DNA of 64,000 nucleotides, from positions 62,001 through 126,000 of the forward strand of contig NZ_JAUNOQ010000008.1 in assembly GCF_030531065.1 (NCBI RefSeq). Direction: 5' to 3'. The notes beneath the pieces are model-generated. The model saw nothing but the letters and a program-made list of their open reading frames with translations. It was not told where the DNA came from and ran no database searches. The stretch is from Phascolarctobacterium sp. (GTDB lineage: Bacteria > Bacillota > Negativicutes > Acidaminococcales > Acidaminococcaceae). This document shows, one piece after another, positions 1-64,000 of the stretch. The translations under genes were made by a program, and so were the position numbers. Each line of letters begins with the position of its first letter. Positions within the stretch are counted from its first letter, which is position 1.

Positions 1-621
1 CGCCAGCAAAGCGCGTACCTGCGCTCCGGCAAACCCTTGCAGGCCCTGGTTGCAGGCCAGCGGCATCAGCTCGATAAAACGCAGCGGCGTACCGCAGCTG
101 TCGGCAAAGCGCAGCAGGTCCCAAAGCTCCCGCGGCGTCCGCTCAGCCAAAGGCACGCAGTTCAGCTTGCAGGAGAGGTCCGCCCGCACCGCCGCCTTGA
201 CGCCCTGCAAAGCCAACGCCAGCTCTCCACCCGTCAGCTCTTTATAAAGCGCCGCATCCACCGTATCGAGGCTGAAATTTACGCCGTCCAGTCCCGCCGC
301 CAGCAGCTGCGGCAAATTAGCGGCAAAATAGCTTCCGTTAGTCGTCAGCGTTACCTGCCGCACTCCCGGCAGCTTTTTCAACGCGCCGATAAAAGCGGCG
401 GCCCCCGCACGCGCCAGGGGCTCGCCGCCGGTTATCTTAAATCTGTCCACGCCTAAAGCGGCGGCACAGCGGCAAATACGCAGCAGCTCCTCATAGGACA
501 AGGCTTCGCTGCCCGCCGTTCCGCTGCCCTCAGGCGGCCGACAATAGCGGCAGCGCAAATTGCAGCGGTCGGTTATAGAAACGCGCAGATAGTTTATTCT
601 GCGCTGAAATTGATCGTACAT
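1..621 (-). CDS. moaA: GTP 3',8-cyclase MoaA, 3' end outside window
   Basis: Radical SAM enzyme that converts GTP to the first intermediate of molybdenum cofactor synthesis, in the cytosol. The 207 codons visible begin MYDQFQRRINYLRVS. The radical SAM cluster motif C-x3-C-x2-C is at residues 20, 24 and 27 (DRCNLRCRYC), followed by a KITGGEPL motif near residue 70 and an LTTNG motif. The C-terminal second [4Fe-4S] region lies beyond position 1, so the gene is incomplete here, not broken. The start is 6 nt after the stop of the molybdenum subunit gene, so it is probably the last visible gene of the hydroxylase operon and supplies the cofactor that the hydroxylase uses. The sequence after the third Cys (RPPEG) matches the usual MoaA MPAEG position. 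Confidence 0.93.
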   Translation of the reverse strand, partial: MYDQFQRRINYLRVSITDRCNLRCRYCRPPEGSGTAGSEALSYEELLRICRCAAALGVDRFKITGGEPLARAGAAAFIGALKKLPGVRQVTLTTNGSYFAANLPQLLAAGLDGVNFSLDTVDAALYKELTGGELALALQGVKAAVRADLSCKLNCVPLAERTPRELWDLLRFADSCGTPLRFIELMPLACNQGLQGFAGAQVRALLA

Positions 622-627
622 CAAAAC

Positions 628-2898
628 TTATTCACCCAACGCTATTTTTTCCGGAGTCAGCGGCAGCGTACAAATACGGTGTCCCGTAGCTTGGTAAATG
701 GCGTCGGCAATAGCGGGAGCAGGCGTATTGATTACCAGTTCGCCTATGGACTTAGCGCCGAAGGGACCGCTGCTTTCATAGCTGCAGGCAAAGTCCACAT
801 GAATGTGCCCGATATCCTCGCGGCAGGGTATTTTATACTGCATCAAAGAATTTTCGCAGACGCGGCCCTCAGGGCTGTAAGTAACATTTTCCATCAGCGT
901 CATACCGATGCCCTGCAAAATGCCGCCCTCCGTCTGCACCCGCGCCAGATGCGGATTGATAGGCGTACCGCAGTCCACGGAGGCATAATAATTGACGACT
1001 TCCGTCTCACCGGTCAAAAGGTCTGTTTCCATTTCGGCTACGCCGGCCATAAACGGCGGCGGCGACAGCACGCTGTTCATCTGTACCGTTTCCTCCAGCG
1101 CAATATCGTTATCGCACTGGGAAGCCGTAGCTATATCCACGAGGGAAATAGACTTGCCGTCAGACGCGTTGCGCACCAGCCTGCCGTCGAAAACCACGTC
1201 CTCCGCAGCGCAGCCCAGCTTTTTAGCTCCCAAAGCGCAGATTTTCTCCCGCAGCTTATGGGCGCAGGCATAAACGGCGTTGCCTGTAATGTAAGTCGTA
1301 CTGGAGGCATAAGAGCCGGAATCGTAAGGAGACGCATCCGTATCCGCGCCGAAAACCGCAATATCGTCCATGGAGCAGTCCAATGCCTCTGCGGCCATCT
1401 GCGCCAGAATCGTATCGCAGCCCGTGCCCATATCTGCCGCGCCAATGAGCAGCGTGTAGCTGCCGTCGTCGTTCAGCTTAATCGTAGCGCCGCCCACGTC
1501 GCAATAAGGAATGGACGATCCCTGCATAGCGATAGCCACGCCCATGGAGCGCACCTTGCCGTTGGGCAGCACGCGCTTCGGGAATTTTTCATCCCAGCCG
1601 CTCATCTCGCGTACCTGCGCCAGGCATTTATCCAGGGCGCAGCTGGTATTGGGCGCGCCGTAATACGCGGGCATCATATCGCCCTCGCGAGTAATATTCA
1701 TCTCGCGCAGGGTAATGGGGTCTATGTGCAGCTTATGAGCCAGCTCGTTGACCGCCGTTTCCACAGCAAAGATGCCCTGGGGCGCGCCGTAGCCGCGGTA
1801 CGCTCCGGCAGCCTGCAAATTGGTATAAACCACATCGTAGGCAAAACGGAACGCCTCCGTGCGGTACAGGGGAATGGATTTATGTCCTGACAAGCCTACC
1901 GTGGTGGGGCCATGCTCGCCGTAAGCGCCCGTATTGGAAAGCGTGTAAAGGTCGATAGCACGAATCTTACCTTCTTTAGTCGCGCCCAAACGCACCCTGA
2001 CCTCCATTTCATGGCGGGGGCTGGCCGCAATATGGCATTCCTCGCGGGAATAAATCATTTTCGAAGGTTTCTTTAAACGCCAGGTAACGAATGCCGGGTA
2101 CAGCTCGCTGACGCAGCTCTGTTTAGCGCCGAAGCCACCGCCGATGCGGGGCTTGGTCACGCGCACCTTAGTTTTAGGCAGATGCAGAGCGTTGGCGATA
2201 ATGCGCCGCGCATGGAAAACAATCTGCGTGGAGCTGACCACATGCAAGCGTCCATAGGTATCGATAGTACAAAAGGTAGTAAAGGGCTCCATCATATCCT
2301 GCTGCACGGCCTTCACGCGGCAGGTACGGTCGATAATAACGTCGCACTCCGCCAGCACGGCGTCCACATCGCCGTCGCCGCAAACTTCGTGAGCGCATAA
2401 ATTGCGTTTATTATCCGCTCCTACCGGCGCCAGGGATTCCCAGGTCGCCTCAGGATGCACCAAGACCGGGTTATCCAACGCGGTATGGAAGTCAAGTACG
2501 GCGTCCAGCACCTGATACTTTACTTTCAAAAGCGACAACGCCTTATCCACCGCCTTTTCCGTTCTACCGGCAACGATGGCCACCACGTCGCCCACAAAGC
2601 GCACATGGCGATCCAGCAGCAAACGGTCGTAGGGACTGGGCTCCGGATAGGTCTGGCCGGCATAGGTGCAGCGCCGTCCCTCCTGGTCCACATCCTCATA
2701 AGTAAAAACAGCTTCGATATCCGGCACCTTGGACGCGGCTGCCTTATTGATGCTTTCGATAATAGCGTTGGCGTGGGGCGAACGCAGCACCTTAACGATC
2801 AGGCAGTCCTTAGGCGCAAGATCGTCGGTGTATACCGGCTGACCGGTTACCAGCTGCATAGCGTCCTTTTTACGATAAGACTGATTAACTATCTTCAT
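628..2898 (-). CDS. xdhA: Xanthine dehydrogenase-type molybdenum-binding subunit
   Basis: Large catalytic subunit of a molybdenum hydroxylase of the xanthine oxidase family, 756 aa. The N-terminal about 110 residues are the a/b-hammerhead domain; the rest binds the cofactor. Visible family motifs are RIGGGFGAKQS (cofactor loop), GAYRGYGAPQG, GAADMGTGCDT, and the C-terminal GAKSIGE whose Glu corresponds to the active-site base of xanthine oxidase. It lies 3 nt downstream of the 2Fe-2S subunit gene, in the order FAD, FeS, Mo. Neighbouring yqeB, yqeC, selD and a nucleobase permease point to a selenium-dependent purine hydroxylase. The actual substrate (xanthine, another purine or another heterocycle) cannot be read from the sequence. 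In the same family some members are annotated as selenate reductase subunits, which is an alternative. Confidence 0.9.
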   Translation of the reverse strand: MKIVNQSYRKKDAMQLVTGQPVYTDDLAPKDCLIVKVLRSPHANAIIESINKAAASKVPDIEAVFTYEDVDQEGRRCTYAGQTYPEPSPYDRLLLDRHVRFVGDVVAIVAGRTEKAVDKALSLLKVKYQVLDAVLDFHTALDNPVLVHPEATWESLAPVGADNKRNLCAHEVCGDGDVDAVLAECDVIIDRTCRVKAVQQDMMEPFTTFCTIDTYGRLHVVSSTQIVFHARRIIANALHLPKTKVRVTKPRIGGGFGAKQSCVSELYPAFVTWRLKKPSKMIYSREECHIAASPRHEMEVRVRLGATKEGKIRAIDLYTLSNTGAYGEHGPTTVGLSGHKSIPLYRTEAFRFAYDVVYTNLQAAGAYRGYGAPQGIFAVETAVNELAHKLHIDPITLREMNITREGDMMPAYYGAPNTSCALDKCLAQVREMSGWDEKFPKRVLPNGKVRSMGVAIAMQGSSIPYCDVGGATIKLNDDGSYTLLIGAADMGTGCDTILAQMAAEALDCSMDDIAVFGADTDASPYDSGSYASSTTYITGNAVYACAHKLREKICALGAKKLGCAAEDVVFDGRLVRNASDGKSISLVDIATASQCDNDIALEETVQMNSVLSPPPFMAGVAEMETDLLTGETEVVNYYASVDCGTPINPHLARVQTEGGILQGIGMTLMENVTYSPEGRVCENSLMQYKIPCREDIGHIHVDFACSYESSGPFGAKSIGELVINTPAPAIADAIYQATGHRICTLPLTPEKIALGE

Positions 2899-2901
2899 GC
2901 C

Positions 2902-3372
2902 TTACACCTCCTCCGCCTGCGCCTTTTTCCAGTCGATAAAGGCCTGGATGCCGCGCAGCTGGCCTTCATAGCCTGAACAGCGGCACAAATTCCCGGCCAG
3001 ATATTCCTTAATTTCCGCTTCCGTCGGGTCGGGATTATCCCGCAGCAGCGCCAAAGCGTTCATAATCATGCCGGGATTGCAGAAGCCGCACTGCTCCGCT
3101 CCCTGGTCGGCAATGAACGCGCCAAACTCCGCCGCCTCCTGCTGCAGGCCCTCCATAGTCACTACCTTATGCCCGTCGGCTCTGGCAGCCAAAACCGAGC
3201 AGGACAGCACCGGCAGATCGTCTAAAAAAACCGTACACAAGCCGCAGTTGCTGGTATCGCAGCCGCGCTTAACGCTGTAGCAGCCCTCGCTGCGGACAAA
3301 ATCCAGCAGCATCGTATCCGCCTCAACAGAGCGGGTAATTTTTTTACCGTTTAAAGTCAGCGTAATCTCCAT
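2902..3372 (-). CDS. xdhC: Molybdenum hydroxylase 2Fe-2S subunit
   Basis: Small iron-sulfur subunit of 156 aa that passes electrons from the molybdenum centre to FAD. All eight ligands of the two [2Fe-2S] clusters are present: plant-ferredoxin-type cluster C38, C43, C46, C58 (GCDTSNCGLC...LSC) and the helical cluster C95, C98, C130, C132 (CGFC and CRC). The length is normal for a stand-alone subunit. Its ATG overlaps the stop of the FAD subunit by one base (TGATG), which implies translational coupling. Confidence 0.94.
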   Translation of the reverse strand: MEITLTLNGKKITRSVEADTMLLDFVRSEGCYSVKRGCDTSNCGLCTVFLDDLPVLSCSVLAARADGHKVVTMEGLQQEAAEFGAFIADQGAEQCGFCNPGMIMNALALLRDNPDPTEAEIKEYLAGNLCRCSGYEGQLRGIQAFIDWKKAQAEEV

Positions 3373-4163
3373 CAGTCGTTACCTCCCAAGGCTAAAACCG
3401 TGCGCCTAGCTAATACGCGAATCAAATGCGTGCGGTAAGCAGCGCTGCCACGCGGATTGCTGGAGGTGGGCAGCTGAGCGGCGGCATAATCGGCCAGAGC
3501 CCGCGCCTTTTCCTCCGTAATCGGCAGCGTAGCAAGCCCCTGCGTATCCTTGAGCAGCGCAGCCCTGGCCGGACGTGCGCCCACTGCCAGCTGCACGCCT
3601 GCGTCGGTCAGCGCCGCCGCGCATGTCAGCACGGGAAAATCAGTTTTGGATATCCGCACTGACTGATAGCAGCACTTCAGCCTTTGCTTAGGAATAATCA
3701 CATACGTCAGAATATCGCGGTCATATTTCATATTTACAAAATCGCTCAGCGGAATCGCGCCCGCCTTATACAGCTCCACGCTGGCGTCCAAAGCCAGCAA
3801 AATAGTCAGCACGTCGCTGAAGCCGAAGCGGCCGAACACGCTGCCGCCCACCGTAGCCAGATTGCGGAACTGCACGCCCACGATATGGCGCAACGCTTCC
3901 TTCATCGCGCCGCCGGTGTAAGCGGCCAAGCCCGCGTGCAGCTCCAGCTGCCGCAGCGTTACCATAGCGCCGATACGAAATTCCGTATCGCTTTCTTCTA
4001 TTTTATCAAGCCCCAAAGCGGATAAGTCGATAAGCGTCGCCACATTGCCCTTGCTTAAACGCATCCACATCATACCGCCCATAACGCGGTTAGGACGCTT
4101 TTGATTCAGCTGCCACGCCTCCTCCAGCGTCGCCGCTTTTTTGAATTCACGAACTGTCAGCAT
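3372..4163 (-). CDS. xdhB: Molybdenum hydroxylase FAD-binding subunit
   Basis: FAD-binding subunit of the xanthine dehydrogenase family (CO dehydrogenase medium-chain type), 263 aa. The N-terminal half has the FAD loop pattern RNLATVGGSVFGR followed by the SDV segment; the C-terminal half is the CO-dehydrogenase flavoprotein C-terminal domain. It is the first gene of the three-subunit operon, preceded by a clear Shine-Dalgarno (CAGGAGG) 6 nt before ATG. Upstream there is a TTGACA hexamer at 4212-4217 (minus strand), but the matching -10 (TGATTG) is poor, so the promoter is uncertain and may be activator-dependent. Confidence 0.9.
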   Translation of the reverse strand: MLTVREFKKAATLEEAWQLNQKRPNRVMGGMMWMRLSKGNVATLIDLSALGLDKIEESDTEFRIGAMVTLRQLELHAGLAAYTGGAMKEALRHIVGVQFRNLATVGGSVFGRFGFSDVLTILLALDASVELYKAGAIPLSDFVNMKYDRDILTYVIIPKQRLKCCYQSVRISKTDFPVLTCAAALTDAGVQLAVGARPARAALLKDTQGLATLPITEEKARALADYAAAQLPTSSNPRGSAAYRTHLIRVLARRTVLALGGND

Positions 4164-4238
4164 AAAAAATCCTCCTGAAAAATACTTACAATCATGTCTA
4201 ATTTATCACCTTGTCAACTAATATTTCTATCATAGTTA

Positions 4239-4604
4239 CTATTTTCCTTCAGAATATTTACTTGATTCTTTATCCATCAATACGGTATTGTGTCCCCAAG
4301 GAATTTGTGCAACAGCATGTTGCACAAATTGGTAATTCTTGTAAGTAGAAGCAAATTTTGCCATATACTTTAAATTTCTTACGGAAAATCCTTTTTTATC
4401 TGGAAACTCCAAACGAATATCTCGCGCCAAATTCTCTATGAACTTATTGCCCCAAACCTTATGGTCATTAATAACGCAACCAATATCATAATATAGCAAC
4501 AGCAGTTCAGCATTTGTACGAACTATCGCTCTATACTGCGCCTTCTGTATCTCTTTTTTGATATTATCCACGACAGAGATATACTCTGTTGAATTCATCA
4601 ACAT
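4239..4604 (-). pseudogene. Truncated DUF1016 (YhcG-like) N-terminal domain
   Basis: The 121 aa match the N-terminal domain of DUF1016/YhcG-type proteins: a helical N-terminus, YYDIGCVIND, and the typical VQHAVAQIPWGHN segment. Full-length members run to about 340 aa and carry a PD-(D/E)XK nuclease domain after this point. Here the frame ends right after LMDKESSKYSEGK, so the nuclease half is missing. It is AT-rich compared with its neighbours and sits between the hydroxylase operon and the MocA-like gene. I read it as the remnant of a mobile defence-type gene; a short functional protein is possible but unlikely. Confidence 0.6.
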
Positions 4605-4809
4605 TCTCGATACTACCTCGCTCTCAACATTTTACAAAAATACTAATCTTATCAATTCTCTTTTCTCTCATTATCTGCTCTTTAAATTACTACTACATTT
4701 TATCATAAGCCGCGCGCTTTTAAAAGGATTTTGCTCCCGACGGCTAGAATAATAACTATATCTTTTATTGGGCAAGGCTGGTACTGCGCGGCCTTGACAG
4801 GTGTTTATG

Positions 4810-5424
4810 ATGAAAAAAAATACGCTCTATCCCATCGGCTGCATTATCATGGCGTCGGGCAACGCTCTGCGCTTCGGCAGCAATAAGCTGCTGACAAGCT
4901 TTAACGGCCAGCCCCTTATCCAGCATATCCTCGATATTACAGGCGGCCTGTTTATTAAGCGCGTCGTCGTTACCCGTTACGACAAAATTGCCCAAATCTG
5001 CCAGCGGCAGGCCATCCCCTATATTCTGCACAACAAGCCCTATCTCAACGATACCATTCGTTTAGGCATGGCTTATCTGGAGCCGCAGAACCCGCTCGGC
5101 TATCTGTTCTGCACCAGCGACCAGCCCTTTTTGCAGCAGGACAGCCTGCGCCAATTATGCGCCAGCTTTCTATCTGCGCCCTACGCCATCGAACGGCTGG
5201 CCTACGGCAGCTCGCCTGGCAACCCCATGCTCTTTCCCCAGGACTTGGCCGAAGAATTAAAGTCGCTGCCCCAGGACAAGGGAGGCAGCGCCATAGCAAA
5301 AAAATATCCTGAACGAGTACGCCTGGTACAGGTTCAGGATAAGTATGAGCTTTTTGATATCGATACGGTGCGCGACCTGCGCCAGGGGCTTAATCTTGCG
5401 GCAGCAAGATATTCAGAACAATAG
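4810..5424 (+). CDS. mocA: MocA/YgfJ-like molybdenum cofactor cytidylyltransferase
   Basis: Nucleotidyltransferase of the MobA/MocA group, about 205 aa, expected to join CMP to molybdopterin so that the cofactor can be inserted into hydroxylases. The nucleotide-binding N-terminus reads IIMASGNALRFGSNKLL (a variant of the LAAGxSxRMGxxK signature) and the metal-binding motif is seen in CTSDQPFL. The start chosen is ATG 4810 because an AGGTG Shine-Dalgarno sits 6 nt upstream; GTG 4801 and ATG 4807 are in frame. It is the only plus-strand gene of the cluster and its 3' end overlaps the permease gene by 35 bp, tail to tail. The MASG in place of AAG is slightly unusual. Confidence 0.82.
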   Translation: MKKNTLYPIGCIIMASGNALRFGSNKLLTSFNGQPLIQHILDITGGLFIKRVVVTRYDKIAQICQRQAIPYILHNKPYLNDTIRLGMAYLEPQNPLGYLFCTSDQPFLQQDSLRQLCASFLSAPYAIERLAYGSSPGNPMLFPQDLAEELKSLPQDKGGSAIAKKYPERVRLVQVQDKYELFDIDTVRDLRQGLNLAAARYSEQ

Positions 5425-6781
5425 CCACAAGCGCCGCGGGCACAATGCCGGAGCCGCCGAAAATAAGCTTTACAGCTTCCGGCGCGCTGACTAAAATGCC
5501 GGGGTTAGCGCCCATGCCGTAGCCCACGCCTAAGGCGACGGCCACAATGGTCAGATTGCGCGGCGTCAATTTTTCCTTCGTAATCAGCAAAATACCGCTG
5601 ACCACAATGCTGGAAAACATCATCACGGCAGCGCCGCCCAAAACGGATTGGGGCATAATGGATACGAGTGCGCCCAGCTTGGGAATCAAGCCGCACAGAA
5701 TCAGAAAGACCGCGCCGGTTGCCAGCGCGAAGCGGTTGACAACCTTAGTCATAGCTACCAGGCCTACGTTCTGGCTGAAGGAGGTGTTGGGCAGCACGCC
5801 GAAAATCGCCGCAAAGCTGGAGCCCAGGCCGTCGCAGATAACGCCGCCTGATAATTCCTTATCGGTAGCTTCGCGGTTCAGGCCGCCCTCCATAACGCCG
5901 GAAATATCGCCGACGGTTTCTACCGCCGTAACGATAAACATAATCATTACGGGAACGATGGCGCGCATATCAAAAACGATATCCACGGGCATGAATTCCG
6001 GCACGGCGAACCAACCGGCGTTCGCCACCTTATCCCAGTTCAGCGCCCAGGATTTAGTATATTCCACGCCCTGAGCGGTTACGCCGGTAGTGGGCAGGAA
6101 CAGCCCCATAAGTATAGCGGCGAAATAACCAGCAATGATGCCGAACAAAATGGACGAAGAGCTGAAAAAGCCCTTGGTGCCATGCTTAAATACCAAAATT
6201 ACCACCAATACGAACAGGCCCAGCAGTAAATTTTCCGGCGAGCCGAAATCCTTGGCCTTAAAACCGCCGCCGAAGGAGCCAATGCCTACGGAAATCAGCG
6301 ACAGGCCGATGGAAAGCACGACGGTACCGGTTACGACAGCCGGGAAAAAGCGCCGCAGCGGCTTCAGGAAAAAACCGAGAATGCCTTCAAAAATACCGCC
6401 TAAAATGGACGCGCCCATAATCGCCCCGTAGGCGGCAACGCCACTGCCCATAGTAGCGACAACGCTGCTGAACACGCCGATAAAGCCGGAGCTGGTACCC
6501 ATAATAATGGGCACCTTGCCGCCGCAGGGGCCGATAGCGTACAGCTGTACCAGCGTCACAATGCCGGCGATAATCATAGCATTCTGCAGCAGGCTGATCT
6601 GCAGCTCGACAAAGGCGTTGTCCCCCATAATACCACAGGCGCCGCCGATAATCAAAAGCGGCGTCAGGTTGCCGACAAACATGGCCAGCACATGCTGCAG
6701 GCCTAAGGGAATAGCCTGACCTAAAGGCATCTTCCCTTCAAATTGATAGGCCGCCTTGGATAAATTAACATATTTTGCCAT
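5390..6781 (-). CDS. Nucleobase:cation symporter-2 (xanthine/uracil permease)
   Basis: Inner-membrane purine/pyrimidine permease of the NCS2 family, 463 aa with the chosen start. Many hydrophobic segments are visible, and the N-terminal LGLQHVLAMFVGN motif and the central ETVGDISG motif are typical of xanthine/uric acid transporters. ATG 6781 (MAKYVNLSK) was chosen because AGGGGTG lies a few nt upstream; an upstream in-frame start at 6811 lacks this. Placed inside a selenium-molybdenum hydroxylase cluster, it probably brings in the hydroxylase substrate. A promoter and a 17-bp inverted repeat lie just upstream. Confidence 0.92.
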   Translation of the reverse strand: MAKYVNLSKAAYQFEGKMPLGQAIPLGLQHVLAMFVGNLTPLLIIGGACGIMGDNAFVELQISLLQNAMIIAGIVTLVQLYAIGPCGGKVPIIMGTSSGFIGVFSSVVATMGSGVAAYGAIMGASILGGIFEGILGFFLKPLRRFFPAVVTGTVVLSIGLSLISVGIGSFGGGFKAKDFGSPENLLLGLFVLVVILVFKHGTKGFFSSSSILFGIIAGYFAAILMGLFLPTTGVTAQGVEYTKSWALNWDKVANAGWFAVPEFMPVDIVFDMRAIVPVMIMFIVTAVETVGDISGVMEGGLNREATDKELSGGVICDGLGSSFAAIFGVLPNTSFSQNVGLVAMTKVVNRFALATGAVFLILCGLIPKLGALVSIMPQSVLGGAAVMMFSSIVVSGILLITKEKLTPRNLTIVAVALGVGYGMGANPGILVSAPEAVKLIFGGSGIVPAALVAIVLNILLPQD

Positions 6782-6813
6782 ACAAACACCCCTCATTTGC
6801 TTTGGATACACAT

Positions 6814-6843
6814 ATTTTAACGCATAATGCCTCTTACTGTAAA
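6814..6843 (-). promoter_or_regulatory. Candidate promoter of the permease gene
   Basis: Minus strand: -35 TTTACA (6838-6843), 18-bp spacer, -10 TAAAAT (6814-6819), ending 32 bp before the chosen permease ATG. The -35 box lies within the near arm of the inverted repeat at 6827-6886. Confidence 0.5.
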
Positions 6844-6886
6844 GCTATTTAGTCAAGAACGTAAAATCTTTTACAGTAAGAGGCAT
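6827..6886. repeat. Perfect 17-bp inverted repeat before the permease
   Basis: Arms ATGCCTCTTACTGTAAA (6827-6843) and its exact complement (6870-6886) flank a 26-bp AT-rich centre. The repeat lies between the stop of the XdhC-like gene and the permease start. It has no T-run on the minus strand, so it is a poor terminator for the minus-strand genes. The left arm contains the permease -35 box, which suits an operator or a DNA loop. Confidence 0.7.
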
Positions 6887-6896
6887 CTTCTTTTCT

Positions 6897-7853
6897 TTAT
6901 TTACCTTTAGCGGCGCGCACCTGAATCAGCTGCGCCGCAATGCTCACGGCAATCTCCGCCGGAGTTTCGCTGCCGATATCCAAACCTATGGGCGTCACAA
7001 TACGCGCCAGCTGCGCTTCCGTATAGCCTTCGGCCAGCAGCGCCTCCCGCGCCAGGCGCGCTTTATTTTTGCTGCCCATAATACCGATGTAGCAGGCAGG
7101 AGTATTCAGCAAATAGCGCTCGCACTGCGCGTCGTACACGTGCCCACGCGTCATCACCACTGCGTAATCCCGCGCCTGCACATCGCAGGCCTGCGCTAAA
7201 GCGTCAAAGCTGACCTTCTGTACGCGCTCCGCCATAGGAAAAACCTCCGGGTCAGCAAATTCCGCCCTGTCGTCCAGCACGACGCAGCCAAATCCCAAAC
7301 GCCCCAGTAAGGGAACCAGCTCCCGCGCCACATGCCCAGCGCCGAATACGTATACCAGGCCGTCGTAGCCATACTGCTCGGCGTAATAATCACCGCCGTC
7401 CAGCGTAATTTTACCGCGTCTGCCATCGAGCGGCAAAGCGTTTATAATTCGCAAGGAGCCTTTTCCTAACGGCAGCAGCAGCCACCATGGCCTATCGCCG
7501 GACGCAGCGCGCAAAACGGTATCGGCCAGCCGCAGGGTACTCTCCCCCGCCGCCAGATAGCAGAACTTCACACGGCAGCTGCCGCCGCAGGCCATACCGG
7601 CAGCAGGCGACAAATCGTATGCCTGCTCAAAGCTTTCCGCCTGCCCGCTCTGCAAACGCTGCTGCGCCTGCTTTACGGCAGCATATTCCATAGCGCCGCC
7701 GCCGATAGTGCCGTAAACCAGGCCGCCTGCGTCCACCAGCATATATGCGCCGCCGCTGCGCGGCGTCGAGCCCTCGCTTTCAATAAGCGCCGCCAGATAG
7801 CAGGCTTTATTTTCTACGGCGGCCTTTTTTATAGCTTGAAACAAATTTTTCAT
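6897..7853 (-). CDS. XdhC/CoxI family molybdenum hydroxylase maturation factor
   Basis: 318-aa member of the XdhC/CoxI family, which binds molybdenum cofactor and helps load the sulfurated (here perhaps selenated) cofactor into hydroxylases. The N-terminal XdhC/CoxI domain shows STPRSGGAYMLV, GTIGGGAME and MACGGSC, where the Cys is conserved in the family. The C-terminal Rossmann domain shows VYVFGAGHVARELVPLLGRLGF and the ending GLDIGSETPAEIAVSI. The start has GGAGG directly upstream, and the gene follows yqeB by about 20 nt in one operon. Confidence 0.9.
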   Translation of the reverse strand: MKNLFQAIKKAAVENKACYLAALIESEGSTPRSGGAYMLVDAGGLVYGTIGGGAMEYAAVKQAQQRLQSGQAESFEQAYDLSPAAGMACGGSCRVKFCYLAAGESTLRLADTVLRAASGDRPWWLLLPLGKGSLRIINALPLDGRRGKITLDGGDYYAEQYGYDGLVYVFGAGHVARELVPLLGRLGFGCVVLDDRAEFADPEVFPMAERVQKVSFDALAQACDVQARDYAVVMTRGHVYDAQCERYLLNTPACYIGIMGSKNKARLAREALLAEGYTEAQLARIVTPIGLDIGSETPAEIAVSIAAQLIQVRAAKGK

Positions 7854-7871
7854 ATGGCCTCCATCGCCGCG

Positions 7872-8699
7872 CTACTCATGGCTGCGGGCGTAAGCGGACA
7901 CCAGCTCCAGCACCGAACCGGCAATACAGCGCGCCTTGTCGGAAATAGTAAAGCAGTTGGCCAGCTCCTCACGCCGTGGGTCGATATCGGCGATTTTAAA
8001 GCCCTCCGTCACAGGATAGCCATCGCGAATCATGCCGCGGATAACGCCGCTCAGCGTCGCTAAAACTGGCGTCACCCTGCCGTCAGCGCCGGTAATTTCC
8101 GCAATCAGCTGCTCCTTTTCCACCACCGCGCCGATATCCTGCACGATATGCAGCGAACCGGCGCAGGGCGCGTGCAGCACCCGCTCCTTAGTATAGCCGC
8201 CGATGTTGCCGGGCACGCCGCTGTTCGGCGCGGCACAGCCCTGCCGGATAATGCGGCCCAAATTGTGCCCGCGCTTGGTTTCCACCACCGCGTCCACGTC
8301 AAGCCCTGCCGCAAAGCCGGGGCCCAGCGCTATGGTCAGCGCCGCCGTATCCTTGCGCGTACCTAAATTGCGCTTGGCGATGATGGCGTCGATTAAAATA
8401 TCCGGCGCAAAGGCATCCACGCAGCGGGCTTCCTCATCCACCAGCACCGGCACCGCGCCCTTATCCCAAACCGCAGCGGCCTCGTCCAAATTACGGATAA
8501 GCACGCCCGTCATATTCTCGACAACCGCTTGCCCCTGATAAACGGCCTCGCACAGCGCTACCTGCCGCCTGATAGCCGCCGGGTAACGGCATTCCAGCAC
8601 CAAGGGCGCAAAACCGGCGCTCCATAAACGGTGAATAACGCCGGTCGCTAGGTCGCCGCCCCCGCGCACAATAATTTTCGGTTTACGCAATTTTTCCAT
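7872..8699 (-). CDS. yqeB: Selenium-dependent molybdenum hydroxylase system protein YqeB
   Basis: 275-aa YqeB family protein, a marker of the selenium-dependent molybdenum hydroxylase trait. Its biochemical role is not established in the family; it is thought to act in making or inserting the selenium-modified cofactor. Visible features are an N-terminal glycine-rich Rossmann-like start (IIVRGGGDLATGVIHRLW), the conserved DAIIAKRNLGT and ALGPGFAAG segments, and a C-terminal half rich in beta structure with GCAAPNSGVPGNIGGY. It has GAGG upstream and lies between DUF3343 and the XdhC-like gene. Confidence 0.92.
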   Translation of the reverse strand: MEKLRKPKIIVRGGGDLATGVIHRLWSAGFAPLVLECRYPAAIRRQVALCEAVYQGQAVVENMTGVLIRNLDEAAAVWDKGAVPVLVDEEARCVDAFAPDILIDAIIAKRNLGTRKDTAALTIALGPGFAAGLDVDAVVETKRGHNLGRIIRQGCAAPNSGVPGNIGGYTKERVLHAPCAGSLHIVQDIGAVVEKEQLIAEITGADGRVTPVLATLSGVIRGMIRDGYPVTEGFKIADIDPRREELANCFTISDKARCIAGSVLELVSAYARSHE

Positions 8700-8706
8700 A
8701 TATACC

Positions 8707-8937
8707 TCACATTTCCGCTTCGCCTACGCGCTCCACTGCAAAGCTGTCCAGCTGCGCCAAAAGCGGCCCCGCTTCCTCAGCAGGCACGCGCCAGGCCAAA
8801 CCGCAGCCCGCGCTGACGCTTTGCGGCGTAGGTATCAGCCGCCCCGGCAAATTCTGCTCTGCGCAGGCAGACTCCACCGCCAGCGCCGCTTCCGTAGTAG
8901 CGAAAGTTAAAATAATATACTTCCGTTTTTTTCTCAT
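8707..8937 (-). CDS. DUF3343 small protein, putative Se/S carrier
   Basis: 76-aa protein of the DUF3343 family, commonly found in selenium-molybdenum clusters. The core reads YIILTFATTEAALAVE, then a conserved Cys in AGCGLAWRV, which could carry sulfur or selenium between the desulfurase and SelD. That role is inference from context. Its ATG overlaps the stop of the desulfurase gene (ATGA), so the two are translationally coupled. Confidence 0.8.
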   Translation of the reverse strand: MRKKRKYIILTFATTEAALAVESACAEQNLPGRLIPTPQSVSAGCGLAWRVPAEEAGPLLAQLDSFAVERVGEAEM

Positions 8938-10082
8938 GTTTCTGCCAGCTCCCGCAAAGCCTTTACCGCCTCATCCACTTCCGCTAAGGTGTTGTAGGGG
9001 CCGAAGCTGAAGCGCACGGCGCCCTGACGCTCCGTACCCAGGGCTTTATGCAGCAGCGGCGCACAGTGAGCGCCTGCGCGGGTGCAGATGCCGTACTGCT
9101 CCCACAAGGCGTCGCTGACTGCGCCTGCATCCTCGTCGCCTAAATTAAGACTAACAATGCCCACACGCGCGCTATCTTCGCGATAATCGCCGTACAATTT
9201 AATATTGGGGATATCGCGCACGCCTTCTATAAAACGTCGCGCCAATTGCAGCTCATGGCAATGCACAGCCGCAGGCTCTAAAGCGGCGTTATCCTTACGC
9301 GCCAGCAAAGCGGCGTGCAGCCCCGCGATCCCCTGCACGTTAGGCGTGCCGGCCTCCAAAGCCGTAGGCATTTGCTGCGGATGCACGGTCGCAAAACTCT
9401 GCACGCCGCTGCCGCCCACAACGAGCGGCGCAACTTTCAGCCCAGGCCGCACGTACAAGCCGCCCGTCCCCGTCGGCCCCAGGAGGCCCTTATGCCCCGT
9501 AAAGCACAAGACGTTGACGCCCAGCTTTTGCACGTCTATAGGCAAACACCCGGCGGTCTGCGCCGCATCCACAATAAGCAGCAAGCCGTTGGCCTGTGTA
9601 AAAGCGCCGACGCGCGCTAAATCGACGACGTTGCCCGTCACGTTAGAAGCGTGAGCCAAAACAACGGCTTTAGTATCTTTTCGCAAACTGCGCTCCAACT
9701 CGTCGTAATCGATACGCCCGCAGGCGTCGCATTCCAGCCGCGTCACCTGCAAGCCCCGCTGCTCCAGCGCGTACAAGGGCCGCAGCACCGAATTATGCTC
9801 GCACACTGTCGTAATCGCATGGTCGCCCGGCTGCAGCAGGCCGAAAATAACCGTGTTCAACGCTTGCGTAGCATTATACGCGAAGGCAATGCGCTCCGCA
9901 CCGGGCGCATTGAACAGCTCCGCAAGCAGCTGCCGGGCAGCATGCAGCCTGCGCGCCGCCTGCAAGGCAGGCTCATAAGCGCCCCGTCCGGGGTTGCCCA
10001 AAACGCCCATAGCCTCCATAACGGCGGCAGCTACCTGCGGCGGCTTTTGCAGGCTGGTCGCCGCATTATCAAAATACAGCAC
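8934..10082 (-). CDS. Cysteine desulfurase family protein (selenium cluster type)
   Basis: PLP-dependent class V aminotransferase/cysteine desulfurase, 382 aa. The PLP lysine is in FTGHKGLLGPTGTGGLYV, with the conserved VDAAQTAG Asp before it, and the catalytic Cys is in TRAGAHCAPLLHK near the C-terminus. The start is GTG at 10082 with GGAGG 8 nt upstream; the protein begins MLYFDNAATSLQKPP, normal for the family. By position between YedF and DUF3343 it may release selenium from selenocysteine or sulfur from cysteine for cofactor maturation. Confidence 0.9.
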   Translation of the reverse strand: MLYFDNAATSLQKPPQVAAAVMEAMGVLGNPGRGAYEPALQAARRLHAARQLLAELFNAPGAERIAFAYNATQALNTVIFGLLQPGDHAITTVCEHNSVLRPLYALEQRGLQVTRLECDACGRIDYDELERSLRKDTKAVVLAHASNVTGNVVDLARVGAFTQANGLLLIVDAAQTAGCLPIDVQKLGVNVLCFTGHKGLLGPTGTGGLYVRPGLKVAPLVVGGSGVQSFATVHPQQMPTALEAGTPNVQGIAGLHAALLARKDNAALEPAAVHCHELQLARRFIEGVRDIPNIKLYGDYREDSARVGIVSLNLGDEDAGAVSDALWEQYGICTRAGAHCAPLLHKALGTERQGAVRFSFGPYNTLAEVDEAVKALRELAET

Positions 10083-10106
10083 TTGCCATACCTCCCCGCT
10101 CTCTGC

Positions 10107-10715
10107 TTAGGGCTTGATTACGCTGCTGGCCTGCAGCATTTTTTCGCAAATCACGTACATATTAGTCACGCCGCCCACCTGCAGCTTATCGGCAATACCG
10201 TAATGGTTCAGGCAGGTGCCGCAGGTCAAAATCTCTACGCCCTGCGCCTCCAAAGAACGCAAATCCTCCAACGCAGGCGAAGCTTCGCAGGTCAAATGCG
10301 CGCCGCCATTATAGAACAAAATCGTCTGCGGCAGCACGTCCTGCTGCGTCAAAGCGAAGATAAAGCCCTTCATCAGCAGCTTGCCCAAAACAGGGTCGCC
10401 CTCGCCCATGGTTTCGCTGCTGATAACGACTACCTTGCCGCTACGCGCGTCCATGCGGCACTCCTCAACCTGCGGCGCGCTTTCTTCCACTGCCGCCGCG
10501 TCGCCGACAGTCAGCAGCACCTGGAACTTCCCTTCTTCCAACTTGGCGCTGTTCACGCCGTAACCCTTTTGCTGTGCCATCTTCGTCAAATTCTGCACGG
10601 CGATTTCGTTATCCACCCACACCTCAACCTGGCCTGCGCCCTGCAATTCTTTAATCGCGTTTTTCGTTTTTACTACCGGAATCGGGCATGCGTCGCCCAT
10701 AGCGTTTACTAACAT
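10107..10715 (-). CDS. yedF: Sulfurtransferase-like selenium metabolism protein YedF
   Basis: 202-aa protein with an N-terminal TusA/SirA-like domain (CPxP motif in GDACPIPVVKTKN, Cys near residue 10) and a C-terminal DsrE-like domain with two Cys in ILTCGTCLNHYG. This architecture is typical of YedF in selenium-utilising bacteria, where it is suspected to be a selenium carrier to SelD. It lies 24 nt upstream of the desulfurase gene in the same operon. Confidence 0.92.
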   Translation of the reverse strand: MLVNAMGDACPIPVVKTKNAIKELQGAGQVEVWVDNEIAVQNLTKMAQQKGYGVNSAKLEEGKFQVLLTVGDAAAVEESAPQVEECRMDARSGKVVVISSETMGEGDPVLGKLLMKGFIFALTQQDVLPQTILFYNGGAHLTCEASPALEDLRSLEAQGVEILTCGTCLNHYGIADKLQVGGVTNMYVICEKMLQASSVIKP

Positions 10716-10747
10716 GGTGTTGCCTCCTTGTGGAATATTCTAATAAG

Positions 10748-11074
10748 CTAAACTCTACGAGTCAAATTTTTTACTTTATCTTTTAGCTCGTCACTAAAGC
10801 CGTCCAAATCTACAACGGTAATAGCTCCGTCATTTACTAGAACCGCAATATCATAAACCATACTGCTCCTTCTTAAATCAATCAGTACTCCAGGATGCCT
10901 TTTATCTTTTTTTATTCGCGCATTTAATTCCCAAAATTTTTCAGACGCTGCTTTTTCATGAGCATTCAATAATTGAATATATTCTTGCAGGAGCCGCCCC
11001 ATATAAGCTTCTTGCCAACCACCTATGCGCTTTCTGAACAACTTCCAATCACTTTCTAAACAATCCCTATACAT
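10748..11074 (-). CDS. Uncharacterised small protein, 108 aa
   Basis: Acidic/basic mixed 108-aa protein with no signal peptide or membrane segment. The core has RIGGWQEAYMGRLLQEYIQLL, then FWELNARIKKDKRHPGV and a C-terminal SDELKDKVKNL. I recall similar short proteins of unknown function in other Firmicutes but do not recognise an activity. It has AGGAG 10 nt before ATG. It is AT-richer than the selenium genes and sits with a broken RhuM-like fragment in the middle of their operon, so it probably arrived with that insertion. Confidence 0.6.
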   Translation of the reverse strand: MYRDCLESDWKLFRKRIGGWQEAYMGRLLQEYIQLLNAHEKAASEKFWELNARIKKDKRHPGVLIDLRRSSMVYDIAVLVNDGAITVVDLDGFSDELKDKVKNLTRRV

Positions 11075-11197
11075 AAGCCATTATCTCCTCTCGATAAAAT
11101 ACTTTTTCCGATGAGCGAATATCCCGGATACGTTCCAGCAACTCCTTAAAATATCCGTCTCCGCCCAAATTTTTCAAGCGTTCGTCTTATCTGCCAT
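11067..11197 (-). pseudogene. Remnant of a RhuM-like gene
   Basis: A good ribosome site (GGAGG, 8 nt spacing) precedes ATG 11197, but the frame ends after seven codons. Just downstream in another frame the sequence encodes LKNLGGDGYFKELLERIRD followed by IRSSEKVFY, which resembles a short internal stretch of virulence RhuM-family proteins, and then stops at 11067-11069. Almost all of the roughly 330-aa family length is missing, so this is a scar of an accessory gene. The family match is from memory of the motif and is tentative. Confidence 0.45.
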
Positions 11198-11224
11198 TAA
11201 ACAGTCCTCCCGTTTATTCCAAAA

Positions 11225-12256
11225 TTACCTAACTATTATCTCATGCGTCCCCTGCTTCTCCGTCAGTTCGCCGATAACGGCGGCTGGCAAGCCCCGCCGC
11301 TGCAGTTCGACGACCAGCGTGCTCGCCGCCTCCGGGCTAACTGCCGCCAAAAGGCCGCCGCTGGTCTGCGGGTCGAACAAAACCTCCTCCAGGGCGAAGG
11401 GTACGCCCTCAAAGCGCACGTTAGCACCCACATAATTGCGGTTGCGCTGCGCCGCTGCCGTCAGCAAAAATTCGTCGGCATAAGACAGCGCTTCGTCGAA
11501 AACAGGTATGCTACCTTGCTCCAGCACGCAGCCCAAGCGCCCGTCCAGCATTTCGTGCAAATGCCCCAACAGGCCGAACCCCGTAACGTCGGTGCAGGCG
11601 TGTACTGGGTATTGCGCCAAAATTTCCGCAGCGTATTTATTCAGCGTCGTCATCGAAGCGATAGCCTGCTCCATGGCCGCAGCCGAAGCCGCTCCCACCT
11701 TATTGGCGCAGCAAATCAAGCCCACGCCTAATTTTTTCGTCAACACTAATTTATCGCCCGCGCGCCCGGTATTATTTTGGTACATCTTGCGCGGGTCGAC
11801 AACGCCCGTCACGCTCAGGCCGTATTTAACGTCGCTATCGGCAATGGAATGCCCGCCTGCCAGATTACCTCCGGCCTCGTGCACCTTTTCCGCGCCGCCG
11901 CGCATAATCTCTCCTAAAATATTCAAATCCATACTTTCGGGAAAGCAGACGATATTCAGAGCCGTTTTCACCGTACCGCCCATGGCGTAAATGTCGCTCA
12001 AGGCGTTGGTCGCCGCAATCTGCCCGAAGATATACGGATCTTCCACCATCGGCGGGAAGAAATCCAGCGTTTGTACAAAAGCGATATCGTCCGATAATTT
12101 ATAAACGGCGGCGTCGTCGTGGCTGTCGTAGCCCACCAGCAGAGCATCATCCGCAGGCCCTTTGGGCAAGCGTTCCAGCACGCGGCTCAAAATTCCCGCG
12201 CCCAGCTTGGCGGTGCAGCCGCCGCCCTTGCAAAATAATTTAGATTCCGTTTGCAT
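11225..12256 (-). CDS. selD: Selenide, water dikinase SelD (Cys form)
   Basis: 343-aa selenophosphate synthetase, which makes selenophosphate from selenide and ATP. The active-site pair is C14 and K17 in [12 protein letters not shown], so this is the cysteine form and not a selenocysteine form. Other motifs are [32 protein letters not shown] and [15 protein letters not shown] 12256 was chosen because it gives the family N-terminus; it overlaps the end of yqeC by 17 bp. With no selA or selB in the window, and with yqeB, yqeC and yedF beside it, this SelD probably serves the molybdenum hydroxylase and not, or not only, selenoprotein synthesis. Confidence 0.95.
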
Positions 12257-12962
12257 CGTCACACCCCGTTTCCCTGCCTCGCAGCCAGATACGTTCCGGC
12301 GGCATCCCCGCCGCCAGCAGCAGTTCCCGCACGCGTTGCGCCTGCGCCGCGTCCGCCGCGTCGCATTTATTGAGCGCCACATAATAACCGCGTTCGCCCA
12401 CCGCCTTGCGCGTCCCCTGCTCGCTCAGCAAAAGAGCAGCCAAACGCCGCTCGTCCAGCAGCACGTTGCAGCCGGACGCGAATAGCTCGCTCCCCAGCTG
12501 CCAACGCAAACACGCTTCCTCCAGCGTGCGTCCCAAAGCGTCCAGACCCGCCACACCGATAACGATATCGCATTGCGGAAGCAAAACCGGCTCGTGCGCG
12601 GCCGGTAACTTGCACGGCATATGCCTTGCGCCGTCGGCTTCGATTAAAATTATCTCGGCGCAGGCTAAAAGCGCCGCCCAAAAATTTTCCTGCGGCGCGA
12701 CCAGCTTACCGCTGCCGGCTTCTTCCTCGCCGACAACCGCGTAACGCCCCTGCCGCCACAAAGCGCGGACCTGCTCCATATCTGCGGCGTAATTTGCCGC
12801 GGGCCGCCAAATATGCGTCGTCGTTGTCGCCGCCGTCCGCTTACCCCGCGCGGCGAAAAAATCCGCCAGCTCGTACATGATCGTCGTTTTGCCGCCGCCG
12901 CCGACTAAAGAAATAATATGTTTTTTTCCGTCGCGTAAAAAACCCCAGGGACAATCCCGCAT
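12240..12962 (-). CDS. yqeC: Selenium cofactor biosynthesis protein YqeC
   Basis: 240-aa YqeC family protein, putative selenium-dependent hydroxylase accessory protein. It has a P-loop at residues 20-27 (VGGGGKTT), so it probably binds a nucleotide, followed by TTTTHI and [17 protein letters not shown], which are typical of the family. It is the first gene of the selD-yedF-desulfurase-yqeB run on the minus strand. The exact reaction of the family is unknown. Confidence 0.9.
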
Positions 12963-12999
12963 ACAGCGCCGCCTTTCCCGTATCTTTATCCATACATCC

Positions 13000-13042
13000 T
13001 AGTCGCTATCCTGGTCGCTCATCTTGGTCGGCGAAGCGACTA
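13000..13042. repeat. 8-bp inverted repeat between yqeC and the Fic gene
   Basis: TAGTCGCT (13000-13007) and AGCGACTA (13035-13042) flank 27 bp. It lies downstream of the Fic gene and upstream of yqeC on the minus strand. It lacks a T-run, so its role is unclear; I see no convincing promoter for yqeC in this gap. Confidence 0.35.
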
Positions 13043-13120
13043 AGTTAATTTTCTTCCTTTTACTTCGTCAAGAATATCTAAAACTCTCTTGCCATCGAAA
13101 ATAATGTCACTAGCTCCCAT
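13040..13120 (-). CDS. Possible 26-aa peptide after the Fic gene
   Basis: Short frame MGASDIIFDGKRVLDILDE... ending GRKLT, starting 6 nt after the Fic stop. The sequence looks like folded-protein material (alternating hydrophobic and charged) and could be a gene remnant or a tiny Fic partner. No Shine-Dalgarno is evident. Confidence 0.25.
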   Translation of the reverse strand: MGASDIIFDGKRVLDILDEVKGRKLT

Positions 13121-13126
13121 CGCAAA

Positions 13127-13732
13127 TTACAAATCTTCCGTTCTAAACGTATTATAGCCTTCAAAATGGTAACTGATATCGACGCCTTTCATATAGACCT
13201 GCCGGTTAAAAATATCCTCTGTCAAAGCAAGACGCAAAATATGCTTGATTTCGATATCACGAATCGGACTGCGCTCCATAGCCAGAAGATAATCTTCTTT
13301 ATCCACCAAACGCCAATCGATACATTGCCCCAATTCTTTTTTCAGCATGTCGTCCAGCCAGATGCGCATACTGCGCCCATTGCCTTCGCGAAAAGGATGG
13401 ACGATATTCATCTCCACATATTTTTCCACGACGGCATCGAAAGTGCTTTGCGGCATTTGATCCACATTTTTCAGAGCCTCCTGCAAATACAGTAAAGGCG
13501 CAAAGCGAAAATTTCCCTTAGCCAGATTCACCTTGCGTATTTGCCCGGCAAAAGCGTACACGTCCTGAAAAAGATGCCCGTGAATGAACGCTAAAGTTTT
13601 AAAACTTCCCGCCGTGAAAGGCTGCAAAAGATTTTTTTCAAACAGTTCTAGCGCCCGCATTTTGCTAAGGCGTTCCTCCGCCCTAGCTAGCTCCGACGCA
13701 TCCGTTAAGCCTAATTTATTTTCTATCGTCAT
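13127..13732 (-). CDS. Fic family protein with C-terminal inhibitory motif
   Basis: 201-aa Fic domain protein, predicted to transfer AMP (or a related group) to target proteins. The complete Fic active motif HPFREGNGRSMR spans residues 112-123, including catalytic H112 and the anion-binding GNGR. Near the C-terminus, S187-x3-E191-G192 (SYHFEG) matches the class III inhibitory helix motif (S/T)xxxE(G/N), in which the Glu competes with ATP. So the protein is expected to hold itself off until relieved. No separate antitoxin gene is seen next to it, consistent with self-inhibition. The family also includes Doc-like kinases, but the motif fits AMP transfer better. Confidence 0.9.
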   Translation of the reverse strand: MTIENKLGLTDASELARAEERLSKMRALELFEKNLLQPFTAGSFKTLAFIHGHLFQDVYAFAGQIRKVNLAKGNFRFAPLLYLQEALKNVDQMPQSTFDAVVEKYVEMNIVHPFREGNGRSMRIWLDDMLKKELGQCIDWRLVDKEDYLLAMERSPIRDIEIKHILRLALTEDIFNRQVYMKGVDISYHFEGYNTFRTEDL

Positions 13733-13827
13733 AATAAAATTTCACTCGTTTCTCAATAATCGTCGGCGACGCCGACTTATAGTTACTCTTATTGTACAAT
13801 GTCCGCCGTCTTTATTCAACAGCGGGC

Positions 13828-13862
13828 AAAAAGTAACCCGGCTTCAAAAGTAAGCCGGGTTG
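13828..13862 (-). terminator. Terminator of the OmpH-like gene
   Basis: On the minus strand a CAACCCGGCTT / AAGCCGGGTT stem is followed by a T-rich stretch (ACTTTTT), about 20 bp after the stop. Confidence 0.8.
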
Positions 13863-13880
13863 AAAAATTATGCGTAAAGC

Positions 13881-14306
13881 TTATTGGTTTTTAGATACGT
13901 AGGCGATAACCTCATCGGTCAAATCCACGCCGCCCAAAACCATAACGTCTGCTTGCACTACGTTAGTAATGCCATGGGTCTTAGCGACGGCGCTGATGGC
14001 TTTGCGAATCTCATTACGGATAGGATTAATCAAAGCTTCTTCCCTTTTGCCAACCTGTTGGGAAAGCTTTTCGCCCAAGTCGCGTTTGCCTTTATCGTCC
14101 AGGCTCGGAGCCTTTTCGTTAAATTCGTTCTGCGCTTTCTGGCGTTCCAAATCGAGCGCGCTCATAGCGGACTGAAAGCTGGGATGGCTGCGGAACACGC
14201 GGTCCACATTGACGCAGCCCAAATCGTTTTCAGCGGCGAACGCAGAAGCCATGCAGCCCAAAGCCAGCACTAGGGTCATGATTAAAGTCAATACATATTT
14301 TTTCAT
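13881..14306 (-). CDS. OmpH/Skp-like periplasmic protein
   Basis: 141-aa protein with a signal peptide (MKKYVLTLIMTLVLALGC..., likely cleavage after ASAFA near residue 24) and a helical, charged OmpH/Skp-type body. In diderm bacteria such proteins hold unfolded outer-membrane proteins in the periplasm. ATG 14306 has AGAGG 9 nt upstream; an earlier in-frame start at 14342 would spoil the signal peptide. It is monocistronic, with its own promoter and terminator. A Cys at residue 18 is not in a good lipobox, so lipidation is unlikely. Confidence 0.85.
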   Translation of the reverse strand: MKKYVLTLIMTLVLALGCMASAFAAENDLGCVNVDRVFRSHPSFQSAMSALDLERQKAQNEFNEKAPSLDDKGKRDLGEKLSQQVGKREEALINPIRNEIRKAISAVAKTHGITNVVQADVMVLGGVDLTDEVIAYVSKNQ

Positions 14307-14361
14307 TAAGAAAATACCTCTCTTCGTCAAATAATAGTACAAAATATACCGTACTTTATCT

Positions 14362-14390
14362 ATCTTATCCTATTTTGCGAAAAAAAGCAA
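14362..14390 (-). promoter_or_regulatory. Promoter of the OmpH-like gene
   Basis: TTGCTT (14385-14390), 17-bp spacer, TAAGAT (14362-14367) on the minus strand, about 55 bp before ATG. Confidence 0.55.
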
Positions 14391-14401
14391 ATTATACTTT
14401 A

Positions 14402-15346
14402 TCATAATTCGATACTTTTCACACGCTCAATAGCCGCCTTAGCTTCGGCAATGAGGCGTTCCATAACCTCCTGGCAGGGAAGCACGTCGTTCAGCACGTT
14501 CAGGCTCTGCCCGCACATCACCGTGCCGTTGACAGTGTCGCCCTCCAAAATACCCTTGCGGTTAGTGCCGGTGCCCATAGCCATCAGCTCCTCCTTGGGC
14601 GCTCCGGCAATTTCCTTAGCCGTATAAGCGTCGGTAAAAGCGTTAGCCAGGCAGCGCACGCCTAAATTGCGGCTGTAGCCGGTAGCCACGCTGTCCGTAT
14701 CCGTAGCCTTAACGATGGCCTCTTTAGCCGCCGGGTGTGCCGGGCATTCGGTAGTCAGCAGGAAGCGGCTGCCCATCTGCACGCCGTCGGCGCCCATCAG
14801 CAGCGCCGCAGCCAGTGCGCGGCCGTCGCTAATGCCGCCGGCCACCAAAACAGGTACGCTGGTAACATTGGGCAGAACATTTTCCATCAGCGCCATAGTG
14901 GTCTGCTTGCCGATATGGCCGCCGGCCTCCATGCCCTCGATAACCATAGCGTCGGCTCCGGCAGCTTCAATGCGCTTAGCCAGCTTAACATTGGGAACAA
15001 CGGGAATAACCTTAATGTCTGCTTCATGGAATTTAGCGATATGAGGCACCGGATTGCCTGCGCCCAAGGTAACGAAAGCCACCTTTTCCTCGCACAGCAT
15101 ATCGATAATCTCGCCAATATTAGGCGCCATCAGCATGACGTTAACGCCAAAGGGCTTGTCGGTCAGAGTCTTAGCCTTGCGAACCTCCTCGCGGGTCCAT
15201 TCGGTAGTACGACCGCCGCTGCCGATAATGCCAGCGCCGCCTGCGTTAGAAACTGCCGCCGCCAGAACGGCGTCGCTGGTCCATGCCATACCGCCCTGGA
15301 TAACGGGATATTTAATACCTAATAATTGCGTGATTCTTGTTTTCAT
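14402..15346 (-). CDS. fabK: FabK-like enoyl-ACP reductase II / nitronate monooxygenase family
   Basis: 314-aa FMN-dependent TIM-barrel enzyme. The N-terminal VIQGGMAWTSDAVLAAAVSNAGG, the GVNVML segment, EGMEAGGHIGK with the family His, and AGGISDG...GADGVQMGSRF match FabK, which reduces enoyl-ACP in fatty acid synthesis. Close relatives are nitronate monooxygenases; the EGMEAGGHIGK motif and length fit FabK better. ATG 15346 is preceded by GAGGTG; the upstream ATG at 15385 has no such site. There is no other fatty acid gene beside it. Confidence 0.8.
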   Translation of the reverse strand: MKTRITQLLGIKYPVIQGGMAWTSDAVLAAAVSNAGGAGIIGSGGRTTEWTREEVRKAKTLTDKPFGVNVMLMAPNIGEIIDMLCEEKVAFVTLGAGNPVPHIAKFHEADIKVIPVVPNVKLAKRIEAAGADAMVIEGMEAGGHIGKQTTMALMENVLPNVTSVPVLVAGGISDGRALAAALLMGADGVQMGSRFLLTTECPAHPAAKEAIVKATDTDSVATGYSRNLGVRCLANAFTDAYTAKEIAGAPKEELMAMGTGTNRKGILEGDTVNGTVMCGQSLNVLNDVLPCQEVMERLIAEAKAAIERVKSIEL

Positions 15347-15653
15347 AATACAAAGCACCTCTTTCTCACAGCCTACCAAAAGCACAGCGCTGCATGAAAT
15401 TATTTATCGCTCTTATTATATCCTAACTTTCCCCGCCTGATAGTGAAATATTTGGAAAATCTGCGCAGAATGTAATTATTGTAACTAAACTGCGGCGCTG
15501 TTTGTCAGAAGCTGCGCTAAGCGGGCATTTTCCACGCATAATATTTGACTTTTGTCCGCAAAAAATGTAAAATTTTTTAAGTACCCCCTTAGGGGCGCAC
15601 GCTGCCCAATCAGGCAGTATGGATTTTGTTAAAGGGAAAGAGGTCTAAAAATT
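15347..15653. other. Divergent intergenic region fabK / ilvD
   Basis: About 300 bp between divergent genes. It holds a TATAAT box on the minus strand for fabK (near 15416-15421, with no clear -35), the ilvD promoter, and in the ilvD leader two small hairpins (CCCC/GGGG around 15583-15595 and CTGCC/GGCAG around 15602-15617). No coding sequence is evident. Confidence 0.5.
15545..15573 (+). promoter_or_regulatory. Promoter of ilvD
   Basis: TTGACT (15545-15550), 17-bp spacer, TAAAAT (15568-15573). This gives a leader of about 75 nt with two short hairpins before the GGGAAAGAGG ribosome site. Confidence 0.75.
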
Positions 15654-17330
15654 ATGCGCAGTACAGAAGTAAAAAAGGGTTCTACCCGCGCAGCCCATCG
15701 CTCCTTATTTTACGCTATGGGTTATACTGAAGAAGAATTACAAAAACCTTTAATCGGCATTTGCTGTGCCGCTAATGAAATCATCCCCGGCCATATGCAC
15801 CTGGATACCATTGCCCAGGCAGCAAAATACGGCGTACTGGAAGCAGGCGGCACTCCTATCGAGTTCCCCGCCATCGGTATCTGCGACGGTATCGCCATGG
15901 GCCACGACGGCATGAAGTATCCTCTGGCCAGCCGCGAGCTGGTTGCCGACAGCATCGAAGCAGTTGCCAACGGCCACGCCTTCGACGGCCTGGTGCTCAT
16001 CCCCAACTGCGATAAAATCGTTCCCGGTATGCTGATGGCGGCAGCCCGCCTGAACATTCCGACCGTAGTAGTAAGCGGCGGCCCCATGCTGCCCGGTCGC
16101 CTGCATGGCAAGGATATCAGCGTATCCACCGTTTTTGAAGCCGCAGGCCGTTTTGAATCCGGTCAAATCGACGCTTGCGAGCTCAGCGAAATCGAACATT
16201 GCGCCTGCCCCGGCTGCGGCAGCTGCTCCGGCCTGTTTACCGCCAATACCATGAACTGCCTGACGGAGGTTCTGGGCATGGGCCTGCCCGGCAACGGCAC
16301 CATCCCCGCCGCCTATAACGGCAAGCGTATCGCCCTGGCTAAGCACGCAGGCATGGCCGTAATGAAGCTGGTCGCTGAAAACAAATGCCCGCGCGACATT
16401 ATGACTATGGAAGCCTTCAAAAACGCTATTACCGTGGATATGGCTATCGGCGGGTCCTCCAACACCGCGCTGCACCTGCCCGCTATCGCTCACGAAGCAG
16501 GTATTCAGCTGCCCTTGGAGCTGTTCGACGAAATTTCCAAGCACACTCCCTATCTGACCAAGCTGAGCCCCGGCGGCAGCCACCACATCATCGACCTGAA
16601 CGAAGCAGGCGGCATCCCGGCAGTAATGCACGAGCTGGACCGTCTCAACATTATCAATAAGGATTGCCAAACCGTCAGCGGCAAAACCATCGGCGAAATC
16701 ATTGAGCATGCTGAAATCCAACGTCCCGACGTTATTCACAGCATCGAAAACCCCTACAACAAGACCGGCGGCATCGCCGTTTTGAAAGGCAATATCGCTC
16801 CCGAATGCTCCGTTGTCAAGGAATCCGCCGTCGACCCCTCCATGAAGGTTTTCAGCGGCCCGGCCAAGGTTTACAATTCCGAGGACGAAGCCATTGCCGC
16901 TATCTGCGGTAAAGAAGTTCAATCCGGCGACGTTGTAGTTATCCGCTACGAAGGCCCCAAAGGCGGCCCCGGTATGCGCGAAATGCTCAACCCCACCTCC
17001 GTGCTGGCAGGCATGGGCCACGATAAGGACGTTGCCCTGCTCACCGACGGCCGCTTCTCCGGCGCAACCCGCGGCGCCTGCATCGGCCACATTTCTCCGG
17101 AAGCCCGCGAAGGCGGCAATATCGCTTTAATTGAAAACGGCGATATTATCGAAATCAATATTCCGAACCGCACCCTGAACGTCAAAGTCTCCGACGAAGA
17201 GCTGGCGGCACGCCGCGCTAAATGGGTTTGCCCCGAACCGAAGGTTAAGAGCGGTTATCTGGCGCGCTACGCAGCGCTAGTTACCTCCGCCGCTACCGGC
17301 GCCGTGCTGAAGGTTCCCGGCCAGGACTAA
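15654..17330 (+). CDS. ilvD: Dihydroxy-acid dehydratase
   Basis: 558-aa iron-sulfur enzyme for the third common step of isoleucine/valine synthesis, converting dihydroxy acids to 2-keto acids. Conserved motifs: [43 protein letters not shown] (cluster and Mg ligands), [12 protein letters not shown], and the C-terminal [19 protein letters not shown]. Full family length. It is a single gene, with its own promoter and a strong terminator; no other branched-chain amino acid genes are nearby. Confidence 0.97.
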
Positions 17331-17363
17331 AAGCCTGCGCTGAAAAAGTAAATACAACATAAT

Positions 17364-17404
17364 AAGCAGCCGTGCTTCCGCAAGGGAGTGCGGCTGTTTT
17401 GCTT
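17364..17404 (+). terminator. Terminator of ilvD
   Basis: GCAGCCG ... CGGCTG stem with loop and TTTTGCTT tail, 33 bp after the ilvD stop. Confidence 0.85.
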
Positions 17405-17430
17405 ATAAAAATATCGTCGTTCTAAACATA

Positions 17431-17457
17431 TAAGCGGCAGCCAATGACTGCCGCTTA
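17431..17457 (-). terminator. Hairpin after autotransporter 1
   Basis: TAAGCGGCAG stem paired with CTGCCGCTTA, 7-nt loop, about 30 bp beyond the stop. The tail on the minus strand (TATGTTT) is only moderately T-rich. Confidence 0.6.
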
Positions 17458-17485
17458 CGCTTTACAAAACTTAATTATTTATTTT

Positions 17486-19936
17486 TTAGAAGCTGTAGTG
17501 AACGTCTACATACCACTTATCGCTGCGTTGGTACTCGCCTTTTTGGTAGCTGTAGTTCAAGCCATAGCTCCAATTGCCCTTGCTGGCTTCCAAACCGATA
17601 GTGCCTAGGAAACTGCCGTTATCCATAACGGTATAACCCAAATCGCTCACTGCGCTTACTCCCGGAATAGAAACTGTCATGCTGCTGTCCGTATCGCCTA
17701 AAGCCCAAATATACGACAAATCGATTTTCGGAGTTACTTTCCAACCGCTGTCATATACATTTTCCTGACGCAAGCTTACGCCTACAGGAAGTAGCCAGAT
17801 ATTCTGTCTGTCAGGCGCATACATAAATGCCGTCTTACCTGCTATATTGGCTTTGTATTCGTCAGTATCCACGCTCAGGAAGCGTAACCCTGCATACGGC
17901 ACGATTTGCACTTCGTTATTTTGAATGAGCTTTTCTAATTTCACGCCTGCGGAAATAGTCGTCGTATCGGGGCTGGCCTCCAATTTATAGCCTGCGTTGT
18001 GCTGTTCCACATCGCTTTCCGATTTACTAAAGTTTATGTCAAACATCACATTGCTATCGTCATTCATAATATTGCCGTAGTAACCTACGCCATAGAACTT
18101 ATAATCGCTGCGGGTTCTGATAGCGCTGTTTTTACTATTACTGTCGCCTTCGCCGTAGCTGAACGCTACGCCGCCCTGATACTTGCCAATTTTCTTGAAA
18201 TCAAAGCCTAGCAAAGCTCCGTTATACTGGCTGTCGTAAGAGCTGCGCATACCGTCCATCGGCATATCGTCAACCTTATCCTTGCCATGAACATATTGAG
18301 CCCATACGCCTGCACCGCTGCTGTCCTTGCGTACTACTCTGCCAAAGCCGCCTGTAGGCGTGGTGCTTAACTGTGTAAAGGACAAACGCTGCGTGGTCAG
18401 GCTTGCCACATTATTCACCACGGAAATAGCCGTAGCGCTATTGCCGCCAGCTTCAGCCAACTGCAACGCAGAATTTACTGCGGCGGCGGCTGCCTGCGTA
18501 GTGTTGCCGCTGGCCTGCCCGCCCATAGCCGTCGTAATGAACTCGGCCGCAGGCTGACTTTCCGCAGCGACGTTGCCACTGGCAATATCACCGGCAATTT
18601 CTGCCAGCATATTAACGCCGGAACTGGTAACGATGCCGCTGGAAGCAATTTCGTCCGCAGTTTTGGCGGAAACTACCGCTTGCAAATTATCGTCCGTAAG
18701 CTTCATTTCCGTCTGCATCAGCGCGTTATCATTAACTACCGTAAAGGTTTCACCTTGGTTAGTCGCAAATCCGGTTGCAATATTATAGGTATTCTTATCC
18801 ATACCCTCGATAACTAATTTAGCGCCCTCTTCAACAACCAAAGTACCGCTGCCGTTTAAAGCATATTGCCCACTTGCTTCCACAAAATCGCTGCCTTTAA
18901 TCTTTAAAGTAGAGCCTGCGCCAAAGGTTACGTCAGTAACCGTACTAGCTTCTTGCATCTCCCAAGTGTTGCCATCATTAAAATTTAATTTCACAATACC
19001 ATTATCAACAATTTTAGAAGAGCCTTTTAAACTAGTACCACTAACACTAATATTTCCTTTTTCGTATGCGTTTAAATCGCCTGTAATTATTGAAGCGCTA
19101 TCAGTTGCACTAACGACAACGTTAGTCGTTCTAGACATTTTAGAATGCTCCGTATTCATAGAACCTGCATTAACATTGCCATTCATTACCAACTTGCCAG
19201 CATTTACATTTAAAGAAAATACTTTATCTTCATATTGTGAGCCACCTAAAGAACCATAACTGCCGCAAAGATTACCATCAATATTCAAATTGTCAACGGT
19301 TGCATTGATAGTTCCCCAGCCACCGGAACCCATTACGCCGCCTTCATCATTAGTAGGTCCATCGAAGGTAGCATCTTTAGCAATAAAATTAATGGTTGCG
19401 CCTTCGTTAGCTTGCAACAAAGCTACACCATAATCGTCTTTTCCCCAACCAGTTTTTCCGTAAAAAGTTTCCGTATTAATTGTAGCCTTAGAGTTAGCGG
19501 CATTATTACGAACATGTACAAATTCGTCGCCTACATAAGCCACAATATTTTTAGCGTTAATTACAAGTTCATTATTAGCACCAACCAAACGAATTCCTCG
19601 GTCGCCACCGCCATTTTCATTAGTGCCTATATTTAAATCCGTCACATTAATAGTTAATTTACCGCCGTTAGTTACTACTGCTGCGTTATGCCCAGTACCT
19701 AATGCCTGACTAGCATCGTTTGTAGCCGGATTTTTACTTTCAAAAGTCAAAGTATCTGCTTCTAGATTTCTTTCTTCACCACTTACAAATAGGCCAACAT
19801 ACTGATACTCGCCACCACCATTTTTATTTTCCGATGGCGCTCCTATCACCATATCCGCCGCCAGCGCACTTCCCGTAATCGCAAAGGCCATCAGCGCACC
19901 CAAAGCCAAGCTTCGTTTCAACATTATCTTTTTCAT
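17486..19936 (-). CDS. Autotransporter 1 (beta-helix passenger plus outer-membrane barrel)
   Basis: 816-aa type V secreted surface protein. It has a signal peptide MKKIMLKRSLALGALMAFA with cleavage likely after GSALA (residue ~26). The passenger (about 30-540) is rich in Asn, Gly and beta-strand repeats (LNVNAGKLVMNGNVN style). The C-terminal autotransporter barrel (about 545-816) begins around GAGVWAQYVHGK and ends in YVDVHYSF with the terminal Phe needed for BAM insertion. ATG 19936 was chosen for the AAGGTGG site 6 nt upstream and the proper signal peptide. The signal peptide and upstream 300 bp closely match autotransporter 2, while the passengers differ. Adhesin function is plausible but not shown. 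Confidence 0.9.
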   Translation of the reverse strand: MKKIMLKRSLALGALMAFAITGSALAADMVIGAPSENKNGGGEYQYVGLFVSGEERNLEADTLTFESKNPATNDASQALGTGHNAAVVTNGGKLTINVTDLNIGTNENGGGDRGIRLVGANNELVINAKNIVAYVGDEFVHVRNNAANSKATINTETFYGKTGWGKDDYGVALLQANEGATINFIAKDATFDGPTNDEGGVMGSGGWGTINATVDNLNIDGNLCGSYGSLGGSQYEDKVFSLNVNAGKLVMNGNVNAGSMNTEHSKMSRTTNVVVSATDSASIITGDLNAYEKGNISVSGTSLKGSSKIVDNGIVKLNFNDGNTWEMQEASTVTDVTFGAGSTLKIKGSDFVEASGQYALNGSGTLVVEEGAKLVIEGMDKNTYNIATGFATNQGETFTVVNDNALMQTEMKLTDDNLQAVVSAKTADEIASSGIVTSSGVNMLAEIAGDIASGNVAAESQPAAEFITTAMGGQASGNTTQAAAAAVNSALQLAEAGGNSATAISVVNNVASLTTQRLSFTQLSTTPTGGFGRVVRKDSSGAGVWAQYVHGKDKVDDMPMDGMRSSYDSQYNGALLGFDFKKIGKYQGGVAFSYGEGDSNSKNSAIRTRSDYKFYGVGYYGNIMNDDSNVMFDINFSKSESDVEQHNAGYKLEASPDTTTISAGVKLEKLIQNNEVQIVPYAGLRFLSVDTDEYKANIAGKTAFMYAPDRQNIWLLPVGVSLRQENVYDSGWKVTPKIDLSYIWALGDTDSSMTVSIPGVSAVSDLGYTVMDNGSFLGTIGLEASKGNWSYGLNYSYQKGEYQRSDKWYVDVHYSF

Positions 19937-20084
19937 ACATATCCACCTTTCTTTTTTCGCTGCTGCCGCTATCGCTGCCAACCTTTGCCCAGCACCGGTA
20001 ATGTTTTTTCGCATACACTACCTGCTTTCTGACAGAAGTCCGAAGCAGAAGTCAAACTTATAACAGCAGCTCGATATCAGCTTT

Positions 20085-20112
20085 ATTATACACCGTTGTC
20101 CCCCCCAGTCAA
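20085..20112 (-). promoter_or_regulatory. Autotransporter 1 promoter with G7 tract in the spacer
   Basis: -35 TTGACT (20107-20112) and -10 TATAAT (20085-20090) on the minus strand, spacer 16 bp beginning with seven G (20100-20106). The start of transcription would be about 140 nt before ATG 19936. The spacer is one base shorter than at the paralogue. Confidence 0.8.
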
Positions 20113-20113
20113 G

Positions 20114-20136
20114 CAAAAGTGCATCGAGCACTTTTG
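20114..20136. promoter_or_regulatory. Inverted repeat next to the -35 box, copy 1
   Basis: Arms CAAAAGTGC (20114-20122) and GCACTTTTG (20128-20136), 5-nt loop, directly upstream of the -35 box. A second stem, CAGCGC/GCGCTG (20142-20157), follows. The paralogous copy has swapped inner pairs that keep pairing. Confidence 0.65.
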
Positions 20137-20326
20137 TCTTGCAGCGCTGACGCGCTGGCTGCTGCTGATTCACACTGCAAATAGTTTTACCGCCGCGTTC
20201 TACCGCTCCCTTCACATACGCCTGCCGCTTTTACAATACAAAAAAGCTGTCGGACAGCAGCTTCCACAGCAGCCAGTCAACAGCCTATTACCTATCGTTA
20301 ATTATAAAATTATAGTTAATTATTAA

Positions 20327-20608
20327 TCATTTTTTGAATAGCTCTGCATGCGAGCCCAATCTATAAAGCATTAAAACAAGAACGTCATTATGAATTTCAT
20401 AAATCAATATCCAATCTGGCTCTACATGGCACTCACGAGTTCCTTTATAATTGCCGACAAGTTCGTGATCCTTATATTTTGCATCCAATGTTCCGCCATT
20501 AGCCAAAATATCGATTACTGTAAATAACTTATCAAGATTTTTATTCTACTTTTTAGCCAGCTTCAAATCGCGTTTAAACCGACTCGTAAACTGAACATCA
20601 TATTTCAT
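20327..20608 (-). pseudogene. YafQ/RelE-type toxin gene with in-frame stop
   Basis: Frame of 94 codons coding a YafQ-family mRNA interferase: KYDVQFTSRFKRDLKLAKK, a TAG at codon 21 (20546-20548), then NKNLDKLFTVIDILANGG, DHELVGNYKGTRECHVEPDW, and RLGSHAELFKK. Catalytic-type residues of YafQ (His in DHEL, His and Asp-Trp in CHVEPDW, His in GSHAELF) are all still present, and CAG to TAG is a single change. So the toxin appears freshly inactivated. Its ATG overlaps the antitoxin stop (ATGA), the usual arrangement. Confidence 0.88.
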
Positions 20609-20877
20609 ACTTCAAGAGCCTCCCTAAGCGCCTTCATACTGGAATATCTTGGAGCAGAAGTATCAGCTATAAGTTTTTTGCCTTCCTCTATAGCAGCCGC
20701 CGTCGTTGCATTAGGAACATCTATTTTCAAAGAAAAAGGAATGCCATGTTCTCTAATCGTTGTTCTCAAAAACATATTAATAGCCGTAGTCATAGTCAAC
20801 CCAAGTTCATTAAAAATCTGTTCAGCCTGCTCTTTAACCATTTTATCAGTCCTAATATTTAAATTAGTTGTCGTCAT
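20605..20877 (-). CDS. RelB/DinJ family antitoxin
   Basis: 90-aa antitoxin of the RelB/DinJ family: an N-terminal ribbon-helix-helix DNA-binding segment (TTTNLNIRTDKMVKEQAEQIFNELG, broken here as residues 2-26) with LTMTTAINMFLRTTI, and a C-terminal toxin-binding tail. ATG 20877 has GGAGGTG 6 nt upstream. It probably represses its own promoter. The partner toxin is disrupted by a stop codon, so this antitoxin is now an orphan. Confidence 0.9.
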   Translation of the reverse strand: MTTTNLNIRTDKMVKEQAEQIFNELGLTMTTAINMFLRTTIREHGIPFSLKIDVPNATTAAAIEEGKKLIADTSAPRYSSMKALREALEV

Positions 20878-20901
20878 ATAGAACACCTCCATTCACTTAT
20901 T

Positions 20902-20940
20902 AATATACTTAAAAACTCGGTTATTGTCAATACATTGTCA
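20902..20940 (-). promoter_or_regulatory. Promoter and likely operator of the antitoxin gene
   Basis: TTGACA (20925-20930), 17-bp spacer, TATATT (20902-20907). Direct repeats ATTGTCA (plus strand, 20923-20929 and 20934-20940) overlap the -35, as expected for a ribbon-helix-helix operator. Confidence 0.65.
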
Positions 20941-20971
20941 TTAATAATATATAATTACACAAGTAGCACGC

Positions 20972-21009
20972 AAAAAACGCCCGACCTACTTCCTAAAGTA
21001 AGCCGGGCG
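20972..21009 (-). terminator. Terminator of the pyrimidine operon
   Basis: CGCCCGGCTTACTT / AAGTAGGTCGGGCG stem followed by TTTTTT on the minus strand, just after pyrE. Confidence 0.9.
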
Positions 21010-21024
21010 CTGCAATTATTGTAA

Positions 21025-21606
21025 TTATTTACCGGTTCTGCCGCGTTTCGTAAAAGGAGTACCCTTAGCGCACAGAGGACAGCTGTCGGGATTAAAGGTT
21101 TCTACATTCAAATGCAACAAAGCTTCGGTGCGCACACCAAAGTCCACCTTACCGCCGCTGCGGTCAACCAGCAGGCCCACGCCTACCAGCTCGCCGCCGT
21201 GCTCCTTAACGACCTCCATAACCTCTTTTACGCTGCCGCCGGTAGTAACGATATCCTCTACCACCAGCACGCGAGTGCCTGCGGGAATCTGGAAGCCGCG
21301 GCGCAGGGTCATCTTGCCGTTTTCACGCTCGGTGAAAATAGCGCGGGTTCCCAAAGCCTTGCCCACCTCGTGCGCCAGCAAAATACCGCCGGTCATGGGG
21401 CCTACAACCAGCTCCACGTTATCGTTTGCATAACGGCGGGCGATTTCCTGGCACAGGCGCTCAGTATATTTCGGATGCTGCAGCACGTTGAATTTTTCTA
21501 CATACATAGGGCTGTGCAGGCCGCTGGTCAGCAAAAAGTGGCCGTGCAACACAGCTTCGGTTTCCTCGAGCATTTTTAAAACGTCTTTTTCTTCTAAAAC
21601 TGCCAT
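21025..21606 (-). CDS. pyrE: Orotate phosphoribosyltransferase
   Basis: 193-aa enzyme joining orotate to PRPP to form OMP. The PRPP-binding motif VLVVEDIVTTGGS and the TERENGKMTLRRGF segment identify it. The C-terminal tail contains CPLCAKGTPFTKRGRTGK, seen in the longer PyrE type of several Firmicutes. AAGGAG precedes ATG. It is the last gene of the pyr run, followed by a terminator. Confidence 0.96.
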   Translation of the reverse strand: MAVLEEKDVLKMLEETEAVLHGHFLLTSGLHSPMYVEKFNVLQHPKYTERLCQEIARRYANDNVELVVGPMTGGILLAHEVGKALGTRAIFTERENGKMTLRRGFQIPAGTRVLVVEDIVTTGGSVKEVMEVVKEHGGELVGVGLLVDRSGGKVDFGVRTEALLHLNVETFNPDSCPLCAKGTPFTKRGRTGK

Positions 21607-21630
21607 TTGCTATATCTCCTTCTGCGTAAA

Positions 21631-22350
21631 TTACGCCTGAATTTCTTCCACGATGGCTAAAGCCGCAGCCTGCCTGTTTTCAGCTTTGGTAATGGGACGG
21701 CCGACGACGATATGGCTGCTGCCGTTTTGGAACGCGCCCGCCGGAGTGGCAACGCGGCTTTGGTCGTCCAGGGACGCGCCTGCCGGACGCACGCCGGGCG
21801 TTACAATCAAAAAGTCGCTGCCGCAGGCTTCGCGGATAGCCGCAGCCTCGCGGGGAGAAGCGACCACGCCGTCCATGCCCGCTTCCTTAGACAATTTAGC
21901 CAGAGCGATAACCTGCTCGGCAATAGTATTTTTATAGTTCAGACCGGCAAACTGCTCGTCGTCCATGCTTGTCAGAATGGTTACGGCAATCAGCTTCGGC
22001 GCAGGACGGCCTGCTTTTGCTGCCGCTTCATGCACAGCCTTGACAGCCTCGGCCATCATTTTTTTGCCGCCCACGGCATGAACGTTCATCATATCGGCGC
22101 CCAAATCGCTGAGCACCGTTAAAGCATGAGCCACAGTATTGGGAATATCCTGCAATTTCAAATCCAGGAACACGTGCTTGCCCTGAGCCTTCAAAAAGCG
22201 AATAATCTCGCTGCCCACGGCGTAATACAGCTCCATGCCCACCTTGTAATAGCTTACCGCGTCGCCCAGCTCCAGCACGCAGGATTTAGCCTGCTCCAGT
22301 GTAGGAAAGTCTAAGGCGACAATTAGTCTATCGTCAGATTTTATAGTCAT
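21631..22350 (-). CDS. pyrF: Orotidine 5'-phosphate decarboxylase
   Basis: 239-aa TIM-barrel enzyme for the last step to UMP. The active-site motif DLKLQDIPNTV (Asp-Lys-x-x-Asp) is intact, with VALDFPT at the N-terminus and VTPGVRP near the C-terminus. It is separated from pyrD by 213 bp that contain a short repeat element, so its expression may differ from upstream genes. Confidence 0.97.
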   Translation of the reverse strand: MTIKSDDRLIVALDFPTLEQAKSCVLELGDAVSYYKVGMELYYAVGSEIIRFLKAQGKHVFLDLKLQDIPNTVAHALTVLSDLGADMMNVHAVGGKKMMAEAVKAVHEAAAKAGRPAPKLIAVTILTSMDDEQFAGLNYKNTIAEQVIALAKLSKEAGMDGVVASPREAAAIREACGSDFLIVTPGVRPAGASLDDQSRVATPAGAFQNGSSHIVVGRPITKAENRQAAALAIVEEIQA

Positions 22351-22432
22351 AATAATTATTTCTCCCGAAATGCGTTAGAAGTGTCGTTATGTTTCGTTGT
22401 ATTATCCTAATCGTTAGCACTCCAAAAGCGTT

Positions 22433-22558
22433 ACTCCCTCCGTCTGCTCGCAAGCTCGCATCCACCTCCCTCCAAGAGGGAGGACAAAACGACCGCGTAA
22501 TGCTAAAGTGAATTGCCCCTTCTTCGAGGGGGCTGTCGCTGAAAGCGACTGGGGGAGT
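22433..22558. mobile_element. Short palindromic repeat element between pyrD and pyrF
   Basis: About 126 bp with matching ends (ACTCCCTCCGTC at the left, complement of ACTCCCCCAGTC at the right) and three internal hairpins: CCTCCCT/AGGGAGG (22465-22483), GCCCC/GGGGC (22515-22533) and GTCGCT/AGCGAC (22535-22549). No coding content. This is the look of a MITE-like or intergenic palindromic repeat; similar sequences are common between genes in Firmicutes. Confidence 0.6.
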
Positions 22559-22563
22559 TTAAT

Positions 22564-23520
22564 TTATAATTTATACAGCGGCATACTCTGCTTGCCCTCT
22601 GGCAGCGCCAAGCCAACAATATCGGTAATCTTCTCCAGCTTATGGCGGTCCAGATAAGCCAGCATCCCGTGCGCAATAGTTTCGGCAATATCGGGCTGCA
22701 CAAAATTAGCCGTGCCGACAGCTACAGCGCTGGCTCCGGCCAGCATAAATTCAATAGCGTCCTCGGCGCACATAATGCCGCCCATGCCAATAATGGGCAC
22801 GCGCACAGCCTGCGCTACCTGATACACCAGACGCACTGCCACCGGACGCACTGCCGGGCCGCTCAAGCCGCCGGTGATATTGCCCAGCACCGGACGCTGA
22901 CGCTCGATATCGATCTTCGTGCCCAAAAGCGTGTTAATCATGGAAATAGCGTCCGTTCCTGCCGCCTCCGCCGCTTTCGCCATCACGACGATATCCGTCA
23001 CATTGGGCGACAGCTTGGTGATAACCATTTTCGAAGTGTTTTTCTTTACCTGCGCCACAACCTCGGCGGCAGCGTCGGGACAAGTGCCGAAGACAATACC
23101 GCCCTCTTTTACGTTGGGGCAGGAAATATTGATTTCTACGGCGTCCACTCCGTCCACGTCCAGCTTTTTCGCCACCTCGCCGTATTCTTCAGGCGAATGG
23201 CCGTAGATATTGACGATTACCGGCACGTCGTACTTGCGCAGCTCCGGCAGGGTATGCTGCAAAAAGAAATCGCTGCCGGGATTTTCCAAGCCGATGCAGT
23301 TAAGCATACCGGAGGGCGTTTCCACCGCGCGCTGGCCCTTATTGCCCGCCGCCGGCAGCAGCGACGTGCCCTTGACGGTCACAGCGCCCACCTTTTCCAA
23401 ATCGAGAAAATCGGTAAACTCCAGGCCAAAGCCAAAGGTGCCGGAGCCGGTAGTAACGGGAGTCTGCATTTTCAGCCCGGCAATATCCACTGCCAGACGT
23501 CCATCATACAAATTTACCAT
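22564..23520 (-). CDS. pyrD: Dihydroorotate dehydrogenase B, catalytic subunit
   Basis: 318-aa FMN subunit of class 1B dihydroorotate dehydrogenase, which works with PyrK to use NAD+. Motifs: TGSGTFGFG, NCIGLENPG, NIYGHSPEEY, the active-site Cys loop NISCPNVKEGG, and GMGGIMCAEDAIEFMLAGA. ATG 23520 (MVNLYDGRLAVD) was chosen over an in-frame start at 23652 because it has GGAGG and overlaps the pyrK stop by only 7 bp. Confidence 0.96.
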   Translation of the reverse strand: MVNLYDGRLAVDIAGLKMQTPVTTGSGTFGFGLEFTDFLDLEKVGAVTVKGTSLLPAAGNKGQRAVETPSGMLNCIGLENPGSDFFLQHTLPELRKYDVPVIVNIYGHSPEEYGEVAKKLDVDGVDAVEINISCPNVKEGGIVFGTCPDAAAEVVAQVKKNTSKMVITKLSPNVTDIVVMAKAAEAAGTDAISMINTLLGTKIDIERQRPVLGNITGGLSGPAVRPVAVRLVYQVAQAVRVPIIGMGGIMCAEDAIEFMLAGASAVAVGTANFVQPDIAETIAHGMLAYLDRHKLEKITDIVGLALPEGKQSMPLYKL

Positions 23521-24281
23521 TCGCCTACCTCCTCCGCCCAAAATACGGGACCGTCCTTGCACACCTTGATGCGTTTGCCAATGCCCTCGCAAGCGCAGGA
23601 CAGGCACGCGCCCAAGCCGCAGGCCATATATTTTTCCAGCGACACCTGGCATTTAACGCCCGCCTCCAGGCAAGCGCCCGCCACAGCGCGCATCATGGGC
23701 ACGGGGCCGCACACATAAACGCAGTCGTAGCCGCCCTTAGCCAGCAGCTCCGGCAACAAGGCCATAACCGTGCCCTTAGCGCCTGCGCTGCCGTCGTCGG
23801 TTGTCAAATAAACATTCTGGCACAAGCCCTCGTACAGCTTCGTCCAAAACAGTTCCTCCGCCGTGCGGCCGCCCATGAGGATATCGGTGTGGCCGCTACC
23901 AAAGCCCTCCGCTAAAAAGAGCAGCGGGGCCAGGCCCAGGCCGCCGCCTACCAGCAGCGGCTTTTGCGCGCTCATATCGAAGCCATGGCCTAAGGGGCCT
24001 ACAATGCTCAGCACATCGCCGGCGCAGACGTCCGCTAGAATATGCGTAGCCTCGCCGATAATGCGGTAAATCATAGTAAACGTACCCTGCTCCCGGTGCA
24101 CGCCCGCTACGCCAAAGGGACGGCGCAGCAGCGGCGCGGTATTTTTACACACCTGCACGTTGACAAACTGTCCGGGAACAGCCTGCGCAGCAATTTCAGG
24201 CGCATATACGTCTATCAATTTAGTGGTACTGTTGAGAATACGCTGGCCAATAACCTTGGCCGACGCTATGGTCTTAGCCAT
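23514..24281 (-). CDS. pyrK: Dihydroorotate dehydrogenase B, electron transfer subunit
   Basis: 255-aa FAD and 2Fe-2S subunit that passes electrons from PyrD to NAD+. It has the FAD motif LLRRPFGVAG, NAD-binding LLVGGGLGLAPL, and the cluster cysteines C221, C226, C229 and C241 (C-x4-C-x2-C-x11-C). ATG 24281 was chosen because GGAGG lies 7 nt upstream; TTG 24287 would be too close. carB ends within this ribosome site, so the genes are tightly packed. Confidence 0.95.
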   Translation of the reverse strand: MAKTIASAKVIGQRILNSTTKLIDVYAPEIAAQAVPGQFVNVQVCKNTAPLLRRPFGVAGVHREQGTFTMIYRIIGEATHILADVCAGDVLSIVGPLGHGFDMSAQKPLLVGGGLGLAPLLFLAEGFGSGHTDILMGGRTAEELFWTKLYEGLCQNVYLTTDDGSAGAKGTVMALLPELLAKGGYDCVYVCGPVPMMRAVAGACLEAGVKCQVSLEKYMACGLGACLSCACEGIGKRIKVCKDGPVFWAEEVGEW

Positions 24282-24283
24282 AA

Positions 24284-27200
24284 TCAATCCTCCCAGCTTA
24301 AGCTTAAATCCTGCAAAGCGACAACGCTGACTACGCGGCGGCGGCGCATAGCGCTCATAACGCGCTGCAATTCACGCGCCGTATCCATGGAGGTCAGGCA
24401 GGGAATTGCGTGTTCTACCGTCGAACGGCGAATCTTGAAGCCGTCGCGCTCGGCGTCGCGGCCATGGTTCGTCGTATTGATAACCATGCTGATGCGTCCC
24501 GCTTTGATGTCGTCCAAAATATTGGGATGACCTTCGCTGACCTTTGTAGCTACGTTAACATTGACGCCCTGCTCCTGCAGGTATTGGGCGGTACCGCCGG
24601 TAGCGGTGACAATATAGCCCAAATCTTCAAAGCCCTTGGCGATTTCTATCGCTTCCGGCTTATCCATATCGGCCACGGTAATAAGAATGGAGCCTTCGTG
24701 CGGCACGTTGATGCCGGACGCCAGGCAGGCCTTGTACAGCGCGCGGCTGAACTGATAATCGCAGGCCATAACCTCGCCGGTGGATTTCATCTCCGGCCCC
24801 AAGGTAATATCGACGTTGGACATTTTATTGAAGGAGAACACGGGAGCCTTAACGGCATAATAGTCTGGGAAGAGGCGCAGGCCCGGCTTAAAGCCCTGCT
24901 CGCGGATGCTCTTGCCCATAGCGCATTTCGTAGCCACATTGACCATGGGAACGCTCGTTACCTTGCTCAGGAAAGGCACGGTTCTGGAGGAACGCGGGTT
25001 AACCTCGATAACGTAAACATGCTCGTCGCGCACGATGTATTGAATGTTAATCATGCCCTTGACTTCCAGACCCAAAGCCATTTTATTGGTATAGTTGATA
25101 ATCGTTTTGATTACGGCTTCGGAAAGGGTGCGCGGCGGATATACGGCAATGGAGTCGCCGGAATGCACGCCCGCGCGTTCTACGTGCTGCATAATGCCGG
25201 GGATAAGCACTTCCTTGCCGTCGCAGATAGCGTCGACCTCCACCTCGGTACCCTGCAGATAATGGTCGACCAGCACAGGATGCTCGTGGGAAGCCTTTAC
25301 CGCGCTGGACATATAGTGCTTTAATTCCTCGTCGTTATAAACGATTTCCATAGCGCGGCCGCCCAATACGTAAGAAGGACGCACCATGGTAGGATAGCCT
25401 ACGTCGTGAGCCGCAGCCAAAGCGCCTTCGGTGTCGAATACGGTATGACCCTGCGGACGGGGAATATTGCAGCTGGTCAGCAGCTCGTCAAAGCGCTCGC
25501 GGTCCTCGGCGCGGTCGATGCTGTCGACGCTGCTGCCCAAAACCTGCACGCCAGCCTTGGACAAGGGGCCTGCCAGATTGATGGCCGTCTGGCCGCCGAA
25601 CTGCACGATAACGCCCTCCGGCTTTTCCTTATCGATAACATTGAGCACATCCTCCACCGTCAACGGCTCAAAATACAGCTTATCGGAAATATCGAAGTCG
25701 GTGGAAACGGTTTCCGGGTTATTATTGATGATGATGGTTTCGTAGCCCAGCTCTTTCAACGCCCAAACGCAATGCACGGAGCAGTAGTCGAATTCCACGC
25801 CCTGCCCGATGCGGATAGGACCGGAGCCCAGTACGACTACCTTCTTCTTATCCGTTACCTCTACCTCGTCCTCCGTTTCATAGCAGGAATAGTAGTACGG
25901 CGTAGCGGCTTCAAATTCTGCGGCGCAGGTATCAACCATTTTATAGGTGGGGATAATGCCCCAGCTCTTGCGCAGGTCGCGGATGGCAAATTCGCTCTTG
26001 CCTACGCGCGCGCCGATAACGCTGTCGGCAAAGCCCATTTTCTTGGCTTTACGCAGCAGGCTGGCGGTCAGCTCGTGCGTTTCCAAAGCACGCTCCATCT
26101 TGACGATGTTTTGAATTTTGGACAGGAACCATTTATCTATCTTGGTAATGCTGTGAATCTCGTCGATGGTAATACCGCGGCGCATAGCCTCGGCGATAAC
26201 GAAGCAGCGCTCGTCGTCGATCAGCTTAATGCGGTCGTGGATTTCCTCGTCGCTCAAGGCTTTGAGTTCGGGCATCTCCAGATGGGTCAAACCGATTTCC
26301 AAAGAACGCACGGCCTTCAACATGGACGCTTCCATGGAGCGCTCGATCGCCATAACTTCGCCGGTAGCCTTCATCTGCGTACCCAGCGTGCGGTCGGCGG
26401 TCACGAATTTATCGAAGGGCCAACGCGGGAATTTAAGTACGATGTAGTCCAGCGTGGGCTCGAAGCAAGCCTTGGTCTTTTTGGTAACGGCGTTTTCAAT
26501 CTCGTCCAGATTATAGCCCACGGCGATTTTACTGGTTACTTTAGCGATGGGATAGCCCGTCGCCTTGGAGGCCAGCGCGGAGCTGCGGCTTACGCGGGGA
26601 TTTACCTCGATAACGTAATAGTTTTCCGAATAGGGGTCCAAGGCCAGTTGCACGTTGCAGCCGCCTACTACGCCCAGCTCGCGCACGATGTCGATGGAAG
26701 CCTGACGCAGCAGCTGTACCTCGCGGTCGCTCAAGGTCTGCGCCGGAGCCACAACGATGGAGTCGCCGGTGTGTACGCCCACGGGGTCCAGGTTTTCCAT
26801 GGAGCACACGGTAATGCAGTTATCGGCGGCGTCGCGGATAACCTCGTACTCGATTTCCTTCCAGCCGGCAATGCTGCGCTCGATGAGGCACTGGCCGATG
26901 GGGCTGTAGCCCAGGCCCTTTTGCACAATGTCTACCAACTCGTCCTCGTTGTCGGCAATGCCGCCGCCGGTACCGCCCAAGGTATAGGCCGGACGTACAA
27001 TCAAAGGATACCCGATCTGGCGGCCAAAGGCACAGGCTGCCATAACGGTTTCTACGATGGTGGATTCGGGAATGGGCTGATGTATTTTTTCCATCGTTTC
27101 CTTAAACAGCTCGCGGTCCTCGCCGCGTTTAATAGCGGAAATCTGCGTACCCAAAAGACGCACCTTGTATTCGTTCAGGATGCCCTTTTCTTCGAGCGCC

Positions 27201-27499
27201 ATAGCCATATTCAAGCCCACCTGGCCGCCCAGGGTTGCCAACAGGGAATCGGGACGCTCGCGTTTAATAATATTTTCCAAAAATTCAATGCTGATAGGCT
27301 CTACATAGACGCGGTCGGCGATATGCACATCGGTCATAATCGTCGCCGGGTTGCTGTTGACCAGCACAACCTCCAGCCCTTCTTCCTTCAAAGCGCGGCA
27401 GGCCTGCGTACCGGCGTAGTCAAATTCCGCAGCCTGACCGATGATGATGGGGCCGGAACCGATCACGAGAACCTTTTTAATATTGCTGAGCTTCGGCAT
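24284..27499 (-). CDS. carB: Carbamoyl-phosphate synthase large subunit
   Basis: 1071-aa enzyme that makes carbamoyl phosphate from bicarbonate, ammonia and ATP. Both ATP-grasp halves are complete: the first starts [21 protein letters not shown] with [14 protein letters not shown], and the second [20 protein letters not shown] with [15 protein letters not shown]. The C-terminal MGS-like allosteric domain (about 940-1071) is present, with [12 protein letters not shown], consistent with UMP control. Located between carA and pyrK. Confidence 0.98.
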
Positions 27500-27501
27500 G
27501 A

Positions 27502-28566
27502 TTAACGACCCTCCATCATATCAATAAAATGCTTAAACAAATATTCATGACCGCCGGGGCCGGGGCAGGCTTCCGGATGGTACTGCACGGTAAACGTCGG
27601 GTGGTTAGCGTATTCTACGCCCTCGATAGTACCGTCGTTCATGGAAATATGCGTTACGGTAATGCCCTTGCCTTCCAGCGATTTTTCGTCCACCGCGTAG
27701 CCGTGATTCTGCGAGCTGATATAAATGCGTCCGCTGCGCAGATCCTTAACCGGCTGATTGATGCCGCGATGGCCGAATTTCATTTTATAGGTATCGGCGC
27801 CGTTGGCCAAAGCCATCAGCTGATGCCCTAGGCAGATGCCAAAAATAGGACGGCGGCCAATCATTTTCTTAACATTTTCGATGACCTCCGGCAAATCCTT
27901 GGGGTCGCCGGGACCGTTGGACAGGAAAATGCCGTCCGGATTATAGCGCAGCACCTCTTCGGCGCTGGTATCGGCGGGGAAAACGGTCAAATGGCAGCCG
28001 AAGCTTACGAGGTAATTAAGAATATTTTGCTTAATACCGTAATCCATAACGGCGACGTTCAGCTTGCCCTCGCCCATGGAATATACTTCCTTGGTCGTGA
28101 CCTGCTGCACCTGGTCGTGAACGTCGGGAGTAGCCAGCAGCGCCTCCACCTCGTCCTGAGGCATTTCCGCCGGAACGATAACGCCCTGCAGAACGCCGTA
28201 ATTACGCAGCTTGCGCGTAATAGCGCGGGTATCCACGCCTACCAGCGTAGGAATATCCTGCTGCTCCAAAAACGCCTCCAGGCTTTGCTCGTTGCGCCAG
28301 TTGCTGGGACAATCGCACAGGTCGCCGATAACATAGCCCTGGAAGAAGCATTTACGCCCTTGGTTGAACAACGGGCTGCAGCCGTAGTTGCCTACCAGCG
28401 GATAGGTCATAACTACTATCTGCCCGCAAAAAGACGGATCCGTCAGCGTTTCCTGGTAGCCGCTCATACCGGTGGTAAAAACGACCTCGCCCACGGCGTT
28501 GCGCTTGCCGTAAAGCGTTCCCTCGTACACGCTGCCGTCCTTGAGCACTAATTTGCCTTTTCTCAT
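27502..28566 (-). CDS. carA: Carbamoyl-phosphate synthase small subunit
   Basis: 354-aa glutamine amidotransferase subunit that feeds ammonia to CarB. The nucleophile Cys is in [12 protein letters not shown], and the His-Glu pair in [11 protein letters not shown]. The N-terminus [16 protein letters not shown] aligns with the family, which is why ATG 28566 is preferred; it overlaps the pyrC stop as ATGA. An alternative ATG at 28578 would add four residues. Confidence 0.95.
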
Positions 28567-29858
28567 TGTTTTGTGCATACTACACCATCTCTCATCACAA
28601 ATTTACCATGCAGCATAGTTGCGACGGCTTTGCCCTTGCAGGCCTTGCCCTCGTAGGGGGTGAACTTGCCGCGGGTATAGAATTTGGAGCTGTCAACAGT
28701 CCATTCTTTATTTAAATCCATAATCGTAATATCGGCTACGCCGCCCTCTTTCAAGGTGCCGCCTTGCAGCTTGAACAGCTTGGCAGGCTCGCAGCTCATC
28801 TTACTGATGATGATATTCAGGTCGAAAATATTCTTATGATACAGGTCGGTCAACATCACGCCCAGAGATGTTTCCAAACCGCAGAAGCCGCAGGGAGCAT
28901 AGCGGAACTCCACATCCTTTTCCTCCGGCGCGTGGGGAGAATGGTCGGTAACGATGCAGTCTACCGTGCCGTCCAGCACAGCTTCGCGCATAGCCTGTAC
29001 ATGGTCCCAGCTCCGCAGCGGCGGGCTGACGCGGGTAGCGGAATTATAACCGGCGCAGGCTTCGTCAGTCAGCGTCAGATGATGCACCGTTACCTCGCTG
29101 GTAACGTTAACTCCCTTCTTCTTGGCCTGACGGATAATATCGATGGCGCCCTTGGAGGCTACATGGCAGATATGCACATGCGCGCCGGTGTATTCGGCAA
29201 TAATGCAGTCGCGGGCCACGGCGATATCCTCGGAAATAGCCGGAATGCCCGGCACGCCGATACGCGCGGAAACAGCGCCCTCATGCATATAGCCTTCGGC
29301 GTTCAGCTCCGGGTCGATGGCATGGCACAGCAGCGGCTTGTCGAAAGCCGTAATATATTTAGCCGCCAGCGTAAACAAGCGGGAACTCTTTACATAATGG
29401 CCGTCGTCAGAAAAGCCCATAGCGCCTTTTTCCGCCATATCGCCCATCTCGGCCAGCTCCTCGCCCTTTTCGCCCTTGCTGATAGCGCCGATAACCTCTA
29501 CGTTAGCGTAACTTTCCTCCGCAGCGCGCTGCTTAATGCCGCTTACTACGATGGAGGTATCGATAACGGGCTTGGTATTAGGCATGCAGGCCACGGTGGT
29601 CACGCCGCCGGCAGCGGCAGCCATCGTACCGGAAATAATATCTTCCTTCGCTTCCAGGCCGGGCTCGCGCATATGGGTATGTACGTCGATCAAACCAGGC
29701 GTTACCACAAGACCGGTAGCGTCGTATACTTCGTCGGCAGCTTCGGCGATATTTGCGCTCAAAGCCTTAATCTTACCATCCTCTACCAGGATGTCCATTA
29801 CAGCGTCCAGCTTTTGGCTGGGGTCAACGACCCTGCCGTTTTTAATCAACGTTTTCAA
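28563..29858 (-). CDS. pyrC: Dihydroorotase
   Basis: 431-aa class I dihydroorotase, which closes the ring of carbamoyl aspartate. Metal-binding motifs: DVHTHMREPG (two His), ICHVASK, and DHSPHAPEEK. The start is TTG at 29858, with AGGAGG 8 nt upstream, and it overlaps pyrB by 17 bp. The lack of any ATG near this site supports the TTG start. Confidence 0.96.
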   Translation of the reverse strand: MKTLIKNGRVVDPSQKLDAVMDILVEDGKIKALSANIAEAADEVYDATGLVVTPGLIDVHTHMREPGLEAKEDIISGTMAAAAGGVTTVACMPNTKPVIDTSIVVSGIKQRAAEESYANVEVIGAISKGEKGEELAEMGDMAEKGAMGFSDDGHYVKSSRLFTLAAKYITAFDKPLLCHAIDPELNAEGYMHEGAVSARIGVPGIPAISEDIAVARDCIIAEYTGAHVHICHVASKGAIDIIRQAKKKGVNVTSEVTVHHLTLTDEACAGYNSATRVSPPLRSWDHVQAMREAVLDGTVDCIVTDHSPHAPEEKDVEFRYAPCGFCGLETSLGVMLTDLYHKNIFDLNIIISKMSCEPAKLFKLQGGTLKEGGVADITIMDLNKEWTVDSSKFYTRGKFTPYEGKACKGKAVATMLHGKFVMRDGVVCTKQ

Positions 29859-30798
29859 TGTGTTTACCTCCTGTCAAAGTCAAGAATAAGAGCGCCATAC
29901 GTACTGCCACGCCGTTTTGTACCTCGGTACGAATTGCGGCATTATCACAGTAGCCAACCTCCCAGGAGATTTCCAGGCCGCGGTTCATGGGGCCCGGATG
30001 CAGTACGGTTACATCGGGCTTAGCCAGCTTCAAGCGGCTCTCGTTGATGCCGAAAATACGGGCATACTCGCGGGGAGACGGGAACAAGCCCTTTTTCTGG
30101 CGTTCCAGCTGAATACGCAGAATATCGACAACGTCAGCGTCCGCAATAGCGTCCTCTACACGTTTATGTACGGTTACGCCAAGAGATTCCACATCATGGG
30201 GCAGCAAGGTCATGGGGCCGGCCACATGCACCTCGGCGCCCATTTTAGTCCAGGCGGCAATATTGGTGCGCGCCACGCGGCTGTACAGAATATCGCCGAT
30301 AATAGCCATTTTCAAGCCCTTCAGGGTTTTGCCCTGCTCGCGGATGGTGAACATATCCAGCAGGCCCTGGGACGGATGCGCGTGAGCGCCGTCGCCGGCG
30401 TTAATGATTACCGGGTCGGCAACCTGCGCAGCGTAAGCGGCAGCGCCTTCGATGGGATGACGCATAACGATAGCGTCGCAAGCCATGGACTGCAATGTCA
30501 GAATAGTATCGCGCAGGCATTCGCCTTTAACCACGCTGGAGCTGCTGGTGGTAACGTTAACCACGTCGGCTCCCAGGTACTTGCCTGCCAGCTCAAAGGA
30601 AGTGCGGGTACGGGTACTGGGCTCATAGAACAAATTGATGATGGATTTGCCGCGCAGAGAAGGAAGCTTCTTAATATCCCTCTTCATAACCTTCTTCATT
30701 TCCTCAGCTGTCTTTAAAATCAATTCGATTTCTTCCACGCTGAGGCTTTCCAGATCCAGTATATCTCTGCCTCCCAGAGATACATTTGATTTAGCCAT
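29842..30798 (-). CDS. pyrB: Aspartate carbamoyltransferase catalytic subunit
   Basis: 318-aa enzyme combining carbamoyl phosphate and aspartate. Motifs: FYEPSTRTRTSFE (carbamoyl phosphate binding), RHPIEGAA, and the aspartate-binding LHPGPMNRGLE. ATG 30798 follows AGGAGG. It is the first gene after the PyrR-type leader. No pyrI regulatory chain gene is present in the operon. Confidence 0.97.
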   Translation of the reverse strand: MAKSNVSLGGRDILDLESLSVEEIELILKTAEEMKKVMKRDIKKLPSLRGKSIINLFYEPSTRTRTSFELAGKYLGADVVNVTTSSSSVVKGECLRDTILTLQSMACDAIVMRHPIEGAAAYAAQVADPVIINAGDGAHAHPSQGLLDMFTIREQGKTLKGLKMAIIGDILYSRVARTNIAAWTKMGAEVHVAGPMTLLPHDVESLGVTVHKRVEDAIADADVVDILRIQLERQKKGLFPSPREYARIFGINESRLKLAKPDVTVLHPGPMNRGLEISWEVGYCDNAAIRTEVQNGVAVRMALLFLTLTGGKHIENVD

Positions 30799-30848
30799 TA
30801 GCTTTACCTCCTGTATAATATATGCTCTTGAATGAATAAAAAATAAAA

Positions 30849-30933
30849 GCCTTCTCGTCCCATGTAGGTACAAGAAGGCCCTTGCTTGTCAACAGTAGCT
30901 TAACCTTGCAGTCTCACGGGACCAATTTAAAGG
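30849..30933 (-). promoter_or_regulatory. PyrR-type attenuator leader of the pyr operon
   Basis: Minus-strand leader. First comes a PyrR-binding anti-antiterminator (30904-30933) with the signature ATTGGTCCCGTGAGACTG closed by CCTT...AAGG. Then a terminator hairpin (30849-30879) of 10 bp, GCCTTCTTGT with ACGAGAAGGC, followed by TTTTATTTTTT. With UMP-bound PyrR, transcription should stop before pyrB. pyrR is not in this window. Confidence 0.85.
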
Positions 30934-30950
30934 TGCATTTGATTGTATAT

Positions 30951-30979
30951 ATTTTACACCCACGCGCACTATCCGTCAA
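30951..30979 (-). promoter_or_regulatory. Promoter of the pyr operon
   Basis: TTGACG (30974-30979), 17-bp spacer, TAAAAT (30951-30956), placed just upstream of the PyrR-binding leader. Confidence 0.8.
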
Positions 30980-31101
30980 ATATTTCGCGCAAAATTTTAC
31001 GCCTTTTTAATCATAAAGACGGACTGGCCTTAACGCAGCCTTTAGGTGTATAATAAACATTATCTTCCCTTATTAACGCAAGCTTCCGAAAGGATAATAA
31101 T

Positions 31102-32247
31102 ATGAGAAATACGATAATAGATAATATCAGGGCGCTTTGTATGCTGGGCGTTATCGGCATCCACACCGGCAGCCTGGCGCTGACCCCCAACGATTTCACC
31201 CTCTACTGCCTGCTGGAAATTTTAAGCCGCTACAGCGTCCCCGCCTTCTTTTTTATTTCCGGCTACGGGTTGTGCTATACGGATAAAACTTTACTCAGCG
31301 GCGGCGCTCTGCCCTATGCGAACTTTATGCAGAAACGGCTGCGCGGCGCAGGGCTGCCCTATTTGAGCTGGTCGCTATTCTATATGCTGTACTTCTGGCT
31401 TATTCTGCCGCCGGGCTTCGTCAGCTGGCAGCCGCTGCATGTGGCCTTCGTGCTTTTCTTCGGCCTGGGCTGCTACCATTTGTACTTTATGGTTATCCTG
31501 CTGTGGTTCTACGCTTCCTATCCCTTATGGCGCTCCCTGCTGCGCGTCATCATCAAGCACGGCGCGACTGCGGGACTGGCGCTGCTCCTGCTTTTCCAGC
31601 TGGCCTTCAACTGGTGGACCACCCATCCCGGCGTCGACCCCAGCCAATGGAGCCCGCTGGCGAAGAACTTTTTCGTTTACCGCTTAAACTACCTGCCCCT
31701 GCATTACCTGCTGATTTTTATGGGCGGCGCTCTAGCTGCCGTCTATTGGGATAAATTCATAGTCTGGCTGCGCGCTTATCCTCTGCCGGTGTTCGCTCTT
31801 TACCTGGCGAGCGTCGTTTACGACGCGGGCAGCGCCTACTACGCCTTTCACTATCAGGGCTATACCCTCATCGATTTGGCTAACACCTATCATCAGCTCA
31901 GCCCCCAAGGATTATTGTACACCATAGCCTCCCTGCTGTGCTTCTGCCTGCTGCTGGATTGGCTGGAGCGCCGTGTGCAAAGCGGCGGCGCCCCTAAAGC
32001 TGCCGTTTATTTACAGCGCGGCGTCGAGCTTTTAGCCGCCAATTCCATGCTCATTTATTTTATCCATCCCCTGCTGCTGGACTGGCTGACAAGCTTTTAT
32101 AATAAATTCGGCATCGTGATGACCGTGAAAAAAGTCTGCCTGTCCTATGTGCTGCTGCTGGCCGCTTCGCTGCTGGCAAGCCTGCTGCTGCAAAAAATGT
32201 TCCGGCGCAGCCATACATTAAGCCTGCTTTTTACCGGCAAGCGCTAA
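31102..32247 (+). CDS. Membrane acyltransferase (acyltransferase family 3)
   Basis: 381-aa integral membrane protein with about ten hydrophobic segments. The N-terminus (NIRALCMLGVIGIHTG) with a His at the end of the first membrane segment, and FFFISGYGL in the second, are typical of acyltransferase-3 proteins that O-acylate surface sugars or lipids. AAAGGA lies before ATG. It is alone on the plus strand between the pyr operon and autotransporter 2. The acceptor is unknown; modification of envelope glycans is a reasonable inference. Confidence 0.85.
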   Translation: MRNTIIDNIRALCMLGVIGIHTGSLALTPNDFTLYCLLEILSRYSVPAFFFISGYGLCYTDKTLLSGGALPYANFMQKRLRGAGLPYLSWSLFYMLYFWLILPPGFVSWQPLHVAFVLFFGLGCYHLYFMVILLWFYASYPLWRSLLRVIIKHGATAGLALLLLFQLAFNWWTTHPGVDPSQWSPLAKNFFVYRLNYLPLHYLLIFMGGALAAVYWDKFIVWLRAYPLPVFALYLASVVYDAGSAYYAFHYQGYTLIDLANTYHQLSPQGLLYTIASLLCFCLLLDWLERRVQSGGAPKAAVYLQRGVELLAANSMLIYFIHPLLLDWLTSFYNKFGIVMTVKKVCLSYVLLLAASLLASLLLQKMFRRSHTLSLLFTGKR

Positions 32248-32297
32248 TGCTCTTACCGCTCTTATGGTCAGCTTGACGCTGGCCATTTTTATTGGGC

Positions 32298-32336
32298 AAA
32301 ACAAAAGCGGCGCCCCTCCAAAGAAAGACGCCGCCC
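32298..32336 (-). terminator. Terminator of autotransporter 2
   Basis: GCGGCG/CGCCGC stem followed by TTTTGTTTT on the minus strand, about 15 bp after the stop. Confidence 0.7.
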
Positions 32337-32349
32337 TGCAAATATTAAA

Positions 32350-35300
32350 TTAGAAGCTCCAACGCATGCCCACGTTCCACTGCCACGGCGTAGCCACGTC
32401 GCCGCCATAGGTCTTTTCTACGTCAAAGTACAAATGCGCCGCGTCGCTGAAGTTGATGTTGGTGCCTAAGCCAACCTCCCACCAGCCGCCGCCGAGGTCT
32501 TGCTCGATGGTTCTGCTTACTCTGCCCTTAGCGAAGCTCATGCTGGTATCGCCGTCAAAGTCGTACAAATAGGATGCGCGCAGATATACATTGCCCTTAT
32601 CCTTTGCCAAATCCTTGCCCAGCGCAAAGCCCAAACGACCTACGAAGCTGTCCATACCGTCCTGGCGCACTCTGACGCCGTTCGAGGTCAGATAATCGGC
32701 GCTACCTACTTTGCCGTAGGTCAGTTCTACCTGTGGCTCAATCCACAGCCCGTTGTCCTTCGTAAAGCGTTTGCCATATTCCGCGCTCAAGCTGTAGCCG
32801 TTGGTATCATAATCGCCCTTGCCTGCGCCGCCGGTTACGTCAAATTCATGGTCCAAACGCGCATATTTAGCGATTAAATCGATAAAGCTGCCGTCGTCGC
32901 CCAAGTAGCTGCCGTACAGAGCCAGGCCCTTATGAGTGTTTTCGCCAGTGCCCTTATTAAAGCTGCTTTCGCCGTCAGTATAGGTGAAGGCCGCGCCCAC
33001 CGTCCAGTTCTTATTCACGCTCAACTTTTCGTCGTAACCGATTTGGTAGCTGTTGTACTGGTTCTTAATGCTCTTGTACTTGCCTTCGCCGCGGGTCATG
33101 CGCACCCACACGCCGTGCTCGCCGCTGCTGTCGCGCAGCTCGCCTAAGCGCTTGTTCATATCGTTATTTTCCTGACGCCAAGTCATCAGCGCAATAGCGC
33201 CCATGTTGCTGATACCTGCGTTGGAGGTGTTGACGGCTTCTTTAATTGTGTTCAGTACAACTAAACCATCTTTTACACTCGCTGTAGCTAAACCGGTAAC
33301 AGCAGTTTCTGCCATCTCAACATCAGTTGCAGCAGAATCTTTTGCTCTATCAACAGTTTCATCACTTACCTGGTCTGCTATCAATTGCAAGGCGTCATTC
33401 ATATCGTACTGTTGTACCAACCGTTCAGCATAAGCTCTTGTTGTAGCAACATTCAATTTTTGCAAATCGTTCTTTTCGATAATTTGCATTTTATTCTCGG
33501 TATCGTTAACAATAACAGTGCCTTCACCAGAAATATTTTCTACTTGTACAGCTTGTTCTTCTGCATCGGTTAAATTTACTATACCTTTGTCCAAAGTCAA
33601 ATTGTTTAGAGCAGTAGATTGAACGCCAGAATCGCTCTTAGAACTGCCATCTTCATTATATTCGCCTTCTATTGAAACTTTTTGAGCATTCCATTGAGCG
33701 TTATCGGCAAGTGTTAAACTAAAGTTTTCAATTTTTAGTTCTTCAGCGTCAGGGCGATGAGTTACATTTCCGTTTTTATCAGTTTTAGCATCCCATGTAA
33801 CCTTAGTATTGCCATTCCATACAGATTCAGCACCAGTTAATTTAACTTCTACGGTCGTATCAATACGTGTCCCAGAAGTATTGCCATCATAAGAGAAATT
33901 AATATCGCCATTCAATTTAGTAACATTAGTATTGTCTGCACCAGTATTAACTTTTAATACAGAATCACCGCGAGCAGAAATAGCGTCATCAGCGTTAACT
34001 TCAATATTACCGTCGACATTCATTCGCCCTTGGCTCATAGTCACTAAGCCAGTCGAATGCCCTTCTTGTTCTGCTGTGCTATTGACCAAAATATTATCTG
34101 CCTTAATATTTATTGTTGCAAATTTTTCAGCATTATCAGCAGGAACGCTATTGTTCTGAGCAGAAATACCATAAGCCCATCCTGCGCCAGTAGCACTCGT
34201 ATTAACTGTTAAATTTTTGGTATTGATATCAACAGTAGAACCTTTTACAGCACAAATACCTACATTTATTGTTTCTTTATTATCAGGATTATTAGAAGCA
34301 GTATTAATGATAATATTTTCCGTTTTATCACTACCAAGTTTTACTGACGTACCATTTTTTACTTCTACACCTCTAGCAATATCTGCAATAACGTCAATAG
34401 ATAAATCTCCTTCTGTGTTTACAAGTGTTGTATTAGCTGTCGTACCATCAAAATCATTAGTCATAATGCCTACAGCTTTACCACCAATAGCATTATTTTT
34501 TACTACAATATTGCTATTATTTATTTTAATATTAGCTATACCTTCATCAGTCACAGAAGAATTAGAGTAACCATCAATAGCTTTTATACCCACAGCAAGG
34601 CCGAATTGATCACCATTAAGATTATCTTTATTATCTTTCAATAAAGGTTTACTAATATTACCGTTAGATTCTACATATATATCAGCAGTACCTTTAATAT
34701 CAATATTACCCATCTCCGCTACTATACCATAAACAGGCGAAGCATAATCCCCAGTAGCGCTACCAATTACGTCAATATCAACCACGGTATTTGCAGAAGC
34801 AACAATTTTAGCATTCTCAGTATAAGTAGTTAAACCCATAGTCTCAGTACGAAGTTTTTGTTCATTTCTTGTCGTAGCAGTATTGACATTAATATCAACA
34901 AAAGAACCATTAAAACTTGTTAAAGTATTTCCGCCAGCAGATATGCCGTATGCGGCTTTACCATTTTCATTAGTCGTAGTAACATCCACCAAAAGATTAT
35001 CGTTAAAAGTAATTTTACCATTATCCATGGCTAAGCCATTAATAGCGTTATTACCTGTACCAGTCAAATCTGTAGATACGCTAATTCCTACACTTTTGTT
35101 GAAAGTTAAGTCAGCAGTATTACTATTAATCATTAATCCACTAATGCCTGAATTAGTAGTATATGTACCACTATTAATAGTAAATTTGTAATTTACATCA
35201 TTATCAATAACTTTCTCCCCATTATAATAATATCCACCAACGCTATAGCAACTATAATTTTGCCCGTTAATTAAATGATTAGAATGATCCATCGTTGTAA

Positions 35301-35433
35301 TTATTTCAAAACCATTCGCAAGATCTCCTTGAAAATAATAATGAGTTGCTGTTGCCGCCAACGCATTGCCCGTAATCACAAACGCCATGAGCGCGCCTAA
35401 AGCTAAACTTCTTTTCAACACCGTCTTTTTCAT
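32350..35433 (-). CDS. Autotransporter 2 (long passenger plus outer-membrane barrel)
   Basis: 1027-aa type V secreted surface protein. Signal peptide MKKTVLKRSLALGALMAFV with cleavage likely after GNALA, nearly the same as autotransporter 1. The passenger (about 30-750) is AT-rich in DNA and full of Asn/Thr/Ile beta-strand repeats (for example INVNTATTRNEQK, IKINNSNIVVKNN). The barrel domain (about 765-1027) starts near GEHGVWVRMTRGEG and ends MRWSF. ATG 35433 is chosen for the signal peptide and upstream GGCGGAGG. The barrel DNA is GC-rich while the passenger is AT-rich, which suggests passenger exchange or relaxed evolution. Confidence 0.9.
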   Translation of the reverse strand: MKKTVLKRSLALGALMAFVITGNALAATATHYYFQGDLANGFEIITTMDHSNHLINGQNYSCYSVGGYYYNGEKVIDNDVNYKFTINSGTYTTNSGISGLMINSNTADLTFNKSVGISVSTDLTGTGNNAINGLAMDNGKITFNDNLLVDVTTTNENGKAAYGISAGGNTLTSFNGSFVDINVNTATTRNEQKLRTETMGLTTYTENAKIVASANTVVDIDVIGSATGDYASPVYGIVAEMGNIDIKGTADIYVESNGNISKPLLKDNKDNLNGDQFGLAVGIKAIDGYSNSSVTDEGIANIKINNSNIVVKNNAIGGKAVGIMTNDFDGTTANTTLVNTEGDLSIDVIADIARGVEVKNGTSVKLGSDKTENIIINTASNNPDNKETINVGICAVKGSTVDINTKNLTVNTSATGAGWAYGISAQNNSVPADNAEKFATINIKADNILVNSTAEQEGHSTGLVTMSQGRMNVDGNIEVNADDAISARGDSVLKVNTGADNTNVTKLNGDINFSYDGNTSGTRIDTTVEVKLTGAESVWNGNTKVTWDAKTDKNGNVTHRPDAEELKIENFSLTLADNAQWNAQKVSIEGEYNEDGSSKSDSGVQSTALNNLTLDKGIVNLTDAEEQAVQVENISGEGTVIVNDTENKMQIIEKNDLQKLNVATTRAYAERLVQQYDMNDALQLIADQVSDETVDRAKDSAATDVEMAETAVTGLATASVKDGLVVLNTIKEAVNTSNAGISNMGAIALMTWRQENNDMNKRLGELRDSSGEHGVWVRMTRGEGKYKSIKNQYNSYQIGYDEKLSVNKNWTVGAAFTYTDGESSFNKGTGENTHKGLALYGSYLGDDGSFIDLIAKYARLDHEFDVTGGAGKGDYDTNGYSLSAEYGKRFTKDNGLWIEPQVELTYGKVGSADYLTSNGVRVRQDGMDSFVGRLGFALGKDLAKDKGNVYLRASYLYDFDGDTSMSFAKGRVSRTIEQDLGGGWWEVGLGTNINFSDAAHLYFDVEKTYGGDVATPWQWNVGMRWSF

Positions 35434-35577
35434 AAGCCTCCGCCTTTCTTTTTTGCTGCCGCTGTACTTACCGCCAGCCGCCGCTTTGCCAAGCATCGGT
35501 AATTTTTAAAACACCTGCTTTCTGACAAATGTTTAACGCCTAAGCGATACTTATAACAACAGCTTAATATCAATTCC

Positions 35578-35606
35578 ATTATATACGCTTGTCCCCCCCC
35601 TGTCAA
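35578..35606 (-). promoter_or_regulatory. Autotransporter 2 promoter with G8 tract in the spacer
   Basis: -35 TTGACA (35601-35606), -10 TATAAT (35578-35583), spacer 17 bp beginning with eight G (35593-35600). The 17-bp spacer is optimal, so this copy may be the more active one. Confidence 0.82.
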
Positions 35607-35607
35607 A

Positions 35608-35632
35608 CAAAAGTCGTGTCGAGCGACTTTTG
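35608..35632. promoter_or_regulatory. Inverted repeat next to the -35 box, copy 2
   Basis: Arms CAAAAGTCG (35608-35616) and CGACTTTTG (35624-35632), 7-nt loop. Compared with copy 1 the inner GC pairs are swapped on both arms, so pairing is preserved. Confidence 0.65.
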
Positions 35633-35708
35633 TGTTGCAGCGCTCACGCGCTGGCTGCCTTAACTAAAGCCAGCAAAACCCCGAACGCTGAACGCTGTCA
35701 AAGCATAC

Positions 35709-35738
35709 AAAAAGAGCGCACCCTTCCGGATGCGCTCT
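35709..35738 (-). terminator. Terminator of rpsO
   Basis: AGAGCGCA / TGCGCTCT stem followed by TTTTTG on the minus strand, 16 bp after the stop. Confidence 0.88.
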
Positions 35739-35753
35739 GAAAGCTGTCGCTTA

Positions 35754-36020
35754 TTATTTACGGATACCCAGTTTAGCGATGATGGCACGATAACGCTCGA
35801 TGTCCTTGCTTTGCAGGTAGTTGAGCAGACCGCGACGTTTACCTACCATTTTCAGCAGGCCGCGACGGGAATGATGGTCTTTTTTATGCTCTTTCAGATG
35901 CTCGGTCAAGTATTTAATGCGCTCGGTCAGAACGGCGATTTGTACCTCCGGAGAACCGGTGTCGCCCTCGTGACGGGCATTGTCAAGAATTACGGCAGTT
36001 TTAGCTTCGCTAGTTAACAT
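35754..36020 (-). CDS. rpsO: 30S ribosomal protein S15
   Basis: 88-aa ribosomal protein binding 16S rRNA. The sequence [17 protein letters not shown] and [15 protein letters not shown] is characteristic. AGGAGG precedes ATG. It has its own promoter and a leader of about 80 nt, long enough for the autoregulation known for S15 in other bacteria, and ends in a strong terminator. Confidence 0.98.
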
Positions 36021-36107
36021 TGTTGTTTCCTCCTAAATTTTAAATTGCCAAAAGCATAGTAGCCGCTGGAGAGGCGCACCACCAAGCCTTGGTTCACATA
36101 CTGTGAT

Positions 36108-36136
36108 AGTATATCATACTCCCGCGCTCAAGGCAA
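36108..36136 (-). promoter_or_regulatory. Promoter of rpsO
   Basis: TTGCCT (36131-36136), 17-bp spacer, TATACT (36108-36113). The leader that follows contains CCAAGGCTTGG and GGTGCGCCTCTCC segments that could fold, possibly for S15 feedback. Confidence 0.65.
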
Positions 36137-36156
36137 GAGCTTTCTTGAAAATAACC

Positions 36157-37086
36157 TCAAAAGGATTGCAGGCATTCCAGGCAGGCAGCCTTATCCTGAG
36201 CAAGCTGCGCTTTCAGCGCAGCTAAAGAAGTAAATTTAACCTCGCCTCTCACGCGCTGCACAAACTGCACCGTCAGCTGCCGTCCATAAATATCTCCTGC
36301 AAAGTCAAAAATATGCGTTTCCAGCCGCGGCTTTTCCACATCGCCAAAGGTAGGATTTTTGCCGATATTCGCCATGCCGCCGTAGATTTTATCGCCCAGC
36401 AGCACACGCACCACATAAACCCCGCCCAAGGGAACAGCCAAACGGTTGTCCTCCAGCTCCAGATTCGCCGTAGGATACCCCAACAGCCTGCCGCGTTCGT
36501 TGCCGTGAGCCACCGTGCCGCTGATACTGTAGCTACGGCCCAGCATTCTGTTGGCCTCCACGATATCGCCTTCGGCAATCAAACGGCGGATGGCCGTACT
36601 GCTGATAACCATTGCGCCGTCGCTGACCAGACTGCGCACCAGCAGCGTAAAGCCCAGCTTAGCGGCGGACGCTCTCAGCGTAGCTACCGTACCCTCGCCC
36701 CTGATGCCGTAGGTAAAATTGCTGCCCACAACCAGGCAGCTATAGCCCAATGCTTGCAGGCGCTGCAAAAACTGCTCCGGCTCCAACCGCGCTACGCTTA
36801 GGTCAAAGGGAATATCCACCAGCACGTTGACGCCTAAATCCCGCAGCAGCTCCTGCTTCTGCTGGGGCGTAATCAAGGCCGGCGGCACCCTGTCCGGACG
36901 AAAGCAGGCATAGGGGTGGTTGCTGAAGGTAAACACAGCCAGCTTGCCCCCCGTTTTCAGCGCCTGCTCCCTGGCCGTGCGGATAACGTCCACATGGCCG
37001 CGGTGCAGCCCGTCAAAGGTACCCAAAGCCACTACGCAGGGAACATTAAATTTATGTAATTGTCCTAAAGCAGTGATTATTTCCAT
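36157..37086 (-). CDS. ribF: Bifunctional riboflavin kinase / FAD synthetase
   Basis: 309-aa enzyme making FMN and FAD. N-terminal nucleotidyltransferase domain: LGTFDGLHRGHVDVI and ISSTAIR. C-terminal kinase domain: GRLLGYPTANLEL and GMANIGKNPTF. ATG 37086 follows AGAGG by 7 nt and overlaps the truB stop (TGATG); TTG 37092 is less likely. Position beside truB is the usual Firmicutes arrangement. Confidence 0.96.
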   Translation of the reverse strand: MEIITALGQLHKFNVPCVVALGTFDGLHRGHVDVIRTAREQALKTGGKLAVFTFSNHPYACFRPDRVPPALITPQQKQELLRDLGVNVLVDIPFDLSVARLEPEQFLQRLQALGYSCLVVGSNFTYGIRGEGTVATLRASAAKLGFTLLVRSLVSDGAMVISSTAIRRLIAEGDIVEANRMLGRSYSISGTVAHGNERGRLLGYPTANLELEDNRLAVPLGGVYVVRVLLGDKIYGGMANIGKNPTFGDVEKPRLETHIFDFAGDIYGRQLTVQFVQRVRGEVKFTSLAALKAQLAQDKAACLECLQSF

Positions 37087-37964
37087 CAGCAATCCTCTGG
37101 CATTTTATAGTGAGCAAAAATTTTTTCCGCCTGTACCCTTCCCTCAAGACAGCGGCCGATACCTAAAAACTCCTCCGCTGGACCCAGCAGCACATACTGC
37201 CCTGCAGCAACACCCGCCATAGTGGTGCGCACGCCGTTGGTAATGCGCGCCGCCTGTCTGGCGCTCAGCGGCAAACGCGGCAAATGCGCCACCGCCGTCA
37301 CCGGCGCGGCAGCGCAGCCCTCCGGGTCAGCCGCAATTTCCTGCAAGGTATGGGACTGGTTCAGTGTATAAGCGCCCACCTGGGTACGCAGCAAAAAGCT
37401 CATCGTGCCGCAGGTTCCCAACGCCGCCGCCATATCCTCGCCCAAGACGCGGATGTAGGTTCCCTTGCTGCATTCCACCGCCACAGTAAAGGAAGCAGGC
37501 GTAAAGTGCAGCAGCTCCAGCTTATAGATTTCGATAGGCCGCGGCCGGCGTTCTACCTCCACGCCGCGCCGTGCCAGCTCGTACAGCTTATGGCCATTGA
37601 CCTTCAAGGCGCTGTACATGGGCGGCAGCTGCAGCTGCGGTCCGGTAAACCGCGCCAACAGCGCTTCTAAGCCTGCCTGTGTTAATTGCGGCACAGGCAG
37701 CTCTTTAATCACTCTGCCGCTGTCATCGCCGGTGTCAGTTTGTTGGCCCAGGGTAAATTCGGCAATATACTGCTTGCGTCCCTCCACGGCAAATTCCAGC
37801 AGTCTGGTAGCCGTGCCTGCAAAAACAGGAAGAACTCCTGCCGCGTCAGGGTCAAGAGTTCCCCCATGTCCGATTTTTTTCGTTTGCAGCGCCCGGCGCA
37901 AAAAGCCGATCACATCGTGACTGGTCATGCCGGGCGGCTTCAACACATTAAAAATCCCGTCCAT
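37086..37964 (-). CDS. truB: tRNA pseudouridine-55 synthase
   Basis: 292-aa enzyme forming pseudouridine 55 in tRNA. The catalytic Asp is in GHGGTLDPDAAGVLPV. KPPGMTSHDVI at the N-terminus and SKGTYIRVLGEDMA in the middle are family signatures, and a short PUA-like C-terminal domain is present. The ATG overlaps the nrnA stop by one base. Confidence 0.97.
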   Translation of the reverse strand: MDGIFNVLKPPGMTSHDVIGFLRRALQTKKIGHGGTLDPDAAGVLPVFAGTATRLLEFAVEGRKQYIAEFTLGQQTDTGDDSGRVIKELPVPQLTQAGLEALLARFTGPQLQLPPMYSALKVNGHKLYELARRGVEVERRPRPIEIYKLELLHFTPASFTVAVECSKGTYIRVLGEDMAAALGTCGTMSFLLRTQVGAYTLNQSHTLQEIAADPEGCAAAPVTAVAHLPRLPLSARQAARITNGVRTTMAGVAAGQYVLLGPAEEFLGIGRCLEGRVQAEKIFAHYKMPEDC

Positions 37965-38914
37965 TACACCAGCCTGCCCAGTTCAGTCAAAAGCTGCCGC
38001 CGAGCCTCCTCCACCGGCGCGTAAATCGTGCAGCCTGCGGCCCGCAGATGGCCGCCGCCGCCGAAGCGCACCGCTACCTGCGCTACGTCCACGCTTTGGG
38101 AGCGCATGCTGACGCGGGTCACCTCCGGCTCCACCGCCTTAAACATCACGGCAATTTCTACGCCTTCAATATAGCGCGGATAGGATACAAAGCTGTCCGT
38201 ATTGGCTTCCTTATTGTATAAATCGTTGGTGATTGTCAGGTACGCTATCCTGCCGTCATGCTCAAAGGTCAGCGACGGCAGCACCTTGCCCAGCAGCTCC
38301 ACCGTGGCCCGCGAACGCATATCCAGACAGTCGCTGATTTCGTCAGGGTGCACGCCGTACTCCAACAGCATAGCCGCCTGGCGCATGGTTTTGGGCGTAG
38401 TATTGCCGTAACGGAAGGAGCCGCAGTCCGTAGTTATAGCAGTGTAAAAGCATACCGCCATCTCATGATCCAGCTGCCAGCCCATAGCCGCGAATAAATC
38501 GCACATTACCTCGCCCGTGGCCGCAGCCTCCGCGTCAAGATAAAGATAATCGGCAAAGCGGGTATTGGAAATGTGATGGTCGATATTCAGCAGAGTTTTA
38601 TAGCGCACCTGCGTCGCCGCCAGACCAATGCGGTCAAAGGAGCTGGCGTCGATTACGGCCAGCATATCGGCCTCTGCCACAACGTCGGCCGCAGGACGCT
38701 GCACCAGCTTTATTCCCGGCAAAAAGCCGAAGCTGGCGTTAATCTGGTCGTCGCAGTATACGGTTACTTCCTTGCCCTGCTGCCGCAAAAAACGCGCCAG
38801 GCCCAAGGCGGAGCCCAGCGTATCGCCGTCCGGGCTCACATGGGTACACAGAACTATTTTTTCAGCCTGCAAAAGCAGCGCGCCTGTTTCCTGCAAAGAA
38901 AGGTTTTTACTCAT
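37964..38914 (-). CDS. nrnA: DHH family nanoRNase / pAp phosphatase
   Basis: 316-aa DHH-DHHA1 phosphoesterase that degrades very short RNAs and dephosphorylates pAp. Metal-binding motifs: THVSPDGDTLGS, VIDASS, NIDHHISN (the DHH), and TDCGSFRY. The C-terminal DHHA1 motif is FGGGGHLRAAG. It overlaps rbfA by 8 bp. Confidence 0.94.
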   Translation of the reverse strand: MSKNLSLQETGALLLQAEKIVLCTHVSPDGDTLGSALGLARFLRQQGKEVTVYCDDQINASFGFLPGIKLVQRPAADVVAEADMLAVIDASSFDRIGLAATQVRYKTLLNIDHHISNTRFADYLYLDAEAAATGEVMCDLFAAMGWQLDHEMAVCFYTAITTDCGSFRYGNTTPKTMRQAAMLLEYGVHPDEISDCLDMRSRATVELLGKVLPSLTFEHDGRIAYLTITNDLYNKEANTDSFVSYPRYIEGVEIAVMFKAVEPEVTRVSMRSQSVDVAQVAVRFGGGGHLRAAGCTIYAPVEEARRQLLTELGRLV

Positions 38915-39284
38915 CTTGCCCTTCCTCAGCCGCAGGCTTTTCTTCTTTTTTAATCTTGTCCAGGATGCTCTGGATATGGGCGCTGTATTCCATGGAGGTA
39001 TCCTTTTGCAATATCAGCGTGGGCGCAAAGCGCAGGCGGATGCGTTTGGCGATTTCCGTGCGCATAAAGCCCAGCGCCTTATTCAGTGCCTGCCAGGTTG
39101 CCTCCTGTTTATCCTGAGGTCCGTAAAGGCTGATAAAAACCTTGGCATAGCTCATATCGTCAGTCAGCTCTACGCCGGTAACGGTAACGAACTGGATGCG
39201 CGGGTCCTTAACGTCATGCAGCAGCATCTTGCTGATTTCATGCTGGATGGCCTCCTGAACCTTCTCTACTCTTAATCTTGCCAT
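38907..39284 (-). CDS. rbfA: 30S ribosome-binding factor A
   Basis: 125-aa KH-fold protein for late 30S maturation. RVEKVQEAIQHEISKML, the VTVTGVELTDDMSYAKVFIS core and LRFAPTLIL are typical. An acidic/lysine tail follows residue 110. GAGG precedes ATG. It sits between infB and nrnA. Confidence 0.95.
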   Translation of the reverse strand: MARLRVEKVQEAIQHEISKMLLHDVKDPRIQFVTVTGVELTDDMSYAKVFISLYGPQDKQEATWQALNKALGFMRTEIAKRIRLRFAPTLILQKDTSMEYSAHIQSILDKIKKEEKPAAEEGQDE

Positions 39285-39299
39285 ATTTATATCCTCAAG

Positions 39300-41897
39300 C
39301 TATTCTACTGCAACCTCTTCCATGTCGTAGACCTCAAAGACGTCGCCCTCTTTGATATCGCGGTATTTTTCCAACGTGATACCGCATTCAAAGCCCTGGG
39401 CAACCTCCTTAACGTCGTCCTTAAAGCGGCGCAGAGATTCAATTACATCCTCATGCAGCACGATGCCGTCGCGCACAATACGCACCTTGGAGCTGTTGGT
39501 AACCTTGCCCTCCAGTACATAGCAGCCTGCGATAAGCAGCTTGGAAATAGTAATCAGCTGGCGTACCTCTACGCGTCCCTGTACGACCTCCTTGAATTTA
39601 GGAGCCAGCATACCCTTGATAGCCGCTTCTACATCGTTCAAAGCGTCGTAAATTACACGGTAGGTGCGTACGTCGACCTTTTCCATTTCAGCGGCCTTGC
39701 GGGCGTTGGCATCGGGACGCACGTTAAAGCCGATAATCAGTGCGTTAGCGGCGGAAGCCAGCATAACGTCGGACTCTGTGATAGCGCCTACGCCGGCATG
39801 AACGACAACTACCTTAACCTCGTCGTTTTTAATCTTCTCCAGAGAAGCCTTCAAAGCCTCGATAGTGCCCTGTACGTCGGCCTTAACGACGATGTCCAGC
39901 TCCTTCAGCTCGCCCTCCTGGATACGCTGGAACAAATCGTCCAGAGAAACCTTGGCGTTGAGCTTGATTTCCTCTTCTTTCTTCTTAGCGATACGCTTTT
40001 CAGCAACGCTGCGGGCGATTTTTTCGTCCGTGCTGTCCAAAATATCGCCGGCCTGGGGCACATCGTTCAAGCCCAGTACCTCAACAGGAGTGGACGGCAG
40101 CGCCTTCTTCACCTTTTCGCCGCGGTCGTTGATCATAGCGCGCACCTTACCGTAGGACGTACCTGCGATAATGGTATCGCCGATATGCAGCGTGCCGCGC
40201 TGTACCAAAACGGTAGCGACGGGGCCGCGACCCTTATCCAGCTGCGCTTCGATGATGGTGCCGTGAGCGGGCAGATTGGGGTTAGCCTTCAGCTCCTGCA
40301 TTTCGGCAACCAGCAGGATCATCTCCAGCAAGTCGGTGATGCCTGTTTTTTGGTGAGCGGAAACCGGCACCATAATGGTGTCGCCGCCCCAATCCTCAGG
40401 AATCAGCTCCTGCTCTGCCAGCTGCTGCTTAACGTGGTCGGGGTTAGCGCCCGGACGGTCCATTTTATTGATAGCCACGATAATGGGCACCTTAGCGGCC
40501 TTGGCGTGGTTAATTGCTTCGATGGTTTGGGGCATTACGCCGTCGTCGGCTGCTACTACCAGAATAGCCACGTCGGTAACCTGAGCGCCGCGGGCGCGCA
40601 TAGCGGTAAAGGCTTCGTGACCGGGAGTATCCAGGAAAACGATTTGCTTGCCCTGATAATTTACTTTATAAGCGCCGATATGCTGCGTAATACCGCCGGC
40701 CTCGCGCGCCGTAACATTGGTTTTGCGAATAGCGTCCAGCAGAGAGGTCTTGCCGTGGTCTACGTGGCCCATAACCGTAATAACGGGCGGACGCGGCAGA
40801 CGCTTTTCAGGCGGATCCTCTACCTCCGGAATTTCCGTCGGGTCTTCTTCGGGCGCCTTCTGGCCTACCTCAACGCCGAAATTATCGCCGATGAGCTGCG
40901 CCGTATCAAAATCAATATCCTGATTGATGGTAACCATCATGCCCAGCATAAAGAGAGCCTTAATAACCTCGTTGACCTCGCGCTTAATCAGCTTAGCAAA
41001 TTCCTGTACATTGATGGACTCGCCCACCTCTACATAGGTAGGACGCACAATTTCTACCGGAGCGGCGGGAGCCTTAGGCGCATTGGTCGGCTTACGGTTG
41101 CGGTTAACCGGCATCTGATGGCCTGCGCTACGGTTAGGACGGCTTTCCTTCGTAGCATAGGAGCCCTTAATCTGCGGCTTTTCCTTGCGGCTCTTGCCTG
41201 CGTTGCGGCTGCCCTGACGGTTATCGCCGCGAGCGCTCTCGCTGCGGCTGCTGCCGCCTGCCGGACGCGCCGAAGCCATGGAACGGCTTTCGCCATGTGC
41301 TGACTGTCCCGGCTGCTGTCCCTTCGGTCCTATGAAGATGCCTCCCTGGCGGTTGCCGCCCTGACGGCTGCCGCCCTGGCGATTATCGCTGCGCCCGCCC
41401 TGCTGGCCGCTGCGGCCTTGCTGTGGACGATCGCCGCGACCGTTCTGCTGGCCGCCGCGATTCTGCTGCGGACGGTTATCCTGACGCGCGCTCTGCTGGC
41501 CGCCGCGGCTCTGCTGCGGACGGTTATCCTGACGCGCGTTCTGCTGGTTATTGCCGGGACGGCTGTCCCCGCGGCCTCCTTGACCATTATTGGTGCGTTG
41601 GTTCTGATTATTTTGCTGCATAGTCCTCTGTCCGTTAGTATTAGCCTTCATATTTTTTTGCGGCTGTTCCTTTTTTACAGGAGCCGCCTGCTTTGCCGGT
41701 TCCGGCTTGGCAGCCTTGGGAGCTGCCTTCGGAGCCTCCGGCTTTTTATCATAGGCCTTGCGGATAACGGCCATTACCTGTTCGTCTGCGCCGCTGAAAT
41801 TTTTCTTATCAATATTATGCTTCTTTAATAATTCAAGTACTTCATTTACATGCTTGCCGTAATCGGCAGCAACCTCGTATATTCTCTTGTTACCCAT
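39300..41897 (-). CDS. infB: Translation initiation factor IF-2
   Basis: 865-aa GTPase that brings initiator tRNA to the 30S subunit. The N-terminal IF2_N domain (about 1-55) is followed by a long low-complexity linker (about 60-260), rich in Gln, Arg, Gly and Asn and with repeated [14 protein letters not shown] units. The second IF2_N domain is near 290-345. The G domain (about 370-540) has [18 protein letters not shown] and NKMD. Domains II-IV are complete. The linker length varies widely among species and is not needed for GTPase function. Confidence 0.98.
41408..41575. repeat. Tandem repeats in the infB linker
   Basis: On the plus strand the unit CGGACGGTTATCCTGACGCG recurs at 60-bp spacing with CTGCTGGCCGCCGCG between, encoding repeated Gln/Arg/Gly/Asn-rich peptides. 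In-frame repeat number could change by slippage without breaking infB. Confidence 0.6.
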
Positions 41898-41927
41898 GCA
41901 TCCACCTCCAGACTAGATATAAGGGGA

Positions 41928-42224
41928 TTATTTTTTCATCAGCATACCGGCAAAATTACTGTCCGTAATCGCCACCGCAGCCCGCTGCGCTTTACCGATA
42001 GCGCCGCCCAGCTCTGCGCGGCTCAGCAGCTCCAGCACGGGAACGCCCGCCTGCTCCGCCAGGTAATACAAATCCTTTTTGGAATTAGGCGCCGCGTCTT
42101 GCGCCAGCACCAGCAGCTCGACAGTACCGCTCTTGAGAGCGCCGCGCACGGCAAAATCTCCCGAAACGGCTTTGCCCGCCTTTTGGGCCAGACCTAAAGC
42201 AAAGGCCGCTTTATTGTTGCCCAT
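41928..42224 (-). CDS. L7Ae-type RNA-binding protein (YlxQ family)
   Basis: 98-aa L7Ae/L30e-fold protein, encoded between rnpM and infB in most Firmicutes. The core is ALGLAQKAGKAVSGDFAVRGA and LVLAQDAAPNSKKD. ATG 42224 has GGAGG 9 nt upstream and overlaps the preceding gene by 14 bp; an in-frame ATG at 42263 is less likely. It probably binds kink-turn RNA. Confidence 0.9.
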   Translation of the reverse strand: MGNNKAAFALGLAQKAGKAVSGDFAVRGALKSGTVELLVLAQDAAPNSKKDLYYLAEQAGVPVLELLSRAELGGAIGKAQRAAVAITDSNFAGMLMKK

Positions 42225-42486
42225 GTTCCAAGTCCTCCAGCAGCTGACGATATACTTCTTCACTGACAGGCTTTTCCAAAGCCCGCTCTAAACGCTTCTC
42301 CTTTACGGCTTTGGTAATGCACGCCTTATCGGGGCACACATACGCGCCGCGGCCGTTCTTCTTACCCGTCAGGTCAAGGCTTATCTCACCTTCGGGAGAA
42401 CGGACAATGCGCAGCAAAGCCTTTTTATCCTTCATTTCATTGCAGCCCACACATTTGCGCTGCGGTATTTTCTTTACCTTCATCAT
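42211..42486 (-). CDS. rnpM: YlxR / RNase P modulator RnpM
   Basis: 91-aa YlxR (DUF448) family RNA-binding protein; family members have been linked to control of RNase P. Signatures: RKCVGCNEMKDKKALLRIV and GRGAYVCPDKAC. The ATG overlaps the nusA stop as ATGA. Confidence 0.93.
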   Translation of the reverse strand: MMKVKKIPQRKCVGCNEMKDKKALLRIVRSPEGEISLDLTGKKNGRGAYVCPDKACITKAVKEKRLERALEKPVSEEVYRQLLEDLEHGQQ

Positions 42487-43547
42487 TGCTTTTGTTCCGC
42501 TACAGCGGCCTCTTCCTTAGCCTGAGACTCGCTCTTAATATCGATCTTCCAGCCGGTCAGCTTAGCTGCCAGGCGCGCGTTTTGCCCCTCCTTACCGATA
42601 GCCAGGGACAGCTGGTAATCAGGCACTACCACGCGGCAGATTTTTTCTTCTTCATTAACAGTAGTGCTGACAACCTTTGCCGGACTCAAAGCGTTAGCCA
42701 CATACTGAGCGGGGTCCTCGCTGTATTTGACGATATCGATTTTTTCGCCGCGCAGCTCGTTGACGATGGTCTGCACGCGCATACCCTTATGGCCTACGCA
42801 TGCGCCTACGGGATCGACGTTTTCATCCTCGGTATACACGCTGATTTTAGAACGCATACCCGGCTCGCGGGCCACCGATTTAATTTCCACGATGCCGTCG
42901 TGAATTTCAGGCACCTCCAGCTCAAATAAACGCTTCAGCAAACCCGGATGCGTGCGGGAAACCATGATTTGCGGTCCCTTGCTGGAACGCTTAACCTCTA
43001 CGATAAAGGTTTTCATGCGGTCATGGTACTGGTAAATTTCGCCGGGAATCTGCTCGTTGGGAGTCAGCACGGCCTCTACCTTGCCCAAATCGATATACAC
43101 GTTTTTGTTTTCCATACGTTGGATAATGCCGGTCACGATGTCCTGATTGCGGCTCTGGAAACGCTCGTAAACTTGTCCGCGCTCCGCCTCGCGAATGCGC
43201 TGCACAACAACCTGCTTGGCGTTCTGCGCCGCAATGCGGCCAAAATTTTTCGGAGTAACCTCCACCTCTACGATATCGCCTACGGCATAGCGCGGGTCGA
43301 TAACCTGCGCTTCGGTCAAGGACATTTCCGTATCGTCGGCAGGCTCGCCTTCTACTACAGTATGCTGAGCATAAACGTGAATTTCGCCAGTTTCCTTATT
43401 CATATCCACCCTGACATTCTGGTTGGAATTAGAATTTTTCTTATAAGCAGCAACCAAAGCATCCTCAACGGCCTGGAACAGAAGCTCGGGTTCAATGCCC
43501 TTCTCCTTTCCCAATTCTTGAACAGCTGAGATAAAATCTGCGTTCAC
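42483..43547 (-). CDS. nusA: Transcription termination/antitermination protein NusA
   Basis: 354-aa RNA polymerase-associated factor. N-terminal domain (1-125), S1 domain (about 130-200), and two KH domains, with [17 protein letters not shown] and [16 protein letters not shown]; it has no C-terminal acidic repeats, as usual in Firmicutes. The start is GTG 43547 with GGAGG upstream. It follows rimP in the operon. Confidence 0.97.
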
Positions 43548-43574
43548 TTAGTACGCCTCCTAGTTTTTGTATTT

Positions 43575-44051
43575 TTAAAAATCAATATGCGGTCTGATAT
43601 TAGCTATCAGCCTGCGTTCAATGCGGTCCGGATTTTTAAATTCCTTACCTTTAATAATTTTTTTCACCCAAACTGCCTCGTCGTCATGGGATACCAGTAC
43701 CCCGACCAGGCTTTTGAGCCCTTCCCACGGAGCAAAGAACATAATGTCCACCTTGCTGCCATACGCCGCGATAAAATCTTTATCCTTTTTCAGCGGCCTG
43801 TCAATGCCGGGCGAAGACACCTCCAGAAAATACTTTTCAGGAATCGGGTCCTTTGCGTCCAGTACAGCCGTAAGCTTTTCGCTGACCAGCTGGCAATCGT
43901 CAATTTCCACGCCGCCCGGCTTGTCCAAAAAGATACGCAGATACCAGTCCTTTTCGCGCACATATTCCACATCCACCAAGGTCATCTCGGTATCCTGCAA
44001 AATAGGCTCCACCATTTCGGCGATCAGCGCTTCAACCTCTTTAGCCTGCAT
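43575..44051 (-). CDS. rimP: Ribosome maturation factor RimP
   Basis: 158-aa 30S assembly factor. LVDVEYVREKDWYLRIFLDKPGG and the LEVSSPGIDRPL signature are typical. ATG 44051 follows GGAGGTG; an in-frame start at 44123 falls in the leader hairpin and is unlikely. It is the first gene of the nusA-infB operon. Confidence 0.95.
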   Translation of the reverse strand: MQAKEVEALIAEMVEPILQDTEMTLVDVEYVREKDWYLRIFLDKPGGVEIDDCQLVSEKLTAVLDAKDPIPEKYFLEVSSPGIDRPLKKDKDFIAAYGSKVDIMFFAPWEGLKSLVGVLVSHDDEAVWVKKIIKGKEFKNPDRIERRLIANIRPHIDF

Positions 44052-44090
44052 CAGCTTCACCTCCATATTTAGTTTTTTGCATAATAAGCG

Positions 44091-44119
44091 GAAAGAGCGG
44101 GTATCGCACCCACTCTTTC
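44091..44119 (-). promoter_or_regulatory. Leader hairpin of the rimP-nusA-infB operon
   Basis: GAAAGAGTGGGT pairs with ACCCGCTCTTTC in the leader RNA, 40 nt before the rimP start. There is no U-run directly after it. A similar hairpin is commonly seen ahead of rimP-nusA operons in Firmicutes; NusA-linked feedback is an inference. Confidence 0.55.
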
Positions 44120-44147
44120 TCAAAGAATACTTATATTTTCTATTGCT

Positions 44148-44176
44148 ATTATAACATTATCCTGCGCCTATGGCAA
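44148..44176 (-). promoter_or_regulatory. Promoter of the rimP-nusA-infB operon
   Basis: TTGCCA (44171-44176), 17-bp spacer, TATAAT (44148-44153). Confidence 0.8.
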
Positions 44177-44252
44177 GAGCTTACTACTACATCTGCTGCC
44201 GTTAGAGCTAAATTTTACAAGAAATTATGCCTCAGTAGCTCCTGCGGCGTAA

Positions 44253-45515
44253 TCATTTGCTTAAAACGGCCTCGTCAAACTGTTTGCCGTCCGGCAGGAA
44301 GGCTTTGAAAACCAATTTATTTTCGTCAGCCTGCATCGTCATATAGTTTGCCGTTTCCAGCTGCGGAGCCCGCGCCGCATCCCAGGCAAAATCTCCCCAC
44401 AGCCTGGGGTAACGCACGCTGCCCGCCACGCCTGTCAAAATATAGGTAATACCGTTTTCCGCAGGCGCAAAATTGCGCAGCGGCACTCTGCGGCGATAGG
44501 TATGCAAATGAGCGGTCAGCACAGCGTCTACCTGATATTTCTCAAACACCGGTATCAAGCGGTAGCTGAAATCCAGAAAACGAGTCTGCGTCTGCTCGCG
44601 TCCCGACTCCGGCCCGAAGCCGTAAATAAACACGTCGCGATGCTGCAGCACTACCTTCCATTTCGCCTTGCTGGCAGCCAAATCGCCTTCCAACCACCGC
44701 AGCTCGTCCTCCAACAGCTGGGGCTGGAACTGCTCCATCTCCGGGAAATTGCTGTCCAGCACGGTAAAATGCACCGGGCCGTAATCGAAGCTGTAAAACT
44801 GATGCGGGTAATCCTTCAAGCCATTCAGCGGCGTTGGAAAGAGATGCACATAGCTTTGGGGCAGCGCTACCTGCCATTGCAAGGAATATGCCTCATGATT
44901 GCCTATCAGGGGAGCAAGGGGAATATCGGCGCTGAAGGGCTCCACGCTGTTCAGCCAGGCGCGCCATTGGCTGGCGTCCTGCCCGTTATCCACTAAATCG
45001 CCCATATTGACATAAAAGTTGACGTCACCATGACGCTTGTAGGCCTCCCGCGCCAGCTGCTGCCAGCCGCTGTAATCGCTGCTTTGCGAATCCGGGAAAA
45101 TCAGCGCCGTAAAGCCTGCGCCGCCATCGGTATGCAGGGTATGCCAGTCGCCTTTGTTTTTTTCGGTGTTAATGCGGTACTCATAAACTGCATCAGGCTG
45201 CAAGCTGCGCAGCGGGGCGCGGTATTGAATGTAATCTGCCTTCGCGTCCGTAAATGAGCAATCCTCGGCCTGTACCGTATTGCTTTGGCTTCCGCCCTGC
45301 AAACGGTATTCCACCGTATAGGGCTGCTTTACGTCGCTCTGCCACGCCAGCATCCTGCCTGTTTTATTATCCTCCGCCACCAGCTGGCGTACATATTTAA
45401 CGCCTGTCGCGCTGTCGCTACCGAGCGCCTCTTTATTATCAGCAGCCTGGCCTCCGCAGCCCAGCAGCGCCATAGCCAATGCCAGCAGCCACAGCGCTAA
45501 AATTTTTCTATACAT
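44253..45515 (-). CDS. Purple acid phosphatase-like metallophosphoesterase lipoprotein
   Basis: 420-aa exported protein. The N-terminal signal ends in a lipobox (ALLGC, Cys 20), so it is probably anchored to a membrane. Residues about 35-130 form a fibronectin-like purple-acid-phosphatase N-terminal domain. The metallophosphoesterase domain has NMGDLVDNG, GNHEAY, and TAHLHTYRR, covering the two-metal site. The substrate is unknown; phosphate scavenging from phosphomonoesters is a family-based guess. It is transcribed alone. Confidence 0.88.
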   Translation of the reverse strand: MYRKILALWLLALAMALLGCGGQAADNKEALGSDSATGVKYVRQLVAEDNKTGRMLAWQSDVKQPYTVEYRLQGGSQSNTVQAEDCSFTDAKADYIQYRAPLRSLQPDAVYEYRINTEKNKGDWHTLHTDGGAGFTALIFPDSQSSDYSGWQQLAREAYKRHGDVNFYVNMGDLVDNGQDASQWRAWLNSVEPFSADIPLAPLIGNHEAYSLQWQVALPQSYVHLFPTPLNGLKDYPHQFYSFDYGPVHFTVLDSNFPEMEQFQPQLLEDELRWLEGDLAASKAKWKVVLQHRDVFIYGFGPESGREQTQTRFLDFSYRLIPVFEKYQVDAVLTAHLHTYRRRVPLRNFAPAENGITYILTGVAGSVRYPRLWGDFAWDAARAPQLETANYMTMQADENKLVFKAFLPDGKQFDEAVLSK

Positions 45516-45599
45516 AGGTTCACCCGCTTTGTTGAATTTTTATATAGTATAACAGCTGAAGTTACGTTCAAGTCAAGATATAAACGGTGACATTCTTGT

Positions 45600-45778
45600 T
45601 AACATCTCCGCAAGCGGCGCGCTAAAGCGTTTTATTGGCCAGTTTGCGGCAATCGTTGAGCACAAACTGCCGGAAGCGACCGACAGCAGGCGGAACTGTC
45701 AACGGCGACACATTTGCGCCGTTTATCTTGCCGTTGACTGTCTCAGCTGACTTTGCTATATCACTGACAAACTGGAAG
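45600..45778. repeat. Structured intergenic sequence with nested inverted repeats
   Basis: GTCAACGGC and GCCGTTGAC, and CAGTTTGCGG/CAAACTG, form nested inverted repeats. A 61-codon minus-strand frame (45622-45807) runs through it but overlaps the next gene and has no ribosome site. It looks like a dispersed repeat rather than a gene. Confidence 0.35.
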
Positions 45779-46633
45779 TTAATCTTCCGCCATTGCGTAT
45801 TGCACAATCATTGGATCATCATATTCTGCCCACATAGACTTGTTTTCGTCCAACAGCTTTAGTCGTGCCATTTCATCTTCGGTCAGTTCAAAATCAAAAA
45901 TATCCAGATTCTGCTTCATCCTTTCCTTATGTGTACTCTTAGGTATAACAACAATTCCTCTCTGCACTTGCTGCCGGAGTGCAATTTGAGCAGGTGTTTT
46001 CCCATGATTTTCGGCAATCTCCTTCACGATTGGATTCGCTATGATTTCTTTCAGCCTGTGTTGTGCCAATGGTCCCCATGCCTCATGCTGAATATGATAT
46101 TTTTCCATCCATTCATGCAAATAGTACTGTTGCCAGAACATATGCGTTTCCACCTGATTTACGGTCGGAACAATACGTTTAAAAGTGGCAATATCCGCCA
46201 TACGTTCTGCCGAAAAATTAGAAATGCCGATTGCACGAATTTTCCCTTCATCATATAAATCTTCCAATGCATGATACGCACCATAATAATCAGATAAACA
46301 TTGATGAATCAACACTAAATCCAAATAGTCAGTCTTTAACTTCTTCAATGATTCTTCAACGGACGCTCTGGTTTTTTCATATCCAAATTCTGTCACCCAC
46401 ACCTTTGTAGTAAGGAAAATATCCTCACGTTTAATACCAAACTCCCGCATTGCCTGCTGAATACCTATACCAACTTCTTCTTCGTTGTAATAAGCCTGTG
46501 CTGTATCTATAAGTCTATATCCTACTTCCAGTGCATCATACACACATCTTGCCGTTTCTTCTTTCGAAATTTCAAATACTCCGAATCCTACCATTGGCAT
46601 TTTAATACCATTGTTCAATGTTACATAGTCCAT
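45779..46633 (-). CDS. Aldo/keto reductase
   Basis: 284-aa NADPH-dependent oxidoreductase of the AKR superfamily. The catalytic tetrad is visible: Asp and Tyr in LIDTAQAYYNEEEVG, Lys in TTKVWV, and His in LVLIHQ. The C-terminal VVIPKSTHKERMKQN loop binds the NADP phosphate. ATG 46633 fits the family N-terminus; ATG 46642 is an alternative. It is more AT-rich than neighbouring genes, which suggests recent acquisition. Substrate unknown. Confidence 0.9.
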   Translation of the reverse strand: MDYVTLNNGIKMPMVGFGVFEISKEETARCVYDALEVGYRLIDTAQAYYNEEEVGIGIQQAMREFGIKREDIFLTTKVWVTEFGYEKTRASVEESLKKLKTDYLDLVLIHQCLSDYYGAYHALEDLYDEGKIRAIGISNFSAERMADIATFKRIVPTVNQVETHMFWQQYYLHEWMEKYHIQHEAWGPLAQHRLKEIIANPIVKEIAENHGKTPAQIALRQQVQRGIVVIPKSTHKERMKQNLDIFDFELTEDEMARLKLLDENKSMWAEYDDPMIVQYAMAED

Positions 46634-46667
46634 TTTATTCATTTCCTTTCGTTTTTGATTTTAATAT

Positions 46668-46736
46668 TTACGAAAGGTTGATTCTATATGGCTTTCCCTT
46701 GGAAAAGAACTTATTCCACATATTGCCCTTAGTCAT
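46668..46736 (-). CDS. Possible 22-aa leader peptide
   Basis: Short frame MTKGNMWNKFFSKGKPYRI ending NLS, with a strong ribosome site (GAGGTG, 5 nt spacing) and 34 bp before the reductase. It lies on the same strand and in the same AT-rich block. It may be a regulatory upstream peptide or a gene remnant. The rest of the gap (46737-47002) has a TACAAT box near 46845 and T-rich stretches but no other gene that I can see. Confidence 0.35.
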   Translation of the reverse strand: MTKGNMWNKFFSKGKPYRINLS

Positions 46737-47002
46737 AGCGCACCTCATTAAATTCTTATTTGTCCTTTCCTTATATACTCCCTCCCGCTGTGGGTTTGGA
46801 TTTTTCAGTAAGTCCAATTTTTCCAAAATTCTTTTTTATTGTAGCACAATTCTGAGAGCGTATAAATAGCTTTTTTCCGAACTTATTTCCGCATCTCGTA
46901 TCTACCTCAGCTGCCAGCAAAAGCAAATATTTCCACGCTCTCGAAATTATGATAGAATGAAAACGTTAGAACAATAAATCAACATTTGCGGAGGTGCATA
47001 CT

Positions 47003-47512
47003 TTGCTTATCAGACAAGAACGACCCGAAGATTATGAGGCGGTATACCGCGTTATAAAAGAAGCGTTTGCCAAAGCCGAGCATACGGACGGCAATGAAGC
47101 AAACTTAGTCGTCAAATTGCGCAAAAGCGAATCCTTTATTCCAGAACTATCGCTTGTTGCGGTGGACGGAGAAAAAATTGTGGGACATATTATTTTTACC
47201 AAAGCTCTCGTTCATGGCGTCGAAGTCCTTGCGCTGGCCCCGCTTGCGGTATTGCCTGATTATCAAAACCGGGGCATAGGCCTGTCGCTCATCGAAGCTG
47301 GCCACCAAGCAGCAAACGAACTAGGCTATGAATATGCCGTCGTTTTAGGGCACGCTAAATATTATCCGAAAGCAGGCTATGTTCCGGCAAGTCAATTCGG
47401 CATAAAAGCGCCCTTTGCCGTGGACGACGAAAGCTTTATGGCAATATGTTTTAGCAAAAGCCAAACCAAACTGCACGGAACAATGGAGTATGACAAGGCG
47501 TTTGGAATATAA
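47003..47512 (+). CDS. GNAT family N-acetyltransferase
   Basis: 169-aa acetyl-CoA-dependent acetyltransferase of the YhbS-like group. The acetyl-CoA loop is QNRGIGLSLIEAG, preceded by the LAPLAVLPDYQ strand, and VVLGHAKYYPKAGY is typical. The start is taken as TTG 47003, 8 nt after GGAGG; GTG 46994 overlaps that site. The substrate is unknown. Transcribed alone. Confidence 0.85.
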   Translation: MLIRQERPEDYEAVYRVIKEAFAKAEHTDGNEANLVVKLRKSESFIPELSLVAVDGEKIVGHIIFTKALVHGVEVLALAPLAVLPDYQNRGIGLSLIEAGHQAANELGYEYAVVLGHAKYYPKAGYVPASQFGIKAPFAVDDESFMAICFSKSQTKLHGTMEYDKAFGI

Positions 47513-47517
47513 ACGCG

Positions 47518-47661
47518 TCAGTCCTCTCCCAGCTTTTTAACCGCTTCCTCGCCGAATAGTCCGGCTAGCAAATTCCGCGCCTGCCTGCGAACATTTTCGT
47601 CTATGTACCCCTGCGCGCGGATTAGCGCGAAAGCGATCGCTACTAAATCGTCCGTATAACC
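47518..47661 (-). pseudogene. 3' fragment of a DUF1232 (YkvA-like) gene
   Basis: The frame reads GYTDDLVAIAFALIRAQGY, then IDENVRRQARNLLAGLFGE..., a match to the end of YkvA/DUF1232 proteins. The 5' part is replaced by the terminator of the secDF operon, so no start exists. It overlaps no other gene. Confidence 0.55.
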
Positions 47662-47662
47662 C

Positions 47663-47701
47663 AAAAAGCAGCCGTCAGGCTATCAAAGCCTAACGACTGC
47701 C
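47663..47701 (-). terminator. Terminator of the secDF operon
   Basis: GCAGTCGTTAGGCT / AGCCTGACGGCTGC stem, 5-nt loop, then TTTTT on the minus strand, 14 bp after secF. Confidence 0.88.
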
Positions 47702-47715
47702 AAAAAACGATATTC

Positions 47716-48597
47716 TTATTCGCCGGCCTTTTTGCCGCGCAGGAACAGCCACATGGGTCCCGCCAGGAAGGTGGAGGTATACGCGCCGCTGGAGAAGCCT
47801 ACCAGCATAGCGAAGGCAAAGTTGCGGATGGTGTCGCCGCCCCACAGGAAGATAGCCACTACTGCGAACAACGACGTGCCCACCGTGTAGATGCTGCGTC
47901 CCATGGTCTGCCAAATGCTGTTGTCAATCATTTCGCTCATGCTTTCGCTGCGACGATGAATCTTTAAGTTTTCACGGATACGGTCAAAGATTACGATGGT
48001 GCCGTTGATGGAATAGCCTACTACCGTCAGCAGCGCGGCTACAAAGGAGGAATCCATTTCCATATGGAACAGCGAGAAATAGCTCAGCGTTACCATTACG
48101 TCGATAATCAAAGCGATAATGGCCGCAATAGCAAATTTGAACTCAAAGCGCATGGTAATATAAGCGATCATCAGGAACCAGGACAGCACGATTGCCAGTA
48201 TCGCCTGCTGAATCAGCTCGCCGCCGACGGTAGCGCCGACGTTTTCCACACGCTGAATGTCAAAATCGCCCAGCTTGCCTTTCAAATCGTCCATCACAAC
48301 GCGGCGCTGCTCGTCGTCGATAACGCCGGTACGAATCAGCACGCCCTTAGAAGTTTGGCCGCCGTCGCTGTTTTCCAGCTGAATAATGCTGTTGCCCAGG
48401 TCATGCTCCTTGAGCACGTCGCGCACCTCGGCTACGGCCACGGGCTTCTGGAAGGACAAATCCATAATGCTGCCGCCGGTAAAGTCGATGCCCAGGTTAA
48501 AGCCGCGGAAGAGCATGGAGCCGATGCCGACGCACAGGAAGATAATAGTTATAGAAAAGAAAATCTTATAATGGTTAACAATGGAAAATTTACGCAT
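47716..48597 (-). CDS. secF: Protein translocase subunit SecF
   Basis: 293-aa inner-membrane protein with six predicted membrane segments and a large periplasmic domain after the first. FRGFNLGIDFTGGS and the later GYSINGTIVIFDRIREN are family motifs. It works with SecD to drive late stages of export using the proton gradient. Its ATG overlaps the secD stop (TAATG). Confidence 0.96.
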   Translation of the reverse strand: MRKFSIVNHYKIFFSITIIFLCVGIGSMLFRGFNLGIDFTGGSIMDLSFQKPVAVAEVRDVLKEHDLGNSIIQLENSDGGQTSKGVLIRTGVIDDEQRRVVMDDLKGKLGDFDIQRVENVGATVGGELIQQAILAIVLSWFLMIAYITMRFEFKFAIAAIIALIIDVMVTLSYFSLFHMEMDSSFVAALLTVVGYSINGTIVIFDRIRENLKIHRRSESMSEMIDNSIWQTMGRSIYTVGTSLFAVVAIFLWGGDTIRNFAFAMLVGFSSGAYTSTFLAGPMWLFLRGKKAGE

Positions 48598-49841
48598 TAT
48601 TTAGCCACCTCCTGAGTGTCAGCCGGTTTGGGCGCGCTGGCGCCAAAGAAGGCGGGGTTTTTCGTAAGGTTGCTGTAAACCAAAAAGCGCATCAGAAATT
48701 TGGTTACGGTAACGGCGGTAAACATACTGAGCAAAGTACCTAAAGCCAAAGTAACGGCGAAGCCCTTGATGGGGCCGGTGCCTAAATAGAACAATACTGC
48801 CGCCGCCATCAGGGTAGTAATATTGGAGTCCAAAATGGTGACGATAGCGCGGCTGAAGCCGCTGTCCATAGCGCTGCGCAATGTTTTGCCGCGTTTAACC
48901 TCTTCCTTGAAGCGTTCAAAAATCAACACGTTGGCGTCGACCGCCATACCGATGGACAGGATGATACCGGCGATGCCCGGCAGCGTCAGCGTCGCGCCCA
49001 GGTAACGCATTACCAGGAGCAGCAGCATAACGTACAACAGCAAAGCGATATCCGCCACTACGCCCGCCAAACGGTAGAAGAGCAGCATGAAAACGAATAC
49101 GCCAACGATGCCGATACTGAACGCCTTGACGCTCTTATCCTTGGAATCCTGGCCCAAAGTGGGGCCGACGGTGCGGTTTTCCATAACCTCGATTTTAACC
49201 GGCAGACTGCCGCTGCGCAGTAAAATTGCCAAATGCTCGGCCTCTTCCACACTGCGGGAGCCGGAAATCTGTGCGCGGCCGCCGGTAATGGCCTCCTGTA
49301 CTACGGGAGCGGTCAGCACCTCGCCGTCCAGCTCGATAGCGATTTGCTTGCCGATATTACGCGCGGTCAGGTCGGCAAATTTTTTGCCTCCCTCGTCGCT
49401 GAATTCCAGGCCAACCACGGCCTGATTGCCCTGGGACACCTGCGCTCTGGCGTCCTTCAAGTCCTTACCGGTCAGCACCACCTTGCCGCTCATATCCTTA
49501 AATTGCAGCATAGCGGTACGGCCCAGCATAGCGATAGCCTTTTCCGGGTCCTTAACGCCGGGCAGCTCCACGATAATACGGTCCTTGCCCTGACGCTGGA
49601 TTACGGGCTCGGTCAGACCCAGCTCGTTAACGCGGCGTTCGATGATTTTAACGCTGCGGTTGACGGCGTCGTCGTCAACTTTTAATTCAGGCGTATCCAC
49701 CGCCTGCAAAACCACGTGAGTGCCGCCCTGCAAATCCAGGCCCTGCTTGATGGAATTAGCCAGGGGGGAGATGTATACGCAGAAACCGCCGATAATCGCC
49801 AAGGCGATAATCAGGAATTTCCCGAATTCATTCCAACGCAA
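48597..49841 (-). CDS. secD: Protein translocase subunit SecD
   Basis: 414-aa inner-membrane partner of SecF. The motifs GLDLQGGTHVVLQ, IVELPGVKDP, and the membrane part with GMAVDANVLIFERFKEE are present. The start is TTG 49841 with GGAGG 8 nt upstream. It is shorter than the proteobacterial SecD, as is usual in Firmicutes. Confidence 0.96.
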   Translation of the reverse strand: MRWNEFGKFLIIALAIIGGFCVYISPLANSIKQGLDLQGGTHVVLQAVDTPELKVDDDAVNRSVKIIERRVNELGLTEPVIQRQGKDRIIVELPGVKDPEKAIAMLGRTAMLQFKDMSGKVVLTGKDLKDARAQVSQGNQAVVGLEFSDEGGKKFADLTARNIGKQIAIELDGEVLTAPVVQEAITGGRAQISGSRSVEEAEHLAILLRSGSLPVKIEVMENRTVGPTLGQDSKDKSVKAFSIGIVGVFVFMLLFYRLAGVVADIALLLYVMLLLLVMRYLGATLTLPGIAGIILSIGMAVDANVLIFERFKEEVKRGKTLRSAMDSGFSRAIVTILDSNITTLMAAAVLFYLGTGPIKGFAVTLALGTLLSMFTAVTVTKFLMRFLVYSNLTKNPAFFGASAPKPADTQEVAK

Positions 49842-49879
49842 AATAACTTCCTCCTTAAATTTTGGATTTAATATATCAG

Positions 49880-50458
49880 TTACAGCGGCGTGAGAGTTTG
49901 TAAACCGCTTTCACTTACTAAAAGCTGCATACCGACGTCGTAAGCGTCCGTCGGCAATGTATCCTGCAAAAGGCTGTCGTAGGCTACGCCCATGCGCACT
50001 GCCCGCCCGGCCTTGAGCAAAAACCTGTCGTAATAGCCTGCGCCCATACCTAAACGGCTGCCGTCGCGGCCAAAGGCCACCCCCGGCACCAAAACCAGAT
50101 CTATTTCTTCAGGCTCCACCAGCTGCACAGGCTGCGGCGCTGTGCGGATGCCATAACGGTCCAACGCAAAATGCTGCATATCCCACAGGCGCACGGGCAC
50201 AAATTCCTCGCCCGACGTAATCAGCGGCACAGCCACTTTTTTGCCGTCGGCCAACGCCTGCTCCAGCACGGAATCTACGGACAGCTCCTTGCCAAAAGCC
50301 AAAAAGCCCATGATGCACTTAGCCTTACGGTACGCATCACAGGCCAGGATATGACGGGAAACCTGCACACTGCTGGACGCTGCCTGCTCACCGGACATTT
50401 GGGCACGCAGCCTTTGCAGACGCCTGCGCAGCTCTGTTTTTTCAGTTTCCGCAACCAT
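49880..50458 (-). CDS. 5-formyltetrahydrofolate cyclo-ligase
   Basis: 192-aa MTHFS family enzyme that returns 5-formyl-THF to the folate pool using ATP. Motifs: KTELRRRLQRLRAQMS with the nucleotide-binding Arg/Lys, and the C-terminal LVLVPGVAFGRDGSRLGMGAG (binding loop; broken here as a single family signature). ATG 50458 lies one base after the yajC stop, with no strong ribosome site, which suggests coupling to yajC. Confidence 0.92.
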   Translation of the reverse strand: MVAETEKTELRRRLQRLRAQMSGEQAASSSVQVSRHILACDAYRKAKCIMGFLAFGKELSVDSVLEQALADGKKVAVPLITSGEEFVPVRLWDMQHFALDRYGIRTAPQPVQLVEPEEIDLVLVPGVAFGRDGSRLGMGAGYYDRFLLKAGRAVRMGVAYDSLLQDTLPTDAYDVGMQLLVSESGLQTLTPL

Positions 50459-50459
50459 A

Positions 50460-50732
50460 TTAGGCGTTTTTAGCGGGATTTTGGTAACCGCTGACAGCAT
50501 TACGGGCCATTTCTATTTCCACGCCTTCAGCGACTTTTATCTTCACGCGCTTTTCAGAAATAGCAGTAATCATGCCGTAAATGCCGCCGATAGTGATAAT
50601 CTCGTCGCCTTCCTTTAAGCCGTTAAGCAGGTTCTGGCGTTTTTGCTGCTCCTTCTTTTGCGGCCGCCACAGCATGAAGTAGAAAATGCCGCCCATGAGG
50701 AAAAACGGCCATAAGGAATTCAACAATGCCAT
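50460..50732 (-). CDS. yajC: Preprotein translocase subunit YajC
   Basis: 90-aa single-pass membrane protein associated with SecDF. The membrane segment is about residues 5-22 (LWPFFLMGGIFYFMLW), followed by RPQKKEQQKR and GDEIITIGGIYG. ATG 50732 has GGAG 5 nt upstream. It lies between tgt and the folate gene. Confidence 0.93.
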   Translation of the reverse strand: MALLNSLWPFFLMGGIFYFMLWRPQKKEQQKRQNLLNGLKEGDEIITIGGIYGMITAISEKRVKIKVAEGVEIEMARNAVSGYQNPAKNA

Positions 50733-50813
50733 TGTATCTCCACCTTGCATAATCGCACCTCCATTTTAACTATAATAACAATAGTATATTCTCTATTATA
50801 CTCCAAAAATCCT

Positions 50814-51947
<1,134 letters not shown>

Positions 51948-51950
51948 TTA

Positions 51951-51968
51951 AAGGCCGCAAGCGGCCTT
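51951..51968. terminator. Hairpin between queA and tgt
   Basis: AAGGCCGC/GCGGCCTT with a 2-nt gap. On the minus strand only TT AAGC follows, so it is a weak terminator at best; it may stabilise the RNA or cause partial stopping. Confidence 0.35.
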
Positions 51969-51970
51969 CG

Positions 51971-52999
51971 TTATTTTTTGCTGTCCTTGATGAACATAGC
52001 GTCGCCAAAGGAAAAGAAACGGTATTTTTCCTCCACCGCTTTTTTATAGGCCGCCAGCATGATTTCACGGCTGGACAAAGCCGACACCAGCATCAGCAGC
52101 GTACTCTGCGGCAGATGGAAATTAGTTACCAGCGCGTCCACAAAGCGGATGCGATAGCCGGGATAAATGAAGATATTCGTCCAGCTGCCGCCAGCCTTCA
52201 GCGTGCCGTCCGCTCCGGCCGATTCCAGCGTGCGCACGGCCGTCGTGCCCACGGCGATAATGCGGCGGCCCTCGGCCTTAGCCTTATTGATAGCCGCCGC
52301 CGCTTCCGGCGATACGGTATAAAATTCGCGGTGCATTTTATGGTCCTCGATATTAGCCTCGCTGACGGGGCGGAAGGTGCCCAAGCCCACATGCAGCGTT
52401 ACGAAAACCTCCTCGCAGCCCTTATCTTTAATTTTCTGCAAAAGCTCCTTGGTAAAATGCAGCCCTGCGGTAGGAGCCGCCGCGCTGCCGCGTTCGCGGT
52501 TATACACCGTCTGGTAGCGCTCCTTATCCTCCAAAGGCGCGGTGATGTACGGCGGCAAGGGAGTTTCGCCCAGGTGGTCCAAAATTTCTTCAAAGATACC
52601 GTCGTAGGCAAAGCGCACTACGCGGCCGCCGAAGTCGGTATGCTCGATAACCTCGCAGGAGAGCTCGTCGCTGAATTTAATTTTAGCGCCCACCTGCAAT
52701 TTTTTGCCCGGACGCACCAAAACCTCCCAGTCGGTAGCGTCCTTGCGGGTCAGCAGGAAAACCTCCACATGCGCGCCCGTATCCTTAACGCCGTGCAAAC
52801 GCGCCGGAATAACGCGGGTATCGTTAAATACCAGCACGTCGCCGGGATGCAGGTAATCGGGCAAGTCGTAAAAATGACGGTGCTCCAAAGCGCCGCTTTC
52901 CTTATCCACCACCAGCAGGCGCGAATGGTCGCGAGGCTCCATCGGGTGCTGCGCAATCAGCTCCTGCGGCAGCTCATAATCAAAATCTGTTACTAGCAT
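51971..52999 (-). CDS. queA: S-adenosylmethionine:tRNA ribosyltransferase-isomerase
   Basis: 342-aa enzyme that adds the ribosyl part of SAM to preQ1-tRNA, making epoxyqueuosine. Signatures: [31 protein letters not shown], and [21 protein letters not shown]. Together with tgt and queH in this region it gives steps from preQ1 to queuosine in tRNA. Confidence 0.97.
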
Positions 53000-53020
53000 T
53001 GCTTCTCTTCTCTCTTTTAT

Positions 53021-54307
53021 TTAGCTTACCAATCTGGTTCCCGGATAGTAATGCGCCAAAATATCCTTATAGGTTATCTTTTCGTCGGCGTTGACCATGC
53101 CTCGCGCGCCCCAGGCGCTCAGGCCAAGGCCGGAGCCCTTGCCCTTGCCGTGAAAAATCAGCTTTTCATCCTTACCGCCGCCCAGCATATGGTAGCTGCG
53201 CAGCAGCGTGTTCCAGACCGGTTTATCGTCCTCTTTAATTTTAATATCTATATCCTTGCTGCCCACTTCGAAGCCGTAACGGTCCTCGATAGGCACCTTG
53301 AGCGTTTCCGGCGGCGGCGTGCCCGTTTCCACGTCGAACAAAACGCTGTTCAGGCCCAGAATATCGGCCAGCTCCTGCCCGCTGATTTTCGCCGTACCGG
53401 CTTCGCCGGACAGCACGACGTACCTTACGCGCCCCGTCGGCGTTCTGTCGGAGCCCATTTCATCCAGTGGCGACAGGCGCACGCTGTTCAGCTTGCCGAC
53501 CACAAAGCCGCGCTGGGCCAGCTGCCCCTCCAGCAGCGCAGGCGTAGCGCGGTATTCCCAGGTATATTCCGGGCTGTCGCTGTCATAATCCTCCACGGAC
53601 TGCAAATAGCCGACCTCCCTGCCCCACAGATTAACTGCGGCTTCGGTTCTGCCGCCGCTGCTGGAGGTAGTCACGGCCTGCACCGGCGTACCGTAGGCGT
53701 CCTGCAAATACTGGCCCGCCGTCGCCTGAATCAGCTTAGTAACGCCGGCCTTTTCAATGCGCGGCCCCGTGCCCGTATATTGCAGTTCGGCATCGGTAGC
53801 CAATAAATCGTAATATGCGTTTCTATTGCGCGACCGCATATACAGCGCATAGGAACGGGCGGCCACAGCCTGCGCCTTAACGGCCTCGTCGGGCCATACC
53901 ACCATGGTCTTGGCCGGTAAAACGCTGGCCAGATAGTCCTCTACATCGACATAATTAATTACTGTCAGCTTATTATCCTGCAAAAGCGCCCGCAAATAGC
54001 CCTTATAGGAACGCTTGTTGATTTGCGGCAGCGGCTTGCCCGGCAGAGCCTGCACATAAATGCTGCCGCCGAATTGGTGCTGCTCGTCCAGCTGCAGCCT
54101 GCCGCCATCCGTATGCAGAAAATACTTCCCTTTGGGCATTACGGTTTTCTGCCAACCGCTCATGACCTCAAATTCATCGTCACAGCTGATTTCCACTGTC
54201 GATTGCCCGACCGCCAACGCTACGCGCAGCTGTTCCGCCGCTGCCGCCGCAGAGCCAAAAGCGCAGGACAGCGTTACCATAACTATCACTAACAGTTTTT
54301 TCAGCAT
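53021..54307 (-). CDS. SpoIID/LytB domain protein, exported
   Basis: 428-aa protein with a signal peptide (about 1-24, MLKKLLVIVMVTLSCAFGSA) and a SpoIID-like domain (about 120-420). SpoIID is a peptidoglycan lytic transglycosylase that works on denuded glycan in sporulating bacteria. VEDYLASVLPAK...EAVKAQAVAARSYAL aligns with the active region, but the position of the catalytic Glu (V-x-A-E-M-P) is Lys 133 here (LPAKTMV). The later GKGKGSGLGLSAWGA motif is intact. So it may bind glycan without cutting it, or use another residue. It lies between queA and queH. Confidence 0.85.
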   Translation of the reverse strand: MLKKLLVIVMVTLSCAFGSAAAAAEQLRVALAVGQSTVEISCDDEFEVMSGWQKTVMPKGKYFLHTDGGRLQLDEQHQFGGSIYVQALPGKPLPQINKRSYKGYLRALLQDNKLTVINYVDVEDYLASVLPAKTMVVWPDEAVKAQAVAARSYALYMRSRNRNAYYDLLATDAELQYTGTGPRIEKAGVTKLIQATAGQYLQDAYGTPVQAVTTSSSGGRTEAAVNLWGREVGYLQSVEDYDSDSPEYTWEYRATPALLEGQLAQRGFVVGKLNSVRLSPLDEMGSDRTPTGRVRYVVLSGEAGTAKISGQELADILGLNSVLFDVETGTPPPETLKVPIEDRYGFEVGSKDIDIKIKEDDKPVWNTLLRSYHMLGGGKDEKLIFHGKGKGSGLGLSAWGARGMVNADEKITYKDILAHYYPGTRLVS

Positions 54308-54316
54308 GACTGCTCC

Positions 54317-54934
54317 TTACTTTATATCCAAATTGACCATACTAATATTTTTGCTTACTCTGATAAATTTTTCCCGCGGCACTGCAACGCCGGGCTTTTT
54401 CGCCTTACGAATTTCGTAGCGGTCGCGCTCGCTGAAAACGCAGCCGCAGTACTGCTGGCGGTACAGCCCCAGCTCCAGGCTGATATCCACGCCCCGCTGA
54501 TAGCCGCTGCGGAAATCCTCGTAATAAAAATCCACGCCGAATTCCTCGGCAGCCGCCTGCGCCTCGCGCTTAATCAGCTCGTGCTTTTGATAAGGGCTTA
54601 CTAAAAGCGTAGTACTGAAAGCGTCGAAGCCGTTTTCCTTAGCCAGCTGCGCCGCATAACGCATACGCATACGGTAGCAGAAGGCGCAGCGCACCGTCGG
54701 CTCGGCCAGCATTCCTCTTACGCAGTCCTCTAGGGGATAGCTTTTATCGATAATCAGCTTGTACTGCTTCTTCTCGCAAAACTCCCGCAGCGTACTCAAA
54801 CGATGCTTGAATTCCTTGTAGGGATGGATATTAGGGTTAAAAAATAAAATCGTAAAATCCACGCCGTCCGCAGTCAGCTTTTCCGTCGGGTAGCAGGCGC
54901 AAGGCCCACAGCAGGCATGTAATAAAAGCTTCAT
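54317..54934 (-). CDS. queH: Epoxyqueuosine reductase QueH
   Basis: 205-aa iron-sulfur enzyme (DUF208 type) that reduces epoxyqueuosine to queuosine in tRNA; it replaces the unrelated cobalamin-dependent QueG. Conserved cysteines: HACCGPCACYP at the N-terminus, RCAFCYRMR in the middle and QQYCGC near the C-terminus. ATG 54934 has AGGTG 6 nt upstream; GTG 54943 overlaps it. Confidence 0.93.
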   Translation of the reverse strand: MKLLLHACCGPCACYPTEKLTADGVDFTILFFNPNIHPYKEFKHRLSTLREFCEKKQYKLIIDKSYPLEDCVRGMLAEPTVRCAFCYRMRMRYAAQLAKENGFDAFSTTLLVSPYQKHELIKREAQAAAEEFGVDFYYEDFRSGYQRGVDISLELGLYRQQYCGCVFSERDRYEIRKAKKPGVAVPREKFIRVSKNISMVNLDIK

Positions 54935-54943
54935 CGCGCCCAC

Positions 54944-55951
54944 CTACTTTTTCTCGACATAGGGCACGCCCATGTAGCGATACGCTTCCCGCGTAGCCAT
55001 GCGTCCCCGCGACGTGCGCCGCAGCAGCCCCAGCTGCATCAGATAAGGCTCGATAACGTCCTCGATGGTCGACGCTTCCTCGCTGACCGCCGCCGCAATG
55101 GTTTCAATGCCCACAGGCCCGCCGTCAAAGGTTTTAACGATGGTCTGCAAAACGCGCCGGTCGTTGCGGTCCAGCCCGTAGCGGTCCACCTCCAGCTTAG
55201 CCAGCGCTTCGTCCGCCAGCTGGCGGCCAATGCTTTCCGCGCCCAAAACCTGCGCGAAATCCCGCACCCGCTTCAGCAGACGGTTAGCAATACGCGGCGT
55301 ACCGCGGCTGCGGCGGGCAATTTCAGCAGCGCCGTCCGCAGCGATTTTCACGCCTAAAATATCGGCGGCGCGGGTAATAATATACTGCAGCTCCTCCGGC
55401 TTATAAAATTCCAGGCAGCACTGCACGCCAAAGCGGTCACGCAGGGGCGCGGCAATAGCGCCTAAACGGGTCGTCGCGCCAATCAGCGTAAAGTGGGGCA
55501 AATCGAGCCGCACGCTGCGGGCCGCCGGCCCCTTGCCGATGATGATATCCAGCGCAAAATCCTCCATGGCGGAATAAAGTATTTCCTCCACCGTTTTGGA
55601 CAAGCGGTGAATTTCGTCGATAAACAGCACGTCATTATCACCCAAATTAGTCAGAATCGCCGCTAAATCCCCCTGCCGTTCGATGGCCGGGCCGCTGGTA
55701 ACGCGAATATTAACGTTCAGCTCGTTGGCAATAATGTTCGCCAGCGTCGTCTTGCCCAGTCCGGGAGGCCCAAAAAGCAGCACATGGTCCAGCGCCTCGT
55801 GGCGGGCGGCTGCCGCTTTGATAAAAACGGAAAGATTGTCCTTGACCTGATTCTGTCCGATATATTCATTTAAAAGCCGCGGACGCAGGCTGTACTGCCA
55901 ACCGTCGCTCTCCTGCTCCGCTCCGGCAATAATTCTCTCGTCAAATTCCAT
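54944..55951 (-). CDS. ruvB: Holliday junction helicase RuvB
   Basis: 335-aa AAA+ motor driving branch migration. Walker A is [12 protein letters not shown], Walker [10 protein letters not shown], sensor 1 GATTRLGA, and the C-terminal winged-helix domain ends with [17 protein letters not shown]. It follows ruvA. Confidence 0.98.
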
Positions 55952-55980
55952 TATTGCCCTCCATTTATCTATTATCTATG

Positions 55981-56589
55981 CTATCTATGCTGCGCAAACA
56001 GCTTCAAAGCGCGGCGCAGAATCTCCTCGCCGCTCAGCTTGTCCGCATCCTTAATCTGTTTGATAACGGGCACAATTTCGCCGTTACTGTAGCCCAGGGA
56101 AAGCAGCGCCTCCATGGCCTCCGCCACCGCGCCGCTGCCTCCGGCAGCTACGCTCTCGCCAAAATCGCTTCCGGCCTCCGCCGCTGCGCCGCCCACCTTA
56201 TCCTTCAGCTCCAGCAGCATACGCTCCGCCGTTTTCTTGCCAATGCCCGGCAGCTTGGTCAGCACCTTAATATCGCGGCTCTGCACCGCCAGATAAAAAG
56301 CGTCCGGCTTTACGGCGGACAAAATGCCCAGCGCCATCTTCGGCCCTACGCCGCTGACCGACAGCAAAAGCTCGAACAAATCGTAATATTCCTGGCTCAA
56401 AAAGCCGTACAGCAAAATAGCGTCCTCGCGCACCGTCGTATGCACATGCACACGCACGCTGCCGCCCAGGGACAGCTGCGCCAGATGCGCTCCCGGCATG
56501 AACACTCTGTAGCCTACGCCGCCAGCCGTATCGATAATGCAGCAGTCCGCTCCCAAATAGGAAACGCTGCCCTTCAATGAACCGATCAT
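55981..56589 (-). CDS. ruvA: Holliday junction DNA helicase RuvA
   Basis: 202-aa DNA-binding subunit for the RuvAB complex. The N-terminal OB domain is followed by two helix-hairpin-helix motifs (LLSVSGVGPKMAL and LTKLPGIGKKTAERM) and the C-terminal domain III. Its ATG directly follows the ruvC stop. Confidence 0.96.
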   Translation of the reverse strand: MIGSLKGSVSYLGADCCIIDTAGGVGYRVFMPGAHLAQLSLGGSVRVHVHTTVREDAILLYGFLSQEYYDLFELLLSVSGVGPKMALGILSAVKPDAFYLAVQSRDIKVLTKLPGIGKKTAERMLLELKDKVGGAAAEAGSDFGESVAAGGSGAVAEAMEALLSLGYSNGEIVPVIKQIKDADKLSGEEILRRALKLFAQHR

Positions 56590-57084
56590 TTATCTGCCCT
56601 CCTGCCATACGCGGGTCGAAGCGGTATTGACGCCGCAAATCGCCGCCGCCAGCGCGTCCGCCGTATCGTCAGGCTTAATCTTTTCCCGGATATTCAGCAA
56701 ATGCATCACCATATAAATGACCTGCTCCTTAGACGCGCTGCCCGTGCCGACCACGCTCTGCTTAATCTGCATGGGCGTAAATTCCAGCACCGGCAAATTA
56801 TGGTTAGCGGCAGCCAAAAGCGCCACGCCCCGGGCCTGCCCTACGGGAATCGCCGTAGTTACGTTGCGGTTAAAGAACAGCTTTTCAATACTCATAAAAT
56901 GAGGATGGAAATGCTCGATAATCGCGCTCAAATCGTCGTAAATTTTTTTCAGCCGCAGCTCCGGCAGCATATCCTTATCGGTAATCACCGAGCCGTAATA
57001 CACGGGCCGCAAACGGTTGCCCGTCATATCCACCAAGCCGTAGCCGCAGATGGCTGTGCCTGGGTCAATACCTAAAGCCAGCAT
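56590..57084 (-). CDS. ruvC: Holliday junction resolvase RuvC
   Basis: 164-aa endonuclease that cuts Holliday junctions. The acidic residues are in LALGIDPGTAICGYG (Asp), SIEKLFFNRN (Glu), and the C-terminal DDTADALAAAI (two Asp). ATG 57084 follows GAGG by 7 nt; GTG 57087 is an alternative one codon upstream. Confidence 0.96.
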   Translation of the reverse strand: MLALGIDPGTAICGYGLVDMTGNRLRPVYYGSVITDKDMLPELRLKKIYDDLSAIIEHFHPHFMSIEKLFFNRNVTTAIPVGQARGVALLAAANHNLPVLEFTPMQIKQSVVGTGSASKEQVIYMVMHLLNIREKIKPDDTADALAAAICGVNTASTRVWQEGR

Positions 57085-57139
57085 CACAAATCCTCACAAA
57101 AACAGAAAGCAGACAAAAACTTGCCTGCTTTCCAAAATC

Positions 57140-57880
57140 TTATTCCTCGTCGTCGTCCGGCAAGTCAGCGTTGGTATAAACGTCCTGCACATCGTCGCAA
57201 TCGTCGAGCGCGTCCAGCATCTTCTGTACCTTTTCGGCGTCCTCGGCGGATAACTCGGCCATAGTGTCCGGCACCATGGTGATTTCAGACATGGCAACCT
57301 CGATATTATTGTCAGCCAAAGCTTTTTCTACGTCGTCGTAAGCGGCGGGGTCGGTAACGATTTCAAAGCCCTCTTCGTCGCTCTTGATATCCTCCGCGCC
57401 AGCGTCCAGCGCGATCATCATCAAATCGTCCTCGCTGACGCCGGTTTCCTTGCTTACGGCAAAAATGCCCTTTTGCTTGAACATATAGCCTACGCAGCCG
57501 GTAGCGCCCAAATTGCCGCCGTGCTTAGAAAATACGTGGCGGATATCTGCTGCGGTGCGGTTGCGGTTATCGGTCAGGCAGCTGACCATCATTGCCACGC
57601 CTGCCGGGCCGTAGCCCTCGTAGGTAATTTCCTCAAAGCTCTGGCCTTCCAATGCGCCTGCACCCTTTTGAATAGCGCGCTGAATGTTATCCTTGGGAAT
57701 ATTGTTGGCCTTAGCCTTGGACAAAGCCAGCTTCAGCTTCATATTGCCGGTAGGGTCAGCGCCGCCCATGCGCACGGCAATGGTAATTTCTCTGCTGATC
57801 TTAGTGGTGATCTTGCCGCGCAGCGCGTCAGCCTTGCCTTTTTTATGTTTAATGTTTGCCCATTTAGAATGTCCTGACAT
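57140..57880 (-). CDS. yebC: YebC/PmpR family protein
   Basis: 246-aa YebC (TACO1-like) protein. The signature MSGHSKWANIKHKKGKAD and the mid-protein YEGYGPAGVAMMV are present. Members were first seen as DNA-binding regulators; more recent work links the family to translation of difficult sequences. The C-terminus is very acidic. GGAGG precedes ATG, and it sits upstream of ruvC as in many bacteria. Confidence 0.95.
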   Translation of the reverse strand: MSGHSKWANIKHKKGKADALRGKITTKISREITIAVRMGGADPTGNMKLKLALSKAKANNIPKDNIQRAIQKGAGALEGQSFEEITYEGYGPAGVAMMVSCLTDNRNRTAADIRHVFSKHGGNLGATGCVGYMFKQKGIFAVSKETGVSEDDLMMIALDAGAEDIKSDEEGFEIVTDPAAYDDVEKALADNNIEVAMSEITMVPDTMAELSAEDAEKVQKMLDALDDCDDVQDVYTNADLPDDDEE

Positions 57881-58012
57881 ACTTAAATTCCTCCAAACTT
57901 ATCTTATTCAAAAAATTAAGCATTCACTTAAATATTTTACCACGCGTGCCCCCATTTGACAACAGCGTCGGCGCAGGAAAATGCGAAAATAACCAAGGCG
58001 CAAACAGTTTAT

Positions 58013-58057
58013 AAAAATGCGGCAATACGTTAAGCCCAAGCCTAACGAATCGCCGCA
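58013..58057 (-). terminator. Terminator of the DUF4143 gene
   Basis: Long stem TGCGGCGAT...ATTGCCGCA with an inner CGTTAGGC/GCTTAACG, then TTTTTAT on the minus strand, just past the stop. Confidence 0.88.
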
Positions 58058-58066
58058 GCGCATTTT

Positions 58067-59215
58067 TTATAAACATCCGGCGTTTAAGCGCCATAAACCA
58101 ACATCTAAACTCTCGACCTTACCACCTAAAGCCAACAAGAAAGCGTAGCCTAAGTTAATATTTCCCTTAACGTACGCAGGCTTTAACAAGCCAAGCAATT
58201 TTTGCAGCTTAGCCGCTTTTATATCCGTAGCGCTAATGATTATGGGAAGCAGTACATTGCCGTCGTGCAGCAGCAAACTAATCTCTTTATTATTAGAATC
58301 GCGGTAAAATTCGGCGACAAACGGCAACCCCCGCTGTAAAAAGCTCTCCCGTATTCTACTCACGACATAATTTTCATAAATATTTTTGAAATGTATGCTG
58401 GATGCCAACGCTGCGGCGCTCGTAATTTGTAACAAACAGGCGGCCACGCTCGTATCCTTAAAATATAGTTTCGGCGCTTTCACCAACCGCCTTCCTGGTA
58501 TTGCAATATCGATTGGCTGAATAAAGTACACCGCGCCCGCGCCTTCTAAAAATTGCAGCCATTGCTTGGCCGTGGGCGCGCTTATGCCGACATTATTCGC
58601 TAAAACGGCATAATTAACTACGCTTCCCGCCATACTGGCTACCGAGCATAAAAAGCGGTAAAACTTAATTTCGTCTTTCACCGTCGTCTGCTCCATAATT
58701 TCGCGGCGCAACAGGCAGTCTATATAAGCCGCCGTTTGTTCCCCAAAGCCGTTCCCGACGATTAGCGACAAAATATCCTGCGCCGCTTCGCTGTTTATGC
58801 ATCTGTCTAAATACGATGTTACAGAAAAGAACTCTTTCTTTCCACTATATTGTAACGGCAATTCTATAAATCGGGCTTGACGTGCGCAACTATCCGCTGC
58901 CTGCCGCAAATAATAATTTTGCTTGCAATCGGCAATTATCCTACCTAACGGCAGTTCGCTTTCCAGCAGGCATTTCAATAAATCCGGCATGTAATGTAAA
59001 TTATGTAAATAAGCAGGCAGTGGCAAAGCACGCGCAAATGCCTCCGGATTTTGTTCCACCTGTATGCGAACGGACGGCGCAGCCAAATCTATTTTATGGT
59101 ACGGAACCGTCAAATCATTGACCAACGCATTCTGGTAATCGCTGCCACAGGTACGCAGAATAACGAGAGTATTATGAAGTTGTAATCTCAGAATAGCGTC
59201 TTGCAGGTTTGTCAT
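58067..59215 (-). CDS. DUF4143-type protein lacking a Walker A motif
   Basis: 382-aa protein with the layout of AAA_14/DUF4143 ATPases: N-terminal region, a middle with VTSYLDRCINSEAAQ, a winged-helix part (YAVLANNVGISAPTAKQWLQFLEGAGAV), and the DUF4143 nuclease-like C-terminus (APKLYFKDTSVAACLL, IYENYVVSRIRE, FYRDSNNKEISLLL). The usual P-loop place reads LVILRTCGSDYQNALV and the DEIQ place reads PAYLHNLHYMPDLL. So nucleotide binding is probably lost. The frame is otherwise intact over full length, so it may keep a non-ATPase role. AAAGGCG precedes ATG. Confidence 0.7.
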   Translation of the reverse strand: MTNLQDAILRLQLHNTLVILRTCGSDYQNALVNDLTVPYHKIDLAAPSVRIQVEQNPEAFARALPLPAYLHNLHYMPDLLKCLLESELPLGRIIADCKQNYYLRQAADSCARQARFIELPLQYSGKKEFFSVTSYLDRCINSEAAQDILSLIVGNGFGEQTAAYIDCLLRREIMEQTTVKDEIKFYRFLCSVASMAGSVVNYAVLANNVGISAPTAKQWLQFLEGAGAVYFIQPIDIAIPGRRLVKAPKLYFKDTSVAACLLQITSAAALASSIHFKNIYENYVVSRIRESFLQRGLPFVAEFYRDSNNKEISLLLHDGNVLLPIIISATDIKAAKLQKLLGLLKPAYVKGNINLGYAFLLALGGKVESLDVGLWRLNAGCL

Positions 59216-59272
59216 AATCGCCTTTCCTAGAAACTTTTGTCTGAATTTTCTTTAATATGTTTACTGTTACGC

Positions 59273-59301
59273 TTGCGTTTTCCTATATCTTTAGCTATAA
59301 T
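59273..59301 (+). promoter_or_regulatory. Promoter of Rpn-family gene 1
   Basis: TTGCGT (59273-59278), 17-bp spacer, TATAAT (59296-59301). The leader of about 95 nt has a GTGTAGT/ACTACAC hairpin before the ribosome site. Confidence 0.65.
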
Positions 59302-59402
59302 ATTTTTAGAAGGAACAACGGTTGTTGTTTGTTCATGTGCTGTGTAGTTGAGCCTTGAATCATCGACTACACTGTACCTTCAATAAAATCAGGAGGTTGA
59401 GC

Positions 59403-60239
59403 ATGAACGCATTTACAGCCGATAGTTTACTCATTCACAAAGAAATCCTTCTCGCAAAAATCAAAACTATGAACCTGTTCCATAACACTTTTATCTCCGT
59501 AGTTTTTAAAGACGAAGGTGCTTGCCTGCATCTTATTCGAGTTTTGATGAACAACCCCACACTTAAAATTATCCAATTCCGCAGCCAAAACAATATTCCA
59601 CAGCTAATTTCGCACGGAGCGCAACTAGACGTTATTGCGGAAGACGAAAACGGGAAAATCTACGAGATTGAAATCCAGCGTTTGGAAGAAGTTGCGCCTG
59701 CACGCCGTATGCGCTTTTACGCTTCCGTAATAGACAGCGAACTTCTACGAAAAGGCGTAAATTACAACCAGTTGCCGGAAGTATATCTTTTCTATATAAC
59801 ACGAGAAGATATTTGGGCGCAAGGTCAAACAATTTATGAAGTCAGGCAAATTCTAAGTAGCGCCAACTGCAATCTCCCTTACGATAACGGTCTGCATACA
59901 ATTTTTATCAATGCAGAAATTAATGACGGCAGTAAAATTGCCCAGCTAATGCAGTATTTTAAAACTGCCAAAGCTGGCGACTTCAGCCAAGGAGCTTTAT
60001 CTGATTATATTAACCTGCTAAAATCCCCTGAAGGAGGTAGAAAGATTATGGATGAATTTATGAAAGAATTTGCAGAATATTACCATGACGCCGGTTATAA
60101 GGAAGGCGAATCTCGTGGAGAAGCTCAAGCTACTCTTGACATAGCCAAAAATATGAAACGTTTAGGCAACTTTAGCGATGAAGCTATCGTTCTTGCCACT
60201 AAACTTTCCTTAGAACAGGTAAAGGCTATACGCGTGTAG
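59403..60239 (+). CDS. Rpn family PD-(D/E)XK nuclease, copy 1
   Basis: 278-aa Rpn-type nuclease (recombination-promoting nuclease / transposase-like). The nuclease core is AQLDVIAEDENGKIYEIEIQ (D-x-ExEhQ metal site), preceded by the FISVVFKDEGACLHLIRVL region. The C-terminal region carries KEGESRGEAQATLDIAKNMK and LSLEQVKAIRV, a helical tail common to this family. ATG 59403 follows AGGAGG; the upstream TTG is not used. These proteins cut DNA and are often in multiple copies per genome. Confidence 0.85.
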   Translation: MNAFTADSLLIHKEILLAKIKTMNLFHNTFISVVFKDEGACLHLIRVLMNNPTLKIIQFRSQNNIPQLISHGAQLDVIAEDENGKIYEIEIQRLEEVAPARRMRFYASVIDSELLRKGVNYNQLPEVYLFYITREDIWAQGQTIYEVRQILSSANCNLPYDNGLHTIFINAEINDGSKIAQLMQYFKTAKAGDFSQGALSDYINLLKSPEGGRKIMDEFMKEFAEYYHDAGYKEGESRGEAQATLDIAKNMKRLGNFSDEAIVLATKLSLEQVKAIRV

Positions 60240-60266
60240 CCACGATATAACTTCATATTGTACGCT

Positions 60267-60291
60267 AAAGGACGGCGCAGGCCGTCCTTTT
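60267..60291 (+). terminator. Terminator cassette 1 after Rpn gene 1
   Basis: AGGACGGC, loop GCAG, GCCGTCCT, then TTTTGTT. The preceding sequence (AACTTCATATTG, ACGCTA) also occurs before the terminator at 61400. Confidence 0.88.
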
Positions 60292-60305
60292 GTTATCGCC
60301 AATGC

Positions 60306-60335
60306 TTGCCTTAACATCTCATCACATGTTATAAT
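60306..60335 (+). promoter_or_regulatory. Promoter of Rpn-family gene 2
   Basis: TTGCCT (60306-60311), 18-bp spacer, TATAAT (60330-60335). Confidence 0.65.
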
Positions 60336-60382
60336 TTATATGAAAAATTCATAAGTAGTTCGGTACCTGACGGTATCTATTT

Positions 60383-60431
60383 AGCAGTATCCTGCGCTTT
60401 GCTTTTACAAAGCGCCGGTACTGCTTTTTAT
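60383..60431 (+). terminator. Leader terminator before Rpn gene 2
   Basis: AGCAGTATCC-GCGCTTTG pairs with CAAAGCGC-GGTACTGCT, then TTTTTATTTT. It stands between the promoter at 60306-60335 and the start at 60479, so it can act as an attenuator inside the leader. Confidence 0.75.
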
Positions 60432-60478
60432 TTTGCCTGCTTATGAAGTTATATTCCAAAATAAAAGGAGTTGACGCC

Positions 60479-61315
60479 ATGCCCAACGAATTTGTTAAAC
60501 CTGAATACTTGGAAAAACTTGCCCGATTACGTCTTATCGACGACACCTTTATGCGCAAAGTTTTTGAAAACAATACCCCGGCTACGGAACTACTCTTGCG
60601 TATCATTCTTCAGGATGATAAAATTAAGATAATAAAAGACCTCAGCCAGTATACGCTCACCAACCTGTCCGGTCATTCCGTGCAATTGGACGTATTAGCA
60701 CAAGACGCTTTAGGGCGTTACCTAAACGTAGAAGTGCAAAGCAAACCTGATGGAGCTTCGCCGCAACGCGCCCGCTATTACGTAGGCGCAATAGATACGG
60801 CTCACTTCCCTAAAAGCGTCGACTACCGCACGCTTTTCGATACCTACGTCATCTTCATCACGGAAACCGACGTACTTGGCAAGGACAAGCCCATCTACCA
60901 TATCGAGCGTAAAATTGACGAAAGTGGCGAACCCTTTAACGATGGCTCCCACATTATCTATGTCAACGGCAATTGCCGTTATGAGCAAACTGCATTAAGC
61001 AGGCTGATGCACGATTTTTTCTGCACCAATGCCAGCGATATGCATTATCATGAATTAAAACAACGTGTAAAATATTTGAAGGAAACCGAGGAAGGAGTAC
61101 AGACTATGTGTAAGATTATGGAAGATTTAGTAGAAGATGTTAGGAAAGAAAGTTTCGCTCAAGGTAAAAGTGAAGGTTTTGCTGAGGGGAGAAGTGAAAG
61201 CACCTTGGCATCAATCAGAAATTTAAAGATTTCCCAAAATTGGACTACTGAGCAAGCCTTAGCCGCTCTCAATATCGATAAAAAGAACTGGGCGACATAC
61301 ATTGCATTGCTCTAA
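60479..61315 (+). CDS. Rpn family PD-(D/E)XK nuclease, copy 2
   Basis: 278-aa Rpn-type nuclease. The core HSVQLDVLAQDALGRYLNVEVQ contains the conserved D and ExQ residues, preceded by LIDDTFMRKVFENN. The tail KSEGFAEGRSESTLASIRN and ALAALNIDKKNW belongs to the same family type. ATG 60479 follows AAGGAG by 8 nt. It differs from copy 1 in most residues, so the two are old paralogues. Confidence 0.85.
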   Translation: MPNEFVKPEYLEKLARLRLIDDTFMRKVFENNTPATELLLRIILQDDKIKIIKDLSQYTLTNLSGHSVQLDVLAQDALGRYLNVEVQSKPDGASPQRARYYVGAIDTAHFPKSVDYRTLFDTYVIFITETDVLGKDKPIYHIERKIDESGEPFNDGSHIIYVNGNCRYEQTALSRLMHDFFCTNASDMHYHELKQRVKYLKETEEGVQTMCKIMEDLVEDVRKESFAQGKSEGFAEGRSESTLASIRNLKISQNWTTEQALAALNIDKKNWATYIALL

Positions 61316-61321
61316 ATTATA

Positions 61322-61369
61322 ATTGCGACCAACTTGCCGCTAGAACAACTTCAAGCTATCAGCGTATAG
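61322..61369 (+). pseudogene. 3' end fragment of a third Rpn gene
   Basis: The frame reads IATNLPLEQLQAISV then TAG, matching the end of copy 1 (LATKLSLEQVKAIRV). It lies just after the copy 2 stop and before the second terminator cassette. So copy 2 appears to have replaced the body of a copy-1-like gene. Confidence 0.7.
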
Positions 61370-61399
61370 CCCACGCTACAACTTCATATTGAACGCTAG

Positions 61400-61423
61400 A
61401 GGACGGCGCAGGCCGTCCTTTTT
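61400..61423 (+). terminator. Terminator cassette 2
   Basis: AGGACGGC, loop GCAG, GCCGTCCT, then TTTTT; near-identical to 60267-60291, including upstream AACTTCATATTG. Confidence 0.88.
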
Positions 61424-61500
61424 GCTTCTTTGATTGTCTAATAAAGCAATTTGAGACTATACCAAAAATTTTATGCATTTTCTCATTCTATATCTCTATA

Positions 61501-62510
61501 TTATCTACCAACTCTATAAGAATAATTACAAAAAGACTTTTTTCTTTGCCTTTTAGCTTCCATTCTTATAATAGGATTTAAAATTCTATCTATAATTAAA
61601 TCAAATATGTTGTATTGCCTCTTTGAAAAAAGCCCTCTTTCACGCATCATAATCTTAAACCCTTGCCAAGTGACGAAACGTTCTAGATCGCTCCATCCAT
61701 ATAGAAAATAAGAAAAATTAAAAAGTAAAGTGCTAAACAAAATATTTTTTATGTGGCTTTTTAAATTGCCTCTGCTTTTCTGTTTTTGAAATATCTCGTT
61801 CATTCTAAATAATATTTCTAATATTTCTTTAGGAAATGGACCCGTTGTCAAATTATTACTATCGCTACCAACATGTTGTCGCCATCTTACGCATTCACCA
61901 TGCAAGAAAGCTGTGTCTCCATATTGCCCAATTTCCATCATAAAGATAATATCATGTAACTTCCCGTATCTTTCAAATCCATATTCCACTTTTTTATATA
62001 TTTCTGTTTTATATATACAACAGCAAAACGTTGGCCTATCGATTATCATTTGTAAAAACATATTATTTTTATTTTCAAATCTCCAATAGCTATTCGGTAA
62101 TGGATACCAATTATCATGATTTACATTATAATATGCATTTACCCCCCGGAAATCATAACCATTTGTTTGTTGCTTTTGAATATACTCATCGCTCTATCAA
62201 TATATTCCGGATGTATAGCGTCATCATCATGAAAAATAGCCGTAAAATAGTTAGTAGCTAAAGTTTGAGTTTTTATAAAATTTTTGGGGTTGCCAATGTT
62301 ATAACAATTTGTTATTACTTCTATTTCGCGTTCAGGATATTTATTTTTTATTTTTTCAATAACCTCTAATGTACTATCAGTAGAAGCATTATTTAAAATA
62401 ATTGTTTTTCTCCATGTTGCATTAGAATTAAAAATACTCTCTAATTGTATCTTTAAGAAATTTGCTCGATTATATGTTGGAATGATAACATCTAGCTCTT
62501 CATAATGCAT
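61501..62510 (-). pseudogene. Glycosyltransferase family 2 gene, frameshifted at a G6 tract
   Basis: The first part (62510 to 62139, 123 aa) has a GT2 start: LDVIIPTYNRANFLKIQLESI, LNNASTDSTLEVI, and the metal-binding FHDDDAIHPEY. It ends SGG-stop at a run of six G (62142-62147). The second part (to 61501) begins in another frame and continues the protein. With seven G (or four) the frame reads SGGVNAYYNVNHDNWYPLP without stops to the end, giving about 336 aa. So the gene is one base out of frame exactly at the homopolymer. It may be phase-off or a sequencing error. AT-rich and in a glycan locus. Confidence 0.85.
62142..62147. repeat. G6 tract in the GT2 gene
   Basis: Six C on the plus strand (six G on the coding strand) at the exact point where the frame is lost. 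Confidence 0.9.
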
Positions 62511-62544
62511 ATAAAATTCTCCTAACCAAATTTTACTATCCGTT

Positions 62545-63597
62545 TTAATGATATATTTTATAAGCTAAATCTCGAATTTTAGAAGATTTTGAAAGTAACT
62601 TCTTGATAACGTCTCTTCTTGTAGTTCCTCTAGGTAAAAGGAGATCAATTACACGATGAAGTATGCCAACCCTTTCATTTCTAGCTGCTATTATACACAT
62701 TCTTCTCACAACTTCTTCGTAATAAGGCGATTTCCTAGCATACTCCCACCATCTGTAACCATATCCTATCATAGGATAATCCCACGGTTTTGGAAAAGCT
62801 GCATAATGAATTATATACGGAGTAGTTATAGCCTTTTTCCATAAATTAACGCTTGATTCTGGTGCATTCAATATATGTTCAGTAGACGACATCCTCTCTG
62901 GGAACAAATTCCAATTCAAGCACAAATGCTGTATATGTCCATCAAATAGTACATTAAAAGCATCTTGTTCAGCGCAGCGTAACTTTCGCTTTTGCCAAAA
63001 TAGCATGATGTCATCTTGCTTAAAATCATTTCTTATTTTCTCTAAATTTAGTAAAATCACATCCGCATTAATATAATCATATGGATCCGCCATATTTAAC
63101 TCTTCTCTAGGTATATCCATATTTAACCTACCATGATACCCTAAATCAATTACTCCGGCTATGTATTTATCTTTATCCATATAAGTATTGATTAATTCAC
63201 AAATATCTTTTTCTATTATTATATCAGCGCCTAAATTTAATGCTTTATCGTAATTTAATAAAATCCACGGTAAAGCTAATCTATAGTAATTAAGGTTAAG
63301 ATATTGGTATTTACTATTTTTTATATATTTTTCGACAATTTCTGTTGGATCGCAAAATCTTATTGATATATTTTCTTGTTGAATTGTTAAATTTCCTAAT
63401 AAATTCTTATCATATTCTTCTATCTCATTGCTTAATATGATAATATCATAAAAATTTTCTTTAGAACTGCACTCTAACAATGATTGCAATGCTACACTTA
63501 AATATGGCACAAACAAAGCGCTTGTTTCAAAAACTATTGCAGTTGTAACACCACTAAAAGCTGGTTTTATACTACAAAATTTTACCTTGTTAATCAT
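62545..63597 (-). CDS. Glycosyltransferase family 8
   Basis: 350-aa GT8 enzyme that transfers hexose from a nucleotide sugar. The donor-site motif is ALNLGADIIIEKD: family members usually have DxD, here it is GxD. The middle has AEQDAFNVLFDG and LNWN, and the C-terminal sugar-binding motif HYAAFPKPW corresponds to HxxGxxKPW. It could make an outer glycan on lipopolysaccharide or a surface protein. Its start overlaps the stop of the upstream gene (ATGA). Confidence 0.88.
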   Translation of the reverse strand: MINKVKFCSIKPAFSGVTTAIVFETSALFVPYLSVALQSLLECSSKENFYDIIILSNEIEEYDKNLLGNLTIQQENISIRFCDPTEIVEKYIKNSKYQYLNLNYYRLALPWILLNYDKALNLGADIIIEKDICELINTYMDKDKYIAGVIDLGYHGRLNMDIPREELNMADPYDYINADVILLNLEKIRNDFKQDDIMLFWQKRKLRCAEQDAFNVLFDGHIQHLCLNWNLFPERMSSTEHILNAPESSVNLWKKAITTPYIIHYAAFPKPWDYPMIGYGYRWWEYARKSPYYEEVVRRMCIIAARNERVGILHRVIDLLLPRGTTRRDVIKKLLSKSSKIRDLAYKIYH

Positions 63598-64000
63598 TTC
63601 ATATACCTATCTTTCTTTACAACAATTTTATCAGCGTACTTATCCATTTCTTTGCTAATTACCTTCACTCTAATATATTGATATAAATATCTAGCTATAA
63701 CTAACACAAAAATGCGTGGCAAATTTTGTACGAAAAAGTCCACAACTTTTTTCTTAAAAGTCCTTGTGTCTGGAAGCAAAGCTCTTTTATTCCAAGGAGT
63801 CAACGCAGCATATTTTAAATATAAGGCTTTAGCAGGATGATTATTATTCTCAATCCACGCCCTGTTTAAAATAAAAAAGCACGTTGTCAAATGAATAAGG
63901 CATGGGTTTGCTAGAGCAGCTCGTACATCTCCTTCAGAATAAAATCTCTTAGGATTCCGCAAATACATATGTTCTTTATAGTTTAAACACATCATTAAAG
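63594..64000 (-). CDS. GT8-like glycosyltransferase, 5' end outside window
   Basis: The open frame continues past position 64000. The visible about 135 aa contain CLIHLTTCFFILNRAWIEN and YLKYAALTPW, which resemble the C-terminal region of GT8 transferases (IHFT...RPW and YKxMSPW), then a basic hydrophobic tail. So this is the C-terminal part of another glycosyltransferase in the same operon. The assignment is by motif only. Confidence 0.55.
   Translation of the reverse strand, partial: LMMCLNYKEHMYLRNPKRFYSEGDVRAALANPCLIHLTTCFFILNRAWIENNNHPAKALYLKYAALTPWNKRALLPDTRTFKKKVVDFFVQNLPRIFVLVIARYLYQYIRVKVISKEMDKYADKIVVKKDRYMK

Follow-up and report, generated by a model that had tools for sequence, protein, structure and literature searches.

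A poly-G spacer tract before a Phascolarctobacterium autotransporter gene belongs to a recurrent Negativicutes promoter type and may modulate transcription by slippage

The window, by which we mean the whole 64,000-nucleotide stretch of Phascolarctobacterium DNA analysed here, carries on its minus strand a promoter of the form TTGACT-GGGGGGG-ACAACGGTG-TATAAT (20112→20085) with a spacer of 16 bp, followed by the gene for autotransporter 1 (Table 1). The two boxes together score 11/12 in a sigma-70 consensus scan. The gene encodes a classical type Va autotransporter, with signal peptide (recognised by eye), passenger and C-terminal β-domain (PF03797) all present. The first-pass annotation had reported these boxes, the tract and the spacer length, and its sequence and coordinates are correct, the strand being minus. 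It had also named a surface autotransporter as the target, which agrees with the PF03797 gene downstream, presumably under the control of this promoter. Three features were absent from that annotation, namely a second promoter of the same type within the window, with a tract of G8, an ACAA motif directly after the tract, and a hairpin that takes in the -35 box.

Table 1. Features of the two autotransporter loci in the window.
Feature	Position	Strand	Basis or remark
Autotransporter 1; signal MKKIMLKRSLALGALMAFAITGSALA; β-domain at residues 546-798 of P0001	17486..19936	-	PF03797, E=7.8e-27
-10 box TATAAT	20085..20090	-	sequence; consensus scan
Rest of spacer, ACAACGGTG	20099-20091	-	
ACAA right after tract, conserved across own-genome family	20096..20099	-	20/20 matches carry GAC[AG]A
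G7 tract in spacer, adjoining -35 box	20100..20106	-	sequence
-35 box TTGACT, preceded by C (CTTG)	20107..20112	-	sequence; 11/12 sigma-70 match
Hairpin CAAG-A-CAAAAGTGC-TCGAT-GCACTTTTG-CTTG	20110..20141	-	CTTG arm holds TTG of -35 box
Second, upstream hairpin CAGCGC-gtca-GCGCTG	20142..20157	-	similar hairpin upstream in other hairpin-type members
Autotransporter 2, downstream of G8 promoter	32350..35433	-	PF03797, E=2.4e-45
Second family promoter, TTGACA-G8-ACAAGCGTA-TATAAT, 17-bp spacer	35578..35606	-	same two hairpins precede

Two small ORFs upstream of the G7 promoter (20336-20877, minus strand) have, by eye, the look of a RelE/ParE-type toxin and its antitoxin. Termination of the upstream gene was rejected as the sole role of the hairpins, given a separate terminator-like hairpin further upstream at 20265-20242, and likewise at the second promoter, where rpsO has its own terminator before the G8 promoter (by eye). 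A CRP/FNR-like operator (TTGTC-N6-GACAA) was dropped, its right half not being kept in other genera, as was phage carriage, for which viral contigs gave no match. A comparison of the 5′ leader with Rfam returned no known RNA family and only sub-threshold matches elsewhere. A PyrR binding site was matched below threshold at window positions 30843-30937 on the minus strand (37.2 bits against a gathering score of 54).

A run of seven G is in itself unremarkable, as the window holds four word matches against 8.07 expected from shuffles, and another G7 run (51687-51693) falls in a coding sequence resembling tgt (by eye). These figures alone would suit a standard promoter whose spacer happens to contain a run of G. 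The complete layout does not. The 2.37-Mb genome contains TTGACT-G7-N9-TATAAT four times and its reversed pattern never, while relaxed patterns find 17 to 20 matches, the set of 17 including the G8 promoter of the window, and again none reversed. In all, we count about 37 family promoters in this genome, comprising about 36 of its 56 runs of at least G7 together with one G6 copy, these runs and their surroundings having been sorted by eye into promoters and the rest; most of the non-promoter runs of that length lie within coding sequence. The layout was also found in 67 of 380 Negativicutes genomes and 25 of 102 genera, with no match to the reversed-pattern control in any of the 380. The promoter arrangement is far beyond chance, and the explanation by a random run is refuted by these copy numbers and controls.

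Within the family the tract keeps its place. The own-genome copies pair tract length with the distance from TTG to TATAAT as G7 with 28 bases (25 copies), G8 with 29 (six) and G6 with 27 (one), such that G6, G7 and G8 correspond to spacers of 15, 16 and 17 bp and a change in length is never compensated. When the ACAA was left out of the search pattern, GAC[AG]A was still present in all 20 matches. Poly-G is otherwise scarce in this genome, with 71 G7 and 15 G8 words against about 298 and 70 expected when the window shuffle rates (8.07 and 1.90 per 64 kb) are extrapolated to the whole genome, an approximately 4-fold depletion. As judged from these comparisons, the promoter type is conserved and the tract holds a fixed position in it, something that the first-pass annotation had not foreseen.

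Across the class the usual layout is CTTG, a tract of G7 or more, often ACA, and TGnTATAAT, with 28 bases from TTG to TATAAT. This distance is kept in 78 of the 94 matches listed for family f1, though the pattern permitted a wider range, and TGn precedes TATAAT in 87 of the 94. The sister records that carry the motif all come from Phascolarctobacterium, and in a search across 84,980 species 14 of the 15 named matches belong to Negativicutes, the remaining one being labelled Bacteroidota. The contig of that Bacteroidota MAG (L057) carries a near-identical, Phascolarctobacterium-like promoter and a sugar transferase gene, and is probably misplaced or misbinned. The promoter type appears to be common to the class Negativicutes and previously undescribed, as we found no earlier description in the open literature, in a search that took in few subscription papers and little of bioRxiv.

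The constant 28-base layout, and the conservation of an ACAA that was not part of the search pattern, are both in keeping with a fixed regulatory element. According to this explanation CTTG-G7-ACAAG and an inverted repeat at the -35 box would form the operator of a regulator, perhaps of the XRE type, or a supercoiling-sensitive element, and tract length would drift neutrally with no phase variation. We consider this a possible but not a probable account. The inverted repeat itself is evident in several ways. A DNA fold of 20107-20170 has an energy of -20.4 kcal/mol (z -4.16), which none of 200 shuffles equalled, and the letters of the hairpin stem vary between copies with pairing kept. Promoters that lack the tight hairpin have, about 25 to 46 bases upstream, a CAAG arm whose neighbouring bases covary with those of the -35 box, specifically with bases 4 and 5 of the hexamer. 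The observed match in these promoters was reached overall in none of 5000 permutations, and with permutation within lineages the match total was 152 against 132.8 (sd 4.8), again reached by 0 of 5000. For the tight-hairpin type the long-range inverted repeat was not significant by permutation under the arm definition used (z 0.62). A dimeric regulator and a DNA hairpin are candidates for what lies behind the repeat, and the covariation of its arms speaks for a fixed element; it also poses a puzzle separate from tract slippage. XRE-type regulator genes themselves have a family promoter in several genera (L172, L175, L177, L149, L152 and L169, with HTH_3 in L172), which again favours the fixed element, and their products are candidates for the regulator of the repeat.

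The hairpins bear on a further explanation, by which the family would be a mobile or REP-like intergenic repeat that carries a promoter by chance, the G tract being part of the repeat. Many copies indeed follow a pair of hairpins whose loops are shared and whose stems vary, and promoter blocks are conserved where flanks differ. The copies are, however, mostly found at promoter position, on the coding strand and before genes, with box spacing kept, and a second promoter type without tight hairpins retains the core. We regard such an origin as improbable.

The first-pass annotation had further proposed that the tract switches by slippage, and this was addressed by comparing promoters that are otherwise alike. 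Run lengths differ in 11 of 23 groups with an identical core outside the tract, and G number differs in 19 of 52 near-identical promoter pairs (at most 12 differences over about 81 sites, pairs inside one group not being independent). The 19 varying pairs all come from the 22 in which a run reaches at least 8; none of the 30 pairs with both tracts at G7 vary, a count in which a G6 partner would mostly be missed, as most patterns excluded G6. Three promoters from three genomes (L199, L204 and L214) are identical at 81/81 other sites and have tracts of G7, G9 and G7. Their 60 bases before the -35 box are likewise identical (60/60) with both flanks diverged, the outer regions by some 5 to 13 percent on the upstream side and by far more downstream, which suggests that the promoter block is under homogenisation or strong constraint. 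Tracts of G7 and G8 are also found before OmpM orthologs (L051 and L060, respectively) and of G8 and G7 in a paralogous pair (L218 and L220).

Some of these results suit a fixed element equally, since upstream bases are shared between genomes with differing flanks and, in other genera, substitution too produces runs of 8 or 9 with the spacing unchanged (8/16 G8 cases in family f1). Slippage therefore does not account for every length difference, and many of the assemblies are draft MAGs in which homopolymer lengths can be wrong. Against a fixed element stand the promoters that are otherwise identical in sequence and differ solely in G number, and the own-genome tract changes that always move the spacer. 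For the promoter class, then, the proposed slippage is borne out to the extent that near-identical copies differ in G number, and tract length differs, thereby shifting the box spacing, among homologous copies of family members other than the window locus. Slippage-based variation of the class is, on these alignments, fairly probable. The proposal fares less well for the G7 locus itself, which is perhaps near-stable. Given that the window tract is at the common length of the family (G7, 16 bp), frequent switching there is the least certain step and we consider it doubtful. Sampled promoters are almost all in the 16-17-bp register, with 15 or 18 bp rare (1/32 in the own genome), hence few were caught in a presumed OFF state.

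The examined genes downstream of family promoters are mostly surface or envelope genes, a bias that is purely descriptive. Own-genome Pfam matches of the envelope kind include the autotransporter β-domain, YadA head, ESPR, ShlB/POTRA, SLH porin and TonB plug, and others include bacterial sugar transferase, sulfatase, GNAT, type III methylase and a dynamin-like GTPase. In other genomes sugar transferase, MBOAT, GT2, sulfatase, TPR and HTH regulators were found. OmpM porin genes are among those behind family promoters, and some secreted-looking downstream proteins have no Pfam match. By analogy, these genes resemble the usual set of contingency genes.

The remaining own-genome G8-G10 tracts lie in coding sequence, mainly in Acyl_transf_3 and glycosyltransferase genes. 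At L079 (C10:78021-81028; tract 1501-1508, minus strand) an acyltransferase gene (PF01757) is interrupted precisely at a G8 and continues in a second frame, which is what a phase-variable coding gene would look like when in its OFF frame. At L076 and at its apparent paralog L124, both on contig C5, adjacent glycosyltransferase genes overlap at a C run (C8 and C7, respectively), whose length may determine the frame between them. A G7 run also lies within what looks, by eye, like the gene of a type I restriction specificity subunit (L142, C26:180325-180331), and in sister genome G006 a G14 run is found 379 bases before an ESPR-type gene (by eye) at the end of contig C13 (L103/L144), where the assembly may have been broken at an unstable tract. 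As read from the assemblies, the coding tracts and the G14 run fit contingency loci. Such coding tracts and the kinds of gene behind the promoters are typical of contingency loci, which argues against a fixed element without phase variation.

Collectively, the boxes, the family, its conserved spacing, the kinds of downstream gene, the differences confined to tract length and the covarying inverted repeat are all backed by sequence. We favour a model (with a probability of roughly 0.6) in which the G7 tract is the G element of a Negativicutes promoter type that transcribes the autotransporter gene and whose spacer slippage modulates this transcription. The type would open with an inverted repeat or hairpin that has CTTG, at the -35 box, as its final bases, followed by a tract of G7-11, often ACA, and TATAAT (often as TGnTATAAT), normally with a spacer of 16 bp. 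A housekeeping-type promoter of this kind would transcribe the autotransporter gene from the window locus. Slippage would add or remove a G and, because the spacer is largely homopolymer, move it between 15 and 18 bp, and this shift should raise or lower transcription with both boxes unchanged if promoter strength differs over that range. Phase variation would follow if the switching rate were sufficient. The conserved ACA and the fixed spacing suggest a further role, for example as a regulator site, and the OmpM porins behind the same promoter, probably needed constitutively, are a counterpoint to switching. As a wider and tentative proposal, which we put somewhat below even odds, many promoters of surface, sugar-coat and methylase genes in each Negativicutes genome would share one architecture, with a slippery G tract between the boxes and a covarying inverted repeat that takes in the -35 box, and slippage together with a structure or regulator at the -35 box would jointly set which surface genes are on in each cell.

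In Neisseria an unstable homopolymer lies between the -10 and -35 boxes of porA, opc and fetA (PMC2791445). The window locus likewise has a homopolymer between recognisable boxes, and the family resembles these promoters in placing it before surface-protein genes, where a change in length alters box spacing. The Negativicutes type differs in being one shared promoter with many copies per genome, in the conserved ACA that, in this lineage, follows the tract, in the TGn that usually precedes the -10 box, in an inverted repeat over the -35 box, and in the shorter tract at the window locus, where switching is a proposal. In Campylobacter jejuni NCTC11168, 29 poly-G/C tracts reach a length of at least seven, and they are mostly coding and concentrated in surface-structure genes (PMC4965091). 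The concentration of such tracts at surface-structure genes is similar here, whereas the tracts of C. jejuni are mostly in reading frames and those described here mostly in promoter spacers, with coding G8-G10 tracts in addition. At Neisseria nadA, the length of a distal repeat could act jointly with protein sites, the NadR operators (PMC2791445). A similar joint action could occur here, although the nadA tract is far upstream, whereas here it is in the spacer and a regulator is hypothetical.

Switching by a spacer homopolymer has been described in a few pathogens, for a handful of genes in each. The present family would extend this to a single slippery-spacer promoter type that serves tens of genes, mostly surface genes, in one genome and recurs across a class. 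If switching occurs, surface heterogeneity of these commensals could be read from tract lengths in existing metagenomes. Among the promoters found is that of a type III restriction-modification methylase gene (L123, C4:173963-175969), which reads TTGC-G7-TACAGGCGTGG-TAAAAT; if this gene were switched, methylation could change genome-wide.
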